From Myxococcota bacterium (GTDB taxonomy: Bacteria > Myxococcota_A > UBA9160 > SMWR01): 64,000 nucleotides of DNA. Location: positions 1 to 64,000 of the forward strand of contig JBCCEW010000020.1 in assembly GCA_039030075.1 (NCBI GenBank). The letters are read 5' to 3'. The notes below the pieces were generated by a model that was given only the letters and a program-made list of their open reading frames with translations, was not told the origin of the DNA and did no database searches. This document shows, in pieces, positions 1-64,000 of this stretch; position 1 is the stretch's first letter; the number at the start of each line of letters is the position of its first letter. A program made the translations under genes and the position numbers.

Positions 1-3000
1 GGGGGCCTCTGCCTGATCGAGGGAGATCCCGGGATCGGGAAGACACGCCTCGCCCGGGAGCTCGCCGAGAGCCCGGAGGCGAGCGCGCTCCGGGTGGCCT
101 GGGGGCGGGGCTGGGAGGCGGGCCGCGCGCCTTCCTACTTCCTGTGGACCCAGGTCCTGCGCCAGCTCCTACGCGGCCGGACTCCCGCGACGCCACTGCC
201 GTCAGTGCTCGAGCCCCTGGTCGGCGAGACGGACGTGTCGGTTCAGGCGTCCGAACTCGACCGCGGCGACGACGATGCCCGGTTTCGCCTGCAGGATGCC
301 CTCGCGTCGTGGCTGCTCCGCGAAGCCGAGGCTCAGCCGATCCTCCTGGTGCTCGACGATCTCCATGCGGTGGGTGTCGCCTCGGTGCAGCTGCTCCAGT
401 TCGTCGCGCGCCAACTTCCCGGGATGCGCGTCCTGGTGGTGGGTACGCGCCGCCCGATCCTGCGTCAGGGCGACGACGCCGTGGCCGAGGCATTGGCGAA
501 GCTGGGGCGCGAGGCGACGCGGCTCCCGCTGGCGGGGCTCCCGCCCGAGCAGTCCCGGGCCCTCGTCGCGGCGCGCCTCGGGGATGCGCCGAGCGACGCG
601 TGGTGCGACGCCCTGCACCGCATCAGCCGGGGCAATCCACTCTTGCTCGAGGAACTGACCGCGCGCCTTCCCGCGACTGCCGACGAGGTGAGCGGCCCGG
701 ACGCGTTTCCCTACGCCGCCGGTGAAGCCGGGGTCGCCCTGCGCGAGAGCGTCCGCGAGCGGCTCGCCGGGCTCGCTGAGGAGACGCGCCGGGTCGTGCG
801 CGCGGCCGCCGTGGTCGGCACGGACTTCGATGTGCCGTTGCTGGCCGCCATGGTCGAGATCGACTCCGGGCGCGCCGCGCGTGCGGTCGACGAAGCGTTG
901 AGCAGCCATCTGCTGGTTCCATCGCAAGCGTCGGGAGCCGGGTTCGCGTTCGCGCACGATCTCTTCCGCGAGAACGTCTACGACGCCCTCGAACTCGAGG
1001 AGCGGGCGCGTCTCCATGAGCTGGCGGGAATCGCCTTTCAATCGGGCGCTCCCAGCGCGGGACACCGTCACGAGATCGAGGCAGCGCGCCATTGGGTCGC
1101 GGCTGTGCGTCCCTGGCTGCCCTCGGCTGCGAACCCGATGGCCCACGCGACGGCCCACGGCGCACCCGATCGTGAGCGAATGGGGCGTGCGCGCGACCAG
1201 GCGAACCGCGCCGCAGAGCTCACGTTTGCCCAGAATGCCTACGAGGATGCCTGCGAGCTGTACCGGCACGCGTGCCGCATCGGGGAAGCGCTCGGCGACG
1301 ACGAAGGGGGCGTCATCGAGAGCCTGATCGGGCTGGCGAGAGCGGAGCGCGACGCGGGAGATCTGAACGGCGCGCGTCGCAGCATGGCGGACGCGCTCAC
1401 GCGGGCACGCGCCGCGGGGGCGCCGGAACTCTTTGCCCGGGCCGCGATCACCGGGGCGTCCGTGCTCTCCGAGTCGGGGAGCGAGGCGCGAGAGCGGATC
1501 GCACTGCTGGAGGAAGCACTGGCCGGGCTGCCGGAGGTCGACAGCGGAATCCGGGCCCTCACGCTGGGACGCCTCGCCGAGGCCTGCTACTTCGCCGGCA
1601 ACCGCGAACGCGTCGAGGAGCTCGGCAATGCAGCCGTGGAGATGGCCCGGCGTCTCGGCGACCGCGCCGTCCTGGCGAACACCCTGGCGTCGCTGCCCTT
1701 CACGCTGTGGGGGCCCGACACCGTGGACGCGCGGCTCTCGGCGTCCCGGGAGGCGATCCAGCTCGCCGGGGAGCTGGACCGGGGCAAGGACCTTCTGAGT
1801 GCGCGAATGTGGCGGTCGGCAGCGCTGCTGGAGATTGGAGACCTGGCGGCGGTCGACGAGCAGGTCGAGGTCTTCGCGCGAGAGGCGGAGCGCTTCGGGT
1901 TGCCGAAGTTTCTGTGGCACGCGGAGATGACGCGCGGCATGCGGGCGCTCATGTCCGGTCGCCTGTCGGAGGTCGCGGGCCACGGCGAACGCGCGATGCA
2001 GTACGCCGGTCGGACGGACCAGGCCGAAGCCGCCATCCAGTTCCTCGGCTCCCAGCAGTTCGCGCTGCGACGCGAGCGCGGCGACCTCGCCGAGCTCGAG
2101 CCGTTCATCCGCCGCAACGTCGCCGAACTCGAGGGCAGGCCGATCTGGCAAGGGGCGCTGTCCTTGCTCTACGCAGAGACCGACCGTCCCGACGCGGCGC
2201 GCAAGCTGCTCGACACGTTCGCGCCCGACTTCTCGGACCTACCGCGGGACGGCAACTGGCTCGCTTCGTGTGCGGCCGTGGCGACGGCCTGCTTCGAGAC
2301 CGAGCACGCGACGCGTTCGCGCGTACTCTACGCCCAGCTCGAACCCTATGCGGACCGCAACGCGGTGATCGGAAACGGCGCCGTGTTCCTCGGGCCGGTC
2401 GCCCGATTCCTGGGCATGCTGGCCTCGGCCGCGGGAGAACCGGCTGCTGCGGACGCGCATTTCGCGGCTGCGCGGATCCCGCTGGAAGCGGCCGGAGCCA
2501 CGCAGCTCGTCACGCGGATGCGGTTCGAGTGGGCGCTCTCCCGCGCGCGTCGCGACGGTGGGTCCGTCGACCTGCGCTCCGAGCTCGCGGCGATCGAGGA
2601 GGTGGCGCGGGCCTGCGACATGCACCGCGTGGCGGCGCGAACGAACGCCCTCAGCGCGGACCTCTCGGGCCGGTCGGAAGGGGGGGCGCCGCCCGACCTC
2701 GACCGCGCCGCGTTCTCCGCCGCGTTGCGCAAGGCGATGCGCGTCGTGGATCGACCGGATCTCCTGAAGGAGAACCCGTTGACGCGTCTGGCCCAGGCCC
2801 GAGAGGGGCCGGGCGCCTCCACGGACCAGGCCGCTGCGGCGCTGGGGGATCTCATCCGCGCCGAGTGCGAGACCTTTCGCGGCTCGGCCCATGACGAGAT
2901 CTATTTCCGCGTCCTCGAGCGGACCTACTTCGGGCGCCCGACGAAGCAGCAGGAAGCGGCCGCCGACCTGGCGCTCTCGTATGCGACGTATCGTCGCCAC

Positions 3001-3060
3001 CACGCCGAGGCCCTGCGCCGGCTCGGCGAGCGACTCTGGGCCCGGCTGGGCGAAGCCTGA
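1..3060 (+). CDS. STAND-type AAA ATPase regulator, 5' end cut by window edge
   Basis: The reading frame is open from base 1, so the N-terminus lies outside the window; 1019 residues remain. A Walker A motif (GDPGIGKT, bases 25-48 region) is followed by a Walker B strand (ILLVLDDLH) near residue 117. A helical TPR-like region then fills the middle. The last 90 residues hold a DNA-binding-like helical segment (TKQQEAAADLALSYATYRR). The architecture matches large signal-transduction ATPases with AAA_16 and TPR regions, often preceded by a kinase or BTAD/LuxR-type domain that cannot be seen here. A GTG at 94 would be a possible start, but it would remove the P-loop, so the upstream frame is surely coding. 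The ligand and target genes are unknown. Confidence 0.8.
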   Translation, partial: GGLCLIEGDPGIGKTRLARELAESPEASALRVAWGRGWEAGRAPSYFLWTQVLRQLLRGRTPATPLPSVLEPLVGETDVSVQASELDRGDDDARFRLQDALASWLLREAEAQPILLVLDDLHAVGVASVQLLQFVARQLPGMRVLVVGTRRPILRQGDDAVAEALAKLGREATRLPLAGLPPEQSRALVAARLGDAPSDAWCDALHRISRGNPLLLEELTARLPATADEVSGPDAFPYAAGEAGVALRESVRERLAGLAEETRRVVRAAAVVGTDFDVPLLAAMVEIDSGRAARAVDEALSSHLLVPSQASGAGFAFAHDLFRENVYDALELEERARLHELAGIAFQSGAPSAGHRHEIEAARHWVAAVRPWLPSAANPMAHATAHGAPDRERMGRARDQANRAAELTFAQNAYEDACELYRHACRIGEALGDDEGGVIESLIGLARAERDAGDLNGARRSMADALTRARAAGAPELFARAAITGASVLSESGSEARERIALLEEALAGLPEVDSGIRALTLGRLAEACYFAGNRERVEELGNAAVEMARRLGDRAVLANTLASLPFTLWGPDTVDARLSASREAIQLAGELDRGKDLLSARMWRSAALLEIGDLAAVDEQVEVFAREAERFGLPKFLWHAEMTRGMRALMSGRLSEVAGHGERAMQYAGRTDQAEAAIQFLGSQQFALRRERGDLAELEPFIRRNVAELEGRPIWQGALSLLYAETDRPDAARKLLDTFAPDFSDLPRDGNWLASCAAVATACFETEHATRSRVLYAQLEPYADRNAVIGNGAVFLGPVARFLGMLASAAGEPAAADAHFAAARIPLEAAGATQLVTRMRFEWALSRARRDGGSVDLRSELAAIEEVARACDMHRVAARTNALSADLSGRSEGGAPPDLDRAAFSAALRKAMRVVDRPDLLKENPLTRLAQAREGPGASTDQAAAALGDLIRAECETFRGSAHDEIYFRVLERTYFGRPTKQQEAAADLALSYATYRRHHAEALRRLGERLWARLGEA

Positions 3061-3081
3061 CCCAGCGCCACTGCCTCGCGG

Positions 3082-3107
3082 GCTGCTTCCGGGGGGGCCC
3101 CGGCAGC
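3082..3107 (+). terminator. Possible terminator hairpin after the ATPase gene
   Basis: GCTG and CAGC flank a CCGGGG/CCCCGG stem with a GGG loop, 22 bases after the ATPase stop. One side carries a CTT bulge. No T tract follows, so it may be a weak intrinsic or Rho-assisted terminator. The other bases between 3061 and 3202 show no gene. Confidence 0.35.
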
Positions 3108-3202
3108 GTGAGCAGATTCTGAGCACCGATCGAGCGCTTTCCGTCTCCGCGGCTGCCTAGGTTCGCGTCCTCACCGGACCCGATCCTGGCCAGGAGAACC
3201 CC

Positions 3203-5638
3203 TTGCTGCGCTCCATTCGACTCTCCGTTCGCTCGCGCCCGCGCGTCCTGGCCACCCTGGGCCTCGCCCTCACGCTCGTCTGGGTCGCGGCGTCTCCCGT
3301 GCTCGCCCTCGACCTGTTCGTCAACGGCACGGGTGATGCCGGGGACAACAGCCAGGGAGACGGGGAGTGCTGGACGGGCGGGTTCGTCTCGTCCGGCATG
3401 TTCCTCGTGCGTGAGTGCACGCTCCGCGCCGCGATCGAGGAAGCGAACGCGCTGGCCGGGGCCGACACGGTCCGGTTCACGGGCCTGCTCCCCGTGGATC
3501 CCTCGAATACGACCGTCATCCAGCTGGTCGCGCCGCTGCCCCCCATCACCGAAACCCTCACCATTGACGGGACCTCGGCACCGACCTACGACACGGCGAA
3601 CCCGGGGGCCGTTCCCGTGATCATGCTGAACGGGAGCCTGCTCGCCGGCGCCAACGACTACGGGCTCCTGTTCTTCGAAAACGCCGACGCGAGCCAGATC
3701 CTGGCACTCGGGATCGTGCGCTTTCCGGGCGACGGGATCCGCCTGAGCGGCGCGGACCTCGTGCGGATCGACGCCTGCCACATCGGTCTCTTGCGCGGCG
3801 TCTTCTCCGCGGGGAATGGCGGCTTCGGCATCCACGTCCTCGCGAGCTCGCTCCAGGCCACGGTCGGCCAGGCCTTCGACCCGGCGGCGGGCTTCGAGGG
3901 GCGGGGCAACGTCATCGCGAGCAACGGCAGCGGCGGCGTCCGGCTGCTCGGCCCCGACGCGCTGCTGGCTGGCAACAAGATCGGCACGGATCGCTTCGGG
4001 AACGCCGTGGTGACGGCGGGTGGGGCTCATGGCAACAGCTTCTGGGGAGTCGAAGTCGTCGGCGGCGCGGCACACGGCGTGCGGGTCGGCGGGCTCGACA
4101 CCCTGACCGGTGGCACCGAGGTGACCGCGGGCAACGTGATCGCCGGAAACGCGTCGGGAGGCGTTCAGGTCGACGGCACCATGACGAACGTCGAAATCAT
4201 GGCCAATCACATCGGCATCGGAGCCGACGGGTTCACCGCGCTCCCGAACGTCGCGGGACCCGGAGTGCTCGTGTTCGCAGACGGAGTCGACATCGGTGCG
4301 GTAGGGGCTGGCTCGAACCTGATTTCGGGTCACGGGATGTCGGGGATCGAGCTCGGCGAACCGTCGTCGCTGGGGCCTTTCGACACGCGCATCGTCGGCA
4401 ATCGGATCGGCACCAACGCGCCGGCCGACGGCCTGGTGGCGAACGCGATGTCCGGGATCCTGGGCAACGCCGACCAACGCACCGAGATCCGCGACAACAT
4501 CATCGGCGGCGGCGACCGCGCCATCGATCTCCGGAGCTTCGACAACCAGATCGTCTCGAACTTCATCGGGACCAACGCGCTGGGGGACGACCTGGGCGCG
4601 TCGACGGGGATCGCCGTCGACGGAAACGCGAACGAGATCGGCGGCCCGGGGGGGCTGGGCAACGTCATCGGGCACAACGCGTTCGGGATCCGGCTCTTGC
4701 CGACGGCCACGTCCGCCATCGTCGCCGGCAACTTCGTGGGAACCGACGCCGCCGGGAGCGATCTCGGGAACTCGGTCGGCGTGCTGCTGCAGGGGGCCGC
4801 CCATGTCGTCGGTGGCACGCTCTCGGGCGATGAGAACGTGATCGGTCACAACTCGCTTCATGGGCTCGTTGTGGGCGAGCAGGCCGACAGCGCCGAGGTC
4901 GTCGGCAACTACATCGGCACCGACGCCTCCGGGGCCGACCTCGGGAACGACGGGGACGGAATCCTCCTCAGCGCGGCCTTGAGAACGACGCTGGGTTCCG
5001 ACGTCGGGACGCCCGAGGTGGAGCTGCCGGACCGCGGCAACGTGATCGCGTTCAATGGTCGCGCGGGGATTCGCGCGGAAGAGTCGCAGGTGGGTTCCCC
5101 AGACCCCACCCAGAACGCCTGGCGCGGCAACGTCTTGTACTCGAACCGCCGATTGCCTGTCGACATCGGCGTCGAGGGCGCCAACGTGAACGATCCGGGC
5201 GACTTCGATCAAGGTGCGAACCGCCTGCAGAACACGCCGGAGCTCGACGCCGCTGCCTCCAGCTACGACGCCGGCACCGACACGATCGAGGTCCGGTACC
5301 GGGTCGACACGGATGTGTTCGAGGCGTCCTATCCGCTGACCGTCGACTTCTACCAGCTCGCTCCGGACGGCGAGGAGCCCTTCGCGTGGCTCGGAAGCCA
5401 CCTCTACCTCTTCGGTTCGGCGGGCACGGACGTGACGACGTCGTTCACGCCCGCAATCGTCGTGCCCGGTAGCTTTCTCGTGAAGGCGATCGCCACCGAC
5501 AACGCGGGCAACTCGAGCGAAGTAGGAAACCGCATCCTGCTGCCGGAGCCGAGCGCGCTGCCCGCCCTGGCGGCGGCCACCGCGCTCCTCGTGAGCCTCG
5601 GACGCAGGGGAGGGCGGGGCGCTCGCTCACTTTCGTGA
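3203..5638 (+). CDS. Exported parallel beta-helix protein with PEP-CTERM tail
   Basis: 811 residues. A TTG start is chosen because AGGAG lies six bases upstream and it gives a proper signal peptide (basic start, LATLGLALTLVWVAASPVLA). The body has a CSLREAI-like opening (CTLRAAIEEAN) followed by repeated 'GNxIGTDxxG' and 'NVIxxN' units, characteristic of right-handed beta-helix repeats. The C-terminus carries LPEPSALPAL, a hydrophobic helix, and RRGGR: a PEP-CTERM sorting signal that exosortase would cleave. The protein is therefore expected on the cell surface or in the exopolysaccharide matrix. No enzyme active site is evident; adhesive or matrix roles are possible. Confidence 0.88.
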   Translation: MLRSIRLSVRSRPRVLATLGLALTLVWVAASPVLALDLFVNGTGDAGDNSQGDGECWTGGFVSSGMFLVRECTLRAAIEEANALAGADTVRFTGLLPVDPSNTTVIQLVAPLPPITETLTIDGTSAPTYDTANPGAVPVIMLNGSLLAGANDYGLLFFENADASQILALGIVRFPGDGIRLSGADLVRIDACHIGLLRGVFSAGNGGFGIHVLASSLQATVGQAFDPAAGFEGRGNVIASNGSGGVRLLGPDALLAGNKIGTDRFGNAVVTAGGAHGNSFWGVEVVGGAAHGVRVGGLDTLTGGTEVTAGNVIAGNASGGVQVDGTMTNVEIMANHIGIGADGFTALPNVAGPGVLVFADGVDIGAVGAGSNLISGHGMSGIELGEPSSLGPFDTRIVGNRIGTNAPADGLVANAMSGILGNADQRTEIRDNIIGGGDRAIDLRSFDNQIVSNFIGTNALGDDLGASTGIAVDGNANEIGGPGGLGNVIGHNAFGIRLLPTATSAIVAGNFVGTDAAGSDLGNSVGVLLQGAAHVVGGTLSGDENVIGHNSLHGLVVGEQADSAEVVGNYIGTDASGADLGNDGDGILLSAALRTTLGSDVGTPEVELPDRGNVIAFNGRAGIRAEESQVGSPDPTQNAWRGNVLYSNRRLPVDIGVEGANVNDPGDFDQGANRLQNTPELDAAASSYDAGTDTIEVRYRVDTDVFEASYPLTVDFYQLAPDGEEPFAWLGSHLYLFGSAGTDVTTSFTPAIVVPGSFLVKAIATDNAGNSSEVGNRILLPEPSALPALAAATALLVSLGRRGGRGARSLS

Positions 5639-5947
5639 TCGGCGATTCGGGCGTCCCGCTCGACGTCGGTCCGGAAGCGCGCGCTTCTCGTGGCGTGGGT
5701 CTCCGCGCCGCGGGCGTGACGGCCTCACCCGCCGAGCCCCCTTGGGGAAGGCCCGGCGCGAGCCGGCGTGGCAGGACCGGATTGCGATCGGGGCGATGGG
5801 TCCGGGGTGGGTCGCGCGGGTCGTTGCGGGGCGAGCGCGCGGACCGCCGCTTCTCGCTCCGAGGGCTGATCCGTGCGCGGAGTGGGTTGGCTACATTGGG
5901 CCCGCCGCGTCCCATGCCGGGTCGCGCGCGCCGCCCCATAGGTAGGA
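5639..5947. other. 309-base gap, nothing convincing
   Basis: No reading frame here looks coding on either strand; the apparent frames are rich in Arg, Pro and Ser, as expected from GC-rich noncoding or antisense sequence. A promoter for the downstream methyltransferase probably lies near 5885-5930, where the sequence becomes slightly AT-richer, but I see no convincing -35/-10 pair. Confidence 0.4.
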
Positions 5948-6715
5948 ATGACGAAGAAGACCGACGATCCGAACGCGCCGCTGCCGCCGCACAGCACGCT
6001 CACCGCCTACTACGCCGCCGACGAAGAGCGCAGCGCCTACGTGCGCGACGTCTTCGACCGCTCGGCCGAGCACTACGACACGATCGAGCGGATCTTCGGC
6101 AACGGCGGCCTCGTCTACCGGCGCTGGGCGATGAAGATCAACGGCATGAAGCCCGGGATGAAGGTGCTCGACGTGGCGATCGGGACGGCCGCGGTGGCCT
6201 CCAACGCCGCCAAGATCGTCGGCCCCACGGGCCAGGTGTTCGGCGTCGATCCGAACCGCGCGATGATGCGCGAGGCCGCGAAGAAGTTCGACGGGCCCCT
6301 CACCCAGGGTGTGGCCCAGGCACTTCCCTTCGCCGACAACACCTTCGACTTCGTGACGATGGGGCTCGCGCTCCGGCACGTGTCGGATCTGAAGGCTGCG
6401 TTCTCCGAGTACTACCGCGTGCTCAAGCCGGGCGGGAAGCTCTGGATCCTCGAGGGCCACATCGCCACCTCGAAGATCGGCTACGCACTCACCTGGCTGA
6501 TGTGGGCGAAGATCGTGCCGGGCCTCACGCTGCTCTTCACCCGGAGCTCCGATGCCAAAGAGTTCATGGACTACTACTGGGATACAGTCGACCAGTGTGT
6601 TCCGCCCGAGGGAATCGTCGCGGCGCTCGACGCGGTCGGGTTCCAGCACGCGCGCACCAACGTCACCATGCCGGGCGCCTTCTGCGAGTACAAGGGGCAG
6701 AAGGCCGCCGTCTAG
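5948..6715 (+). CDS. UbiE/COQ5-like class I SAM methyltransferase
   Basis: 255 residues. The ATG follows AGGTAGGA. The SAM fold is recognisable: motif I (VLDVAIGTAAVA, degenerate from the usual GxGxG), the acidic strand end FGVDPN, motif ALPFADNTFDFVTMGLALRHV typical of the UbiE family in shorter form, and LKPGGKLWILE. UbiE-type enzymes C-methylate quinone rings, but many paralogs act on other lipophilic substrates, so the substrate is open. It is followed 62 bases later by an aldehyde dehydrogenase gene on the same strand, possibly in one transcript. Confidence 0.75.
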   Translation: MTKKTDDPNAPLPPHSTLTAYYAADEERSAYVRDVFDRSAEHYDTIERIFGNGGLVYRRWAMKINGMKPGMKVLDVAIGTAAVASNAAKIVGPTGQVFGVDPNRAMMREAAKKFDGPLTQGVAQALPFADNTFDFVTMGLALRHVSDLKAAFSEYYRVLKPGGKLWILEGHIATSKIGYALTWLMWAKIVPGLTLLFTRSSDAKEFMDYYWDTVDQCVPPEGIVAALDAVGFQHARTNVTMPGAFCEYKGQKAAV

Positions 6716-6777
6716 GCCTTTCATTCACAACGCCGGAAGTCGCGCCGCTGCGCGCGGATCCGGAGCGAGGTAGGACG

Positions 6778-8196
6778 ATGTCAGTCGAAGAGACCCTGCG
6801 GGCGAAGCTCGAAACCATGCGCGCCGCCCAGCGTGCGAGCGGCATCCCGACCGCCGCCGTCCGGAAGGAGCGCCTGCAGAAGTGCGTGGACCTCCTGGTC
6901 GACAACCAGGACGCGATCGTGAAGGCCCTCGACGCGGACTACGCCGGGCGTCCCGAGCCGCTGACGCTGATGTCCGAAGTGATGATGCCGATCAATCACT
7001 TGAAGGACGCCCTCAAGAAACTCGACACCTGGATGAAGCCCGAGCGGCGAAAGGTGCAGTTCCCCCTCGGACTCTTCGGTGCGCGCGCTGAGCTGCGCTA
7101 CCAGCCGAAGGGCGTGGTGGGCATCATGTCCCCCTGGAACTTCCCGATCGCCATGATCGTGAACCCGCTGACCACCGCGCTCGCGGCGGGCAACCGGGTG
7201 ATGATCAAACCCTCCGAGTTCAACCCGGCAACGGCGGAGCTCCTGGCCGAGATCTTCCCGAAGTACTTCGCCGAGGACGAGATCGCGGTCATCACCGGCG
7301 GTCCCGAGGTCGGCGCGGCCTTCTCGGCGCTGCCGCTCAATCACATCCTGTTCACGGGAGCGACCACGATCGGCCGCAAAGTGATGGAGGCGGCGAGCGC
7401 CAACCTGACCCCGGTGACGCTCGAGCTCGGCGGCAAGTCGCCGACGATCGTGAGTCGCTCGGCCGACATCGTCGCGACGGCGGAGCGCATCGCGTTCGGG
7501 AAGTGCAACAACGCGGGGCAGGTCTGCCTGTCGCCGGACTACGTCTTCGTGCCCCGGGAGTCGGTCGACACCTTCGTCGAGACCTGCCGCGAGAGCTTCC
7601 GCGCCCAGTACCCGACGGTCCTCGGGAACCCGGACTACACCGCGGTGATCAACGACCGCCACTACGCCCGGATCCGCATGTATCTCGAAGAGATCCGGGA
7701 GTCCGGCGCGCGCCTCGAGAACCTGGGAACCGAGGAGCCGAAGGAAGGCGACCGCCGGATTCCGATCCACATCGTGGTCGACCCGGGCGAAGAGCTCGCA
7801 GTGATGAACGACGAGATCTTCGGTCCGGTCATGATCGTGAAGAGCTACGACCGGGTCGAAGACTGCATCGACTACATCAACGACCGGCCGACGCCGCTGG
7901 GCCTCTACTATTTCGGGAAGGATCACGCCGAGCAGGAGCAGGTGCTGAACCAGACGCTCTCGGGCGGCGTGACGATCAACGACGTCATCATGCACGTCTC
8001 CTGCGTCGACCTGCCCTTCGGCGGGGTGGGCGACAGCGGCCTCGGGAACTACCACGGCCGCGAGGGCTTCAAGACCTTCAGCCACGCCCGCGGCGTGTTC
8101 ACCGATGGGAAGCTGAACCTTGCGAAGCTCGCCGGCCTGATGCCGCCCTACACCGAGAAGACGAAGCAGCGGCTCGGCAGCCAGATCAAGAAGTAG
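6778..8196 (+). CDS. Coniferyl-type aldehyde dehydrogenase
   Basis: 472 residues. The ATG follows GAGGTAGG; the frame is open far upstream, but that part is antisense-like. Catalytic landmarks of the ALDH superfamily are present: Asn121 in PWNFP, Glu216 in LELGGK, and the nucleophile Cys250 in NNAGQVC. The length of about 470 residues without signal peptide, and the C-terminal region (PPYTEKTKQ), resemble coniferyl aldehyde dehydrogenases and class 3 fatty-aldehyde dehydrogenases. It should oxidise an aromatic or fatty aldehyde to the acid with NAD(P)+ in the cytoplasm. The exact substrate cannot be read from sequence. Confidence 0.88.
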   Translation: MSVEETLRAKLETMRAAQRASGIPTAAVRKERLQKCVDLLVDNQDAIVKALDADYAGRPEPLTLMSEVMMPINHLKDALKKLDTWMKPERRKVQFPLGLFGARAELRYQPKGVVGIMSPWNFPIAMIVNPLTTALAAGNRVMIKPSEFNPATAELLAEIFPKYFAEDEIAVITGGPEVGAAFSALPLNHILFTGATTIGRKVMEAASANLTPVTLELGGKSPTIVSRSADIVATAERIAFGKCNNAGQVCLSPDYVFVPRESVDTFVETCRESFRAQYPTVLGNPDYTAVINDRHYARIRMYLEEIRESGARLENLGTEEPKEGDRRIPIHIVVDPGEELAVMNDEIFGPVMIVKSYDRVEDCIDYINDRPTPLGLYYFGKDHAEQEQVLNQTLSGGVTINDVIMHVSCVDLPFGGVGDSGLGNYHGREGFKTFSHARGVFTDGKLNLAKLAGLMPPYTEKTKQRLGSQIKK

Positions 8197-8222
8197 CTTC
8201 GGCGGGGCGGAGGGGAAGTCGC

Positions 8223-8924
8223 ATGCGCACGAGCCCGCTCCAACCCTTCGGCGACGGCCTCTGGATCTGCGACGGTCCGCGCGTTCGGTTGCTGACCATC
8301 CCTTTCGCGACGCGCATGACCGTGGTCGAGACGACCCCGGGGTCGCTCTGGGTGCATTCGCCGTTCGATCCGACCCCTGGGGTCGGGGAGGCGGTCGACG
8401 CGCTGGGCACCGTGCGCTGGATCGTGGCCCCGAACAAGATCCACAGCCTCGGCGTCGTTCCGTGGAAGGAGCGCTACCCGGAAGCCGAGGTGTGGGTGTC
8501 TCCCGGGTTTCGCGACCGGCACCCGAAGCTCCCCGCCGATCACGTGATTGGCACGGGGGAAACGCCGGCCTGGGCCGATGCGATCGAAGCGCACGTCTTC
8601 CAGGGGAACGTCATTCTCGACGAGGTCGTGTTCTTTCACGCGCGCTCGAAGGCCCTGATCCTGACGGATCTCATCCAGCGTCACGATCCCGCGCTGGAGT
8701 CCTGGTTCTGGCGGCTCGTGAAGGGCTGGGTGGGTGTGCTCGGCGATTCGGGTGGGACCGCCCGGGACCTACGCAGCACCTTCCGCGATCGCGACGCGGC
8801 GCGGGTCAGCGCGGAGGCACTCCTCCGCTGGGACTTCGACCGCGTCGTGATTTCCCACGGCAGCTGCATCACCCAAGACACGCGCGCCACCGTCGAGCGG
8901 GCGTTCGCGTGGGCGTTGGCCTAG
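8223..8924 (+). CDS. DUF4336 family protein (metallo-beta-lactamase-like fold)
   Basis: 233 residues, 26 bases after the aldehyde dehydrogenase, with GAGGGGAAG as ribosome site and an ATG start. The sequence (LWVHSPFDPTP near the start, VAPNKIHSLGV, FFHARSKALILTDLI, VVISHGSCI) is typical of DUF4336, a family distantly related to metallo-beta-lactamase hydrolases in which only some metal ligands remain. No function is established. The tight spacing suggests co-transcription with the aldehyde dehydrogenase. Confidence 0.75.
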   Translation: MRTSPLQPFGDGLWICDGPRVRLLTIPFATRMTVVETTPGSLWVHSPFDPTPGVGEAVDALGTVRWIVAPNKIHSLGVVPWKERYPEAEVWVSPGFRDRHPKLPADHVIGTGETPAWADAIEAHVFQGNVILDEVVFFHARSKALILTDLIQRHDPALESWFWRLVKGWVGVLGDSGGTARDLRSTFRDRDAARVSAEALLRWDFDRVVISHGSCITQDTRATVERAFAWALA

Positions 8925-8951
8925 CTACGCCGGCCTCAGCGAGCCCGGGAT

Positions 8952-9524
8952 CTATCCCAGATAGGCCTTCGGCGGCGGACTCGTGCGCGGCTCGACCTGG
9001 TCCGGCCAGCGCGTGAGGACGTCGTCGCTCTCGCCGGCTCTGTGTCGCGCCAGGAGCGCGTCCGGGTCGAAATCGATCCCGACTGGATTGATCGCGAAAC
9101 GGCCGTCGGTCAGGAAGGCGTCGGTCTCTTCGCGAGAGGCGAAGTTGTCGATCTGGAGCTCGACGACGTTCTCGTCGGGATCCTTGTAGTAGAGCGACGT
9201 CGTCGCGCCGTGGTTCACCGGCCAGACCGGCTCGATTCCCTCCTGCTTCAGGCGCTCGTAGGTGGCGAGGAGGTCGGAAAGGTTCGCGTAGGTGAAGGCG
9301 ATGTGGTCCACGCCGGGCATCGCACGCGTGTGCTCGGGGAGGTGGGGCATGTTGAGGAACGCGAGCCGGTGGTGCTCGTCGTCGTAGTAGAGGAACGTCA
9401 CCATCTCGCTCGAGTGGGTGATCTCCGCTCCGACGACACAGCGGTACCAGTCGATCAGCTCCCGGTAGCGCTTCGTTCGAAACACCACGTGGGCGAGCTT
9501 CGCGGGCCGGATGACATCGCTCAT
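8952..9524 (-). CDS. VOC-family extradiol-dioxygenase-like protein
   Basis: 190 residues. The ATG has AGGAGTT upstream. It is a single vicinal-oxygen-chelate module with a putative two-His-one-Glu iron site: His12 (KLAHVVF), His74 (GVDHIAF) and Glu122 (NVVELQID), the pattern used by type I extradiol ring-cleavage dioxygenases. It is the last gene of a TetR - flavin hydroxylase - FAH - VOC operon, so a catechol-type substrate made by the hydroxylase is a reasonable inference. Other VOC activities such as isomerase or glyoxalase are not excluded. Confidence 0.72.
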   Translation of the reverse strand: MSDVIRPAKLAHVVFRTKRYRELIDWYRCVVGAEITHSSEMVTFLYYDDEHHRLAFLNMPHLPEHTRAMPGVDHIAFTYANLSDLLATYERLKQEGIEPVWPVNHGATTSLYYKDPDENVVELQIDNFASREETDAFLTDGRFAINPVGIDFDPDALLARHRAGESDDVLTRWPDQVEPRTSPPPKAYLG

Positions 9525-9560
9525 GAGAACTCCTGAAGGGTGAGCGCCAAAGCGCGGTGC

Positions 9561-10421
9561 TCAGTCGGCGGTGACCACGTTGCTGCGGAGGGTCCCGATC
9601 TTGTCGGCGGTGAGTTCGACCACGTCGCCCGGCTTCAAGAACACGCCGCGCGCTGCGCCGACCCCCGCCGGCGATCCGGTCAGGATCACATCACCCGGCT
9701 CGAGCCGCATGAACCGGGTGATCTCGGCGATGCAGCGCGCCACCGAGTGCACGAACTCGGTCGTGCGCGCGTCTTGTCGGATCTCTCCGTTGACGCGCGT
9801 GACGAGGTGAACGTCGAGCGGTTCGGGAAACTCGTCGGCCGTCACCAGGGAGGGCCCGAGCGGTTTGAACCCATCGATCCCCTTCGCCTGGCTCAGCTCG
9901 AACGTGGGCGAGGACATCGCGGTTCGCTGGACGTCCCGAGCCGAGACGTCGTTTCCCAAGGTGTAACCCGCGACGTGGGAGAGGGCGTCGGCCTCTTCGA
10001 TCTGGAACCCGGCGCGACCGACGACGGCGGTGAGCTCGATCTCGTAGTCCACCCTGTCGGGCGCGACCTTCGGCAGAACGATCGGGTCCTCGGGCCCGAC
10101 GACCGCGGTTCCCGGCGCCAGGAAGAACACTGGATGGTCCGGTACCTGGACGCCGAGACGCGCGAGGTTCTCCCGGGTCTCCTCCACGTGACTCGCGTAG
10201 TTGATCCCGATCCCGATCACCTTCCCGGGGGCGGGGACCGGGGCCCGCAACCGAACCTCGGAGCGATCGACCGTCTCGCGCACGGGCGCGGTGCGGGCCT
10301 CCTCGAGCATCGGGTCGGTTCCGAGCCGTGCACCGAGATCCGCTTCGGGTACGTCCAGGACCTCGAGGCGGCCGTTCTCGGCCTCGCGAGCAATCCCCCG
10401 GTCGGTGGAATAGAACTTCAT
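9561..10421 (-). CDS. Fumarylacetoacetate hydrolase (FAH) family protein
   Basis: 286 residues; ATG with GGAGGCGTC upstream. The fold signature is clear: KVIGIGINYASHVEE, FFLAPGTAVVGPED, the metal-binding VDYEIELTAVVG (Glu ligands) and NDVSARD, and the C-terminal LTGSPAGVG loop. FAH enzymes hydrolyse or hydrate acylpyruvates and 2-hydroxydienoates. Between a hydroxylase and a VOC dioxygenase, the likely role is processing a ring-cleavage product. It starts 15 bases after the hydroxylase stop and leaves 36 bases before the VOC gene. Confidence 0.85.
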   Translation of the reverse strand: MKFYSTDRGIAREAENGRLEVLDVPEADLGARLGTDPMLEEARTAPVRETVDRSEVRLRAPVPAPGKVIGIGINYASHVEETRENLARLGVQVPDHPVFFLAPGTAVVGPEDPIVLPKVAPDRVDYEIELTAVVGRAGFQIEEADALSHVAGYTLGNDVSARDVQRTAMSSPTFELSQAKGIDGFKPLGPSLVTADEFPEPLDVHLVTRVNGEIRQDARTTEFVHSVARCIAEITRFMRLEPGDVILTGSPAGVGAARGVFLKPGDVVELTADKIGTLRSNVVTAD

Positions 10422-10436
10422 GACGCCTCCGTTCGT

Positions 10437-12113
10437 TCAGGCCGTGTCGCCGCCGAGCAGGCTGCGAAGGGCGACCGCAAGCGCCCGCTCGGGATCGTCG
10501 GGTGCGGCTCGCGTCCGCCATGCCACGTGACCATCGGGACGCACCAGGACGGCTCCGTCCTCGACGCCATAGAGCGACGGGAACGCGTCGTTCGGATCTT
10601 CGATGTCCTCTCCGACGATCTCGACAGCGATCGGCAAGGGGGCGGCCTGCGCCGCGTCGCGCCACGCGTCCGCGCACTCGGGGCTGGCGACCAAGGTCCA
10701 ACGGCCTTCGAAGAGGTCGAGGCTCGACATCACGCGTCGGTCCTGGATCAGGCCGAAGTGGGGTGCGCGTGCACCCGGCCGCGCGTTCGGGACGTACTCG
10801 CGGTCCGGATCGGCGCGCAGTGGGGCGTCCGTGCCGTCGGCGAGGATCGCTCCCGTTTCGTAGTGGAAACCCAGATCGCGGCCGATCGCGCCGAAGTGGC
10901 CGGCCTCGCGCTCGGCGAGCGCTTGAATCTCCGCCGACAGGGCTTCGAACGTCACGTCTCCATCCGCGAGTCTCTGGGCCTGGTGGGCGGCCCCGCTCCC
11001 GATGACGCTGGCGAGGCCGGCCGCGTTCCGCACACTCCAATCGCAATTGCCCTGGCCCACCGGTTTGCGCTCACTCTCGTAGCTGTCGATGAGTGGCGCG
11101 CCGGCCTGGTCGGCGATGACCAGCGCGAGCTTCCAGGCCAGGTTGTGCGCATCCTGCACACCGGTATTCATGCCGAAGCCGCCGGTGGGCGGGAAACGAT
11201 GCGCAGCGTCTCCCGCGAGCAGGACCCGACCCTCCCGATAGCGTGTCGCGACCTGCGCCGTCATCGTCCACGGCCGGACCGAGCGGATCTCGACGGGGAC
11301 GTCGCGTCCGATCGCGCGGCGTAGGATCTCGGTGCAACGCGCTTCCGTGTAGCTCTCGAGAGAGACGCGCTGGTCGTCCCAGGCAGCGTGGAAGACCCAG
11401 CGTTGGCTGCCGTCCAATGCGATGAAGGTGCCCGGAACTTCCGTGTCGATCGTCCAGTAGAGGATGGCGGGTCGCTCTGCGGCCAGCGCGTCGAGGTCGG
11501 CGTGGAAGTAGATGCCGACCACGTGGGCGAGCGCCTCCGGCCCTTCCATCGGGATGCCGATGAGCCGGCGCGTGGTGCTGCCCGCGCCGTCGCAACCCAC
11601 CACCCAAGCGGCGCGAACCTCCCGCTCGCCCTCGGCCGTGCGCACGCGGGCCGACACGCCGTCGTCGTCGGGTTCCAGCGACACGAGTTCGGAGCCGAAC
11701 TCGACCCGCCCCGGGCCCTTCCGGGCGAGCGCGGACAGACGCGGTTCGATTCGGTCCTGGGCGCACGACACGGGAGGGGACGGGCTCAGCGCCGCGAGGG
11801 AGGGGAGGGCTTCGCGCTTGGGAACCAGCGAGAGGCGCGCGAACTCGTCGCCACTCATCGATCGCACCCAGCGCACATGGCCGCCGCGTTCCAGCGGCAG
11901 GGCGGCCGCACGGATCTCTTCGTCGATGCCCAGCGCGCGAAAGATCTCCATCGAGCGCTGGTTCACGACGTGGGCCTGGGGGTGATCGCAGGTCGAAGGG
12001 TTGCGCTCGACGAGCAGGGAGTCGACGCCGAATCGGGACAGCAGGATCGAAAGCACGAGGCCGGTCGGCCCGGCGCCGATGATCAGGACCGGGGTGTGGA
12101 TCGGTTCGCTCAT
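10437..12113 (-). CDS. FAD-dependent aromatic hydroxylase (MhpA/PHBH class)
   Basis: 558 residues. The ATG overlaps the stop of the upstream TetR gene by ATGA; CGAGG precedes it. Landmarks are the FAD dinucleotide motif VLIIGAGPTGLVLS, the DG motif VVGCDGAGSTTRR, and the second FAD motif VLLAGDAAHRFPPTGG. A C-terminal thioredoxin-like domain is usual in MhpA and phenol-hydroxylase relatives of this length. The protein should insert one oxygen into an activated aromatic ring using NAD(P)H. Operon partners (FAH hydrolase and VOC dioxygenase) support a phenolic substrate that is hydroxylated and then cleaved. Confidence 0.87.
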   Translation of the reverse strand: MSEPIHTPVLIIGAGPTGLVLSILLSRFGVDSLLVERNPSTCDHPQAHVVNQRSMEIFRALGIDEEIRAAALPLERGGHVRWVRSMSGDEFARLSLVPKREALPSLAALSPSPPVSCAQDRIEPRLSALARKGPGRVEFGSELVSLEPDDDGVSARVRTAEGEREVRAAWVVGCDGAGSTTRRLIGIPMEGPEALAHVVGIYFHADLDALAAERPAILYWTIDTEVPGTFIALDGSQRWVFHAAWDDQRVSLESYTEARCTEILRRAIGRDVPVEIRSVRPWTMTAQVATRYREGRVLLAGDAAHRFPPTGGFGMNTGVQDAHNLAWKLALVIADQAGAPLIDSYESERKPVGQGNCDWSVRNAAGLASVIGSGAAHQAQRLADGDVTFEALSAEIQALAEREAGHFGAIGRDLGFHYETGAILADGTDAPLRADPDREYVPNARPGARAPHFGLIQDRRVMSSLDLFEGRWTLVASPECADAWRDAAQAAPLPIAVEIVGEDIEDPNDAFPSLYGVEDGAVLVRPDGHVAWRTRAAPDDPERALAVALRSLLGGDTA

Positions 12114-12763
12114 CGTTTCGCCTCGCGCTCGGTCGTGGTCTCGGGCAGGAAGAGCGCGACAACGGCGTCCGCGTGGGCTTCGATCGCGTCTTTGTCGAAG
12201 GGATCCTGTCCCGAGAAGCGTTCGTACTCGCCCGCGACCGAATAGGGGACCGACGAAGCTCCGATCACCATGTACTGCAGCAGCGTCGGCGGCGCGGGAA
12301 GCCGGAGGCCTTCCGACTCGAGGGCCTGCCACTGGGCGGTGAGTGCCTCGAGCAGGGGCCGGAGATGGCGCTCTTGCAGCCACCGGGAGCGGGCGCTCGG
12401 GTGAATGCCCTCCTGCACCATCAAGCGCAAGAGTTCGGGATGGGCGGCCGCAAAGCGGACCAGATCCCGAATCACCAGGCGGAGTCGCGTGCGTTCGTCG
12501 ACGTCGGCGAGGCTGGCCACACGCGCTTCGTACTGGTCGCGAAGCGGGACGAAGACGTGGTCTGCCGCCGCGCGCCAGAGTGCTTCCTTCGTCGCGAAGT
12601 GATGACGGACCGCCGACTGGGCGACCCCGGCGCGCCCCGCCATGGAGCGCGTCGACGCACCTTCGAAGCCCTTCTCGGAGAACTCGTGCAACGCGGCCTC
12701 GACGAGCCGCGTGCGCGTCTCGATCCCGCGCTGATAGGGCCTGCGCTGCGCTCGCTTCGGCAT
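12110..12763 (-). CDS. TetR-family regulator of the aromatic hydroxylase operon
   Basis: 217 residues from ATG at 12763; an in-frame TTG at 12772 is an alternative. The N-terminal HTH is standard (FEGASTRSMAGRAGVAQSAVRHHFATKE). It is the first gene of the operon and overlaps the hydroxylase start by ATGA, so regulator and enzymes are translationally coupled. A good palindrome (12804-12821) lies in the divergent promoter region shared with a GST gene and is the likely operator. The ligand is presumably the aromatic substrate or an intermediate; this is inference. Confidence 0.87.
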   Translation of the reverse strand: MPKRAQRRPYQRGIETRTRLVEAALHEFSEKGFEGASTRSMAGRAGVAQSAVRHHFATKEALWRAAADHVFVPLRDQYEARVASLADVDERTRLRLVIRDLVRFAAAHPELLRLMVQEGIHPSARSRWLQERHLRPLLEALTAQWQALESEGLRLPAPPTLLQYMVIGASSVPYSVAGEYERFSGQDPFDKDAIEAHADAVVALFLPETTTEREAKR

Positions 12764-12803
12764 GTTTGCCAATATGACTCAATCGAGCAGATTTGGATAC
12801 CTA

Positions 12804-12821
12804 AAATAGTTCGAACGAGTT
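12804..12821. promoter_or_regulatory. Putative TetR operator
   Basis: An 18-bp imperfect palindrome with a perfect GTTCGAAC core; 14 of 18 positions are symmetric (AAnTnGTTCGAACnAnTT). It lies in the AT-rich 101-base space between the divergent TetR and GST genes. On the minus strand a TATTTT element starts inside it, 17 bases after TCAACA, so a bound repressor would cover the promoter. Confidence 0.5.
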
Positions 12822-12864
12822 ACTTTGTTGATCCCAGAGAGCCCACCAGGGCAGGGGAGGCGAG

Positions 12865-13935
12865 ATGGACCCGACCGAGTTCGAAGCCCTGGTCGTCGGA
12901 GCGAACGCCGAGATCGAACGGCCCTATCAGGACATCGCGGCGCCCGGCGGGCCGACGCCATCCGCGCGCCCGCGCTTCGAGCTCTACCACGCGGCCCCTT
13001 CCCTCTGTTCCCACAAGGTGCGCTTCGCCCTTGCCGAGAAGGGGCTGCCGTTTCGATCCCACGCACTCCGCATCGTGCCCGCCGGGCGGGCGATCCCGCA
13101 CAACTATCGGCCGGGCTACGTCCGCTTGCGTTTGGCGGGCGCACCCGGGTCCAACTACGTCTCGGGCTTCACGGGGCGTTCCTCCGTCGACACCGAGGGC
13201 TTCGATCCGGCGGTGGTGCCCACGCTCGTCGATCACGAAGCGACCCGCGTGATCGTCGATTCAGCGCTCATCTGCGACTACCTGGATCGCGAGGCGGGGA
13301 CGGGCCCTGCGCTGCGGCCAGCGTCCGCCTCCGACGCCATCGACGAACAGATCGCCATCGTCGACCGCGCGCCCCACGTGGCTTTGCTCTACGGCGCGAA
13401 TCCAGCGGGAGACCATCGTCCTGGCCTGATCGCGAGAGCGATTCGCGGCGTGCACGCCCGCAAAGAGGTCGCCTTGCGCAGGGCGATGGAGAAGCTCTCC
13501 GACGACGACACCGATCTGCGGGCCGCGTACGAGAGCAAGATTGCCAAGGAGCGGGCCGCCGCCCGCTTCGTTGCGTCTCCGACGTCGATGGGCACGATCG
13601 TCGGACAGATGCAGGAAGGGGTGGAGGCGCTCGAGAGGTCGCTCGAGAAGCACGGCGGGGACTGGGCCTGCGGCGGCGAGCTCACGCTCGCCGATATCGC
13701 CTGGGGACCGAGCCTGTTCCGGATGCGCTGGATCGGCATCGGCCATCTCTTCGCGCCGGACGGCGCCTGTCCGCGTGTTGCCGCCTATGCTGAACGCCTC
13801 TTCGCGCGGCCGGCGTTCCGTGCGATGGTCGTCGAGTGGCCCGGGGCCCACACCCCATCGCGCCACGTCCCCGAGATGAACACGCTCGGCTTCAAGGCGC
13901 GCGCGATCTGGCACGTGCTCCGTCACGGCCCCTAG
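12865..13935 (+). CDS. Glutathione S-transferase family protein, long form
   Basis: 356 residues; ATG after GGGAGGCGAG. An N-terminal thioredoxin-fold GST domain begins near residue 36 (ELYHAAPSLCSHKVRFALAEKG, shown in part), with VPTLVDHE and the Ser/Asp step DSALICDYL binding the glutathione gamma-glutamyl group. A helical C-domain ends in GGELTLADIAWG. It is over 100 residues longer than usual GSTs, with an insertion after the first beta-alpha-beta unit. LinD/PcpC-type reductive dehalogenases are GSTs of similar length, so dehalogenation or ether cleavage is possible but unproven. It is divergent from the aromatic hydroxylase operon. Confidence 0.8.
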   Translation: MDPTEFEALVVGANAEIERPYQDIAAPGGPTPSARPRFELYHAAPSLCSHKVRFALAEKGLPFRSHALRIVPAGRAIPHNYRPGYVRLRLAGAPGSNYVSGFTGRSSVDTEGFDPAVVPTLVDHEATRVIVDSALICDYLDREAGTGPALRPASASDAIDEQIAIVDRAPHVALLYGANPAGDHRPGLIARAIRGVHARKEVALRRAMEKLSDDDTDLRAAYESKIAKERAAARFVASPTSMGTIVGQMQEGVEALERSLEKHGGDWACGGELTLADIAWGPSLFRMRWIGIGHLFAPDGACPRVAAYAERLFARPAFRAMVVEWPGAHTPSRHVPEMNTLGFKARAIWHVLRHGP

Positions 13936-13961
13936 GCCGCACGCCGATCCACCGTGCGGCC
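13935..13961 (+). terminator. Hairpin at the end of the GST gene
   Basis: A perfect 8-bp stem GGCCGCAC/GTGCGGCC with an 11-base loop begins at the GST stop codon. No T run follows, so it is a candidate GC-rich terminator rather than a certain one. Confidence 0.45.
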
Positions 13962-14025
13962 CCGCCCCGGGATGCACCATGATGGGTGTTCGCACCTCCC
14001 GCGAGTCTCAACGAGGAGAGCGCCT

Positions 14026-14691
14026 GTGCATGACGGTTTGCCTGCCAACGACCCCGGTCTGTTCGAGTGCATGTACAACATGCGCGCCATGCGTCGACTG
14101 AAGCCCGACCCGGTGCCCCGTGAGATGATCGACCAGCTGGTCGAAGCGGCGACGCGAGCTCCCAGCGGCCAGAACACCCAGCGCTGGGCGTTCCTGGTCA
14201 TCACCGAGGCGGAGGGGCGCACCTTCTTCGGGGAGCGCTATCGGCACTGGTTCCGCACGCTGCTGGGCGACCGGATCTCGGAGCTCGAGGCCGACACGAA
14301 GGCCGCGCGCCAGATGGGTGCGGCCTTGTATCTGGCCGACCACATGACCGAGGTGCCGCTGCTGATCATTGCCTGCGGCAAGCGTGATTGGCCGTTCGCG
14401 GTTCCCGAAGCCGAGCGCGTCGGCCTCGCACCGCCGTCCTACGGTTCCATCTATCCAGCGGTGCAGAACCTCCTGCTGGCGTGTCGCGGACTCGGCCTGG
14501 GCGCGAGTCTGACCACCGTCCACCAGATGTTCGAAGGGGAGCTGCGCGCCCACTTCGGCATCCCCGACGACTACGGGATCGTGGCGTCGGTTCCGATCGG
14601 GTTCCCGCGCGGGAACTTCGGCCCGGTCACCCGTGAACCCGTTGCGACGAAGATGCACCTCGAGCGTTGGGGTGTGCACCCCGAGCGTTGA
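14026..14691 (+). CDS. Nitroreductase-family FMN oxidoreductase
   Basis: 221 residues. A GTG start is chosen because AGGAG lies seven bases upstream. The nitroreductase fold is clear from RAMRRLKPDPVPREMIDQLV and APSGQNTQRWAFLVI (FMN phosphate region), QNLLLACRGLGLGASLTT, and VPIGFPRGNFGPVTRE near the end. Family members reduce nitro groups, enones or flavins with NAD(P)H. No partner gene fixes the substrate; the neighbours are a GST and an exported protein. Confidence 0.83.
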   Translation: MHDGLPANDPGLFECMYNMRAMRRLKPDPVPREMIDQLVEAATRAPSGQNTQRWAFLVITEAEGRTFFGERYRHWFRTLLGDRISELEADTKAARQMGAALYLADHMTEVPLLIIACGKRDWPFAVPEAERVGLAPPSYGSIYPAVQNLLLACRGLGLGASLTTVHQMFEGELRAHFGIPDDYGIVASVPIGFPRGNFGPVTREPVATKMHLERWGVHPER

Positions 14692-14834
14692 GCTTCGGGC
14701 GGCCCTCCCGCCGACGCCCCGGAATCCGGCCGCAAGCGCCACCGCGCAGAGTATGCTGACCGTCCCTGGGGAGGGGCGCGCGATCGAAGCCGACCGCGGC
14801 ACGCGGCCTTCTGCCCGAAAACAGAGAGGGCCCC

Positions 14835-15731
14835 ATGCAGCTGCTGCCGATCGTTGCACTCGCGCTGACCATCTTCTCGGTTCCCCAGTTCGCCGTGGCC
14901 GCGACCGTGAGTCTCGCCGCCGGCACCGGGGCGATGAGCTGGGACACCACCACGAGTGTCACCTCGCCGCTCCAGAACACGGCAGTCACCCACCCGCTCT
15001 TCCCCGGGAATCGCCACACCCACGAAGGCTGGTTCCTGTACGTGCAGGAGTTCGGGATCCTGACCGAGCTCACGAACTTCAGTTCGGTCAGCGACGGCGT
15101 GAGCCAGGACGTGATCTCGGCCACCTCGATCGTGCTCGGTGAGACGTTCAACCTCGAGCTGAGCTATGGGCTGAGTGCCGTCGGACCGGACGGCTTGCCC
15201 CAGCTCGATTGGAGCGGCTCGATTTCGCGGATGTCGCCGGCCTCGCCCCTTCAGCTGTTGACGGTGCGCCTCTTCAACGTCTTCGACTACGACATCGGGA
15301 CGGCGCCGGGCTCGGATTCGGCGATCGCAATGCAGACGACGGGTCCCGACACGACGGTAATCGAGATCGATGGCCTCGACGGGATCAGCGGCGGGCGTGG
15401 TGTCTACGGACTCACGGGATACACCGCGGATACGCGAGCGAACGTGCTCGACCAGGTGATCCTCAACAACGTGTTGAACAACAGCGCTGCCCCCGGCAAC
15501 TACGACGTCGCGGGCGCCTTCCAGTGGACCTACGTGCTCTGCAAAGACCCTTCGCTCCCCGAGTGCCAGGGCACCGGAAACGGCAGTGGCCAGATGGGCG
15601 GCTTCGGGAACTTCGGTGCCGTTCCGGAACCCTCGACGGCAGCGCTGGTGGTGCTGGGACTGGGCGGCATGGCGCGTCGTCGCCGGCCCACACCTCAGCG
15701 TGTGCGCTGGAGCCAGGATCGCGCGGTGTAG
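14835..15731 (+). CDS. Exported PEP-CTERM protein of unknown function
   Basis: 298 residues; ATG after AGAGAGGGCCCC. It has a signal peptide (LLPIVALALTIFSVPQFAVA), a Thr/Ser/Asn-rich beta-type body without recognisable catalytic motif, two Cys near residues 236 and 244, and a Gly/Asn-rich linker. The tail is a textbook sorting signal: VPEPST, a hydrophobic stretch (AALVVLGLGGMA) and RRRR. About 15 residues follow the Arg cluster, slightly more than usual. Its 3' end overlaps the convergent gene by 37 bases. Surface or matrix location is inferred from the tail. Confidence 0.85.
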   Translation: MQLLPIVALALTIFSVPQFAVAATVSLAAGTGAMSWDTTTSVTSPLQNTAVTHPLFPGNRHTHEGWFLYVQEFGILTELTNFSSVSDGVSQDVISATSIVLGETFNLELSYGLSAVGPDGLPQLDWSGSISRMSPASPLQLLTVRLFNVFDYDIGTAPGSDSAIAMQTTGPDTTVIEIDGLDGISGGRGVYGLTGYTADTRANVLDQVILNNVLNNSAAPGNYDVAGAFQWTYVLCKDPSLPECQGTGNGSGQMGGFGNFGAVPEPSTAALVVLGLGGMARRRRPTPQRVRWSQDRAV

Positions 15732-16222
15732 CTCCGTTCCGCGCGGCCTTCGCGCGCAGACGCCGACCAGATCGACCACGACAGGGCATCGTCTCGCAGG
15801 GCGTACGACAGCTGCACCGTTTCCCGCGTGGTCGCTCGAGCGGCCACCTGTGCGGTCCAGGCGTTTCCCGCGAAGTCGAGCGCGAGACTGTCCAGCGCTC
15901 CCTCCGACGCGCTTCCGGTGAGCCCGAGCGGAGGACGCTGCGGCGAGATCGCTCGAAAGCGCAGCTCGTTGCCCGGCGCGCAGAAGACATGCGCGACTTC
16001 GAGCCGGAAGTCCCGCGCGGCTTCGTCGCCGTCGAGCCAGCGGAGCCGCGTGCGAATGCAGAGGGCACCGCTCGGTTCTGCCAAGATGGTGCGGTCATCG
16101 GCATAGGACCGGGTTCCCTCGTCGGGGACGCTCCAGTCGCCGCTGCCCGTCCAGGATCCGACGAGCGCCTGCAGTCGCTCGTGGAGGTCGCCGGAGGTCG
16201 GGTGTCCGTCGGAGGAGGGCAT
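15695..16222 (-). CDS. Small beta-barrel protein (FABP/nitrobindin-like), unknown function
   Basis: 175 residues from ATG at 16222. An earlier in-frame ATG at 16276 falls inside the predicted -10 box and is rejected. The sequence opens with LVGSWTGSGDWSVP and has alternating strands (ILAEPSGALCIRTRLRW, ELRFRAIS, TVQLSYALRDDALSW), resembling lipocalin/FABP-like DUF1794-type barrels. The family assignment is tentative because no heme-ligand His is obvious. A strong promoter with an embedded palindrome precedes it. Confidence 0.6.
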   Translation of the reverse strand: MPSSDGHPTSGDLHERLQALVGSWTGSGDWSVPDEGTRSYADDRTILAEPSGALCIRTRLRWLDGDEAARDFRLEVAHVFCAPGNELRFRAISPQRPPLGLTGSASEGALDSLALDFAGNAWTAQVAARATTRETVQLSYALRDDALSWSIWSASAREGRAERSYTARSWLQRTR

Positions 16223-16273
16223 GCGGTCTCGCTCGATCTCGAGGCGTCCGAGTCTTGTTCCCAGGCCTGGCGT

Positions 16274-16302
16274 CATATACGTTTTTTGAAATTGAATGTC
16301 AA
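16274..16302 (-). promoter_or_regulatory. Strong sigma70-type promoter for the beta-barrel gene
   Basis: On the minus strand an exact TTGACA (16302-16297) is separated by 17 bases from TATATG (16279-16274). Such a good match stands out in this GC-rich sequence. Expected transcription start is near 16267, leaving a leader of about 45 bases before the ATG at 16222. Confidence 0.6.
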
Positions 16303-16309
16303 TTTCAAA
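16285..16309. promoter_or_regulatory. Perfect 25-bp inverted repeat, probable operator
   Basis: TTTGAAATTGA, three bases (ATG), TCAATTTCAAA: two exact 11-bp arms. It covers the -35 element and the spacer of the minus-strand promoter and sits 83 bases upstream of the fumarase start on the plus strand. A dimeric repressor, TetR or MarR type, would fit; no regulator gene is adjacent. Confidence 0.65.
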
Positions 16310-16391
16310 TCTGGGTCGGCATCGGCCGAACCCCCGACCGCTCGGCGGAACCCCTGCCGTGTCACTCCGAAGGGAAGGATCGAGAATCAGC

Positions 16392-17780
16392 ATGGACGTC
16401 CGAATCGAACGCGACAGCATGGGAGAACTTCAGGTTCCCGCCGATCGCTATTGGGGAGCGCAGACCCAGCGTTCGCTCCAGAACTTCAAGATCGGCAGCG
16501 AGCGCATGCCGCGCCCCCTGATTCGTGCGCTCGGCCTGGTCAAGCAATCGGCCGCCGAAGTGAACGCCCGGTTGGGTGGCATTCCGGGCGACATCGCGAA
16601 GTCGATCCAGGCGGCGGCGCAGGAAGTGATCGACGGAGCGCTCGACGACCATTTCCCGTTGGTCGTCTGGCAGACCGGGAGCGGCACCCAGACCAACATG
16701 AACACCAACGAGGTGATCGCGAACCGCGCGATCGAGTCCCTCGGCGGCGAGTTGGGCTCGAAGACCCCGGTCCACCCCAACGACCACGTCAATCACGCGC
16801 AGTCGACGAACGACGCGTATCCGACGGCGATCCACGTCGCCGCTGCCGAAGAAGTGCGGAATCGTCTCCTGCCCGCGCTCGCACAACTCCGCGACACGTT
16901 CGAGAAGAAGAGTCGGGCCTTCGCCGAGATCGTGAAGATCGGGCGCACTCACCTCCAGGACGCGACACCGCTCACGCTCGGCCAGGAGTTCTCGGGGTAC
17001 GCGGCCCAACTCGCGATCTGCGAGCGTGCCCTCAGCAGCGCGCTCGAAGAGGTGTACCCGCTCGCGATCGGTGGCACCGCGGTGGGGACCGGGCTCAACA
17101 CCAAAGCCGGCTACGCGGAGGGCATGGCCGAGGCGCTCGCTCAGCGCACGGGTCTGCCGTTCGTGTCCGCTGAGAACAAGTTCGCCCAGATGGCCGGCAA
17201 GGAAGGGCTCGTCCACCTGCACGGCGCGCTCAACGCCGCCGCGACGGCACTCACCAAGATCGCCAACGACGTCCGCTGGCTGGCGAGCGGTCCGCGCTGT
17301 GGGATCGGCGAGATCCTGATTCCCGAGAACGAGCCCGGCTCCTCGATCATGCCGGGCAAGGTCAACCCGACCCAGAGCGAGGCGCTCACGATGGTGGCGA
17401 CCCGCGTGATCGGGAACGGGACGACGGTCTCGATGGCGGGCGCCTCCGGGAACTTCGAGCTGAACGTCTACATGCCCGTCATTGCGTACGCGACGCTGCA
17501 GTCGATCGACTTGCTTGCCAGCGCGACCGTGTCCTTCGACGAGAACTGCGCCGTGGGCATCGAGGCCAATCGCGAGAAGATCGACGAGAACCTCCACCGT
17601 TCACTCATGCTCGTCACGGCGCTCAACCCCCACATCGGCTACGACAATGCGGCCGATGTCGCCAAGACGGCCTACAAGCAGGGGAAGACTCTGCGCGAAG
17701 TCGCGGTCGAGAAGGGCTATCTCTCGGGCGAGGACTTCGATCGCTTCGTCGTGCCGGCCAACATGACGGGGCCGAAGTAG
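16392..17780 (+). CDS. fumC: Class II fumarate hydratase
   Basis: 462 residues, close to the usual 460-467. It converts fumarate and L-malate in the TCA cycle, in the cytoplasm, as an iron-free tetramer. The class II signature [13 protein letters not shown] is at 316-328, with catalytic Ser317/318 in the flexible loop. Substrate-binding blocks [10 protein letters not shown] and [14 protein letters not shown] and the His of [16 protein letters not shown] are all present. The ATG has AAGGATCGAG upstream. It is divergent from a beta-barrel protein gene and shares a palindrome-bearing regulatory region. Confidence 0.96.
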
Positions 17781-17816
17781 GGGATACGTGGGCGGCGACG
17801 GGGTCCGCGCGGTCGG

Positions 17817-18596
17817 CTATCCGGCACTGCCGGAAGTGTGGCGACCCAGTGTCGCTTCGAACTCCGGACGTTGGGACAGCCGCAACCCGGGATAGAAGGC
17901 TTTCGCGTAGGAGGGCCGTGCGCGGGTACGCTCGAGCCACGACGCGAAGCCGGGCCGCTCGCTCCAAAGACCGTTCATGCCGAGGTCGTCCATGCGGTCG
18001 GCGAGCGGCAGCAGGCAGCAATCGGCCACGCCGAAGCTCTCGCCGGTGAGCCAGGGGCGCGTCTCGAGCAGGCCCTCCAGGCGGTCGATCGTCTGCTGGA
18101 GCTGGCGCGTCGACTCCTCGACGTCGGCCGCTTCGAAGCCCGCGCCCGAGTTCATCTTCCGATAGAAGCCGGAGCGCAGGGGCCGCTTGCGGGCTCCAGC
18201 GTCGAACTGCTCCTGGCTGGCGAACGCCGAGATCACGGGCAGGAACACGTGATGGAAGGAAGGGAAGCGAATCGCGACCGTCGGGACCTCTTCGAAGTAG
18301 CGCAGCAGCGCTCGCACCTTGGCGCGGGGCGCGGGCGTCTCGGGCAGCAGGCGCGGTTCGGGAAAGACCTCGTCGAGGTACTCCATGATGCACGAGGAAT
18401 CGGTGATCGCTTCGCCCTCGTGGAGGAGGGTCGGGACCACGCCGTTCGGGTTGAGCTCCAGGTAGTCCGGCGACAGGTGGTCCTCGGTGGCGAAGTTCAT
18501 TTCGTGGGATTCGAAATCGAGGTCCTTCTCGGCGAGGACGAGCCGCACCTTCTGGCTGCACGTCGAGTAGGGGGAGTGGTAGAGCGCGAGCGTCAT
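17817..18596 (-). CDS. Glutathione S-transferase family protein
   Basis: 259 residues; ATG with GAGGGATGC just upstream. The N-terminal thioredoxin fold shows ALYHSPYSTCSQKVRLVLAEK, then VVPTLLHEG and DSSCIMEYLDE (glutathione site). The C-terminal helical domain ends in LTGESFGVADCCLLPLADR. The STCSQKVR active-site segment resembles beta-etherase/dehalogenase and zeta-like GSTs more than classical enzymes. The substrate is unknown. It is unrelated in position to fumarase, which converges on it. Confidence 0.82.
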   Translation of the reverse strand: MTLALYHSPYSTCSQKVRLVLAEKDLDFESHEMNFATEDHLSPDYLELNPNGVVPTLLHEGEAITDSSCIMEYLDEVFPEPRLLPETPAPRAKVRALLRYFEEVPTVAIRFPSFHHVFLPVISAFASQEQFDAGARKRPLRSGFYRKMNSGAGFEAADVEESTRQLQQTIDRLEGLLETRPWLTGESFGVADCCLLPLADRMDDLGMNGLWSERPGFASWLERTRARPSYAKAFYPGLRLSQRPEFEATLGRHTSGSAG

Positions 18597-18775
18597 GCAT
18601 CCCTCGAGGCCTGGGTGATGGAATCGCGGCAGCATAGTGCCGTCGCTCGGGCCCAGCGACGGGCGCATCTTCGGGGGCAACTCGCTACGGTACGCGCACC
18701 GGGCAGGGTGAGGCCCGGTCACGGGTGAGCGAGCGCGCTGCTCCTCCCTGGAACACCGAGAGGCACACGCGCTCC

Positions 18776-19114
18776 ATGGGCGACGACCCGACGATCGATC
18801 CGAAACTGCTCCGCGGCCTGGTGGGGGCCACGGAACCCGAGGCCGAGGAGCCGACGGCGTTCGCGAAGCACGTCGCCGAGGTGCTCACGCGCGCCCTCGG
18901 GCAGCTGCGCGCCAGCGGGGTGATCGAGGTCGAGGACGCGAACTACGCCGGTCTCACCGAAGAGGTCATTGCGGTCGCCCTCGAGGCCAGCACGCCGAAC
19001 AAGATGTCGCGGAAGATCGTGCGCACGCTGATCCGCAGCGATCTCGTCGAAGAGGTGTACGGCTCCGACGACGAGATCGCGGGCGCGTTGATGCCGTTCT
19101 TCGAGGAGCTCTAG
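18776..19114 (+). CDS. Small acidic protein of unknown function
   Basis: 112 residues from ATG 18776, or 129 from GTG 18725. I do not recognise a family. The sequence is helical and acidic (ATEPEAEEPTAFAKHVAEVLTR; FFEEL at the end) with no Cys, membrane segment or known motif. The segment EALEASTPNKMSRKIVRTLIRS-like is basic and may be a protein-contact helix. Codon usage matches the neighbours. Its TAG stop shares the bases CTAG with the stop of the convergent TetR gene. Confidence 0.55.
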   Translation: MGDDPTIDPKLLRGLVGATEPEAEEPTAFAKHVAEVLTRALGQLRASGVIEVEDANYAGLTEEVIAVALEASTPNKMSRKIVRTLIRSDLVEEVYGSDDEIAGALMPFFEEL

Positions 19115-19761
19115 GCCGCGGGTCCGCCGCGGGCTGCGGGAGCCACGATCCCCTCGGCCGCGGAACACACCGCGTCGAGGTAGGGCTTCAAGGGCCCGAC
19201 GCTCCGTTGCATGGCGGCGCCGTCCATCATCGCGTTGAGCAAGCGCGCCCGCTCGGCGTAGACCGGCAGCGGTTGGCCCGGGTCGGCGCGTTCGAGGGCG
19301 CGCTCGAGGTGGGCATAGAAGGCCGCGTAGTACTCGCGGTAGGCCTTGCGCAGGACCGGGTTGTGGTGCGAGAGGAAGCCCAGGGTCATGTGCACGACCC
19401 CCGAGCGTCCCCGCCAACGCCGCACGAACAGGGCGACGAGCTCGCGGACCAGGAGCTCCGTCTCGAGACCCCGCTCGACGAGCGCGCCTAGGGTGTCCAG
19501 GTCGGACTTCGCCTCGGCGCGCAGGATCTCGAGTAGCAGCGACTCGCGGTTGGGGAAGTAGTACTGGAGGTTGCCGAGCTGGATCCCGGCGACCGCGGCC
19601 ACGCGGCGGAGGGCGAGGGCGTCGTAGCCGTCTTCGATCAGGATCCGACGCGCCTCCGACACGATCCGGGCCCGGGTCGCGGCTCCCTTCGGGCGTCGGG
19701 CGATCGCTTTCTGGCGTCGGAGTGCCGCAGAACCCACTTCCCCAAAATCGGTCATTGACAT
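19111..19761 (-). CDS. TetR-family regulator divergent from amine dehydrogenase operon
   Basis: 216 residues from ATG 19761; ATG 19755 is equally possible. The HTH (YDALALRRVAAVAGIQLGNLQYYFPNRESLL, shown for position only in part) and a long helical ligand domain are typical of TetR. It is transcribed away from the aau operon across 46 bases that contain a TTGACA box, so control of that operon by an amine or aldehyde effector is likely but not proven. Confidence 0.83.
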   Translation of the reverse strand: MSMTDFGEVGSAALRRQKAIARRPKGAATRARIVSEARRILIEDGYDALALRRVAAVAGIQLGNLQYYFPNRESLLLEILRAEAKSDLDTLGALVERGLETELLVRELVALFVRRWRGRSGVVHMTLGFLSHHNPVLRKAYREYYAAFYAHLERALERADPGQPLPVYAERARLLNAMMDGAAMQRSVGPLKPYLDAVCSAAEGIVAPAARGGPAA

Positions 19762-19784
19762 AAATGGGGCAAAGGCTCTACCGT
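19755..19784 (+). promoter_or_regulatory. Candidate promoter of the amine dehydrogenase operon
   Basis: An exact TTGACA (19755-19760) is followed after 18 bases by TACCGT. The -10 is poor, but the region is the only AT-rich patch in the divergent gap. CCCCA...TGGGG half-sites flank it (19740-19769), a possible TetR operator overlapping the TetR start codon. Confidence 0.35.
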
Positions 19785-19807
19785 GCGCCCAACGAGGAGG
19801 GCCCGCT

Positions 19808-21025
19808 ATGAGGAAGCGACTCGCCACCCTGTCGGTGTTCGTCCTGATGGGTGCACTCGCTCCGCGCGTCGGCACGTCCCTCGAGCCCGAAGCCGTCGGT
19901 CAGGTGGCCACGCTTCCGCCGGTGGGCGACCACTGGGTCTGGGTGCCCGACCGGGTGCTCGAGCACAGCGTGCTCTTCGACGGCGACGACGGATCGGTGC
20001 TGGCGGCGCTGGCGAGCCCCGGTGCGCTCACCCCGAAGCTCCCGCTCTTCGCTCGCTCCCGGGGCGAGTTCTATTCGGTCGACGTCGACTACGCGCGCGG
20101 CACCCGGGGCAAACGCACCGACTACGTCACGATCTACGACGCCGAGAGCCTGCAGGTGGTCGGCGAGGTGGTGCTCCCGCATCCCACCTCGGCGAGCAAC
20201 ACCAGCCTCCACCACGCGACACTCCTGGATGGGGATCGCTTCCTGGTCGTCTTCAGCCAGTTTCCCGAGACCGTCGCCACCGTCGTCGATCTCGAAGCGC
20301 GCAGCGTGAGGGCAGCGGTGCCGATCGCCGGCTGCGCAGGGCTCTATGCCGTCGGGGCGCAGCGCTTCGCCACCCTCTGCGGCGATGGCACCACCCTGTC
20401 GGTGACACTCTCGCCCGACGGCACGGCGAGCGGCACGGCCCGAAGCCCGCGCTTCTTCGACGTGATCGAAGATCCCGTGTCCATGGCCGGCGTGCGTCTC
20501 GGCGCGAAGTGGTTGTTCGTGAGCTTCGCCGGCCAGGTGCACGCCATCGACTACGCCGACGCGACTCCGGCGCCGGCCGACCCCTGGCCCTTGGCGAGCG
20601 CGGGCGAGCGCAGCACGGGCTGGCGACCGGGTGGGCTCCAGCCCTTCGCGCTTCACCGCAGCACCCAGCGGCTCTTCGTGTTGATGCACCAGGGAGAACC
20701 GGGCACCCACAAGGATGCGGGAGCCGAGATCTGGACCTTCGACGTCGCCGAGCAGGCGCGAGTGGGACAGATCGAGGTGCCGAACCTCGCGGTCGATTTC
20801 CTGGGGCCACTGCTCGAACTCGAGGGCTTCGGCTTGAGCCTGCTCGGCTGGGTGGTCCCGAACCCGGGCGCGCACTCGCTGGCCGTGTCCCAGGATGCCG
20901 AGCCGCTCCTCTTCACGCGCAATGGCGAGCTCGGCGCCGTCGCCGTGCTCGACGCCACGACCGGCGAACACCTCCGCTCGGTGGGTGAGCTCGGCATCTC
21001 CGGCCCGACGCTGGGGGTGCCGTGA
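19808..21025 (+). CDS. aauB: Amine dehydrogenase large subunit
   Basis: 405 residues; ATG after GAGGAGG. A Sec-type signal peptide (MRKRLATLSVFVLMGALAP) precedes a seven-bladed beta-propeller of the MauB/AauB type (HWVWVPD, FYSVDVDYARGTRGKRTDYVTIYD, FFDVIEDPVSMAG, LFVLMHQGEPGTHKDAGAEIW in parts). The large subunit scaffolds the TTQ-bearing small subunit in the periplasm. Gene order B-E-D-A-cytochrome matches the aromatic amine (aau) cluster better than the methylamine (mau) order with mauF. The stop overlaps the next ATG (TGATG). Confidence 0.86.
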   Translation: MRKRLATLSVFVLMGALAPRVGTSLEPEAVGQVATLPPVGDHWVWVPDRVLEHSVLFDGDDGSVLAALASPGALTPKLPLFARSRGEFYSVDVDYARGTRGKRTDYVTIYDAESLQVVGEVVLPHPTSASNTSLHHATLLDGDRFLVVFSQFPETVATVVDLEARSVRAAVPIAGCAGLYAVGAQRFATLCGDGTTLSVTLSPDGTASGTARSPRFFDVIEDPVSMAGVRLGAKWLFVSFAGQVHAIDYADATPAPADPWPLASAGERSTGWRPGGLQPFALHRSTQRLFVLMHQGEPGTHKDAGAEIWTFDVAEQARVGQIEVPNLAVDFLGPLLELEGFGLSLLGWVVPNPGAHSLAVSQDAEPLLFTRNGELGAVAVLDATTGEHLRSVGELGISGPTLGVP

Positions 21026-21558
21026 TGGACCCGGTCCTCACGACCCTCGCTCGGCTCGGCCTGGCGCTGCTCTTCGTGAGCGCGGCGCGTCACAAGTGGC
21101 GCGATCGTGTGCGCTTCCAGGGCATCCTGGCCGACTACCGGTTGCTCCCGGATGCCCTCGTTCCCGCCGCAGCGCTCGCGCTCCCGGCGCTCGAGGTCGC
21201 ATTGGCGGTCGGGCTCGGTCTCCCGGCGACCGGCGCTGCCGCTGCCGTGGTCGCACTCGGTGTCCTGCTCGTCTACAGCCTGGCCATCGCGGTCAACCTC
21301 GCGCGCGGCCGCCGCGACATCGACTGCGGCTGCGGAGGGCCCGGGCAGACCCTGCACCCGTGGCTCCTCGTGCGGAACGGGGCGCTCGGGTTGGTCTGCC
21401 TGGCGGCCTGGCTTCCGGCTGCGTCGCGTCCGCTCTCGGCCTTCGACGCCGCGACCGTCGGGCTCGGCCTGGCCGCGCTCGCCTTGCTGTGGCTGACCGC
21501 AGCCCAACTCGCCTCCACGTCCGAGCCCGGCTGGAGATCCAGGAGGTTGTCTCGATGA
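21025..21558 (+). CDS. aauE: MauE-like membrane protein for amine dehydrogenase maturation
   Basis: 177 residues. ATG 21025 overlaps the aauB stop by one base; a GTG lies three bases earlier. Four to five hydrophobic helices of DoxX/MauE type are seen (LTTLARLGLALLFVSAARHKW; LALPALEVALAVGLGLPATG). The cytoplasm-near motif RRDIDCGCGGPG contains the family's paired Cys. MauE works with MauD in delivering disulfide bonds or folding help to the small subunit. It ends with an ATGA overlap with aauD. Confidence 0.85.
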   Translation: MDPVLTTLARLGLALLFVSAARHKWRDRVRFQGILADYRLLPDALVPAAALALPALEVALAVGLGLPATGAAAAVVALGVLLVYSLAIAVNLARGRRDIDCGCGGPGQTLHPWLLVRNGALGLVCLAAWLPAASRPLSAFDAATVGLGLAALALLWLTAAQLASTSEPGWRSRRLSR

Positions 21559-22172
21559 TTCCCGCACTCGTCGTCTCCCAGGTGGTGCTGCTGCTCCTCG
21601 TGGTCGCGCTCGCGGGCGTCGTCTTCGCGCTGGCACGCCAGCTCGGGGTGCTGCACGAGCGCGTCGCGCCGGCAGGCGCGCTGGCCCTGTCGGGCGGGCC
21701 CCGCGTCGGTGAGGCGGCGCCGCAGGTCGCGGCTTCGTCGCTCGCCGGCACGCTGGCCCACATCGGCTCGCCGAGCGGAGAGGGAGTCTCGCAGCTGCTG
21801 TTCTTCCTGTCGCCGCGCTGCCCGGTGTGCAAGACGCTGCTGCCGACGGTCCAGCGCCTGGCCCGCTCCCACGGCGTGCGGCTGCTCTGCGCGAGCGACG
21901 GGGCCGAGGACGACCACGCAGCCCTGGCACGCGAGTACGGTCTGGCGCTCGAGGACTACTTCGTGTCGACCGACGTCGGTCTCCGCTACGGGATCGCGAA
22001 GCTCCCCTACGCGGTGTTGCTCGACGGCGAGGGCATCGTGCGGGCCCAGGGCATCGTGAACACGCGCGAGCACGTCGAGAGTCTCTTCGAGGCCGAAGCG
22101 CTGGGCGTCGCCTCGATCCAGGACTATCTGGCCGCCTCGAACGAAGTGCGCGCCGAAGGAGCCCGGGCATGA
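21555..22172 (+). CDS. aauD: MauD-like membrane-anchored thioredoxin
   Basis: 205 residues; ATG overlaps aauE (ATGA) and follows AGGAGG. An N-terminal membrane anchor (LVVSQVVLLLLVVALAGVVF) leads to a periplasmic thioredoxin domain with the redox motif CPVC (SPRCPVCKTLL) and the cis-Pro strand KLPYAVLL. MauD is required for stable small subunit, which contains many disulfides, so disulfide isomerisation is the expected job. It overlaps aauA by four bases. Confidence 0.9.
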   Translation: MIPALVVSQVVLLLLVVALAGVVFALARQLGVLHERVAPAGALALSGGPRVGEAAPQVAASSLAGTLAHIGSPSGEGVSQLLFFLSPRCPVCKTLLPTVQRLARSHGVRLLCASDGAEDDHAALAREYGLALEDYFVSTDVGLRYGIAKLPYAVLLDGEGIVRAQGIVNTREHVESLFEAEALGVASIQDYLAASNEVRAEGARA

Positions 22173-22723
22173 GTCGCTTCGACGAACGCTTCGAGGGGTT
22201 CACCCGGGTGTTGGCGCGGCGCACGAGTCGGCGATCCGTGCTCGGACGTCTCGCGACGCTCCTGGTCGGCGCCTCGGCGGTGCCGCTCCTGCCGGTGAGC
22301 CGCGCCTCAGCGCAGACGCCGAACCCGCGCGTTCCCGCGCCGAAGGAGACGCTGACGGGCGACGCGGGCGACCCCACGAAGTGCGACTACTGGCGCCACT
22401 GCGCGATCGACGGGTTCCTGTGCGCGTGCTGCGGCGGGAGTGCCACCACGTGTCCGCCGGGAACCGAGATGTCCGCGGTCACCTGGATCGGGACCTGTCG
22501 GAACCCGGAGGACGGCAAGGACTACATCATTTCCTACAACGACTGTTGCGGGAAGGGGTTCTGCGGGCGCTGTGGCTGCAACCGCAACGAGGGCGATCGG
22601 CCCGAGTACCACTGGTACCGCAGCAACGACATCAACTGGTGCGTCGGCACCGAGAGTCAGGCCTACCACTGCTCCGTGGCGATCGTCGCCGGGCAGGCCA
22701 CCGAGGCCCAGCCCGAGCAATGA
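22169..22723 (+). CDS. aauA: Amine dehydrogenase small subunit, TTQ-bearing
   Basis: 184 residues; ATG after AAGGAG. A long twin-arginine signal (Arg21-Arg22 in SRRSVLGRLATLL, cleavage near Ala48) exports it. The two Trp that form tryptophan tryptophylquinone are Trp106 (SAVTWIGTC) and Trp157 (NDINWCVG). The catalytic base corresponds to Asp125 (YNDCCG). Fourteen Cys remain in the mature region. Positions sit at a constant offset of three from Alcaligenes faecalis numbering as I recall it (Trp109, Asp128, Trp160), which places Ser169 where that enzyme has Thr172. It oxidises primary amines to aldehydes and ammonia in the periplasm. Confidence 0.92.
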   Translation: MSRFDERFEGFTRVLARRTSRRSVLGRLATLLVGASAVPLLPVSRASAQTPNPRVPAPKETLTGDAGDPTKCDYWRHCAIDGFLCACCGGSATTCPPGTEMSAVTWIGTCRNPEDGKDYIISYNDCCGKGFCGRCGCNRNEGDRPEYHWYRSNDINWCVGTESQAYHCSVAIVAGQATEAQPEQ

Positions 22724-23127
22724 GGCCGGGACGGATCGCGTGGCTCATCGCGTTCGCGAGTCTCGCCGCGGTGGGGGTGGGCGCCGAGGTGCCGGTCCGC
22801 GAGAGCTACGTGTTGCACTGCTCGGGCTGTCACCTTCCCGACGGAGGCGGTGTCGCTGGGACGGTGCCGTCCCTGCGCGAGATCGGTCCGCTGTTGAACG
22901 CGGAGGGCGGGCGGGAGTATCTGACGCGTGTTCCGGGCGTCGCCCAGGCGCCGCTGGCGAGCGACGAGCTCGCGGCGCTCCTCAACTTCGTCCTGGTCGA
23001 GTTCGCCGGTGCCGAGGGGTTCGCTGCGTTCACGGCGCAAGAGGTCGAGGCGGGCCGAGCCGAACCGCTGCGCGACCCGCTGTCGGCGCGGCCCGCCGTG
23101 CCTGGGGCGAGGGGCTCCGATGAGTGA
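22720..23127 (+). CDS. Small periplasmic cytochrome c of the amine dehydrogenase operon
   Basis: 135 residues; ATGA overlap with aauA. A signal peptide (IAWLIAFASLAAVGVGA) precedes a single heme motif CSGCH at residues near 33, with a weak distal region and no obvious second heme. It matches the 'orf-2' cytochrome that follows aauA in Alcaligenes faecalis. It may take electrons from TTQ or from a copper protein; no azurin or amicyanin gene is nearby. The Met axial ligand is not obvious, so spectral type is uncertain. Confidence 0.82.
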   Translation: MRPGRIAWLIAFASLAAVGVGAEVPVRESYVLHCSGCHLPDGGGVAGTVPSLREIGPLLNAEGGREYLTRVPGVAQAPLASDELAALLNFVLVEFAGAEGFAAFTAQEVEAGRAEPLRDPLSARPAVPGARGSDE

Positions 23128-23183
23128 GCCGATCTCGACCTTCGCCGAGGATGCGCTCGGGCATGGCGATACCACCGGGTTCG

Positions 23184-23209
23184 GTTACGTTACGCATCTG
23201 TAACGAAAC
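23184..23209. promoter_or_regulatory. Inverted repeat before the molybdenum hydroxylase genes
   Basis: GTTACGTTAC and GTAACGAAAC are 10-base arms with one mismatch around a 6-base spacer, 21 bases before the ATG at 23231. The AT-rich palindrome is typical of a TetR-type operator. The TetR gene downstream of the same cluster (25839-26426) is the natural candidate to bind it. Confidence 0.55.
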
Positions 23210-23230
23210 TGCCGCGCCCGGGAGCCCCTG

Positions 23231-23707
23231 ATGCGAGTGAATCAGCGAACCGTCGACGTCCCCGAGGCCTGGACGGGCGCGAGCCTGCTCAGCTTCCTGC
23301 GGGATCATCTGGGGCTGACCGGCACGAAGTTCGGTTGCGGCAAGGGGCTGTGCGGTGCCTGCACCGTCCACCTGGACGGCACGGCCGTGCGGTCCTGTCT
23401 CACACCGGTCTCCGCCGTGGGTGACGCCGCGGTCACCACGATCGAGGGGTTGGGCGGGGAGCGGGCGACCCACCCGGTGCAGCGCGCCTGGCACGAGCTC
23501 GCCGTCCCCCAATGCGGGTACTGCCAAGCGGGACAGATGATGAGCGCGGCTGCGCTGCTCACGCGGGACGGCGCTCCCAGCGAAGAGAGCATCACCCAGG
23601 CGATGGAGGGCAACCTGTGTCGCTGCGGAACGTATCCGCGCATCCGCAAGGCGATCCACCGCGCCGCCGCGATCGAACGCGGTGAAGCGCCGCAGGGTGC
23701 GGAATGA
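23231..23707 (+). CDS. Molybdenum hydroxylase [2Fe-2S] subunit (IorA/CoxS type)
   Basis: 158 residues; ATG after GGGAG. The plant-type ferredoxin cluster is Cys36, 41, 44 and 56 ([12 protein letters not shown]). The second [2Fe-2S] cluster is Cys95, 98, 130 and 132 (CGYCQAG, CRCGTY). It passes electrons from the molybdenum centre of the partner subunit. It overlaps the catalytic subunit gene by ATGA. There is no FAD subunit, as in isoquinoline 1-oxidoreductase and related two-subunit aldehyde oxidases that feed a cytochrome. Confidence 0.93.
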
Positions 23708-25857
23708 CGGCGCCGCTCTCGCGCCGTGAGTTCCTCAAGGCCGCGGGTTGGACCGCGGGGGGCGTCACGATCTTGTCGGGCTGCAGCCTGATCCCCGTGC
23801 TCCCGTCCTTCGACGGACCGTCGGCTGGCTCGGAGCTCAGCTGGGTACAGCTCTGGCGCGATGGGCGGGTGCGCTTCTTCTGCCCGCGTGCCGAGATGGG
23901 GCAGGGCATCGCCACCGGCCTCTCCCAGGTCGTGGCCGAGGAACTCGGGCTCGAGCTGGGCGACATCGACTGTCGTTACCCGCGCACCGACGAGATCCAG
24001 AAGGTCGCGATGACCGTGGCGAGCCAGAGCATCGAGGAGTACTTCGAGCCGACGGCGCGCGCCGCCGCGACGCTGCGCACCGAGCTGGAGCGACGCGCCG
24101 CCCGACGCCTCGGCGTGGCGCCCAGCGCCCTGTTGCTCGAGAGGGGCCGGTTCTCCGCGGCCGGTGCGCGTGTCGCGTTCGCCGAGCTCTTGTCCGCCGA
24201 CGAGGATGCGCTGCTTCCGGCGGCCGAGCAGGGCCGCGTTCCGCTGCTCAGCCAGCGGGCCGCGAGCCAGCGTCGGGTCGTGGGGCGCGATGCGCCGCTC
24301 GTCCACGCCGAGCGACTGCTCAGCGGACGCGAGGTCTACAGCCGCGACGTCCGGCTGCCGGAAATGGCCTTCGGTGCGGTCGCGCGTCCTCCCCAGATCG
24401 GCGCCGCGCTCGAGGGATTCGATGCCGACGCCGCGCGCGGCGGGGCCGGGGTGATCGCCGTGGTCGAGGGCCCGGCGAACGCGGTGGGGGTCGTCGCGGA
24501 GACGCCGATGGCAGCGACCGAAGGCATCGCAGCGCTGGCGTGTCGCTGGCGCGCGCTCACGCCCGAGGAAGTGGCGGAAGTCGATCGTGCCGTCGATGTC
24601 GATGCGCTGTCCGTGTCCGGGGACCTCGACCACACGCCGGAGGACGAGGGCTCCCTCTCCGTCGGTCGCGAGCGCGCCACGGCCGAGATCGACGTGCGCT
24701 ACGACACGCCGCTCACGGCCCACGCATCGATGGAGCCTCGCTCGGGGGTGGCGCGGGTGACGGAGGAGGGCTGCGAGGTCTGGACGGGGAGCCAGGATCC
24801 CTGGTTCGTCCAGGGACACGTGGCCCGCGCCCTCGGACTCGACGTCGAGCGCGTGGTCGTGCACAACCACCGGATCGGCGGCGCCTTCGGCGGTCGCCTG
24901 CTGTGCCAGGCGAGTGTCGAGGCCGCCTGGTTGGCACGAGGAGCCGGGCGGCCGGTGAAGGTGCAGTGGACGCGCGAAGAAGAAACGGCGTGGAACTACG
25001 CCGGGCCTGGCTTCTCGCATCGCATCCAGGCGGGCGTCGATGCCGACGGTGAGATCGCCTACTGGCATCACCGGATGGCGGGAGGGCCCATCCTCATTTC
25101 GTCGGCGCTGATTCCCGACCACCTGCACTGGGCGGGCGACCTGGCGCCCGATCCGGGCACCCGACGCGGGACGGATCTGCCCTATCGCGTCGCGAACCGC
25201 CGCGTCGATTTCGCCGACGTCCGCGCTCCGATGCCCACGGGAGCGTGGCGTGGCCTCGGAGCGGCACCGAACACGTTTGCCGTCGAGTGTGCCCTCGACG
25301 AGTTGATCTCGGCCGGCGATCTCGACCCGTTCTCCTTCCGACAGCGCCATGCACTCGATCCCCGTTTGGCGAGCGTGCTCGAACGGCTACGCGCGTTCGC
25401 GGGCTGGGACGCGGCGCAGGAACGCGGCGCGACGCTGGGCATGGCCGCCGCGGCGTACAAGCACGTGACCTTCGTGGCGGTCGCCGCGCAGGTGTCCGTC
25501 GCAGACGGAGCGCCTCGCGTCGAGAAGCTCTGGTGCGTGCACGACTGCGGTACGGTCATCGCGCCCGACCGCGTTCGGGCCCAGATCGAGGGGAACCTCG
25601 TGTGGGGCGTAGGCATGGCGTTTCGTGAGGCGCTGGTGCTCGAAGCCGGGCGGGTCGCCACCACGAACTTCGACGGCTATCGGGTCGCGCGCATGTCCGA
25701 CGTACCGCCGATGGAAATCGAGCTGGTCTCCACGGATGCTGCGCCGAGCGGCGCTGGCGAGGCGGCGTTCGCCCCGGCGGCGGCGGCGATCGTGAACGCG
25801 CTGGCACGCGCCGAGCGGCGGCGTTCGCGGAGGTTGCCCTGGCGGGCGTCCGCGTAG
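23704..25857 (+). CDS. Molybdopterin-binding aldehyde/isoquinoline oxidoreductase large subunit
   Basis: 717 residues, the usual length for IorB-type enzymes. A Tat-like signal ([22 protein letters not shown]) points to export, perhaps with lipid anchoring at the Cys. Molybdopterin cytosine dinucleotide-binding blocks include [22 protein letters not shown], and [16 protein letters not shown]-like; catalytic Glu686 is in GAGEAAF. The enzyme would hydroxylate an aldehyde or N-heterocycle in the periplasm. Placed directly after an aromatic amine dehydrogenase operon, oxidation of the released aldehyde to the acid is a good hypothesis. Confidence 0.88.
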
Positions 25858-26426
25858 GGTCGGCGGTCGCTCGCGGCGGCCGGCCGCGAAGCCAGGAGGC
25901 GTCAGAGGCGATCCAGCGCGCGACCCTCGAGCTGCTCTGCGAGGAGGGGTTCGGTCAGACGCGGATCGATGCGGTCGCCGAGCGCGCGGGTGTCTCGCGC
26001 CCCACGATCTATCGCCGCTACGCCGATCGCGAAGCGTTGATCGAGGCGGCGGTCCTGGCGTGCTTCGAGGCAGACGTGCCCGTCGTGGCCGAGAGCGAGG
26101 ACGCGCTCGCCGACCTGCACGCGCTCCTCGACAACACCATCGAGATGCTCGAGCGCACACCGATCGGGCCGGTCTTCCGCGCGATGATTCCGCACCTGCC
26201 GCGCCATCCCCGGTTGGGCCGGGTGGCGAACGCGCTCGGTCGCCAGCGGCGCACGCGACTCGCGCGGGCGCTCGAGCGCGCGATCGCGGCGGAGCAGGTG
26301 GCGCCTCCGCGTTCGGTCGACGCCGTGCTGGATGGACTGATCGGAGCGATCTACTTCCGCTACTTCATCACCGGAAGACGACTCGACCGGCGCTACGTGC
26401 GGAAGCTTCTGGACGGGCTCCTCTAG
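25839..26426 (+). CDS. TetR-family regulator without a canonical start codon
   Basis: The frame encodes a clear TetR HTH (RGGRPRSQEASEAIQRA, then RIDAVAERAGVSRPTIYRRYADRE) and ligand domain, about 195 residues. No ATG, GTG or TTG lies in this frame between the preceding in-frame TGA at 25626 and the HTH; the first is TTG 26037, which would delete the HTH. The start is set here at CTG 25839, overlapping the oxidoreductase gene. A CTG or other rare start, a -1 shift from the upstream gene, or a point error in the sequence are the options. It probably regulates the molybdenum hydroxylase genes. Confidence 0.68.
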   Translation: MAGVRVGSAVARGGRPRSQEASEAIQRATLELLCEEGFGQTRIDAVAERAGVSRPTIYRRYADREALIEAAVLACFEADVPVVAESEDALADLHALLDNTIEMLERTPIGPVFRAMIPHLPRHPRLGRVANALGRQRRTRLARALERAIAAEQVAPPRSVDAVLDGLIGAIYFRYFITGRRLDRRYVRKLLDGLL

Positions 26427-26446
26427 GACGCTGGCGTCGCGACGGC

Positions 26447-27139
26447 TCAGGCCCGGGCGAGCCAGCCCCGCCAGCCCATGCCCAGGTAGAAGAGTTCCCG
26501 GTCTCGAAAACCGGCTTCGTCGATCAGGGATTCGTCCCGCTCCGGCGTGACGAGGCCCGCGTTCGCGTCCAGAGCGGCTCGCGCGTTGGCGACGACCTCG
26601 GCGTCGACCCCCGAGGCGCGCGCGAACGCGGCGTAGCGGTCGAGCCGCCGTTCGAAGTCATCGCTCGCCCGGTCGAGACACTGGTCGACGAGAACGAAGG
26701 GGGCACCCGGTCGGAGGCGGCTGCGGGTGCCGCGAAGGATGGCGCTCTTCGTCCCATCGTCGGGAAGCAGGCCGAGCACGAGGACGCACGTGGCCGCGTC
26801 GAAGGGGCCGGGTGGTGCGTCTTCGACGGTTCCTTCGAGAAGCTCCACGCGCTCGGCGAGCTCAGCGCCGATGACCTCCTGCGCGAGGGCGAGCATCCGG
26901 GGCGCGGGATCCACACCGAGGAAGCGAAAACCGGGCTCCTGCTGCGCGAGGGCGCGGGTTTCCAGACCTCCGCCCGCACCGACGACGAGCACGTGGGCAT
27001 CGGCCGGTGCGCGCTCGCGAAGCAGGACGCCGATCATCTGCAGCACACCGCTGTGTCCCGGCATGAAGGCGGGCGGGCCGTTCTCGAGGTAGCCCCGTAC
27101 GAACGAGTCGTCCCCGAAATGGACTTGGAAGTCGGCCAT
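26447..27139 (-). CDS. Class I SAM-dependent methyltransferase
   Basis: 230 residues; ATG with GGGAGGAATC upstream. Motif I is HVLVVGAGGGLETRAL, followed by FLGVDPAPRMLALA (acidic loop), the motif-II region FDAATCVLVLGLLPD, and LRPGAPFVLVDQ. The N-terminal extension (FQVHFGDDSFVRGYLENGPP) suggests a small-molecule substrate. The target is unknown. It lies 78 bases downstream of the LysR gene on the same strand and converges on the TetR gene. Confidence 0.8.
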   Translation of the reverse strand: MADFQVHFGDDSFVRGYLENGPPAFMPGHSGVLQMIGVLLRERAPADAHVLVVGAGGGLETRALAQQEPGFRFLGVDPAPRMLALAQEVIGAELAERVELLEGTVEDAPPGPFDAATCVLVLGLLPDDGTKSAILRGTRSRLRPGAPFVLVDQCLDRASDDFERRLDRYAAFARASGVDAEVVANARAALDANAGLVTPERDESLIDEAGFRDRELFYLGMGWRGWLARA

Positions 27140-27217
27140 GATTCCTCCCGGTGAGAGTGCGTTCGCTCGGAGGGTGCCAGAGCCGTGGGCCGAGTTCCGC
27201 GATGCAACACGTTCGCG

Positions 27218-28123
27218 TCAGAGGACCCCCAGCTGCTCCCGGAGGTCGGCCTTCATCCAATCGAGGAACGCGCGCAGCCGCGGGGTGAGCAAGCGGGCAT
27301 GCGCATAGGCCAGCTGGACCGGAAGCGGCGGAAGCTCGAAGTCTTCGAGCACGACCTGGAGCTGGCCGCAGCGCAGCTCTGGCTCGACCTGGTAGGTGAG
27401 GAACTGGCCGTATCCGAGACCGGCCGTGCACCCGGCCACGGCGGCTGCCACCTGGTTGGTCGAGAAGCTGCCCGACACCGCGACGTCGATCGCCCCGGAC
27501 CCGTCGCGCTCGCGGAAGTGCCAGATCTGACTCGGCGTGATGCCCGAGAACTGGACGCACGGCAGCTCTGCGAGTGCCTCGGGCCGCTCGGGCATGCCGG
27601 TTCGCGCGAGCAGCTCGGGACTCGCACACACGACGCGTCGCATGTCCCCGACGGGGATCGCGATCATCGTGGAATCGGCCAGGCGTGCGATGCGGACGGC
27701 GGCGTCGATCCCCTCGTCGACCAGGTCGACGACGCGGTCGAGGAGGATGCACTCGATCTGGACGGCGGAGTGCTGCTGCAGGAAGCGGGCAACCGCGGGC
27801 GCCACATGGCGCTGCCCGAAGAGAACCGGCGCGGTGATGCGCAACGGGCCCTGGGGTTCGCCGCGCACGTCCCCGACCAGCGCCTCGGCCTCATCGATGT
27901 CGGCGAGAATCCGCCGGCAGCGTTCGAGATAGACCCGCCCCTCTTCGGTCAGGGACATCCTGCGCGTCGTGCGCCGCAGCAGCGTGGCTCCGAGCTCCTG
28001 CTCCAGGTTGGAGAGGACCCTCACCATGGTGGGCAACGAGCGACCCCGGGCGTCGGCAGCGGCGGTGAGGCTGCCTCGATCGACGATCTCCACGAAGGAC
28101 CGCATGGCCATGAGCTTGTCCAT
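27218..28123 (-). CDS. LysR-family transcriptional regulator
   Basis: 301 residues. The N-terminal winged HTH is standard (MRSFVEIVDRGSLTAAADARGRSLPTMVRVLSNLE in parts; TTRRMSLTEEGRVYLERCRRIL), followed by the periplasmic-binding-like effector domain (LRITAPVLFGQRHVAPAVARFL). It belongs to the group near DsdC/AaeR-like regulators that act on diverse catabolic genes. It is divergent from the VOC and PNPOx-reductase genes, and a TACTC-N9-GAGTA site lies in the gap, so those genes are the probable targets. Confidence 0.9.
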   Translation of the reverse strand: MDKLMAMRSFVEIVDRGSLTAAADARGRSLPTMVRVLSNLEQELGATLLRRTTRRMSLTEEGRVYLERCRRILADIDEAEALVGDVRGEPQGPLRITAPVLFGQRHVAPAVARFLQQHSAVQIECILLDRVVDLVDEGIDAAVRIARLADSTMIAIPVGDMRRVVCASPELLARTGMPERPEALAELPCVQFSGITPSQIWHFRERDGSGAIDVAVSGSFSTNQVAAAVAGCTAGLGYGQFLTYQVEPELRCGQLQVVLEDFELPPLPVQLAYAHARLLTPRLRAFLDWMKADLREQLGVL

Positions 28124-28133
28124 CGCCGAAGAT

Positions 28134-28152
28134 TACTCTGAAAAATGGAGTA
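28134..28152. promoter_or_regulatory. LysR-type binding site candidate
   Basis: TACTC, nine AT-rich bases, GAGTA: a dyad of the T-N11-A class, 10 bases upstream of the LysR start and about 95 before the VOC gene. Position and symmetry fit a LysR autoregulatory site. Confidence 0.5.
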
Positions 28153-28245
28153 GTGATATCGGTTGGAGCCCATTTATCAGCTCGATGAAAAGAGAAATCC
28201 TCTCCTCGAACCCGGGCCATCCGGCCCCACTCCAGGAGGGATCCC

Positions 28246-28653
28246 ATGAGCCAGCTGCCCCGAACCGCCGGTGTCCATCACGCCGGCCTCACGGTTCCCG
28301 ATCTGGCAGCCGCTGCCGCCTTCTTCGAGAAGGCTCTCGGCTTCGAGCGGGTCGGCGAGGTCCCGGACTACCCGGCCGTCTTCGTGAGCGATGGCGCGGT
28401 GATGATCACCCTGTGGCAGGCCGAGAACGGGGCCGACGCGACCCCCTTCGATCGAAAACGGGGGATCGGGCTCCACCACCTGGCGTTGCGCGTCGACCCG
28501 AGCGCGCTCGACGGGCTGCACACGGATCTCGCCGCGCGGGAAGACGTGGCCGTGGAGTTCGCACCCGAGTCCCTCGGGACCGGCCCGACCCGCCACATGA
28601 TGTGCCGCATCCCCGGTGGCATTCGCCTCGAGCTGATCGCTCCCGCAGGTTAG
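28246..28653 (+). CDS. VOC-family (glyoxalase-like) protein
   Basis: 135 residues; ATG after CAGGAGGGATCCC. A compact vicinal-oxygen-chelate fold: HHAGLTVPDLAAAAAFFEKALGF at the start, GLHHLALRV in the centre, GGIRLELIAP at the end, giving a His/His/Glu metal site. Too small for a two-module ring-cleaving enzyme unless dimeric. Function could be isomerase, thiol transferase or dioxygenase. It is followed nine bases later by the flavin reductase fusion, so both form one operon under the LysR protein. Confidence 0.8.
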   Translation: MSQLPRTAGVHHAGLTVPDLAAAAAFFEKALGFERVGEVPDYPAVFVSDGAVMITLWQAENGADATPFDRKRGIGLHHLALRVDPSALDGLHTDLAAREDVAVEFAPESLGTGPTRHMMCRIPGGIRLELIAPAG

Positions 28654-28662
28654 GAGAGCGCC

Positions 28663-30282
28663 ATGACGGAAGTGTCTCCGTTCCACGCGGGCGAGCAGCA
28701 GATCCAGACGCAGCTCGGTGTCAGCGACATCGACCACTGGGCGCGCAAGGTGGTTCGGCCCTATCTACCCGAAGAGCACCGCGCGTTTCACGCGGCCCAG
28801 CCCTTCCTGGTGGCGGCGGCGCGCGATCGGCGCGGTCGCCCCTGGGCGACGCTCCTCGCGGGAGAGCCGGGCTTCGTGGCTTCGCCCGACGACCGGTCGC
28901 TGGCGATCGACGCCCGGCCCCCGCGTGGGGATGCCCTCGAAGACGCTCTGGTTCCCGGCGCGGATCTGGGCCTGCTGGGCATCGAGTTCGCGACCCGACG
29001 GCGGAATCGGCTGAACGGGCGCATCGCCGAGGCCGCACAGGCGCTCGTGTTCCGCGTGGATCAGAGCTTCGGCAACTGTCCCCAGTACATTCACGAGCGA
29101 AACTGGCAGCGGGTGTGCGAGGCCCCCGGCGACCCGCGACGAACGGACCGGCTCTCTCCGTCGCAGCAGCGCTGGATCCGGGAAGCGGACACGTTCTTCA
29201 TTGCCAGCGGCTACCGCGGCGAGGGCGAGAGTCCGAGCTTCGGGATGGATGCGTCCCATCGCGGCGGCGAGCCCGGTTTCGTCGTCGTCGAAGACCCGAC
29301 GTGTCTCGTGTTCCCCGACTACGCAGGCAACAACCACTTCAACACGCTCGGCAACCTGCTCCTCGATCCGCGCGCGGGTTTCCTGTTCGTCGACTTCACG
29401 TCGGGCAGCTTGCTGCAGATCACGGGACACACCCGGATCGACTGGGATTCGGACGACCTGGCACGGTTTCCGGGGGCGCGGCGGCTCGTCGCGCTCGACG
29501 TCGAAGAGGTCGTGGAACTGCCCCGCGCGATCCCCCTGCGCTTCGAGGCCAGCGCCGAAGCGGTTCGTTCGGTTCGCGTGGTCGAGAAGCGACGCGAGAG
29601 CGAGGACGTGACGTCGCTCGTCCTGGCCGCGCGCGATGGCGGGCCGCTGCCCCGCTTCGACGCGGGGCAACATCTGCCCGTCGAGCTCGAGGTGCCGGAC
29701 ACCACGGAATCCGTCCGTCGCACCTACTCGTTGTCGGGGGACCCGGCCGACCCGCACTATCGGATCACGGTCAAACGCGAGCCCCAGGGGCTGGCGTCGC
29801 GCTTCCTCCACGACCGGGTCGAGGAGGGCGACATCCTCTCCGTGCGAAAGCCCGCCGGCGACTTCCGGGTCGGCTGCACCGAGTGCCCGGTGGTGTTGGT
29901 GAGCGCCGGCGTCGGCGTGACGCCGATGGTCTCGATGCTCCAGGCACTGGCCAGCGAAGCCTCCGAGCGTCCCGTCTGGTTCGTTCATGGCGCGCGCGAT
30001 GGAGACCACCACCCGCTGGCCGACGAGGTGCGCGACGTCGCGGCGCGGGCGATCGGCATCCGCGTCCACACGGCCTACAGCCGGCCTCGCCCGGAGGACA
30101 CGGCACACGACAGCGTCGGGCGCGTCGATGCGGCGTTGCTCGCGCGTCTCGTCGATCGCCCGGACGCGCACTATTTCCTGTGCGGGCCGGTGGGCTTCCT
30201 CGCCGGGCTCCAGAGCGAGCTCGAGGCGCGGGGCGTTCCACGGGAGCACATCCACGCGGAGACGTTCGGCCCGGTCGGGTAG
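28663..30282 (+). CDS. Pyridoxamine-phosphate-oxidase-like/ferredoxin-reductase fusion
   Basis: 539 residues; ATG after TAGGAGAGCGCC. The N-terminal 300 residues carry a PNPOx-like split-barrel FMN domain (RRRNRLNGRIAEA, DYAGNNHFNTLGNLLLDPRAG, TGHTRIDW). Residues from about 310 form an FNR module: FDAGQHLPVEL, RTYSLSGDP (FAD), and the NAD(P) loop VLVSAGVGVTPMVSML, ending YFLCGPVGFL and ETFGPVG as in flavohemoproteins. No C-terminal [2Fe-2S] domain is present. An NAD(P)H-driven flavin/haem reductase or detoxifying enzyme is likely. Co-transcribed with the VOC gene. Confidence 0.85.
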   Translation: MTEVSPFHAGEQQIQTQLGVSDIDHWARKVVRPYLPEEHRAFHAAQPFLVAAARDRRGRPWATLLAGEPGFVASPDDRSLAIDARPPRGDALEDALVPGADLGLLGIEFATRRRNRLNGRIAEAAQALVFRVDQSFGNCPQYIHERNWQRVCEAPGDPRRTDRLSPSQQRWIREADTFFIASGYRGEGESPSFGMDASHRGGEPGFVVVEDPTCLVFPDYAGNNHFNTLGNLLLDPRAGFLFVDFTSGSLLQITGHTRIDWDSDDLARFPGARRLVALDVEEVVELPRAIPLRFEASAEAVRSVRVVEKRRESEDVTSLVLAARDGGPLPRFDAGQHLPVELEVPDTTESVRRTYSLSGDPADPHYRITVKREPQGLASRFLHDRVEEGDILSVRKPAGDFRVGCTECPVVLVSAGVGVTPMVSMLQALASEASERPVWFVHGARDGDHHPLADEVRDVAARAIGIRVHTAYSRPRPEDTAHDSVGRVDAALLARLVDRPDAHYFLCGPVGFLAGLQSELEARGVPREHIHAETFGPVG

Positions 30283-30361
30283 GGGGCGCGGGCGGCGCTC
30301 GGGCCCTCTCCCCGCCTCCAGATCGAGCGATGGCGCCGAGGACGGTATGCTGCGGCTCCGA

Positions 30362-30378
30362 CCCCGCGCTCGGCGGGG
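30362..30378 (+). other. GC-rich hairpin upstream of thiolase
   Basis: CCCCGC/GCGGGG with a five-base loop, in the 175-base gap before the thiolase. It could be a terminator of the reductase transcript; there is no T tract. A TATGCT just before it (30347) may be a -10 element. Confidence 0.25.
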
Positions 30379-30457
30379 CGCCGTTCGTCACCCCGTCCGC
30401 GGCACTCGAAGGGGTCCCGCCCCCCGAGTCCGCCATGCCCACCGAGGAGCCTCTGCC

Positions 30458-31678
30458 ATGTCCGACGCATTCATCATCGACGCCTGCCGCACTCCCCGTG
30501 GCGTGGGGAAGCAGGGCAAGGGTGCGCTCGCGCATCTCCACCCCCAGCATCTCGGTTCGACCGTGCTGAGTGCCCTGCGGGAGCGCAATGGCCTCGACAC
30601 CGCCGACGTCGACGACGTGGTGTGGGGGACGAGCTCACAGGTCTCCGAGCAGTCGGGGGACATCGGTCGCATGTCGGCGCTCGATGCCGGCTACGACGTC
30701 CAGGCCAGCGGGGTCACCCTGGACCGCTTCTGCGGCTCGGGTATCACCGCCTCCAACATCGCCGCGACGGCGGTGATGTCGGGGATGGAAGACCTGGTCA
30801 TCGCGGGCGGCACCGAGATGATGTCGCTCCCCAAGAAGGGGATGATGCCGATGGGTGCCGGGAACAAGCACCTGCAGGAGATTCACCCGCAGTCCCACCA
30901 GGGCGTGTGCGCCGATGCGATCGCGACCCTCGAGGACATTCCGCGCGACGACCTCGACGCCCTGGCGGCCGAGTCCCAGCGCCGCGCGGCAGTTGCGATC
31001 GAAGAGGGGCGCTTCGACAAGAGCCTGGTCCCGGTGCACAACCTCGACGGCAGCGTGGCCCTCGACCGCGAGGAGTTCCCGCGCCCGGGCACGACCACCG
31101 AGTCGCTGGCGAAGCTCCCGCCGAGCTTCCCGGCGATCGCGGACTACCGGCATCAGGAAAACCCGACCTTCCGCGAACTCATCAACATGAAGTATCCGGA
31201 TCTCGACATCCAGCACGTCCATCACGCAGGGAACTCGTCCGGCGTGGTCGATGGCTCGGCGGCGATCCTGTTCGCGAGCGAGCAGTACGCGAAGGACCAC
31301 GGGCTGAAGCCGCGGGCCCGGGTCGTGGCGACGGGCAACATGGGCGACTGCCCGACCTTGATGCTCAACGCTCCGGTTCCGTCCACGAAGAAGATCCTGA
31401 AGCGGGCGGGCATGACCCTCGGCGACATCGACCTGATCGAGGTGAACGAGGCCTTCGCCGTCGTGGCCGAGAAGTTCCAGCGTGATCTCGATCTGGACCG
31501 CGACAAGGTGAACGTCAACGGCGGCGCGATGGCGCTCGGCCACCCGATCGGCGCGACCGGCGCGATCCTGATCGGCACGCTGCTCGATGAGCTCGAGCGA
31601 CGCGACCAGCAGGTCGGGCTCGCCACGATGTGCGCGGGCGGTGGCATGGCCCCGGCCATCATCATCGAACGGGTCTAG
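30458..31678 (+). CDS. Acetyl-CoA acyltransferase (thiolase)
   Basis: 406 residues; ATG after GAGGAGCCTCTGCC. Thiolase landmarks: acyl-accepting Cys92 (DRFCGSGITAS), NEAFAVVAEKF, the His loop GGAMALGHPIGATGA, and the second Cys in ATMCAGGGMAPAI. It performs thiolytic cleavage of 3-ketoacyl-CoA or its reverse in the cytoplasm. No beta-oxidation partner is adjacent on this strand; the acyl-CoA dehydrogenase cluster lies 4 kb downstream in the other orientation. Confidence 0.93.
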   Translation: MSDAFIIDACRTPRGVGKQGKGALAHLHPQHLGSTVLSALRERNGLDTADVDDVVWGTSSQVSEQSGDIGRMSALDAGYDVQASGVTLDRFCGSGITASNIAATAVMSGMEDLVIAGGTEMMSLPKKGMMPMGAGNKHLQEIHPQSHQGVCADAIATLEDIPRDDLDALAAESQRRAAVAIEEGRFDKSLVPVHNLDGSVALDREEFPRPGTTTESLAKLPPSFPAIADYRHQENPTFRELINMKYPDLDIQHVHHAGNSSGVVDGSAAILFASEQYAKDHGLKPRARVVATGNMGDCPTLMLNAPVPSTKKILKRAGMTLGDIDLIEVNEAFAVVAEKFQRDLDLDRDKVNVNGGAMALGHPIGATGAILIGTLLDELERRDQQVGLATMCAGGGMAPAIIIERV

Positions 31679-31881
31679 TCGGCGCTCTCGGCCGGGGTCC
31701 GGATTCGGACCCCGGCTCCGGTACAGCCCGGCTATCCTGCGGGTGTCGGCGCGTAGGCGCGCCCCACGGATCGGATCCCGACCCGCCGGTCGCCCCGGCG
31801 GGAGGGCGAGGTTCCAGGCTGGCCGTCGAACGACATCCCGATCCCCTGCGCGGTCCCCTCGACCGGGTCGCCGCTATCGGT

Positions 31882-33594
31882 GTGCCGGTCGCAGCGGCGG
31901 GGACCGCCGTCCTGTTCGCCGTGCTCGCCGCGGGCCAGGAGTGGATCGGCGACCCCCGGCGTACCTGGGGAATGGAGGTGTCTCCGGGTTTCGTTGCGCT
32001 GTGGAGCGCGGTCGTGTGGTTGGCCGTCCGCGGGCGTCCGGTTTCGCATCGGATGGCCCATCCACTCTTGTTCTCGCTGTGTCTCGCGATCTCGCTGCAC
32101 CACGGCTTCCATCAGTTCACGCTCGCGAAACCCGCATTGACGACGAATGCGGCGCTGACTGCGCTGGCATGCGCTTACTTCTTTACCGCGCGTGCGTGGT
32201 TCCTGGCGGCAATGGCGGTGTGTGTCCTGGGCTGGTTGCCCGGCGCAGCCTCGGGGGGACCCTTCGCCCCGGAGTGGAGGCATTGGACGGCGACCCTCGT
32301 GAGTGGCGTCCTGCTCGCCATCGCGAGTTTCGAAGCCAAGCGTCGCGCCTTGATTCGGGTCGAGTCTCTGCGGATGCTGGCGGAGAAGCGCGAGGTCGAG
32401 GCCGAACGCGCGCTCGCCCAGGCCGAGGCGGCGAACGCGGATCGCCTCGACATGGAGCAGGCCATGCACGAGGCCCAGCGTCGCGAGTCGCTGGGCCTGT
32501 TGGCCGGCGGGATCGCGCACGACTTCAACAACCTGTTGACCGTGATCGGCGGGAACGTCGAGCTGACCCGACTCGAGCCGGGGCTCCCCGCGTCCGTGCG
32601 GGAAAGCCTCGAGACGATCCGTTCGGCATCGGACCGCGCGGCCCAGCTCACGCGGCAGCTGCTGGTCTACTCCGGTCGTGCGAAGCCCATGATTACGGCA
32701 GTGGATCTCGGCGCCCGCATCGACGGCACTGTGGGCTTGTTCCGGTCCTTGCTCGGCCCGAACCTCGTCGTGGATCTGGCGGGGCCCACGCGACCGATCA
32801 CGGTGCAAGCCGATGCGGCCTTGCTCGATCAGGTCCTGATCAACCTGATGCAGAACGCGATCGAGGCCTGCGCGGACGATGGAGGCAGGATCTGCGTCGG
32901 TTGGGGCCGGGAAGACGCCGAGAGCCCGGGCGTGCCGCGGGATCGCGTATTCATCGAGGTCTCCGACTCGGGCTGCGGCATGGACGAGTCGACACGACGC
33001 CGCATGTTCGAGCCCTTCTTCACCACGAAGAAGGAGGGCACGGGCCTCGGTCTCGCGGCCGTGAAGGGCATCGCCGAGGGCCACGGTGCGCGGATTCGGG
33101 TCGAGACGTCACCTGGAACCGGGACGCGGGTCCGTTTCGTCATGCCGGCCGGCGAGCGCAGTGGCTCCGAGTTGCTTCCCGACACGCCCCCCGCACCGCC
33201 CGTCGCGGGTCCGGTCCTGGTCGTCGACGATCAGGACGAGGTCCGCCGCGTTGCTCGCGGCTTCCTTTGCGCGGCCGGCTACGCGGTGCGCGAAGCGGCG
33301 GGAGACGAGGATGCCCTGGAGGCGTTGATCGGCGAGGGTGGGGCCGCCGGTGCCGCGGTCGTCGACCTCACGCTGCCGGGAGCATCGGGGTACGAGGTCG
33401 CCGCGGCGCTGCGACGGCGCGTTCCGGATCTGCCCATCGTGATCATGAGCGGCTTCGACCGGGAGGACGCGCATCCGTCTCCCGCCACGCGGGACGCCTT
33501 CCCCTACGTCCAGAAGCCCTTCAGCCAGTCCCAGCTGCTGGACGCACTCGGTCGGGCCGTGGACGACGTGGGCGGCGCTTCGGCGGACGCCTGA
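31882..33594 (+). CDS. Hybrid membrane histidine kinase with receiver domain
   Basis: 570 residues from GTG 31882; the frame is open upstream, and a CTG near 31815 after a GAGGG could add about 20 residues. Four to five membrane helices fill residues 1-130. A coiled coil (RMLAEKREVEAERALAQAEA) leads to HisKA with phospho-His213 (GLLAGGIAHDFNNLL), HATPase blocks (NLMQNAIEA, SDSGCGMDE, GTGLGLAAVKGI), and a receiver domain with acidic pair VVDDQDE and phospho-Asp495 (VVDLTLPG), Lys in VQKPFS. The ligand and output partner are unknown. Confidence 0.88.
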   Translation: MPVAAAGTAVLFAVLAAGQEWIGDPRRTWGMEVSPGFVALWSAVVWLAVRGRPVSHRMAHPLLFSLCLAISLHHGFHQFTLAKPALTTNAALTALACAYFFTARAWFLAAMAVCVLGWLPGAASGGPFAPEWRHWTATLVSGVLLAIASFEAKRRALIRVESLRMLAEKREVEAERALAQAEAANADRLDMEQAMHEAQRRESLGLLAGGIAHDFNNLLTVIGGNVELTRLEPGLPASVRESLETIRSASDRAAQLTRQLLVYSGRAKPMITAVDLGARIDGTVGLFRSLLGPNLVVDLAGPTRPITVQADAALLDQVLINLMQNAIEACADDGGRICVGWGREDAESPGVPRDRVFIEVSDSGCGMDESTRRRMFEPFFTTKKEGTGLGLAAVKGIAEGHGARIRVETSPGTGTRVRFVMPAGERSGSELLPDTPPAPPVAGPVLVVDDQDEVRRVARGFLCAAGYAVREAAGDEDALEALIGEGGAAGAAVVDLTLPGASGYEVAAALRRRVPDLPIVIMSGFDREDAHPSPATRDAFPYVQKPFSQSQLLDALGRAVDDVGGASADA

Positions 33595-33633
33595 GTCTCG
33601 GCTTCACACCAGGCCTCGCATGCCCCTGCGGAG

Positions 33634-33997
33634 CTAGGCGCTCGGGCCGATCTTGTCGATCCGGCAGCGAATCTGCTTGTGGTGCGGGCAGCCCGTGAAC
33701 GGGTCGCGGTCCTGGGCGTCGCTCAGGACGTTGATCGACACCCCCGACATGGCGAGCTCGCCGTCGCGGTCGCCATCCTGCGGGGTACTTCGGGATGGAG
33801 TAGGCCTTGTTGCAGACGTAGCCCGTCGTGCGCGCATGCCGATCGTCGGGACGGATCTTCGCGATCTTCCCTGCCTCGACGTCGAAGAGCAGTCCGCAGT
33901 TGTGGCCGCAGAGGTTGCACGCACCGGAGATCCCGGTGGCATCCAGGGGCAGGGGGGTGGCCGAGACGGATCGGTCGACGACGGTGGTCTGGGTCAT
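33634..33997 (-). pseudogene. Scar of a molybdopterin oxidoreductase gene, central part deleted
   Basis: The gene begins normally: ATG after AGGAGTTCGAC, and a [4Fe-4S] domain with Cys27, 30, 34 and 62 (GACNLCGHNCGLLFDV; TGYVCNKAYSIPKYP). Right after residue 72 the frame shifts, and the other frame reads DGDRDGELAMSGVSINVL, DRDPFTGCPHHKQIRC and a stop: the usual C-terminus of a ~700-residue DMSO-reductase-family enzyme. So about 1.9 kb has been lost at a junction between 33778 and 33787, and the two ends are out of frame. It sits behind the TetR and dioxygenase genes and was once part of that operon. Confidence 0.85.
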
Positions 33998-34046
33998 GTC
34001 GAACTCCTGGCGCGGGTGAGCGCGCGCGGTGCTTGGCGGGCCGCTG

Positions 34047-34895
34047 CTAGAGCGCGGCGCCCACGGTGGTGCGGTGGAGCAGCCGATCGTGGCCCTCATA
34101 GCCGCCGGTGGCGCGGTGCAGAACGCTGCGATTGTCCCAGATGACCAGCATGCCGGGCTCCCACCGGTGTCGGTAGAGGAACTCTTCGCGGGTCTGCCAA
34201 GCGTGGAGCTCCTTCAACAGCGCCGTGGATTCTTCGGGGGCGACGCCTTCGAAGCCGATGATGTACGCCAGCGGAGCCCCGAAGATCCCGAGGCGGCCGG
34301 TCTCCGGGTGGGCGCGGACGAGCGGATGGGATCGCTCTTCGAGCGCTTCGTCCGAGGGCCGGATGTCCATGCTGCGTCCACCCGCCTGGTCGCCATCGCC
34401 GTAGATGCCGTCCTTCGCGTAGCCGAGCTTCGCCGAGTGGATCGCGATCTTGCCTTCGCAGCGCGCGCGCAGGGCATCGGGCATGTGCTCGAGCGCGAGA
34501 TGCTGATTCGCGTAGAGCGTGTCGCCGCCCTCGGGCGGGATCGTGATGCCGAGCAGACAGGTGCCGATCGGCGGGTGTTCCTGGAAGCTCCAATCGGTGT
34601 GCCAGACCTCGGCGAAGATCTCGGTCTTCTCGTCGGCGTCGCGCTGGATCGCGGCGATGTGTTCCCGTCCAGGGATTGGTGCAAAGAAGGGATCGCGACC
34701 GAAAGGGCCGAAGTAGAGCGTGAAACGCTCGAGATCGTCGTCGCTCATCTGCTGCTTCGGGAAGACGAGCACGTGGTGTTCGAGCCAGGCCGCGCGCAGC
34801 GATGCGACGGTTTCCGGCGTGAGCGGGCGCGAGAGATCGACGCCCTCGACGATGGCGCCGCAGGCTTGTCCCGTCGGGGTGACGGTCGACGTCAT
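34047..34895 (-). CDS. TauD/TfdA-family Fe(II)/2-oxoglutarate dioxygenase
   Basis: 282 residues; ATG overlaps the TetR stop (ATGA) and follows AGGAGGACCCC. Iron ligands are His99 and Asp101 (VWHTDWSF) and His260 (SVLHRATGGY); 2-oxoglutarate would be held by Arg271 or Arg275 (DRLLHRTTV). The family hydroxylates taurine, phenoxyacetates, alkyl sulfates and many others, so the substrate is open. Co-expression with a TetR repressor and the remnant of a molybdopterin oxidoreductase suggests an inducible catabolic unit now partly lost. Confidence 0.9.
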   Translation of the reverse strand: MTSTVTPTGQACGAIVEGVDLSRPLTPETVASLRAAWLEHHVLVFPKQQMSDDDLERFTLYFGPFGRDPFFAPIPGREHIAAIQRDADEKTEIFAEVWHTDWSFQEHPPIGTCLLGITIPPEGGDTLYANQHLALEHMPDALRARCEGKIAIHSAKLGYAKDGIYGDGDQAGGRSMDIRPSDEALEERSHPLVRAHPETGRLGIFGAPLAYIIGFEGVAPEESTALLKELHAWQTREEFLYRHRWEPGMLVIWDNRSVLHRATGGYEGHDRLLHRTTVGAAL

Positions 34896-35530
34896 GGGGT
34901 CCTCCTGGCGAACTCGGTGCGGATCATTCGCTCGATCGAGCGCCGCTGGGTCTCGACGAACGTGTTCTCGGGCGGCAGCAAGGCGCTGACCATCGCGGCC
35001 CCTTGCAGCGTGCTGATCAAGGCGTTCACCGCGCCGGCGTAGTTCTCGTGCTCCCGGGCGGTGTCGGGGAAGAGTTCCTTCGCGCCCTCGATGATCTCCG
35101 ACCGGTGGTGCTCGATGATCGGAACCACCCGAAGCGCGAGGTCCGGATCGGTGCGCGCCGCGAGATACAGCTCGAAGGCGGCTTGCAGCTGGGGAGACGT
35201 GAACACGTCCCACAGATGGCGAAACACGGCGCCGGCCGCGTCCGTCCGTGCGTCGCGATCCCTGGCGAACGCCGTCGCGAAGTGCGCGCGAGCGTCGGCG
35301 AGGACCTGGAAGAGGGCCGCTTCGAGCAGGTCGAGCTTCGACGGGAAGTGCTTGTAGAGGGCGCCCTGGCTGACCGCCGCGGCGTCGGCGATGGCGGTGG
35401 TCGTGGCTCCGGCGTACCCGGACTGGGCGAGCACATCGATGCAGGCGCCGAGGAGACGAGCGCGCGTACGCTGGCTGCGGGCCTGGACCGGTCTCCGGGC
35501 GGCGGCGGGGGAGGTGTCGAGCGCTTCCAT
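34892..35530 (-). CDS. TetR-family regulator of the TauD-type dioxygenase
   Basis: 212 residues. HTH: AGATTTAIADAAAVSQGALYKHFPSKLDLLEAALF in part. First gene of its operon, overlapping the dioxygenase start by ATGA. A 42-bp element with two perfect 16-bp arms lies 14 bases upstream, inside the promoter. The predicted -10 (35537-35542) places transcription start at or next to the ATG, so the mRNA may be leaderless. Confidence 0.9.
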   Translation of the reverse strand: MEALDTSPAAARRPVQARSQRTRARLLGACIDVLAQSGYAGATTTAIADAAAVSQGALYKHFPSKLDLLEAALFQVLADARAHFATAFARDRDARTDAAGAVFRHLWDVFTSPQLQAAFELYLAARTDPDLALRVVPIIEHHRSEIIEGAKELFPDTAREHENYAGAVNALISTLQGAAMVSALLPPENTFVETQRRSIERMIRTEFARRTP

Positions 35531-35536
35531 GCCCGC

Positions 35537-35565
35537 ATCCTACGCCTTCCAAAAGAAAGTAACAA
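35537..35565 (-). promoter_or_regulatory. Promoter of the TetR-TauD operon
   Basis: On the minus strand TTGTTA (35565-35560) and TAGGAT (35542-35537) are 17 bases apart, each matching four of six consensus positions. The start site predicted about seven bases on coincides with the TetR ATG at 35530. Confidence 0.45.
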
Positions 35566-35585
35566 GTCGCTTTCTTTTGGAAGGC
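35544..35585. promoter_or_regulatory. Very strong operator: perfect 16-bp inverted repeat
   Basis: GCCTTCCAAAAGAAAG and CTTTCTTTTGGAAGGC are exact complements around a 10-base spacer. The element overlaps the predicted -35 and spacer of the TetR-TauD operon. It could also form a long hairpin in RNA of either strand, but its AT-rich core and position argue for a repressor site, possibly for two dimers. Confidence 0.7.
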
Positions 35586-35653
35586 CAGAATTACCGGGCG
35601 AGAGCAGGGGGCCTCCCGCGGCCGCGCCGCGGGGGTTCGCGGCGGACCCGGGT

Positions 35654-36823
35654 CTACCCGATCGGCCCCATCATCACGCTCGCCAGCCTCTTGCGCTGAT
35701 GCACGCCATCTCCGTAGAGCGCCTGATTGTGCAGGCTGCGCTTGAAGAAGATGTGCACGTCGCACTCCCAGGTGAAGCCGATACCGCCGTGGAGCTGCAC
35801 CGACCGATCGGAGATGAACGCACCGGCGTCCGAGGCGGCGCTCTTCGCCATCCGCGCCGCCGTCTCGGCGTCGTCGGCGCCGCGGTCGATCTCACAAGCC
35901 GCGTGGTAGAGCAGCGAACGCGCCCGGTCGATCTCCACCATCGCGTTCACCAGCGGGTGTTTGACCGCCTGGAAGAAACCGATCTGGCGCTCGAACTGCT
36001 TGCGCTGCTTCGCGTACTCCACGGTCGTCTGGAGCTGCCACTCGCTGGTGCCGCAGAGGTCGGCGGAGACCAGCACGAGCAGCGCCGGCCACGCGCGCTG
36101 GAGCGCGGGCAGGGCCGAGCGCGAGATGATGGCGTCGGGGCCGACTCGCACGTTCGCGAAGCGCAGCGTGGCCTGATCGCGCGTCAGGTCGTGGATGTGA
36201 TCGGCGCGGATCTCGAGGCCCGTGGCGTCCGGGGCGACCTTGCAGAGCACCACGTCGTCCCCGAGTCGGGCCGTCGCGAGAAGGCAATCGGCCTTGAGCG
36301 CGTCCTGAACGAAACACGCGGTGCCGTCGAGGACAAGATCGTCGCCCTCGTCTCGTGCCGAGAGAGCCGGTGCGCCCGGGTCCCAGGCGCCGCGTTCGCC
36401 CGTGATCGCGAGCGTCGCCGTCGCGCCCTCCGCAATGCGTGTGAGCTGTGCCTTCGCGACGTCGCTACCCGCCTCGCGGAGGACCCAGCTCGCGGCCAAC
36501 GTGGATACGAGTGGGGAGGGGAGGGCGTGGCGCCCGACCTCTTCGACGACTCCCGCGATGCCCACGAGAGAGACACCTGCGCCGCCGTCTTCGCTGTCCA
36601 CCGCCAGCCCAGTCCAGCCGAGCTCGACGATCTCCTTCCACAGACCGGCATCCCAGCGCGGGGCCTGGCCCTCGTCGTAGATGGGCTCGGGCGCCTCTGC
36701 GACCAGGCCGCGCAGGGTCTCGACGGGGAGGCGTTCGTCCAGGAACTGGCGCGCCATGTCGCGTAGCAGCGTCTCGTCTTCTCCGAAGCCGAAGTTCCTC
36801 GGGGCAGCGTTCTTCGTGGCCAT
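35654..36823 (-). CDS. Acyl-CoA dehydrogenase
   Basis: 389 residues; ATG with AAAGGGACCCC upstream, 14 bases after the stop of the preceding dehydrogenase. N-terminal helical domain (WKEIVELGWTGLAVDSEDGG), weak middle beta domain, and C-terminal helices with KQRKQFERQIGFFQAVKHPL and VQLHGGIGFTWECDVHIFFKR, as in the FadE-type family. Together with its neighbour it looks like one half of a paired alpha/beta dehydrogenase as used for steroid or branched side chains. The catalytic Glu position is not obvious, which would fit a non-catalytic partner chain. Confidence 0.88.
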   Translation of the reverse strand: MATKNAAPRNFGFGEDETLLRDMARQFLDERLPVETLRGLVAEAPEPIYDEGQAPRWDAGLWKEIVELGWTGLAVDSEDGGAGVSLVGIAGVVEEVGRHALPSPLVSTLAASWVLREAGSDVAKAQLTRIAEGATATLAITGERGAWDPGAPALSARDEGDDLVLDGTACFVQDALKADCLLATARLGDDVVLCKVAPDATGLEIRADHIHDLTRDQATLRFANVRVGPDAIISRSALPALQRAWPALLVLVSADLCGTSEWQLQTTVEYAKQRKQFERQIGFFQAVKHPLVNAMVEIDRARSLLYHAACEIDRGADDAETAARMAKSAASDAGAFISDRSVQLHGGIGFTWECDVHIFFKRSLHNQALYGDGVHQRKRLASVMMGPIG

Positions 36824-36837
36824 GGGGTCCCTTTCGC

Positions 36838-38043
36838 CTACTTCGACTTCGGCAGGCCGAGCACGCGCTCGCCCAGGATGTTCCGCTGGATCTCGTTGGT
36901 GCCGGCCGCGATCGTGTGCCCGTAGGAGTTCATGTAGGCGAGAGGCCAGTAGCCCTCACTCGGCGCCTTCTCGTCCAGCTTGTAGAGCGTCGAGTGGGCG
37001 CCGGCGATCTCGACGCCGAGCCGCGCGTTGTCCTGGACGAACTCGCTCGAGGTCAGCTTCTGTTGGAGGGGGAGGCGCATCGGGTGGTCGCAGAGCGCCG
37101 GAACCCGGGCGCGACGACCGTTCTGCTTCATGCCCTCGGCGACGATCGCGCGCTGCATGATCGCGTCGCGGGTCACCGGGTCGTCCGCGGCGCACTCGCC
37201 GTCGCGCCAGGTATCGCGCGCCAGGTCGATCAGGCGCTGGGTCGGATGGGGACCGTCGCCACCGCCGCTCCCCGCGCTCTCCGCGGCGCCGCGCTCGTAG
37301 GTGAGGGTGGTCATCGCCACCGTCCAGCCCTTGCCGACTTCGTCGAGGCGGTAGGCATCGGGCACGCGCGCGTCTTCGAAGAGCACCTCGTTGAAGCCCG
37401 CCTCGCCCGTGATCTTGACGAGCGGTCGGACGGTGACGCCCGCGTGTCCCTCGATCGGGCAGAGGAAATAGGTGAGACCGTCGTATTTGTGGTCCTTGCT
37501 CGTGCGGGTGATCAGGATCATCCACTTCGCGAAGTGGCCGAGGCTCGTCCAGACCTTGTGGCCGTTGACGATCCAGTCGTCGCCGTCGCGAACGGCGCTG
37601 GTCTGTTGGTTGGCCATGTCCGAGCCCGCACCCGGCTCGGAGAAGCCCTGGCACCAGATCTCGTCACCGGACAGGCAGCCCGGGACGAACTTCTTCTTCT
37701 GTTGGTCCGTGCCATGCACGAGGATCGTCGGTGCCGCCATGTTGAGTCCGACGATGTTGATCAGGAACGGGACGCGGGCGCGGCCCATCTCCAGGTTGGC
37801 GATGCGCTGGAAGCCCTCGTGTCCACCTCCGCCGTACTCCGTGGGATAGTCGGCGCCGACCAGGCCCGCGTCGTAGCACTTGCGCTGCCAGGCCTGGAGG
37901 TAGTCGCGCTGCCCCGTCGTCATCACCTCGATCGGGGTGATCGGCAGGCGCTCGGGCGCGGGCGGCGGCGCGTTCTCGGCCAGCCAGCGCCGGGCGTACT
38001 CCTGGAATTCCTGCTGCTCGGGGGTGAGGACGGCGGCGCTCAC
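36838..38043 (-). CDS. Acyl-CoA dehydrogenase
   Basis: 401 residues; GTG start chosen for the AAGGAGG seven bases upstream and the good N-terminus (SAAVLTPEQQEFQEYARRWL). FAD/substrate signatures WCQGFSEPGAGSDMA and WIVNGHKVWTSLGHFAKW are strong. The C-terminus has NSYGHTIAAGTNEIQRNILGERVLGLP, the classical acyl-CoA dehydrogenase ending. It oxidises an acyl-CoA to the enoyl-CoA and passes electrons to ETF. It is adjacent to a second dehydrogenase that could be its heteromeric partner. Confidence 0.93.
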   Translation of the reverse strand: MSAAVLTPEQQEFQEYARRWLAENAPPPAPERLPITPIEVMTTGQRDYLQAWQRKCYDAGLVGADYPTEYGGGGHEGFQRIANLEMGRARVPFLINIVGLNMAAPTILVHGTDQQKKKFVPGCLSGDEIWCQGFSEPGAGSDMANQQTSAVRDGDDWIVNGHKVWTSLGHFAKWMILITRTSKDHKYDGLTYFLCPIEGHAGVTVRPLVKITGEAGFNEVLFEDARVPDAYRLDEVGKGWTVAMTTLTYERGAAESAGSGGGDGPHPTQRLIDLARDTWRDGECAADDPVTRDAIMQRAIVAEGMKQNGRRARVPALCDHPMRLPLQQKLTSSEFVQDNARLGVEIAGAHSTLYKLDEKAPSEGYWPLAYMNSYGHTIAAGTNEIQRNILGERVLGLPKSK

Positions 38044-38113
38044 GGGAACCTCCTTCTGGGAATTGGGCAGGGTAGGGCATGCGCAGGGACCCGACGAAGC
38101 CGCAGCCGCGCGG

Positions 38114-39166
38114 TCATGCGGCGCCCGCGTCTTCGAGGACCATCTCCGTCGCGCGGCCGAGCACGTCGAGGCGCCCAGTCCCATCTCGCGCGATCGGGTG
38201 GAGCATCAAGAGGTCGATGCCGACCTCGGCGTAGCGCCGCAGACGAGTGCGCACCGCCGCTTCGTCGCCGAGGATCGCGGTCTGCATCACCATCGCGTCG
38301 GGGACCGCCGCGACGGCCTCGGGCCGCTTCTGCTGCAGCCAGAGGTCGCGTACCTCGCGGCACGCGTCTTCGAATCCACCCCGCGCGTAGGCGTCGTTGT
38401 AGAAGTTCATGGTAGGCGAGCCCATGGCCGACAGCTGGAAGGCCAACTGGTTCTTCAGCACGGGAAAGAGCTTCTCCGGATCGCCCGTGATCGCGATCGG
38501 TGCGTCGACGCAGAGGGTGAGGTCGTCGAGGCGGCGCCCCGCCTTCTCGGCGCCCTTCCGCAGATAGGCGAAGTGGGCGTCGGCGGCGTCCGGCGTAAAC
38601 GAGGTGCCGAGCCAGCCGTCCGCGATGGCGCCGGTCATCTCGAGCGCGCGCGGCGCAAGGGTCGCGAGAAAGATCGGGATCCGTGCGGGCGGCTGGGAGA
38701 TGCGCAGTGCCTTCCCCGGTCCGCCCGGGAGCGGAAGCTTCACCGTCTTCCCGTCGTAGGCGAGCTTCTCGCCGGTGCACGCGAGTCGGATGATCTCGAC
38801 GATCTCGCGCATGCGCGTCGCGGGTCGGTCGAACGACTGGCCATGCAGTCCCTCGACGACCTGGGGCCCCGAGTTGCCGAGCCCGAGCAGGAAACGACCG
38901 TTCGTCACCGTGTCCATCGAGAGCGCGGTCATGGCGGTGGCTGCGGGAGTGCGCGCGCAGAGCTGCATGATGCCGGTGCCGAGCTTCAGTCGTTCGGTCC
39001 GCGCCGCGAGGAACGCGATCGGGGCGATCGCATCCATGCCCCAGGCCTCGGCACTCCAGGCGGAGTCGACCCCGAACTTCTCGGCTTCGGTGGCGAGTTC
39101 GAGCATCGCCTCGAACTGCTCGCGGCCGCCGGTGGTCGGGCCGCCCACACGAATCGCGGTCTTCAT
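38114..39166 (-). CDS. LLM-class flavin/F420-dependent oxidoreductase
   Basis: 350 residues from ATG 39166; GTG 39172 is an alternative. Luciferase-like TIM barrel: KFGVDSAWSAEAWGMDAIAP, RLKLGTGIMQLCARTPAATAMTA, GRFLLGLGNSGPQVVEG, and IPIFLATLAPRALEMTG. This subgroup commonly uses coenzyme F420, though FMN cannot be excluded. It lies between a CoA transferase and two acyl-CoA dehydrogenases, so it probably acts on a CoA-linked or cyclic intermediate in that pathway. Confidence 0.88.
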   Translation of the reverse strand: MKTAIRVGGPTTGGREQFEAMLELATEAEKFGVDSAWSAEAWGMDAIAPIAFLAARTERLKLGTGIMQLCARTPAATAMTALSMDTVTNGRFLLGLGNSGPQVVEGLHGQSFDRPATRMREIVEIIRLACTGEKLAYDGKTVKLPLPGGPGKALRISQPPARIPIFLATLAPRALEMTGAIADGWLGTSFTPDAADAHFAYLRKGAEKAGRRLDDLTLCVDAPIAITGDPEKLFPVLKNQLAFQLSAMGSPTMNFYNDAYARGGFEDACREVRDLWLQQKRPEAVAAVPDAMVMQTAILGDEAAVRTRLRRYAEVGIDLLMLHPIARDGTGRLDVLGRATEMVLEDAGAA

Positions 39167-39190
39167 CGGCACGGCCTCTGGTTGCGGATG

Positions 39191-40429
39191 TCAGCCGTCA
39201 TCTTCCGATCCCCCTTGCTGTGCGAAGAGCCCGCGCAGCTGCTCTGCATGGGATCGGTCGCGTTCTTCGAGCGCTTCGATCTCCGCAGCCGGGACGCCGA
39301 TGCCTTCGAGCACGCTGCGGGTATCGGCACCGATCAAGGGCGCCGGGCGCGACGGGAAAACGCCGGATCGGACGTCCTGCCCCTCGAACTCGACGGCGGG
39401 TCGCGCCATGCGCAGGGGGCCAGCGGTCGGATGTTTCGATTCGGCCAGTGACCGTCGGTGGAGCACCTGTTCGTCCTCGTGAACGTCGTCGAGGGAGTTC
39501 ACGCGTGCGACCGGGATTCCCATCGCATCGAGGGTCTCGCAGACCTCGGCGGTGGTCACATCGGCGAGCAGGGCGTTGATGGCCGACCGGAACGCGTCGC
39601 GCCGCGCAAGGCGGGCGGGCAGCGTCGCGAAGCGCGGGTCCTTGTGAAGCTCGCTGCCCCGCCAGACGCAGAAGAGTTCGAAGAGCTCGTCGGCGAGAAG
39701 GATCACCTGAATCGGGCCGTCTTTCGCTTCGAAGATCTGGAAGTAGTCCGCAAGGTCGGTCGGGTCCTGAGCGTCGCCGCCGAGGAAGGTGCGCGCCCAC
39801 ATGACGTCGGGCCAGTTGAACTGCAGTGCGGCATCCAGCATCGAGACGGGCAGGTGTTGACCCCGGCCCGTCTTCTCCCGTTGAAGCAAGGCCGCGGTCA
39901 CGGCCTGTGCGGCGGTGAGTCCGGTCACCTTGTCGTACAAGATCATGCGGATGAGCTCGGGGGCCTCCTCGCCCTGCAAGGCGGCCGCGCCGCTCGTCGC
40001 CTGGATGAGCGGGTCGAAGACACGGCGGTTCTGATAGGGGCCATCGGGCCCGTAACCCGTCATCGACGCATACACGAGGCGCGGGTTGCGAGTCGACAAG
40101 GTGTCCCAGCCGAGCCCGAGCGCCTCCATCTTCCCGGGGCGATAGTTCTCCACCAGCGCGTCGGCGGTGTCCACGAGCGACAGGAAGATCTCCCTCTGCC
40201 GCTCGTCCTTCAGGTCCAGGCTCACCGACCGCTTGTTGCGATTCAGCACGGCGAACATCGCCGAGATGTCGCCGCGGCGGTTTCCCAGATAGCGCGCCGG
40301 GTCGCCGACGCGGGGCGGCTCGATCTTGATGACCTCTGCGCCTTGGTCGGCCAGCAACATGGCGGCCATCGGCCCGGCGACGGTCGTAGTCAGTTCGAGG
40401 ACACGGGTACCAGCGAGCGGTCCGGGCAT
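39191..40429 (-). CDS. CaiB/BaiF-family CoA transferase
   Basis: 412 residues. Class III CoA transferase signatures: PLAGTRVLELTTTVAGPMAAMLLADQGAEVIKIEPP in parts, NRNKRSVSLDLKD, ENYRPGKMEALGLG, GYGPDGPY, and the catalytic Asp in MLDAALQF. It moves CoA between carboxylic acids or racemises 2-methylacyl-CoA, activating a substrate for the downstream dehydrogenases. First gene of a four-gene minus-strand operon with 24- to 70-base gaps. Confidence 0.92.
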   Translation of the reverse strand: MPGPLAGTRVLELTTTVAGPMAAMLLADQGAEVIKIEPPRVGDPARYLGNRRGDISAMFAVLNRNKRSVSLDLKDERQREIFLSLVDTADALVENYRPGKMEALGLGWDTLSTRNPRLVYASMTGYGPDGPYQNRRVFDPLIQATSGAAALQGEEAPELIRMILYDKVTGLTAAQAVTAALLQREKTGRGQHLPVSMLDAALQFNWPDVMWARTFLGGDAQDPTDLADYFQIFEAKDGPIQVILLADELFELFCVWRGSELHKDPRFATLPARLARRDAFRSAINALLADVTTAEVCETLDAMGIPVARVNSLDDVHEDEQVLHRRSLAESKHPTAGPLRMARPAVEFEGQDVRSGVFPSRPAPLIGADTRSVLEGIGVPAAEIEALEERDRSHAEQLRGLFAQQGGSEDDG

Positions 40430-40535
40430 CAGGCGTCCCTTTCTGAGCTCGGGGAGGGGGCGATGGCCCGCCTCGCGCCCGAGGGATCGTTGCCGCCCAG
40501 TGTCGACGAGAGCGCTCCTCGGGTCGAGCCGGTTC

Positions 40536-41222
40536 TCAGAAGACCCGGAACCGTCGACCGCGCGGCTCGGGCACGATCGCGCGCTCGGGCAGCGTGCAGA
40601 TCCGCTTCATCCGCGTCTTGCTGCCGTCGACGTACTCCCAGATCAGCTGGTCTCCTTCGAGATACCGCCGCACGACGACGGGTCCCCAGCCGAGGACGTG
40701 GAAGTCGAGGACGCCGTCGTTCCAGACCATGCTGGCGGAGGTGCGGGGGCAGAACTCGCGCTCGCCGATCGTGAACAGGACCGCGCCTTCCGTGTCGTTG
40801 GTGGTCTCGCCGCCGCTGCTGTTCGGCCCGGAGTCGTGAATGATGCCCGACGACGTGACGACGACGCGGCGACCGCACTGCTCGACGCGCTCGATGTGGC
40901 CCACATGGCCGCCTTCCACGCCTTCCCACAAGCCGCGAATGTCGGACGCTGCAGTCGGAAGCGGCTCGGTGCACGCGGCCAGGATCGGCAGGGGGAAGTG
41001 ATCGTACGCGCAGCCCGGGGTGTTGCCCTTGGGAATCTCGGCGGCGCTCTTCCCGCTCCCGTCGAGCTGGGGCAGGTCGCAGTAGTCGATCTGGCTGCCA
41101 TCGCCGGCCAGGGTGGCGGGGTCGGTCGCCACCGGAGGTCGGCTCGAAAGGAACACCAGCCAGAACGCCACGAGGAAGAGGCCTCCGACGCCGAGGGCGA
41201 CGCCCAGCAGGAGGCGTTTCAT
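40536..41222 (-). CDS. Membrane-anchored exported protein of unknown function
   Basis: 228 residues. One N-terminal membrane helix (LLLGVALGVGGLFLVAFWLVFL) anchors a Cys-containing periplasmic domain (IDYCDLPQL, PGCAYDHF, LAACTEP, EREFCPRTS, RICTLP), probably with disulfides. The core (GHVGHIERVEQCGRRVVVTSSGIIHD; VVVRRYLEGDQLIWEYVDGSKTRMKR, in parts) looks beta-rich, as in small ligand-binding barrels. I do not recognise a family. It lies 25 bases after a DUF1330 gene, so it may be the third gene of that TetR-led operon. Confidence 0.65.
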   Translation of the reverse strand: MKRLLLGVALGVGGLFLVAFWLVFLSSRPPVATDPATLAGDGSQIDYCDLPQLDGSGKSAAEIPKGNTPGCAYDHFPLPILAACTEPLPTAASDIRGLWEGVEGGHVGHIERVEQCGRRVVVTSSGIIHDSGPNSSGGETTNDTEGAVLFTIGEREFCPRTSASMVWNDGVLDFHVLGWGPVVVRRYLEGDQLIWEYVDGSKTRMKRICTLPERAIVPEPRGRRFRVF

Positions 41223-41247
41223 CGCGGGGCTCCGGGCGAGAGGCTCA

Positions 41248-41667
41248 TCACGCTCCGGCCGATCCTTGGATCCGAATGTTGAGCTGACCCGCCAGCCCGG
41301 CGTCGCGGTGGACGTGGACTTCCTGGTACTCGGGCGACTGCATCATCTGCTGGAACGCTTCGTTCGACGGGTACTCGACCAACGCGATCATGTCCCACAG
41401 CTCCTCGACCTCGCCGAGCATCAAGCCGGTGACCACCCCGCCGTAGATCTGTCGGCCGCCGTGCTTCTCGACCAGCTTCACGACTTCGGCGGCGTAGGCC
41501 ATGTACGCCTCGGTGCCCGAGAGAGTGGTCTCGCGGCCGTCGGCGTACTCCGCCTTCTCCTTGAACTTGAGCATGTTGACCATCACGAACGCGCCGCTCG
41601 GCGCGCCCGGACCGAAGAACTCTTGCAGGCGCTCCATGCTCGGCACGACCTGGTTCTCGACGTTCAT
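41248..41667 (-). CDS. DUF1330-family protein
   Basis: 139 residues; ATG overlaps the TetR stop by ATGA. A ferredoxin-like alpha+beta barrel of the DUF1330/EthD type: FVMVNMLKFKEKAEY, YMAYAAEVVKLVEKHGG, and ALVEYPSNEAFQQMMQSPEYQ. Related proteins include small monooxygenases and cyclases, but DUF1330 itself has no fixed activity. Regulation by the coupled TetR gene is likely. Confidence 0.85.
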   Translation of the reverse strand: MNVENQVVPSMERLQEFFGPGAPSGAFVMVNMLKFKEKAEYADGRETTLSGTEAYMAYAAEVVKLVEKHGGRQIYGGVVTGLMLGEVEELWDMIALVEYPSNEAFQQMMQSPEYQEVHVHRDAGLAGQLNIRIQGSAGA

Positions 41668-42305
41668 GAGCGGATCCTTTCTCTGGCGTTTGGGGAATCG
41701 AGGGTGGCAAGCAGCGCCCGCGCCGCGCGGCGCAGGGTCGCTTCGGCACGCGAGCGCGAGAGGCGTTGCGCGGAGCGCAGTCGATCCCAGGCCTCGGACG
41801 ACGTGACGAGATCGAGCGCTTCGAGCGCGTCGGACGGGGCGTCGCGCAGCTCGGGGAACCAGGCGAGCAGCCGCTTGCGCGTCTGCTGCACGAGGGCGCG
41901 TTGCTGCGAGGCGAGAAACTCGGACCGGTGCACCTTGCGTTGGGTCGCGCGCAGGTACGGAGCCACGCGCTCGAACAAGGCCGCGCGCTCGGCCACCATG
42001 CCGTCGACGCGTTCCGCGAGCGGGGCGTCAGCGGGGGGAGGATCGCCGAGCAGGGGCGCGAGTTCCCGGTGGATTCGCTCGTTCACCGTCGCGTAGAGCG
42101 CGTCCATGTCCGAGAAGAGTCGGAAAACGGTCCGGATGCCCAGCCCGGCACGCTCGGCGACGCTGCGCGCCGAGGGCGAGACATCCCCTTCACCGATCAA
42201 CTCGAAGAGGGCATCCGCGATGCGTTGGCGACTCTGTACGGAACGCAGGCGGCGCCCGTCCGTCGAAGCGTCGCCGCTCGCGGAAGCTTGGGTGGCGCGA
42301 CTCAC
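41664..42305 (-). CDS. TetR-family regulator coupled to DUF1330 gene
   Basis: 213 residues from GTG 42305; an upstream ATG at 42392 would add a low-complexity tail. HTH: VSPSARSVAERAGLGIRTVFRLFSDMDALYATV, in part. The gene overlaps the DUF1330 gene by ATGA. A GATTGTG-T-CACAATC palindrome lies between it and the divergent DsbA-fold gene and is its probable site. Confidence 0.85.
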   Translation of the reverse strand: MSRATQASASGDASTDGRRLRSVQSRQRIADALFELIGEGDVSPSARSVAERAGLGIRTVFRLFSDMDALYATVNERIHRELAPLLGDPPPADAPLAERVDGMVAERAALFERVAPYLRATQRKVHRSEFLASQQRALVQQTRKRLLAWFPELRDAPSDALEALDLVTSSEAWDRLRSAQRLSRSRAEATLRRAARALLATLDSPNARERIRS

Positions 42306-42454
42306 GTCGGCTGCCTCACCGACGGCTTCGCCCGGCGTGGGGCGAGTGCCGCGACAGAGCGCGGTTTCGGTCGCTCGACGCGGTCGCTGCACGCAGATGT
42401 GAAGCAGAGTCGGCTCGGTGAGGAGGGCACGGGGGTCCTTGCTGCGGTCGAATC

Positions 42455-42469
42455 GATTGTGTCACAATC
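42455..42469. promoter_or_regulatory. Putative TetR operator
   Basis: GATTGTG-T-CACAATC, a perfect 15-bp dyad, followed by a partly overlapping AATCT...AGATT dyad up to 42486. It sits in the gap between the divergent TetR and DsbA-fold genes, the only AT-rich stretch there. Confidence 0.55.
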
Positions 42470-42534
42470 TATGCCATAAGATTTCGAGCGCAAGCGATGC
42501 GCGATCGATCGGTGGAGCGAGAGCAGCCAGGACC

Positions 42535-43944
42535 ATGTCTCAGAAGTTCGAAGACCAGGGCGGCTTCGCCACCTCGAACCCGCCCGCTCCCGTGCGCTGG
42601 ATCAGCTCGAAGGTGATGAGCTGGCTAATCTCGCAGTCCGTAGTCGACGGACGGCGGCGCCGCGCCGAGCGCGCGCGCAAGCGACGCGGCGAACCGCACC
42701 GCATCGAGTACTTTCACCAGGTCGAGGACGCCTACAGCCACCTCGCGGCCCAGCTGCTGCGGCCACTCCTGGAGCGCTACGACGTCGAGCTGGTGCCCCA
42801 CCTCGTGACGGTCGAGCGCGACGCCAACCTTCCCGAGCCCGAGCTGTTGCCGAAGCTCGCGCGTCACGAGGCGGCGAAGCTCGCGCCCTACTATGGGCTG
42901 CGTTTCGCGGCGGATGCGGGCGCGCCGGGTGCGGAACGTGTCCAGCAGGCGCGCGCGATCCTCGCCGAGGTGGCCCCGAGTGAGTTCCCGGAGGCGGCGG
43001 TCGCCGTGGGCGACGCGCTCTGGCAGGGGAGCGAATCCGAACTGGCGGCCCTCGCCCAGCGCTGGGGCGCCGCCGACGTGAACGGGGTCGCGCGCGCGCT
43101 GGAGCAGGGCGGCGAGCGGCGCGCGGCGGCCGGACACTACTCGGGCGGGATGTTCCTGCACAACGGCGAGTGGTACTGGGGCGCCGACCGGATGTACCTC
43201 CTCGAAGAGCGACTGGCAGCGTTGGGCGCTCGCCGGCCCGGGGTCTCCGGTGACGTGTGTGCCCGTCCGGAGATCGCGCTCGGACCCCTGCGCGATGACG
43301 GCTCTCTCACCCTCGAGATCTACCCCTCGCTTCGCAGCCCGTATACGGCCGTCATCTTCGATGCCGCGGTCGAGCTGGTTCGCGAGACCGGCGTGCGAAG
43401 CGTGACGCGACCCGTGCTGCCCATGGTCATGCGCGGTGTGCCGGCTACGCGGCAGAAGGGCGTCTACATCTTCACCGACGCGGCTCGTGAAGCGGCGGCG
43501 CTCGGTCGAGACTTCGGCCCCGTCTACGATCCGATCGGTGACCCGGTCCGACGCGCCTACTCGCTCTGGCCGTGGGCCTGCGCCCAAGGACGCGGCGACG
43601 CGCTCCTGCAGAGCTTCTTGCAGCGCGCCTTCTACGAGGGCGTGAACACGGGGAGCGACAAGGGCCTGCGCCGGGTGGTCGAGGCAGCCGGCCTTCCGTG
43701 GTCCGAGGCGGAACCGATCGTCGGCAACGACGATTGGGAAGCAGAGATCGAGGCGAACCGGCTCGCCATGCTCGAGATGGGCTGTTGGGGCGTGCCGAGC
43801 TTCCGGCTGTTGGATCGGGCCGGCAACGAAGTGCTCGCGGTCTGGGGGCAGGATCGCCTCTGGCTCGTGGCCCTCGAGATTCAGCGACTCCTCGCGGCCG
43901 GCGGAGTCGACGACACGAAGCCGGCGGCCTCGACGCGCGCGTAG
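42535..43944 (+). CDS. Double DsbA-fold protein (HCCA-isomerase-like)
   Basis: 469 residues. Two thioredoxin/DsbA-like modules in tandem: the first begins RIEYFHQVEDAYSHLAAQLL, the second LEIYPSLRSPYTAVIFDAA. Neither has CxxC. The second has SPYTA, the serine region used by 2-hydroxychromene-2-carboxylate isomerases and kappa GSTs; the C-terminus GCWGVPSFRL carries the cis-Pro. The first 40 residues are basic. A glutathione-dependent isomerase or transferase is possible. Divergent from a TetR-led operon and ended by a strong hairpin. Confidence 0.75.
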   Translation: MSQKFEDQGGFATSNPPAPVRWISSKVMSWLISQSVVDGRRRRAERARKRRGEPHRIEYFHQVEDAYSHLAAQLLRPLLERYDVELVPHLVTVERDANLPEPELLPKLARHEAAKLAPYYGLRFAADAGAPGAERVQQARAILAEVAPSEFPEAAVAVGDALWQGSESELAALAQRWGAADVNGVARALEQGGERRAAAGHYSGGMFLHNGEWYWGADRMYLLEERLAALGARRPGVSGDVCARPEIALGPLRDDGSLTLEIYPSLRSPYTAVIFDAAVELVRETGVRSVTRPVLPMVMRGVPATRQKGVYIFTDAAREAAALGRDFGPVYDPIGDPVRRAYSLWPWACAQGRGDALLQSFLQRAFYEGVNTGSDKGLRRVVEAAGLPWSEAEPIVGNDDWEAEIEANRLAMLEMGCWGVPSFRLLDRAGNEVLAVWGQDRLWLVALEIQRLLAAGGVDDTKPAASTRA

Positions 43945-43985
43945 AGCCGCTCGAACGAGTCAGCCGTCGCTGCCCAGGAATGGAA

Positions 43986-44016
43986 GAGGCCCGGGCAGCG
44001 CAGCCGCCCGGGCCTC
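43986..44016. terminator. Bidirectional terminator hairpin
   Basis: GAGGCCCGGGC and GCCCGGGCCTC form an exact 11-bp stem with a nine-base loop between two convergent genes. On the minus strand the stem is followed by TCTTCCATTCC, mildly T-rich; it likely serves both genes. Confidence 0.7.
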
Positions 44017-44051
44017 GGTTGGATCCTCGCGTGAGGAAGCGTGTCCGCTCC

Positions 44052-45203
44052 CTACTTGCGGCGTCGCGCCGCCAGATGGATCGCGATCACGCCGAGGACG
44101 CCCACCGCGAGCAGGGCCGTCGGGCCGGGCTCGGGCAGGAACTCGAAGCGCGTCGTGCTCGTACCGCCGAAGTACAGATTGGCGGAACCGCCCAGGAACG
44201 GGATCAGGTTCGCCGCGAACGGCGTCACGAGCAGCAGGGTGCCCATACTCGAGGACGGGCCCGTGCGGTTGTCGCCACCCGTCTGGCTGCGGATCGTGAT
44301 GAACTGACCGCCGTTGTCCTCGGCCTTCACCATGCCCGTCGTGAAACGGGCCTGCCAGAGGCGCAGGGTGACCGGTGCCACGCCCATCGTCGCCAGGTTC
44401 GTGAAGAGCCCGGACTGGGTCACGAGCTGGGTGTTCACCGGGTCGTTGTGCCCGACCTTGCGCGGACCGGAGAGCCAGTAGCCCGAGATCACGACGCCGG
44501 GCGCCGCATTCACGGCCAGGTTCACGCGGCCCCCGCCCGAGGCGCGCCAGCCACCACCGAAGGTGTTGACGCCGGCAGTGCCCATGATCGTCTGCATCGG
44601 CGTTCCGAGAACCGTCGGGACCATGAACGTGAAGTTGCCGCCACCGCCGCCCGCGCGGAGGTGATGCGACTCGAGCCCCATGGTCGTGACCATGAAGTTC
44701 ATCTTGCCCATCGCCGTCGTCGTGGTCGTGACCGCGTTGTCGGCCGGAGCCGTCAGCCGGGCGAAACCCGTGCGGCCCGCGAGGATCGCCGGCAGGAACG
44801 CCGTCGGGAACGCGAGGAAGCAGGTGCTCGACGCGTACTGCGGCAGACCGTTGACGCCCGCGTTACCGGGGCGAGCCATGATCGTCATGTTCCCCGTCGT
44901 GGGACCCGGATCCCCGTACTGGAACGGGCGAACCGCCATCAGCGAACGCGGCGCGACCGTGCCGACCTCCGCGAAGCCGTGGCCCGGGAGCGACGCATTC
45001 AGGTGCGGCTGCAACCCCATGTTGCAACCGGGGATTCCATTCGGAGACACATCGACGGTGGCCGGGTTGCCGCCGTCGCCGATGCCAGCGGTGGAGGTGG
45101 AGTCGAACTCGACGATCACCGCGGCCGCCGGAAGTGCTGCCGCGATCAGTAAGGTGGAAGCGAGCAAGAGGCTCACTCTCGCCACGGATCTCCGGATCTT
45201 CAT
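44052..45203 (-). CDS. Exported PEP-CTERM protein of unknown function
   Basis: 383 residues; ATG after AGGAGAACCCAT. Signal peptide MKIRRSVARVSLLLASTLLI with AAALPAAA cleavage zone. The body is rich in Gly, Thr, Met and Asn (NMTIMARPGNAG; GGGGGNFTFMV; TMGVAPVTLRLW), suggesting an extended beta surface protein. The tail is FLPEPGPTALLAVGVLGVIA plus AARRRK, a PEP-CTERM sorting signal with PEPGPT in place of PEPST. Methionine content (many TM/FM/IM pairs) is unusually high for this class. Confidence 0.85.
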   Translation of the reverse strand: MKIRRSVARVSLLLASTLLIAAALPAAAVIVEFDSTSTAGIGDGGNPATVDVSPNGIPGCNMGLQPHLNASLPGHGFAEVGTVAPRSLMAVRPFQYGDPGPTTGNMTIMARPGNAGVNGLPQYASSTCFLAFPTAFLPAILAGRTGFARLTAPADNAVTTTTTAMGKMNFMVTTMGLESHHLRAGGGGGNFTFMVPTVLGTPMQTIMGTAGVNTFGGGWRASGGGRVNLAVNAAPGVVISGYWLSGPRKVGHNDPVNTQLVTQSGLFTNLATMGVAPVTLRLWQARFTTGMVKAEDNGGQFITIRSQTGGDNRTGPSSSMGTLLLVTPFAANLIPFLGGSANLYFGGTSTTRFEFLPEPGPTALLAVGVLGVIAIHLAARRRK

Positions 45204-45239
45204 ATGGGTTCTCCTATCAGGGTCGTTGGATTCACGATC

Positions 45240-45260
45240 CCGTGTCGCACCTCGACACGG
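45240..45260. other. Hairpin in the leader of the PEP-CTERM gene
   Basis: CCGTGTCG and CGACACGG form an exact 8-bp stem around CACCT, 37 bases before the start codon. It could be a leader element or operator; no further sign of a riboswitch was found. Confidence 0.35.
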
Positions 45261-45348
45261 TCGTCTTCGCGAGCACTCCGTTGGCTGAGGGGGCCGCAGG
45301 GGCGTTCGCTGGCTTGCGCACGTTCTGGCACATGACCTCCAATGGTGT

Positions 45349-45384
45349 CGGAGGAGCGCTGGGGTGTCCCCGGCCCCTCCTCCG
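45349..45384 (-). terminator. Terminator hairpin after the sulfatase gene
   Basis: CGGAGGAG/CTCCTCCG (8 bp) encloses a smaller GGGG/CCCC stem, beginning five bases after the sulfatase stop on the minus strand. No long T tract is present. Confidence 0.55.
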
Positions 45385-45388
45385 GCTC

Positions 45389-47038
45389 CTAGTTGGACCA
45401 GTAGATGTATTCGTCGCCCTCGGCGTCGGGGTGGGTCAGATCCTTGTCGATGTTGACCGGCATCGAGAGCTGACTCGCCCAGGCCGGCGGGGCCTGCTCG
45501 GCGTTGTGTGCCGCGAGCGCCGCTTCGAGCTCGGCCAGCTTCTCAGGCCGCCTCACCGAGAGGTCGCGCTGCTCGTTGGGGTCCTGAGCCAGGTCGAAGA
45601 GCCAGCGGCGGCCCGGCGGATCGCTGACGTTCAGCTTCCAACCGTCGACGATCGCCGACTGGGAGGCGCCGCTACGCCAGAAGAGGGCCCGGTGGGGGAC
45701 GCCCTCGGCCTCGCCCGTGGCGTAGGGGACCAGGTCGACGCCGTCGACCTGGCGGTCGCGCGGCAACGGCGCGCCTCCGGCGGCGGCCGCCGTCGCGTAC
45801 ATGTCGAAGTGGTGCACGGGCGCGTCGATCTCGGTGCCCGGGGCGATCCGGGCCGGCCACTTCGCGAAGAAGGGCACGTGGATCCCGCCCTCGAAGAGCG
45901 TGATCTTCCAGCCCCGGTAGGGGGCATTGACGTCGGGCAGCCCGATGTAGCCCGCTCCGCCGTTGTCCGACGTGAAGAGCACCAGCGTGTTCTCGGTCTG
46001 GCCGGTTCGCTCGAGGGCGTCCAGCACCTGACCGACGCCGCGATCGAGGCTTCGGATCATCGCCGCGTAGACCCGCTCGCGGTGGAGCTCGATATGGGAG
46101 AGGGCCTCGTAGTCTTCGCGCGTCGCCTGCAGAGGCGTGTGCGGCGCCCAATGGGCGAGATACAGGAAGAAGGGCCGCTCCTGGTTGGCCTCGATCACCT
46201 CGACGGCCTGCTCGGTGTAGTAGTCGGTCAGGTAGCCGCCCGGCTCGAAGGCCTCGCCTCCGTTGAAGGAGGCCGCGAAGCGCATGGCCGCCCACAGGAA
46301 CCGGTCGATCGGGTCGAAGTCTTGTTTCGCGTTGACGACTCCGGGGTGATCCTCCGGGAGGTAGAGGCCGCTCGCCATGTAGAGGCTCTCGTGGAAGCCC
46401 TGGTCGTGGGGGGCCATCCCGTTCGCGGTACCGAGGTGCCACTTGCCGATGTGGACGTTGTGGTAGCCCTGCTCGGCGAGCAGCTCCGCGATCGAGATCT
46501 CCGAGGCGGGCATGCCCATGTCCTCGAAGTCCAGCACCTCGGCGTTCTCGTGGATGACACGCTCACGAATCCGTCCTTCGGCGGGCGACAGGCGGGGCAC
46601 GAGCTGCATCATGCCCGGCGGCGTCGGCGTGAACTCGAAGCCGAAGCGCGTGCCGTAGCGGCCCGACATGATTGCGGCGCGCGACGGCGCACACGTGCCG
46701 TTTGCCGCGTAGCCATTCGTGAAGTTCACGCCCGCCGCCGCGATCGAATCGATGTGTGGCGTGGGGACCGTCCCGCCGGCGACGCCGCCCCCACCGAAGG
46801 TGAGATCGTTCCAACCCAGGTCGTCGGCCAGGATCAATACGATGTTCGGCGGACGCTCCGCCTTGGGGCGCCCGGTCGGGTCGGCGCCCGTCGACCAGGC
46901 GACGTCCTGGTGAGGGCCGACCGGCGTGCGCACGGCCATCAGCAGTTTCACTGCCGAAAGCGCGATCTCGAGCCGGAACGGGAAGAGGGCGGCGCCCGCG
47001 AGGAACAGGGCACCCAACACCAGCGCGACGCGTTTCAT
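45389..47038 (-). CDS. Type I sulfatase (arylsulfatase family)
   Basis: 549 residues. ATG after GGAGTGGGAGACCG. One N-terminal membrane helix (RVALVLGALFLAGAALFPF) suggests a periplasmic, anchored enzyme. NIVLILADDLGWND provides the metal Asp pair. The formylglycine signature is Cys116 in CAPSRAAIMSGR, which needs a formylglycine-generating enzyme not seen in this window. HIGKWHLG and LFTSDNGG are the other classical sulfatase blocks. It releases sulfate from an organic ester. Divergent from a TetR gene with a shared operator. Confidence 0.92.
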   Translation of the reverse strand: MKRVALVLGALFLAGAALFPFRLEIALSAVKLLMAVRTPVGPHQDVAWSTGADPTGRPKAERPPNIVLILADDLGWNDLTFGGGGVAGGTVPTPHIDSIAAAGVNFTNGYAANGTCAPSRAAIMSGRYGTRFGFEFTPTPPGMMQLVPRLSPAEGRIRERVIHENAEVLDFEDMGMPASEISIAELLAEQGYHNVHIGKWHLGTANGMAPHDQGFHESLYMASGLYLPEDHPGVVNAKQDFDPIDRFLWAAMRFAASFNGGEAFEPGGYLTDYYTEQAVEVIEANQERPFFLYLAHWAPHTPLQATREDYEALSHIELHRERVYAAMIRSLDRGVGQVLDALERTGQTENTLVLFTSDNGGAGYIGLPDVNAPYRGWKITLFEGGIHVPFFAKWPARIAPGTEIDAPVHHFDMYATAAAAGGAPLPRDRQVDGVDLVPYATGEAEGVPHRALFWRSGASQSAIVDGWKLNVSDPPGRRWLFDLAQDPNEQRDLSVRRPEKLAELEAALAAHNAEQAPPAWASQLSMPVNIDKDLTHPDAEGDEYIYWSN

Positions 47039-47051
47039 CGGTCTCCCACTC

Positions 47052-47093
47052 CCTCGGGATCGGACGGGATTGCCTCGGGATCGGACGGAATCG
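47052..47093. repeat. Two tandem 21-bp direct repeats
   Basis: CCTCGGGATCGGACGGGATTG is followed directly by a second copy with three changes at the end region (GGAATCG), just upstream of the sulfatase start. GGATCGGA recurs once more partially to 47098. It may be a slipped duplication or a regulator-binding array. Confidence 0.6.
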
Positions 47094-47121
47094 GATCCTT
47101 GGCCAACCCGGCGCTCTGCTC

Positions 47122-47144
47122 TATCGTCACTCGGAGTGACAATA
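47122..47144. promoter_or_regulatory. Putative TetR operator, 23-bp dyad
   Basis: TATnGTCACT-CGG-AGTGACnATA: the central GTCACT/AGTGAC arms are exact and the outer TAT/ATA also match. TTGGCC and TATCGT, 17 bases apart (47099-47127), place a plus-strand promoter on it. It lies in the divergent gap between sulfatase and TetR. Confidence 0.6.
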
Positions 47145-47162
47145 CACGATTCCGGGCGCGAG

Positions 47163-47741
47163 GTGAAGGACGGTCGCCATGCCCGCTCGCAGCGCACGCG
47201 CGCGGCGGTGGCCGAGGCGATGCTGGATTGCCTGCAGGCCGGCCTGCTCCGCCCGTCGGCCGCGGAAGTCGCGGAACGCGCGGGCGTCTCGAAGCGCGCG
47301 GTCTTTCGACACTTCGACAACATGGAGGCCCTCCTCCAGGAGATCGCGACGCTCCAGACCGCCCGCGTGATCGCCCAGCTGCCCCGGGTCGCGACCGACG
47401 GCCCGCTCGACGTCCGGATCGCGTCGCTGGTTCGAAACTCGGCCGAGCGAAACGAGATCATCGCGCCGGTGCGTCGCGCCGCCCTGCTCATGGAGCCCTT
47501 CTCCGAGGTGATTCAGCACGGCCACAAAGAGGTCCGAGACCAGGTTCGCCGGCAGGTGCGGGTGGTGTTCGCCGACGAACTCGCTGCGCTCGAGGAGGCC
47601 GATCGCCGCGCGCGGGTCGCCACCCTGCGCGCGTTGCTCTCGTTCCACTACTGGGACGAGCTGCGGCGTCGCGAACGGCTGTCGAGCGGTGCAGCGCGGC
47701 GCCTGCTCGAGGACGCGATCCGGACCTTGCTGCAGCCGTAG
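47163..47741 (+). CDS. TetR-family regulator divergent from sulfatase
   Basis: 192 residues from GTG 47163, where the protein begins with the usual KDGRHARSQRTRAA arm; GTG 47136 inside the operator is an alternative adding nine residues. HTH: LLRPSAAEVAERAGVSKRAVFRHFDNMEALLQEI, in part. Likely represses itself and the divergent sulfatase through 47122-47144. Confidence 0.82.
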   Translation: MKDGRHARSQRTRAAVAEAMLDCLQAGLLRPSAAEVAERAGVSKRAVFRHFDNMEALLQEIATLQTARVIAQLPRVATDGPLDVRIASLVRNSAERNEIIAPVRRAALLMEPFSEVIQHGHKEVRDQVRRQVRVVFADELAALEEADRRARVATLRALLSFHYWDELRRRERLSSGAARRLLEDAIRTLLQP

Positions 47742-48046
47742 CGCACCGCGGGTGTATCCGGGTTGACATCTTCCCGTCCACGAACCGCCTAGGCTGCAAC
47801 CTGGGTCAGGGAATCACGGTTTCCGCAATGCGGCGGCTTCAGGGCTCCATACCTCGGGTGGAGAGGGCCGGCGAGTATGCGGGAGGCCCGTGGCTCTGCC
47901 GACGGGTCGTTGTTTCGACGGGACGGGCGACGTGTGGGGCGCCACCTACGCGTGCGAGGCATCGCGGTTCTAGGACGAGCGCGCGCAGCCGTCGCAGCCC
48001 GTTCCGTCGAGCAACATCGGTTGGGTCGACTTGCCGGCGGGTCGCC
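47742..48046. other. 305-base gap between convergent genes, no gene seen
   Basis: No frame looks coding. A TTGACAT at 47763 has no good -10 at proper distance. Short GC-rich stems can be drawn, but none is a convincing terminator, tRNA or riboswitch. Confidence 0.4.
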
Positions 48047-49531
48047 TCAGGCGGACGCCGCCTCGGCGACCATCTTGCGCGCCACCCGCTCGGCGATCAT
48101 CACGCAGCCCAGATAGGTGTTGCCCGACGGGATCGTCGGCATCACGGAGGCGTCGCAGACGCGCAGGCCTGGGATGCCGTGCACCCGGCAGTCCGCGTCG
48201 AGGACCGTGCCCATCGGGCACGTGCTGGTCATGTGGGCGTAGCTGATCGTGAGTTGCTCGAGCGCCGTCGCGACGGCGTCGGGCGCGCGCAGGTCGTGCG
48301 GCACGACGGGTTCGCAGCCAAGGCTGCGCGCGGCGCTGGACTGCTCCCAGGCCGCGATCCGCGCGAAGGCATGCCCCAGTCGCGCGGGCGTGTCCTCGGG
48401 GAGGGGAGGGGCTTCCACGGCAGGGCCCGCTTCGAGGGACTCGCCCAGTCGCACGCTGCCGCGGTTGCTCGAGCGCATCGAGAAGACGGCCAGCATGAAG
48501 GTGGTGTCATCCTCGCCCGGCGGCGGCGCGATCGGGAAGGCGTGGTAGTCGACGTCCTTTCCGTTCGAGGCGCCCACCATCACCGCCTGGGCCGGGCCTC
48601 CGACACCGCCGCGTGGGCCCGGGTGCCGGTACAGGATCCCGGGGCCGAGGTGGTCGCTCATCGTGCGGCCGACGGGCAGGTCGGCGCGCACCGCGAGGCC
48701 GTGGTCGGCCAGGTGATCGGCGGGGCCGATGCCCGATTGCAGCAAGAGAAAGGGCGTGAACAGCGCACCGGCGGCCAGCACGACTTCGTCGGCTTCGAGG
48801 GTCTCGCCGGTCGCGAGGGTGACGCCTCCCACGCGGACTCCGTCGAAGACGAGGGCGCGGACCTCGGCCTGTGTGCGCAGCGTGAAGTTGTCCCGCGCGC
48901 GCACCTTCTCGTCGAGGTAGGCGAGGCTGGTCGTCACGCGCCGCGCGTTCTCGTCGATCGTCACGGGGAAGAACCCGATCCCGGGCAGCTGCGCCGGATC
49001 CTGGATGTCGGCGACCGCCGGCTCGCCAACCTCGAGCATGCCTTCGTAGTACGCACGCTGGGCGTGGCCGAGTTCGTCCATGCGCCAGCGCCGAACGGGC
49101 AGAGGGCCCGCGTCGCCGTGGATGGGCGAGGCGCCGAAGTCGAGGTCGCGCTCGGCGGCGATGAAGGTGCTCTCCACGTCTGCCCAGCCCCAGCCTTCGA
49201 GGCCCGCCGCCTCCCACGCGTCGTAGTCGGGCGGCAGTCCGCGCAGCGTGGCCAGGCCATTGATTGCAGAACAGCCACCGAGGAGGCGTCCTTGTTGCAT
49301 CGGAATCGCCCCGGTCTCCGTGGCCATCACGGTCAACGCGATCGGCGCGGCTCCCTGCCAGAGGTTGGGGGCCTCGGCTGGCGTGAGAATGGCGTCGTCG
49401 TAGGCATCGTGGTCGGGCCCGGCTTCGAGCAGGGTGACCGAGAGCGACGGTGTCTCGCTCAGTCGCGCGGCCAGGACGGCACCGGCGGTCCCGCCGCCAA
49501 CGATGATGATCCGCTTCGCTTCGGAATCCAT
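48047..49531 (-). CDS. GMC-family FAD oxidoreductase
   Basis: 494 residues; ATG after GAGGAACCC. Rossmann motif IIIVGGGTAGAVLAARLSE, the GMC signature region MQQGRLLGGCSAINGLATLRG, ADEVVLAAGALFTPFLLLQSGIGP, and the C-terminal active-site block MTSTCPMGTVLDADCRVHGIPGLRVCDASVMP (in parts) containing the His/Asn pair replaced here by Cys-Pro-Met near the usual HxxGT. It oxidises an alcohol, choline-like or sterol-type substrate. Third gene of the selenoprotein-DDN-GMC operon. Confidence 0.88.
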   Translation of the reverse strand: MDSEAKRIIIVGGGTAGAVLAARLSETPSLSVTLLEAGPDHDAYDDAILTPAEAPNLWQGAAPIALTVMATETGAIPMQQGRLLGGCSAINGLATLRGLPPDYDAWEAAGLEGWGWADVESTFIAAERDLDFGASPIHGDAGPLPVRRWRMDELGHAQRAYYEGMLEVGEPAVADIQDPAQLPGIGFFPVTIDENARRVTTSLAYLDEKVRARDNFTLRTQAEVRALVFDGVRVGGVTLATGETLEADEVVLAAGALFTPFLLLQSGIGPADHLADHGLAVRADLPVGRTMSDHLGPGILYRHPGPRGGVGGPAQAVMVGASNGKDVDYHAFPIAPPPGEDDTTFMLAVFSMRSSNRGSVRLGESLEAGPAVEAPPLPEDTPARLGHAFARIAAWEQSSAARSLGCEPVVPHDLRAPDAVATALEQLTISYAHMTSTCPMGTVLDADCRVHGIPGLRVCDASVMPTIPSGNTYLGCVMIAERVARKMVAEAASA

Positions 49532-49566
49532 GGGTTCCTCGTCGCCGCCCGATGGGCGGCTGGGCA

Positions 49567-50055
49567 CTACGCCGCGGAGGCGTCGCTCCTGGGATCCAAG
49601 CGGTAGACCTGGATGTTGCGTTCGGTCTTGGCGCGATACTTCGCGTAGTTCGGAATGTTGAGGCAGAGCCGCTCCCAGACGACTTCCTTCGCGTCATCGG
49701 AAAGTCGCGCCGCGTACACGGGGGTGGCCTGGTCGCCCAGATGCATCACGGCCTCGGGATTGGCCTGCAGGTTGTAGGACCACGCGGGATGGTGTTCACC
49801 GCCGAAGTTGCTGGCGACCACGTAGACGGCGCCGTCGACCTCGGTGTAGGCGAGCTGGGCGTCGCGTTGCTCGCCCGACTTGCGGCCGCGGGTGGTCAGG
49901 ACCAACTGGGGGACCACCACCGGTCCCGACGTGGTGAGCCGCCCCCCCGTCTTCTTGTAGATCCAGGGGTCGAACCGAGCGGCGACCGCCTTCGACAGCC
50001 AGACGCCGATGGGGGTGGTCGCGAGCCACAACTGAAAGTGTTTCATGCTCGCCAT
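49567..50055 (-). CDS. DDN-type deazaflavin (F420) dependent nitroreductase family protein
   Basis: 162 residues; ATG with CGGAG upstream, 15 bases after the selenoprotein stop. Split beta-barrel of the DDN/DUF385 family: VPQLVLTTRGRKSGEQRDAQLAY, VYVVASNFGGEHHPAWSYNLQANPEA (F420-binding basic and Gly-Gly segments, in parts), and YAKYRAKTERNIQVYRL. Family members reduce quinones, furans or nitro groups using F420H2. Together with the LLM gene it suggests F420 use by this organism. Confidence 0.87.
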   Translation of the reverse strand: MASMKHFQLWLATTPIGVWLSKAVAARFDPWIYKKTGGRLTTSGPVVVPQLVLTTRGRKSGEQRDAQLAYTEVDGAVYVVASNFGGEHHPAWSYNLQANPEAVMHLGDQATPVYAARLSDDAKEVVWERLCLNIPNYAKYRAKTERNIQVYRLDPRSDASAA

Positions 50056-50070
50056 GGGGCTCCGTTGCTG

Positions 50071-51249
50071 TCAGGCGGGCTCGTTCGCGAGCCCGACGTT
50101 CTGGAAGCGGGCGTTGACTTCGCGCACGGCCGGCACCGCTTTCCACAGCCACGCGCCGAAGACCAGGGCCACGAGCCAGGTCGGTAGGAAGAACGCGGCG
50201 GCAACCCACGCCGCCGCGAAGCCAAGGAGGCGCAACGCCGCGACACGGATGCGCTGGTTGGGCGTGCTCCCCTCGGAGCGCTGCTCGAAGGGGACGGGTC
50301 GCAGGAACCAGCCGTTCGCCAGCAGCAGCATCACGAACAGCGGCCACGGCGCCGGCGTGGCGTCGAGCTCGGGGTCGGCATCCAGCGGCGCGTCGGTCGT
50401 GTCCCCGTCCTCCCCCGCCGTTCGAACGCGTCGCCAGACGTAGGCCGGGGTGGGGCGCGCGATCGCGCCGCCGATGTTCTGGCGGCTCGGCCGGGAGCGC
50501 CAGCGGTAGAGCACGCGACCCTCGCGGGAGAGCACCAGTACGCCGGGCTGGAAATAGCCCTTGGGGTGGGAGACCCAGTCGGCGGCGATCCACGCACTCC
50601 CCTCGCGTTCGTCGCCCCAATCGGCGGTGAAGAGCGAGAGCCAACCGCGCTGCGCGCACGCGCCCGCGATCTCCTGATGCGGGTCGCCGACGTGCACGAG
50701 ACCCGTCTCCCAGTCGTCCTGGGCGTTGCGCGCAAGCGTCTGGGGTTCGCTCGTGACGGCGTAGACTTCGCCGCCGGCCGCGCGGATCTCGTCGAGCACG
50801 CCTTCCTTCACGTAGCCGCGCAACTCGCGGCGACAGGGCGGTCACCAGAAGCCGCGGTAGAAGAGCACCACCGTGAACGCGTGCTGGGGCACGGTCTTCT
50901 CGAGCCAATCGGACCGCACGCCCGCCGGCGGATCGAGGAGGGGCGCCGGGGAGCCGTCTTCGGGGGCCGCGTCGTCCAGATTTGCCGGGTCGTCCAGATG
51001 CGCCACGTCGAAACCCGCGGGCGCAGACGAGATCGAGAAGCGTTCGCGCAGACAGACGTCCTGGCCGTCCTCTTCTCCGCACAGGATCAGCTGGAACTCC
51101 CGCACCGTGTCGTCGCTCGCGGGGACCGTGTCCGGGTCGAGGATCCCGGTGAGCTTGAACTCGCTGCCGCGTTCGCGCGAGAACGAGGCCCGGGCGGCTT
51201 CGGCCGCATCGGCGAGATGCGGCGGGATCGTCTCTTCGATTCGGGGCAT
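50071..51249 (-). CDS. Selenocysteine-containing peroxiredoxin-like membrane protein
   Basis: 392 residues if TGA at 50844-50842 is read as selenocysteine 136. The frame is unbroken on both sides. Before it: FTVVLFYRGFW; after it: PPCRRELRGYV. This is the AhpC/TSA-like FYRGxW-C-xx-C active site with Sec in place of the first Cys (Sec136, Cys139). The thioredoxin fold continues after it (GGEVYAVTSEP, LVHVGDPHQEIAGA, FQPGVLVLSREGRVLYRW) and needs the N-terminal part to be complete. The C-terminus has two to three membrane helices (PLFVMLLLANGWFL; LGFAAAWVAAAFFLPTWLVA). A bSECIS-like hairpin follows the TGA. First gene of an operon with DDN and GMC oxidoreductases. Confidence 0.85.
50812..50834 (-). 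other. SECIS-like hairpin downstream of the in-frame TGA
   Basis: In the minus-strand RNA, GCCGCG and CGCGGC form an exact 6-bp stem with the loop AGUUG, extended by a G-C and U-A pair below one C/U mismatch. The loop begins 17 bases after the UGA and has G as its second base. These are the features expected of bacterial SECIS elements (short stem, small loop with early G, 16-37 bases after UGA). Confidence 0.6.
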
Positions 51250-51285
51250 CACGGGACCTCGCATCGATTTTCCGTTGCCTGTGCT

Positions 51286-51314
51286 AGATTAGGTCGCGCT
51301 ACCTAATTCGTCAA
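51286..51314 (-). promoter_or_regulatory. Promoter of the selenoprotein operon
   Basis: On the minus strand TTGACG (51314-51309) and TAATCT (51291-51286) are separated by 17 bases. The start would be near 51279, leaving a leader of about 30 bases before the ATG at 51249. Confidence 0.5.
51288..51307. promoter_or_regulatory. TetR operator over the selenoprotein promoter
   Basis: ATTAGGT-CGCGCT-ACCTAAT: 18 of 20 positions are symmetric, with exact 7-bp arms and a GCGC centre. It fills the spacer between the -35 and -10 of the selenoprotein promoter and lies 38 bases before the divergent TetR start, so one repressor dimer could control both. Confidence 0.65.
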
Positions 51315-51344
51315 CCGGTTCCGTTCGATTCCACGGGGGGGCGC

Positions 51345-52019
51345 ATGAGCGAGCGCGAGAGCACGCCGGATCGCATCCTGGAGGCTGGCCGCCGGCTCTT
51401 CAACGACCAGGGCTATGCCGCGACGACCCTCACGGAGATCGCCGCCGAGGTCGGGATCTCCCAGGGCAACCTCACCTACCACTTCCCCACGAAGCAGGAT
51501 CTCGCGCTGCGGCTCGAGGCCCAGACCCGTGCCCGCTTTCACGCGCGCCGCGCCGAGGCACGCCCGGGCGACGTCGCCGACGACTACGTCGCCCACCTCC
51601 TGTTCGGGATGAACACCATCTGGGACAGTCGCTTCATTCTCCGAGATCGCGCCCAGTACCTCGATGCTGCACAGCTCGAACCCGATCCGGACCTCGCGGC
51701 CGATTTCGATGATCTCTTTGCGCTGCTCGCGCGTACCGAGAAGGAAGGGCTGTTTCGGCGAGACCTCGGCGTCGACCTGCGAGTCCTGGTGCGTTCGCTG
51801 TGGATCGTGAGCCGCTACTGGATGGATCACCTGCGCGAGGCGGAGGGGCTGCAGCAGATCGGCTGGGAGGATCAGGAGCGGGGCATTCAGCACCATTTCG
51901 CGGTGCTCCTGCCCTGTCTGACCGCCCCTGCGCGGCGCCGCTTCGAGGCCGCGCTGCATCGGGCCGTCGATGCGCCGGCGTCGGCGATGCGCGCTCGGGA
52001 CGCGGCGGCGCATGGCTAA
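51345..52019 (+). CDS. TetR-family regulator divergent from the selenoprotein operon
   Basis: 224 residues; ATG after GGGGGGGCGC. HTH: AATTLTEIAAEVGISQGNLTYHFPTKQDLALRLE, in part; the C-domain (LVRSLWIVSRYWMDHL) is like many lipid- or redox-stress-linked AcrR proteins. The clean palindrome at 51288-51307 is the expected binding site, making this the probable repressor of the selenoprotein-DDN-GMC operon. Confidence 0.9.
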   Translation: MSERESTPDRILEAGRRLFNDQGYAATTLTEIAAEVGISQGNLTYHFPTKQDLALRLEAQTRARFHARRAEARPGDVADDYVAHLLFGMNTIWDSRFILRDRAQYLDAAQLEPDPDLAADFDDLFALLARTEKEGLFRRDLGVDLRVLVRSLWIVSRYWMDHLREAEGLQQIGWEDQERGIQHHFAVLLPCLTAPARRRFEAALHRAVDAPASAMRARDAAAHG

Positions 52020-52184
52020 GCGCGGGAAAGCGCGGGAGAATGGGCTCGGGCGTCGACCGGCCCCGGACGCGGGCTGGGGCGGGCGCCCGATCCCGTGGAG
52101 GACAGGGGCCGTCGGGCACGGCATCCTCCCCGGGCTTCGTGACGGGTTCCGCGGCAATTCTGGCGATCTCCACAGGAGTAGACG

Positions 52185-53831
52185 ATGACCGACAAGTCCC
52201 AATCGACAGAACACTACGACGTGGTCGTGATCGGCGCGGGTGTCAGCGGCATGTACGCCCTGCATCACCTGCGCGAGATGGGACTCTCGGTGCGGGTCTA
52301 CGACGGGGCGAAGGACATCGGCGGTACCTGGTGGTACAACCGCTACCCGGGAGCGCGCGTCGACGGTCCAGGCAGTCCCTGGTACTGCTACACGTTCTCC
52401 GACGAGCTGATGAAGGAATGGGATTGGGCCGAGACCCAGTCCGAGCAGTCGGATGTGCTCGCGTATCTCGCGCACGTCGCCGATCGGTTCGACCTGCGGC
52501 GCGACATCCAGTTCGAGACCTGGGTGCAGGACGCGCGCTACGACGAGGCTTCCCAGCGCTGGACGGTCGAGACCAGCACCGGCGTGCGGGCCTCGGCTCC
52601 GTACCTGATCTGCGCGGTCGGAGCGCTCTCGACTGCGAACATGCCGGACATTCCGGGCATCAAGGACTTCGCTGGCGAGTGCTACCACACGGGTCAGTGG
52701 CCCCACGAGCCGGTCTCGTTCGAGGGTAAGCGGGTGGCCGTGATCGGCACGGGCTCGTCGGGAATCCAGTCGATCCCCGAGATCGCCAAGACGGCCGATC
52801 ACCTGACGGTGCTGCAGCGCACCGCCCAGTTCGCCTTCCCCTGCGGAAATCGTCCCATCACACCTGAGGAGCTGACCGAGGCGAGGAAGGCATGGGACGG
52901 GGTGCGCGAGAAGATGTACGCGCACAACGGAGGCTTCCCCCACGATCCCAACCCGGACCGTTCGGCCATGGACGACACGCCCGAGGCGCGCGAAGCCCTG
53001 TACGAGAAGCTCTGGGAGCGCGGGGGCTTCCAGTTCTTCCTGAATCTCTACAACGACATCGCGACCAACGAAGAGTCGAACAAGACGCTCTCCGACTTCG
53101 TGCGGAAGAAGATCGCCGAACGGGTGAACGATCCTGAGACCGCACGAAAGCTGATGCCCGATCACTTCGTGATGACGAAGCGGCCGATCCTGGATGACGG
53201 GTACTTCGAGACCTACAACCGCGACAACGTCGACCTCGTCGACCTCCGCGAAGACCCGATCGAGCGCTTCACCCCGACCAGCGTCGTGACCCGCTCGGGA
53301 GAACACCCGATCGACATGCTCGTTTTGGCGACCGGGTACGACGCGATCAGCGGCTCCATGCTGCGACTGAACCCGAAGGGCCGCGGCGGCGTGAGCCTGA
53401 AGGAGCGCTGGGGTGACGCCTTCCACAACTATCTCGGCATGACGATCGCCGGCTTCCCGAACCTGTTCATGATCCACGGTCCCGGGTCGCCGGGCGTGTT
53501 CTACAACATGCCGCTGGGCGCCGAGCGCCAGATGAACTGGATCGGCACGCTCATGCAGCACCTCGAGAAGCAGGGCGCCGGGTCGGTCGAGCCGACCACC
53601 GAGAGCGAAGACGCCTGGGGAAGCGAAGTGTCGGGGATCGCCAATGCGACGCTCTTCCCGCGCACCGACTCGTGGTGGACGGGTGCCAACGTCGAAGGCA
53701 AGCCGAAGGGCTTCTCCGCCTACCTCGGTGGGTCGATCTACTACCTGCGGATCGCCGACATCGCCTCGAAGGAATACGCCGGTTTCGTGTTCGAGCCCGC
53801 CCAGACCGCAGAGGACGCTCAGGCGTCCTGA
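52185..53831 (+). CDS. Baeyer-Villiger-type flavin monooxygenase
   Basis: 548 residues; ATG after CAGGAGTAGACG. FAD motif VVVIGAGVSGMYALHHL, NADPH motif VAVIGTGSSGIQSIPEI, and the BVMO fingerprint FAGECYHTGQWP, with a second conserved block LVLATGYDAISG. GGTWWYNRYPGARVD is typical of cyclohexanone/phenylacetone monooxygenases. It inserts oxygen next to a ketone using NADPH and O2. Its stop codon lies inside a perfect 10-bp hairpin. Confidence 0.92.
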   Translation: MTDKSQSTEHYDVVVIGAGVSGMYALHHLREMGLSVRVYDGAKDIGGTWWYNRYPGARVDGPGSPWYCYTFSDELMKEWDWAETQSEQSDVLAYLAHVADRFDLRRDIQFETWVQDARYDEASQRWTVETSTGVRASAPYLICAVGALSTANMPDIPGIKDFAGECYHTGQWPHEPVSFEGKRVAVIGTGSSGIQSIPEIAKTADHLTVLQRTAQFAFPCGNRPITPEELTEARKAWDGVREKMYAHNGGFPHDPNPDRSAMDDTPEAREALYEKLWERGGFQFFLNLYNDIATNEESNKTLSDFVRKKIAERVNDPETARKLMPDHFVMTKRPILDDGYFETYNRDNVDLVDLREDPIERFTPTSVVTRSGEHPIDMLVLATGYDAISGSMLRLNPKGRGGVSLKERWGDAFHNYLGMTIAGFPNLFMIHGPGSPGVFYNMPLGAERQMNWIGTLMQHLEKQGAGSVEPTTESEDAWGSEVSGIANATLFPRTDSWWTGANVEGKPKGFSAYLGGSIYYLRIADIASKEYAGFVFEPAQTAEDAQAS

Positions 53832-53836
53832 GCGTC
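53814..53836. terminator. Terminator hairpin spanning a stop codon
   Basis: GACGCTCAGG-CGT-CCTGAGCGTC: perfect 10-bp arms with a 3-base loop, containing the TGA of the monooxygenase. It lies between two convergent genes and can act for both. Being inside the coding end, it doubles as the last five codons. Confidence 0.65.
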
Positions 53837-53849
53837 GGGGTCGCGCCGG

Positions 53850-54833
53850 CTAGGCGCGGGGCGGCACCACCGCATCGATCCGGGCGATCTCCTCGGGCGC
53901 GAGCGCGGGTCCGTTGGCGGCGTCGATGCACTGCTGGAGTTCGGCCCGGTTCTTGACGCCGAGCACGAGCGTGTCGACGCCCTCCATGGCCAGCGCATAG
54001 CGGTGGGCCAGCACCGCCGGGTCGGCCCCCAGCTCCTTCGCCAACGCGCGATACCCCGCGGCGCGATCGAAGTCGCGCTGCTCGGCAGACTCGTCACCGA
54101 CATCGCGATCGATGGCGTTCGCCAGCGAGCCGCTCGCGACCGCGCGGATCCCCATGACTCCGACCGAACTCTCCTGGGCCGCGCGAATCGACGCGCGCGG
54201 GTCCGGCGCCTGGTGGGCGATGTGCATGCTGCCCGGCGAGTCGAGCAGGTTCGTGATGCACTGCACCGCGTCCGGCCCCGGGGTCGCCCGAATCGCAGCG
54301 AGCTCCGCCGGCAAGCCGCCCGCCGCCGTGATGCCCCAGCCACCGATGCGGCCGCTCGCCTTCCACTTCTCGAAGACCGGCACCACGTGGTCGCAGTAGA
54401 CGGACCATTCGGTCGAGATCGCCGGGAGCAGGGCGGGCATGGTCACGTCGTTCCAGCCGTCCGGGATCACGCGCCCGTGGAGGAAGAAGAGATCGACGCG
54501 ATCGCGCTTCAAGCGTGCGAGGCTCTTCTCGAGGGAGTGCTCGAGCCGGGATTCGATCTCGTCGGGGGGCTTCTGGCCGAGCATGCACTTCGTGGTGACG
54601 CGCAGATCGTCGGGATCGCCATCGCCGAAGGCGAGCCCCATCACCGTCTCGGCTTCCCCCTCGATCCCGTAGATCGGGGCCATGTCGAACAGCCGGATGC
54701 CGGCGTCATAGGCGGCGCGCACCGTGGCGATCGCCTCGTCGCGCGATGTGGATCCCCAGACCTGGCCGATTCCGCCGCCGCCCAGGGTCAGCTGGCTGAC
54801 TTCGAACAGGCGTCCAAAGGGGCGCGTTTCCAA
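53850..54833 (-). CDS. Aldo/keto reductase family oxidoreductase
   Basis: 327 residues. TTG start chosen because CGGAGGAAGCCG lies directly upstream. TIM barrel with GIRLFDMAPIYG (catalytic Asp/Tyr region), VTTKCMLG (Lys), LFFLHGRV (His), and MGIRAVASG near the NADPH site. It reduces or oxidises a carbonyl in the cytoplasm. It is divergent from a second Baeyer-Villiger enzyme gene, so the two may handle the same ketone/alcohol couple. Confidence 0.87.
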   Translation of the reverse strand: METRPFGRLFEVSQLTLGGGGIGQVWGSTSRDEAIATVRAAYDAGIRLFDMAPIYGIEGEAETVMGLAFGDGDPDDLRVTTKCMLGQKPPDEIESRLEHSLEKSLARLKRDRVDLFFLHGRVIPDGWNDVTMPALLPAISTEWSVYCDHVVPVFEKWKASGRIGGWGITAAGGLPAELAAIRATPGPDAVQCITNLLDSPGSMHIAHQAPDPRASIRAAQESSVGVMGIRAVASGSLANAIDRDVGDESAEQRDFDRAAGYRALAKELGADPAVLAHRYALAMEGVDTLVLGVKNRAELQQCIDAANGPALAPEEIARIDAVVPPRA

Positions 54834-54998
54834 CGGCTTCCTCCGATCTACAGGTGACGAGGGGACGCGACGGCGGTCCCGAGCCGCGCGGTGCCGTGAC
54901 CCTACGAGCGCGGGTATGGTTTGGCAACCGAGTCGTCAGTACGCCTGCGGCGTTCCCCCGGCTCGCAAGGTTCGACTTCGAGAAAGCGAGGCCCCCGC

Positions 54999-56810
<1,812 letters not shown>

Positions 56811-56824
56811 GAGATCGACCCACC

Positions 56825-57889
56825 GTGATTCACCGAACCATCAGAGCGCTCGCGATGGCAGCCACGATGGGGATCGCAGCGACGGGCTGCATCTCCGACG
56901 GGGAGTCGGTGGTGCCCGAGGGGCAGGGCGTCCTTACCTTGGACGCCGGAACCTTCGAGGCCTTCCCCTTGCCGGCGTACGTCGCCGACGACGTCTCGGG
57001 CGCGTACAAGAGCTACTTCGTCGAGGTGGAGCCCGGAATCAAGGTGCACGTCCTCGAGGTGGGCTCCGGGTTCCCGATGTTCCTGCAGCACGGCAACCCG
57101 ACCTCCGGCCTTCTGTATCGAAAGGTGGCAGCCGCCCTCCCGACGAATCGGGTGCGGGTGATCATGCCGACCCTCGTGGGCCTCGGCTTCTCGAGCAAGA
57201 TCCCCGCAAGCCAGCACACCCTCGAGAACCACATTCGCTGGATCCAGGCAGTGCTCGAGCAGCTCGGGTTGACCGAGCTGGTCTATGCCGGCCAGGACTG
57301 GGGCGGGCCGATCGGCATGGGGGCGCTTGCGCGTTCGCCCGGCCTCTTGAGAGGGGCGGTGGTGATGAACACCGGGTTCAACGCACCCACGGAGGAGACG
57401 AGCCTCTCTCGTGCACATGATCTCGCGAAGACTCCGGTGGTGGGTGAGCTCCTGATCGAGGGCCTCGTCTCGATCTTCGATCGGCTTCCGGACATGCAGG
57501 GCGACCCCGACTCGATCCCGCCCGATGTGGTCGAGCTCTATGGCCGCCCGGTCGAGGAGAGCGGGAACGACAAGGCGCCGCTCGCGATGATGCGCATGGT
57601 GACGGACGGGCCCGAGCACCCGAGCGCCGCGGCCATGCGGGAGATCGAGGCCTACGTCCAGGGGTTGGAGATCCCCGTGGAGCTGGTGTGGGGAATGAAC
57701 GACCCGATCCTCGCGAAGGGCCTGCCGCGCATGCAGGAGAACTTTCCGGAGGCACCGGTGACCGAAACCGAAGCCGGGCACTTCCTGCAAGAGGAGGTGC
57801 CGGAGGAGATCGCGGCGGCGCTCGTTCGGGTGATGGAGCGGGCAGGTGCGCCCAGGGGAGGCCCTTCGGGCTCGGCCGGAGGTCGCTAG
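56825..57889 (+). CDS. Exported lipoprotein alpha/beta-hydrolase, haloalkane-dehalogenase-like
   Basis: 354 residues; GTG start with AGGAG ten bases upstream. A lipoprotein signal ends at Cys22 (GIAATGC). The catalytic core follows haloalkane dehalogenases: oxyanion/halide Asn in FLQHGNPTSGLLYRKV, nucleophile Asp158 in GQDWGGP with neighbouring Trp159, and His319 in AGHFLQEEVP. An acid residue may be the Asp in WGMNDPI. Such enzymes hydrolyse C-halogen bonds in the cytoplasm; a membrane-anchored exported form is unusual. Close spacing links it to the upstream Baeyer-Villiger enzyme. Confidence 0.86.
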   Translation: MIHRTIRALAMAATMGIAATGCISDGESVVPEGQGVLTLDAGTFEAFPLPAYVADDVSGAYKSYFVEVEPGIKVHVLEVGSGFPMFLQHGNPTSGLLYRKVAAALPTNRVRVIMPTLVGLGFSSKIPASQHTLENHIRWIQAVLEQLGLTELVYAGQDWGGPIGMGALARSPGLLRGAVVMNTGFNAPTEETSLSRAHDLAKTPVVGELLIEGLVSIFDRLPDMQGDPDSIPPDVVELYGRPVEESGNDKAPLAMMRMVTDGPEHPSAAAMREIEAYVQGLEIPVELVWGMNDPILAKGLPRMQENFPEAPVTETEAGHFLQEEVPEEIAAALVRVMERAGAPRGGPSGSAGGR

Positions 57890-57993
57890 CGACTCTGCCC
57901 AGGGGGCGAAATTCGTCATCTGCACCAAGGGTTTAGGGAGGTTCCCGTGGTGGTTCCGGGTGCCCTCGGTTGCCCCTGCGGTCGGCCTCAAGT

Positions 57994-58009
57994 ATGAACT
58001 GAACTTCAT
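57994..58009. promoter_or_regulatory. Candidate TetR operator at the regulator start codon
   Basis: ATGAA-CTGAAC-TTCAT, a short dyad that overlaps the ATG of the TetR gene. It would let the repressor block its own initiation region and the coupled P450 gene. Weaker than the other operators here. Confidence 0.35.
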
Positions 58010-58619
58010 GTCAGAAATGCCCCTCGCGCCCGAGGCCGCGGCCAACGGGCATACGACACGCCGTCTCGAGACCCGGCGCCGTTTGCTCGAGGCGGGCACC
58101 GAGCTCTTCGCGCGGGACGGCGTGCGCGCCGTCACCACGAGCGCGATCGCGCGCCAGGCCGGCGTCGCCACGGGGACCTTCTATCTCCACTTCCCGGACA
58201 AGCACGCGCTCTTCGAAGAGTTGGCCGACGCGGCGCTCGAAGAGATGCGACCGCAGCCCGATCGCGACCCGACCGGGCGCGTGAGCCCGAAGGCGCTGCG
58301 GCGTGAGCTCGCGCGGATGGTGGAAGTCGCGGAACGCCGCCGAAATCTCATCCGCGCGGTCTTCGATCGCGGCGAGGGGTCCGGGCTGGCCGAGCGGATC
58401 CAGGACCGGATTGCGCGCGGACTCGAAGAGACCTACACGCGGCGTTTTCGCGAGGAAGGCATCGATCTCCACGCCGTCGCCGCCGCCCAGGCACGCGCCG
58501 CCGTTCTGGTCCGCGTGATCGCGTGGTGGGCCGAAGACCCCACCCGCGCGTCCCGCGACGAAGTCGTCGACGTCTTGATGGAAATGACCCCCCGAAGGTT
58601 CCAGGAGGACTCCCCATGA
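58008..58619 (+). CDS. TetR-family regulator coupled to a P450 gene
   Basis: 203 residues from ATG 58008. HTH: VRAVTTSAIARQAGVATGTFYLHFPDKHALFEEL, in part. The ATGA overlap with the P450 gene, whose ribosome site (AGGAGG) lies inside this gene, couples their translation. The ligand is probably the P450 substrate. Confidence 0.9.
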   Translation: MSEMPLAPEAAANGHTTRRLETRRRLLEAGTELFARDGVRAVTTSAIARQAGVATGTFYLHFPDKHALFEELADAALEEMRPQPDRDPTGRVSPKALRRELARMVEVAERRRNLIRAVFDRGEGSGLAERIQDRIARGLEETYTRRFREEGIDLHAVAAAQARAAVLVRVIAWWAEDPTRASRDEVVDVLMEMTPRRFQEDSP

Positions 58620-59941
58620 GCGACCCCGCGATGCAGCCGATCCCGCCGGCTGGCCCGACCTATCGCACGCCCGAGCAAGAGCAGGCGGCGAAGGGCAAGG
58701 GCGTGGCCCCCGCCGACGAACTCGCGCTCGAAGTCGTCAACCCGCTCAACGCCCATCTGTTCCGCGAGAACCGCTGGCAGGGCTACTTCGAGCGCCTGCG
58801 CCGGGAAGATCCGATCCATTTGAGCGAGATCGAAACCGCGGGTCGCTACTGGTCGGTCACGAAGTACGACGACATCAAGACCGTCAGCACCCACTGGGAG
58901 ACGTTCTCGTCGTCCTACGGGATCACCCTCGGCTTCAAGCCCGGGACCGACGCCAACTTCATGCAGCTCGGATCGGCCCCGGCGTTCATCCAGCAGGACC
59001 CGCCCACCCAGACCGAGCAGCGCAAGACGGTCCGGCCCTCGGTCGCCCCGCGCAACCTGGCGAAGCTCGAGCCGCTGATCCGGCAGCGCACGGTCGAAGT
59101 GCTCGACGCCTTGCCCGAGGGCGAGACCTTCGATTGGGTGGACACCGTGTCGATCGAGCTGACCACGCTGATGCTGGCGACGCTCTTCGACTTCCCGCTC
59201 GAAGATCGCCGGAAGCTGACGCGCTGGTCCGACATCGTGTTCGCGATTCCCGAGCCGGGCGGCGTCGTGGAATCCATGGAGCAGAAGCGGGAGGAGCTCT
59301 GGGAGTGCGTGCAGTATTTCGGCCAGCTCTTCGAGCGGCGGCGGCGCGACCCGGGGGACGACCTCGTCTCGATGCTCGCGACGGGCGCGGCCACGAAGGA
59401 CATGACCGCCGTCGAGCACCTCGGCAACCTGCTGCTCCTGATCGTCGGCGGCAACGACACCACGCGGAACACGATGACGGGCAGCGTCTATTCCCTGACC
59501 CATCTGTTCCCGGACGAGCACCGAAAGCTCGCCGCCGACCCGAGCCTCATGCGCAACATGGTGTCGGAGGTGATCCGCTGGCAGACGCCACTCTCCTACA
59601 TGCGGCGCACCGCGCAGCACGACACCGAGCTCGAGGGACGCCAGATCCGCAAACACGATCAGCTGCTGCTCTGGTACGTGTCGGGGAATCGCGACGAAGA
59701 CGTCTTCGAGAACGGCGACGTCCTCGACATCGAACGCCCGAATGCATCGCGGCATCTCTCCTTCGGCTACGGCGTGCACTTCTGCATGGGGAGCCGCCTG
59801 GCCGAGATGCAGCTTCGCGTCCTGTGGGAGGAGATCTTGCAGCGTTCCCTGCGGATCGAGGTCCAGGAAGAGCCCAGCCGGACGTTCTCGTCCTTCGTGA
59901 AGGGCTACACGAAACTCCCGGTGGTGGTGACGCGCGGGTAG
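58616..59941 (+). CDS. Cytochrome P450
   Basis: 441 residues, typical for soluble bacterial P450. I-helix oxygen-activation motif GGNDTTRNTM, K-helix EVIRW (ExxR), and heme loop FGYGVHFCMGSRLA with thiolate Cys390. The N-terminal half (PLNAHLFRENRWQGYF, YWSVTKYDDIKTV) and the GNDTTRN pattern recall CYP124/125/142 and linalool-type enzymes that act on sterol side chains and terpenoids. No ferredoxin gene is next to it. Controlled with the TetR gene before it. Confidence 0.93.
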   Translation: MSDPAMQPIPPAGPTYRTPEQEQAAKGKGVAPADELALEVVNPLNAHLFRENRWQGYFERLRREDPIHLSEIETAGRYWSVTKYDDIKTVSTHWETFSSSYGITLGFKPGTDANFMQLGSAPAFIQQDPPTQTEQRKTVRPSVAPRNLAKLEPLIRQRTVEVLDALPEGETFDWVDTVSIELTTLMLATLFDFPLEDRRKLTRWSDIVFAIPEPGGVVESMEQKREELWECVQYFGQLFERRRRDPGDDLVSMLATGAATKDMTAVEHLGNLLLLIVGGNDTTRNTMTGSVYSLTHLFPDEHRKLAADPSLMRNMVSEVIRWQTPLSYMRRTAQHDTELEGRQIRKHDQLLLWYVSGNRDEDVFENGDVLDIERPNASRHLSFGYGVHFCMGSRLAEMQLRVLWEEILQRSLRIEVQEEPSRTFSSFVKGYTKLPVVVTRG

Positions 59942-59954
59942 CGCGGCGGCGACG

Positions 59955-60677
59955 CTAGGCCGCGCGCAGCACCGAGATCTCGACCGCGTCCGGTAGATCG
60001 GTGTACTCGATCGTCGCCTGGCGGTGCTCCGAGTCGTAGCGCCCGCAGCTGCGTACGTACGCGAGGTACTCCCCCGGGTCGAAGAGGTCGCCCACGTTGT
60101 CGGCGACGACGATGCTGCCCGGGCGGATCAGGCCGCGCTCCTCGATTCGCTGGAGGTCCTGCTTGTAGAGGTCCTTCCAGTGGTCGAGGAACACGAGGTC
60201 GAAGGGGCCCTCGATGGAGTCGAGCATCTTCGTCGAAGGGCCGTGCACGAAGGTGATCTGGTCCTCGAGCCCGGCGAAGGCGACGTTTGCGCGAGAGCTC
60301 TGCACCGCGGCTTCGTCGATCTCGATCGAGGTGATGCGCGCTTCGGCACCGAAGGTGTCGGCGAGGAGGATCGAGGAGTAGCCGCAATACGCGCCGATCT
60401 CGAGGATGCGCGCGCCCGGCGGCAAACGATCGGCGAGCTCCTGGATGAGCGGCCCTTTGTCGGGCCCGATGTTCATCAGCCAGCGCTCTTCGCGTGCGAA
60501 TCGATCGATCGTGCGCAGCACGTCCTTCGGGTCGCCCTTGCGCGCCTCACGCTCGACGTAGGCCGCGACCTGCACCGGTCGAGACGGAGCGCCCTTGACC
60601 TTGTCGACGAGGGCCTGTCGCAGGGTGCGGGAGGTGAACCCCCACATGTGGGGAGCCAGGAATCGCCAGAACTTCAC
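59955..60677 (-). CDS. Catechol-O-methyltransferase-like class I methyltransferase
   Basis: 240 residues; GTG after GGAGGCGACGAC. COMT-type features: GPDKGPLIQELADRL, motif I ARILEIGAYCGYSSILLA, ITSIEIDEAAV, and metal-binding FDLVFLDHWKDLY and VVADNV. Such enzymes are Mg-dependent and methylate catechol hydroxyls. The neighbour on the same strand is an enoyl-CoA hydratase 60 bases upstream. Confidence 0.88.
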   Translation of the reverse strand: MKFWRFLAPHMWGFTSRTLRQALVDKVKGAPSRPVQVAAYVEREARKGDPKDVLRTIDRFAREERWLMNIGPDKGPLIQELADRLPPGARILEIGAYCGYSSILLADTFGAEARITSIEIDEAAVQSSRANVAFAGLEDQITFVHGPSTKMLDSIEGPFDLVFLDHWKDLYKQDLQRIEERGLIRPGSIVVADNVGDLFDPGEYLAYVRSCGRYDSEHRQATIEYTDLPDAVEISVLRAA

Positions 60678-60737
60678 GTCGTCGCCTCCGGGGCCATCGG
60701 GCGCGCGCCCCAGACTACGCTCCCAGCTCTCCGGAAT

Positions 60738-61430
60738 CTATGCGCTCGACGCCATCGGAAAATCCGCCTCGACGCCGGCGCGAAGCGCCTCGAGCGTGCT
60801 GACGCGTGCGCGCAGCTTGCTGGCGTGGTGCGCGTCTCGATGGAGCGACGCCAGGCGTGTGGCGGTCTCGCGGCAGACGGCGGCGAGCGCGTCGGGCGGC
60901 ACGACCTGGTCGAGGAACCCCGCCGCGAGGGCCTCGTCGGGCCTGAAGTCGGCGGCGGTGGCGATCGCGCGATCCGCTGCGGCCGGCGTGAGCTTGTACT
61001 GCAGCACCGCCACGGCGGGGAGCGGCATGGTGAGCCCGATGGCCACCTCGTTCGCCGACAACCGGTGCGCTCCTGCCGATCCGATGCGCACATCGCACGA
61101 CAGCAGCAGGAACGCACCCATCGCGATCGCATGACCGCCGCAGGCGGCCACGGTGGGGATCGGGAAGGAGAGCAGGCGCTCGGCCAGCTCGAAGCCCCCG
61201 CGCAGCATGCCGAGTGCCGGGTCGCCGCCGGCGCGCAGGACGCCGAGATCGAAGCCGGCCGAGAAGAGACCTGATCGGCCCGTGAGGACCACGACCGCGG
61301 CCTCCTTCTCCGCGCGGTCGAGGGCAGCATTCAGCTCGGCGAGCATCGCCGGGGACATGGCGTTGGCTTTGCCGTCGTCCATCGCGATCGTCGCGATTCC
61401 GTTCGTTTGTGCGTAGTCGACGCGCTGCAT
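60738..61430 (-). CDS. Enoyl-CoA hydratase/isomerase family protein
   Basis: 230 residues; ATG with AAAGGAACTCCCC upstream. Crotonase fold: IATIAMDDGKANAMSPAM, the CoA oxyanion block GLFSAGFDL, IPTVAACGGHAIAMGAFLLLSCDVRIG (in parts), and NEVAIGLTMPLP. The usual Glu pair for hydration is only partly evident, so isomerase or another crotonase reaction is possible. Divergent from the TetR gene at 61639 with tandem operator-like repeats between. Confidence 0.88.
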   Translation of the reverse strand: MQRVDYAQTNGIATIAMDDGKANAMSPAMLAELNAALDRAEKEAAVVVLTGRSGLFSAGFDLGVLRAGGDPALGMLRGGFELAERLLSFPIPTVAACGGHAIAMGAFLLLSCDVRIGSAGAHRLSANEVAIGLTMPLPAVAVLQYKLTPAAADRAIATAADFRPDEALAAGFLDQVVPPDALAAVCRETATRLASLHRDAHHASKLRARVSTLEALRAGVEADFPMASSA

Positions 61431-61517
61431 GGGGAGTTCCTTTCGCGGCGGAGCGGTCCCGGGCGCGAGACCGCATGCAGCCGGTGGTGGGGGAGACGGT
61501 CTCGTTCGCGCTGGACG

Positions 61518-61554
61518 AAATAGACCGGTCGTCATAAAATAGACCGATCATCAT
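61518..61554. promoter_or_regulatory. Tandem operator-like repeats (TAGACCGGTC type)
   Basis: Two 18-base copies, AAATAGACCGGTCGTCAT and AAATAGACCGATCATCAT, 19 bases apart and 16 of 18 identical. GACCGGTC is itself palindromic. TAGACC/GGTCTA half-sites resemble boxes described for LmrA/YxaF-type TetR repressors, and the TetR at 61639 belongs to that group by its sequence. Located between divergent TetR and enoyl-CoA hydratase genes. Confidence 0.6.
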
Positions 61555-61564
61555 AGTCGCACCA

Positions 61565-61612
61565 GGGGTCGACCCCGTTCGACCCGACCCGGTCCGACCC
61601 GACTCGATTCGA
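61565..61612. repeat. Palindrome and degenerate TCGACC repeats
   Basis: GGGGTCGACCCC (61565-61576) is a perfect 12-bp palindrome, followed by several TCGACC/CCGACC units in a row up to 61612. It fills the TetR leader. It may be a second repressor site or a simple low-complexity tract. Confidence 0.4.
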
Positions 61613-61638
61613 CCTGGATCGAAGCAGGAGAAGAGCGC

Positions 61639-62205
61639 GTGGCGAACGCAGCGATGCATCGAGAAAGCCTCGTCCGCACGGCGATGCGCCTGTTTCGTCG
61701 CCAGGGCTACGCGTCGACCGGGCTCCAGCAGATCCTCGTCGAGAGCGGGGCGCCGCGCGGATCTCTCTATCACTACTTCCCCGACGGCAAGGAGGAGCTC
61801 GGCGCCGCCGCGGTGGAGCTGGCGGGAGCCCTCGTCGACGAGATGCTCAGCGACCTGGCGAAGCGCCACGCGTCGTCGGAAGCCTTCGTGCGCGCCTACG
61901 TGCGGGTGATGGCCGGGTGGATGGAGGAGTCCGCCTTCCGCTCGGGCTGTCCGATCGCGACGACGCTCCTCGAGTGCGCGCCCGAGTCTCCCGCCATCAC
62001 CGAGGCGGGACGTGCGGCGTTCGATTGCTGGATCGGGACGATCGCCGCGGTCTTCGAGCGCGACGGCACGCCCCGTCGCGAGGCGCGACGGGAGGCCGAG
62101 CAGCTCATCGCCTCCGTGGAGGGCGCCCTCATCGTCAGTCGCATTCGCGGCGCGGGGCGCCCGATTCTCGACGTGGCGCGGCGGTACCGATCGGCGCGCA
62201 GCTAG
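61639..62205 (+). CDS. TetR-family regulator, LmrA/YxaF-like
   Basis: 188 residues; GTG start with AGGAG seven bases upstream. N-terminus LVRTAMRLFRRQGYASTGLQQILVESGAPRGSLYHYFPDGKEEL (in parts) has the GAPRGSLYHYFPxGK pattern of the LmrA/YxaF subgroup; the C-domain ESAFRSGCPIATTLLEC includes the two Cys often seen there. It probably represses itself and the divergent enoyl-CoA hydratase through the tandem repeats at 61518-61554. Confidence 0.9.
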   Translation: MANAAMHRESLVRTAMRLFRRQGYASTGLQQILVESGAPRGSLYHYFPDGKEELGAAAVELAGALVDEMLSDLAKRHASSEAFVRAYVRVMAGWMEESAFRSGCPIATTLLECAPESPAITEAGRAAFDCWIGTIAAVFERDGTPRREARREAEQLIASVEGALIVSRIRGAGRPILDVARRYRSARS

Positions 62206-62242
62206 GCGGGGCGACTGGCGGGTACCGGAGCGCGGGGTCCGC

Positions 62243-63859
62243 TCACCCCAGCGTGATCCCGCGGTAGCCGACGTCGGCCGCGTCCTGGATCAGTTCGGTG
62301 TACTTCGGCGCGCCGCCGAAGTAGGCGACGTGGCGGATGTTGCCGACCTCGTGGCCGGGCACGTTCGAGTTGTAGCCGGTGAACCAGCCCTGGCTGTTGC
62401 GAGCGAGCAGGCGCTCGTAGCAGCGGGCGACCTCCTCGCCCCATTCCTTCTCGGCCTGCGCTTCGGCCTCGAAGCGGGTCACGCCTCGCTCGCGTACGTG
62501 GGTGAGGAAGTGGGTGACCCAGTCCACGCCGGTCTCGATCGCACGCGGGAAGTTCGTCGAGCCCGAGACGCTCTGGGGGCCGGCGACCATCAAGAGGTTC
62601 GGGAAGCCGTGGGTGAAGAGGCCGAAATAGCTGCTCGGTCCGTCGTTCCACTTGTCGCGAAGGGAGGCGCCACCGACGCCGCGGATGTCCATGCGGTCCC
62701 AGGAGCCGGTCATCACGTCGAAGCCCGTGGCGTAGACGATCAGGTCGAGGTCGAAGTGCTCCCCGGTCGTCTGGATTCCCTTGGCGGTGATGCGCTCGAC
62801 GGGCGTCTCCGAGAGGTCGACGAGGTGCACGTTGTCGCGGTTGTAGGCCTCGAAGTAGCGGGTCTCGAGGGGCAACCGCTGGGTGCCGAAGCCGTGGTCC
62901 TTCGGGATCAGCTTCTCGGCGAGCAGCGGGTCGTCGACCCGCTGTCGGATGCGCTCGGCGACGTAGTCCGAGATCTCCTGGTTGGCCGCTTCGTCCATGT
63001 AGATCTCGGGGAAGTTGCGGGCCAGGATCGCGAAACCCGGTGTGGCGTAGAGTTCGTCCCAGAGCGCCTTGCGCTCCTCCGGCGTCACGTTCCAGAAACC
63101 GCGGCGGTCGGGCAGGTGCTCGAAACCGCCGTTGGTGCGCGCGCAGGTGGCGAAGATCTCGTCGTAGCGTGCGCGGATCTCGTCCATCTCGATTTCCGAG
63201 ATGGGCGCGTTGTTGAGCGGGGTGCTCCAGTTCGGTCGGCGCTGGAACACGAAGAGCTGATCGACCTTGTCCGCGATCTCGGCGATCACCTGGATGCCCG
63301 TGGCACCCGTGCCCACGACCCCGACGCGGCGACCCGCCAGCGCCACCGGCTCCTTCGGCCACCAGTAGGTGTGGAAGGAGTCGCCGCCGAACTCGTCCAT
63401 GCCCGGGTAGCGTGGCAGGGTCGGCGCGCACAGGACGCCGATCCCGGTGATCACGAACCGGGCCGTGTAGGTCGACCCGTCGGCGACCTCGAGCTGCCAG
63501 AGCCGCGCGTCCTCGTCCCAGCGCATCGCTTCGACACGCGCCTCGAAGCGCATGAACCGGCGCAGGTCGAACTTGTCGGCGACGTAGTTCAGGTAGCGGA
63601 GGTTCTCTGGCTGGGAGGAGAAGCGCTCCTTCCAGTGCCACTCGTCCAGCAGCTCGCGCGAGAACGAGTAGCCGTAGGTGTAGCTCTCCGAGTCGAAGCG
63701 ACAGCCCGGGTAGCGGTTGCGATACCAGGTGCCGCCGAGGTCCTCATCGGCCTCGAGGAGCAGCGCATCGAGCCCGAGATCGGCGAGGCGCTTGATCTGG
63801 TAGATCCCGGAAACGCCGGCTCCGATGACGATGACTTCGTGATGGCGGGGGTCGGTCAT
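62243..63859 (-). CDS. Baeyer-Villiger-type flavin monooxygenase
   Basis: 538 residues; ATG after CGAGGCCCC. FAD motif VIVIGAGVSGIYQIKRL, GGTWYRNRYPGCRFD, BVMO fingerprint FGGDSFHTYWWPKE, NADPH motif VGVVGTGATGIQVIAEI, and YATGFDVMTG. It is a third member of this family within 12 kb but only broadly similar to the other two, so it is an old paralog rather than a recent duplication. The 141 bases upstream to the window end hold no clear gene. Confidence 0.92.
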   Translation of the reverse strand: MTDPRHHEVIVIGAGVSGIYQIKRLADLGLDALLLEADEDLGGTWYRNRYPGCRFDSESYTYGYSFSRELLDEWHWKERFSSQPENLRYLNYVADKFDLRRFMRFEARVEAMRWDEDARLWQLEVADGSTYTARFVITGIGVLCAPTLPRYPGMDEFGGDSFHTYWWPKEPVALAGRRVGVVGTGATGIQVIAEIADKVDQLFVFQRRPNWSTPLNNAPISEIEMDEIRARYDEIFATCARTNGGFEHLPDRRGFWNVTPEERKALWDELYATPGFAILARNFPEIYMDEAANQEISDYVAERIRQRVDDPLLAEKLIPKDHGFGTQRLPLETRYFEAYNRDNVHLVDLSETPVERITAKGIQTTGEHFDLDLIVYATGFDVMTGSWDRMDIRGVGGASLRDKWNDGPSSYFGLFTHGFPNLLMVAGPQSVSGSTNFPRAIETGVDWVTHFLTHVRERGVTRFEAEAQAEKEWGEEVARCYERLLARNSQGWFTGYNSNVPGHEVGNIRHVAYFGGAPKYTELIQDAADVGYRGITLG

Positions 63860-64000
63860 GGGGCCTCGGGATGCGGGGGCGTCAGCGCGGTGGGTGTCCT
63901 GCGCGGCGGGCGTCCAGGGTGCCGGTGCCTGGGGTGTCTGTCCAACCGGTGGGGCGGGGCCCAGGCTCTCGCGACCGCCGGGAGCATCGGGCGGAAACCC

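Follow-up and report, generated by a model that had tools for sequence, protein, structure and literature searches.

A predicted selenoprotein gene coupling a Prx-like UxxC domain to an N-terminal two-cysteine domain and a C-terminal membrane hairpin

The window (the whole 64,000-nucleotide stretch of DNA that was analysed) carries on its minus strand a gene at 50071..51249, which the standard code divides into two open reading frames, 50842-51264 (140 aa) and 50071-50823 (250 aa). The only interruption of the frame 50071-51249 is the TGA at 50842..50844. When this codon is read as selenocysteine (U), the translation runs MRGPVMPRIEE...VVLFYRGFW-U-PPCRRELRGY... and stops at a terminal TGA (50071-50073) after about 392 aa. 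The ATG at 51249 was favoured as the start by the alignment, most homologues beginning at the equivalent position (MPxV...), and the ATG at 51264 is a possible alternative start farther upstream. The selenocysteine (Sec) codon is residue 141 when counted from 51264 and residue 136 when counted from ATG 51249; the Cys of UxxC, which is invariant, is residue 144 from 51264 and is encoded at 50833..50835. The preliminary description had placed the TGA at the first redox position of the motif FYRGxW-C-xx-C, with a cysteine three residues further on, and the translation, FYRGFW-U-PPC, bears this out.

A divergent TetR-family regulator (51345..52019, plus strand; PF00440/PF13972), possibly the regulator of the gene, lies on its upstream side. 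Downstream, on the minus strand, are a DDN-like F420H2-dependent quinone reductase (49567..50055; PF04075), possibly co-transcribed here with the selenoprotein gene, and a GMC oxidoreductase (48047..49567; PF00732/PF05199); two flavin monooxygenases were also found in the surroundings. Near the homologues, a similar TetR gene was detected at three loci (L106, L110 and L076), a GMC gene only at L106 and a monooxygenase at L107, L070 and L071, while a DDN gene was not found beside any other homologue among the loci examined. Clustering of the neighbouring ORFs of 34 other loci revealed no conserved partner beyond the occasional TetR or monooxygenase and one GMC gene. The context of TetR, DDN and GMC genes initially reported is thus present in the window but mostly not conserved, so that placement "under a TetR switch" is not established as a property of the family. 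Since the neighbours usually differ between loci, the substrate is not fixed by the neighbourhood either.

Three parts were recognized in the protein, all encoded on the minus strand. An N-terminal alpha/beta domain (50917..51249; pLDDT 80) contains an invariant pair of cysteines, Cys62 (codon 51079-51081) and Cys71 (codon 51052-51054), and belongs to no recognised family: no Pfam family, PDB sequence or significant fold was found for it, the best fold match being cystatin-like (E 0.098). It is followed by a thioredoxin/peroxiredoxin-fold domain with the UxxC motif (50410..50907), which matched AhpC-TSA (PF00578) in the window protein with 30.6 bits against a gathering score of 26, and in 29/29 members of the family. 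The C-terminal part (50101..50262) is a hydrophobic helical hairpin whose two helices, at residues 335-359 and 362-388, are predicted to lie in the membrane, and a C-terminal hydrophobic stretch was present in every member examined. Weak matches of the C-terminus to FA_desaturase, MscS_TM and Yip1 were judged to reflect hydrophobic composition and were discarded. In one Sec form (L015, G026:C17) an extra in-frame TAG was observed near the C-terminal helices, which would cut off part of the membrane hairpin.

The AlphaFold2 model, built on 22 sequences (pLDDT 83.3, pTM 0.69), begins with a domain of helices and a sheet (residues 15-90), continues with a thioredoxin fold at 120-285 and ends in a pair of long helices. 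Foldseek searches with the middle part retrieved PrxQ/Bcp and AhpC as top structures, as well as ResA, with E values of about 1e-5 to 1e-4. No N-terminal segment exceeded 1.1 on the Kyte-Doolittle scale, and the loop joining the C-terminal helices is short; on this basis the modelled protein probably sits at the inner membrane with its catalytic part on the cytosolic side. The architecture as a whole was not matched by any Pfam or NCBIfam model.

To delimit the family, related genomes and GTDB contigs were screened. Searched with the protein, 43 of the 98 related genomes gave matches at E <= 0.001, a count that includes fragments and matches to the redox domain alone. All the full-length loci examined among these genomes have TGA at the Sec position, except L013; this locus has TGT and, at 71% identity to the window protein, is the nearest Cys orthologue. 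The GTDB contig scan added TGA forms from Myxococcota, Gammaproteobacteria/Pseudomonadales and an Acidimicrobiaceae genome (an actinobacterium), and TGT forms from two Bacteroidota (Lewinella and Saprospiraceae); one Bacteroidota homologue (L076) is frameshifted. After removal of duplicates there were 42 distinct Sec regions with TGA and three with TGT, and every homologue covering the site had either TGA or a Cys codon. Two loci, L059 ('Spirochaeta' MED672) and L077 ('Dehalococcoidia' UBA1332), were not counted as additional phyla, being likely cases of misnaming or misbinning: the Sec region of L059 is exactly that of a same-order genome, and L077 has the one found on a gammaproteobacterial contig. 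No relatives were found on viral contigs or plasmids.

The position of the TGA, the motif FYRGxW-U-PPCRxELR and invariant residues on both sides were kept down to about 40% identity. In the alignments, Cys62, Cys71 and LDPP are invariant before the Sec residue, and C144, EL, GG, SEP, GDPH and VLYRW after it; around the site, R137, G138, W140, U/C141 and C144 are invariant. Against the nearest relatives, dN/dS was 0.18-0.28 upstream of the TGA and 0.20-0.34 downstream, both parts of the gene being under purifying selection. With the TGA, motif and flanks common to the relatives, the proposal that the two called ORFs are one frame split by TGA was confirmed; the two halves, rather than decaying independently, remain aligned and constrained, and a Cys homologue with aligned flanks exists in L013. 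L013 is nested among Sec forms in the tree, which is most simply read as a change there from Sec to Cys, and the L013 genome retains selA.

Immediately 3' of the TGA, a candidate bSECIS hairpin with a 6-bp stem and a 5-nt apical loop (AGUUG) was located at 50815..50831 (minus strand). It spans 17 nt, its loop starts 16 nt after the UGA, and its energy in the window is -13.7 kcal/mol. The limits given for bSECIS elements in Fig. 2A of PMC13188914 are a loop of 3-9 nt, a stem of 4-16 bp, a G in the first two loop positions, a distance of 16-37 nt after the UGA and an MFE <= -7.5; the window hairpin, whose second loop base is G and third is U, lies within them. RNAalifold recovered the same hairpin unaided. 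Across 39 distinct sequences, standard pairs occupied 98.7% of the pair cells, and in 27 cells both partners had changed; covariation scored 0.346 compared with 0.141 in shuffles (0/500 shuffles as high), whereas structures slid along the alignment paired in only 29-57% of the cells. All six pairs were present in 39 of 42 sequences. The middle base of codon 146 paired with the wobble base of Arg149 in 42/42 sequences, against 23.9 expected by shuffling, the combinations being CGC with CGC, TCC or GCC with CGG, and CTC or TTC with CGA or CGG. The stem was broken in all three Cys orthologues, namely L013 (by a C-C mismatch) and both Bacteroidota. The energy of the hairpin by itself is unremarkable, 17% of synonymous recodings being as stable, so the case for the RNA element rests on covariation. 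On the tree, 6-7 changes were counted at the covarying positions, none in the wrong direction, which are too few for a sign test.

The marine, myxobacterium-like genome of the window (5.76 Mb, 55 contigs) encodes the SelA/B/C/D system that the preliminary description had implied, and no component of the Sec machinery was missing. The tRNA-Sec scored 69.7 bits, above the family cut-off, and was reported by ARAGORN as tRNA-SeC with anticodon UCA; selB scored 322.6 bits (cut-off 242), selA 517 bits (cut-off 268) and selD 271 bits (cut-off 125). The selD ORF (732 aa; L118:2432-4630, G000:C6) has an N-terminal Pyr_redox_2 domain followed by SelD (AIRS) domains, and by this domain order is an Ndh-SelD fusion such as PMC2398784 reports from marine bacteria. 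In the genomes from which the GTDB loci come, selA was above the cut-off in 20/20 with TGA and in 0/2 of the Cys Bacteroidota. Among related genomes, it was found in 7/8 of those carrying the gene and in 7/8 of those from the same order or family without it; being frequent even where the gene is absent, selA is not specific by its presence alone. In one genome with a TGA gene (G050), selA was not found in the 85%-complete assembly.

Taken together, these observations make it almost certain, as a reading of sequence data, that 50071-51249 is a genuine selenoprotein gene in which UGA 50842-50844 is read as selenocysteine. Three other readings were weighed against it. In the first, the Sec codon is real but acts as a selenium switch, the N-terminal domain alone being the intended product when selenium is scarce. 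The predicted folding of this part as an independent domain (pLDDT 80) would suit such a role; however, with Cys orthologues the full-length protein is the product in every case, and none of the analyses run here supported a function for a truncated form, which makes a switch unlikely. A still less probable reading is that a variant code or near-cognate read-through puts Trp, Cys or some other amino acid, instead of Sec, at the UGA. The residue is indeed Cys in three orthologues, and a Cys-reading code would fit the alignment too. Nevertheless, the gene itself terminates in TGA, which shows that UGA still stops translation in this genome and has not been reassigned throughout; tRNA-Sec, selA, selB and selD are present; and the hairpin 3' of the codon covaries, with its loss confined to the sequences that have TGT, on which grounds a variant code was rejected. 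Finally, a pseudogene, in which a nonsense mutation or sequencing error has broken what was once a Cys protein into two ORFs now in decay, would account for the two frames under the standard code, the TAG of L015 and the frameshift of L076, but is scarcely credible and was rejected, as 42 distinct sequences, drawn from many different genomes and assemblies, all have this TGA between aligned flanks that are under selection, dN/dS being low on both sides.

Other TGA-containing genes of this general type were observed in the same genome, where the pattern YRGxxW-UGA-xxC occurred at five sites compared with none for the reversed control pattern. A paralogue at G000:C17:100533-101654 (L010, L113) is 51% identical, has the TGA and the same type of hairpin. 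Directly upstream of it on the same strand, a shorter AhpC/TSA-type gene (G000:C17:101917-102051, L113) carries a TGA in FYRGHWUPFC, so that two selenoprotein genes appear to adjoin. Two more FYRGxW-UGA-PxC genes were found at G000:C9:150097-150282 (L114) and G000:C3:141337-141363 (L121), one with N-terminal membrane helices and the other with an apparent signal sequence; both probably encode Prx-like selenoproteins of the simpler type.

Under the selenoprotein reading, the hairpin just 3' of the UGA would recruit SelB with Sec-tRNA, and UGA 50842-50844 would be decoded as selenocysteine, a route of insertion strongly supported by the comparisons among relatives. The product, of about 43 kDa, would consist of the N-terminal Cys-pair domain, the Prx-like UxxC fold and the C-terminal membrane hairpin. 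Its general role is very probably that of a thiol/selenol oxidoreductase. The Sec residue would attack a disulfide or peroxide substrate, forming a selenenyl-sulfide with Cys144, and re-reduction would come from another thiol system or from the protein's own Cys62/Cys71 pair. That this pair serves as an internal redox relay to the UxxC centre is put forward tentatively. If it does, the protein would represent a new class of membrane-tethered selenoenzyme with its redox partner in the same chain, transferring reducing power between the thiols of the cytosol and a membrane substrate. A test case is provided by the Cys orthologues that occur naturally, including one whose genome retains selA, alongside Sec forms of about 70% identity: such pairs would allow a direct measurement of what a membrane redox protein gains from Sec compared with Cys.

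Compared with known systems, the family stands closest to the Prx-like thiol:disulfide oxidoreductase selenoproteins (PF00578, UxxC/UxxU), known since 2006-2008 from PMC1794560 and PMC2398784 (Prx-like 1-3) and reviewed in PMC13188914 (Table 1). With these proteins, which are common in marine bacteria, it shares the AhpC-TSA/thioredoxin fold, Sec in place of the first Cys of CxxC and a predicted redox function. It differs from them in the added N-terminal two-Cys domain and C-terminal membrane hairpin, and in a motif of its own, FYRGxWUPPCRxELR, with only 30.6 bits to PF00578. The best NCBIfam match over the redox domain, in all 29 members, was the SelL-related redox protein NF040769, but the window protein scored 20.5 against a cut-off of 120 bits, and length and architecture differ. 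With the Sec-containing peroxiredoxin (PxxxTxxU) it has the peroxiredoxin fold in common, as seen in the Foldseek ranking of PrxQ/Bcp and AhpC; unlike true peroxiredoxins, whose catalytic motif is given as PxxxTxxC/U in PMC13188914, the window protein lacks this motif and has UxxC (FYRGFWUPPC) at its place. For Prx-like 2, PMC2398784 describes a weak similarity to the N-terminal region of SelP (pfam04592), a family to which the window protein had no match in Pfam. The 2026 review table (PMC13188914) has no entry with the three-part architecture in the portion covered. An entry of Fig. S1C in PMC2398784 combines, by its name, an unknown domain with a marine Prx-like selenoprotein domain; the likeness is one of description only, and fragments of the window family may have been seen in that 2008 GOS survey. 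The claim of a new selenoprotein was therefore upheld for its architecture only, since the redox core belongs to the Prx-like (AhpC/TSA, UxxC) type already known and members of the family are found widely. What the standard code presents as two ORFs is one conserved selenoprotein gene that dozens of genomes carry, some of them more than once. It adds an uncatalogued architecture to the known selenoproteins and indicates that a little-studied Myxococcota-like order uses selenocysteine.
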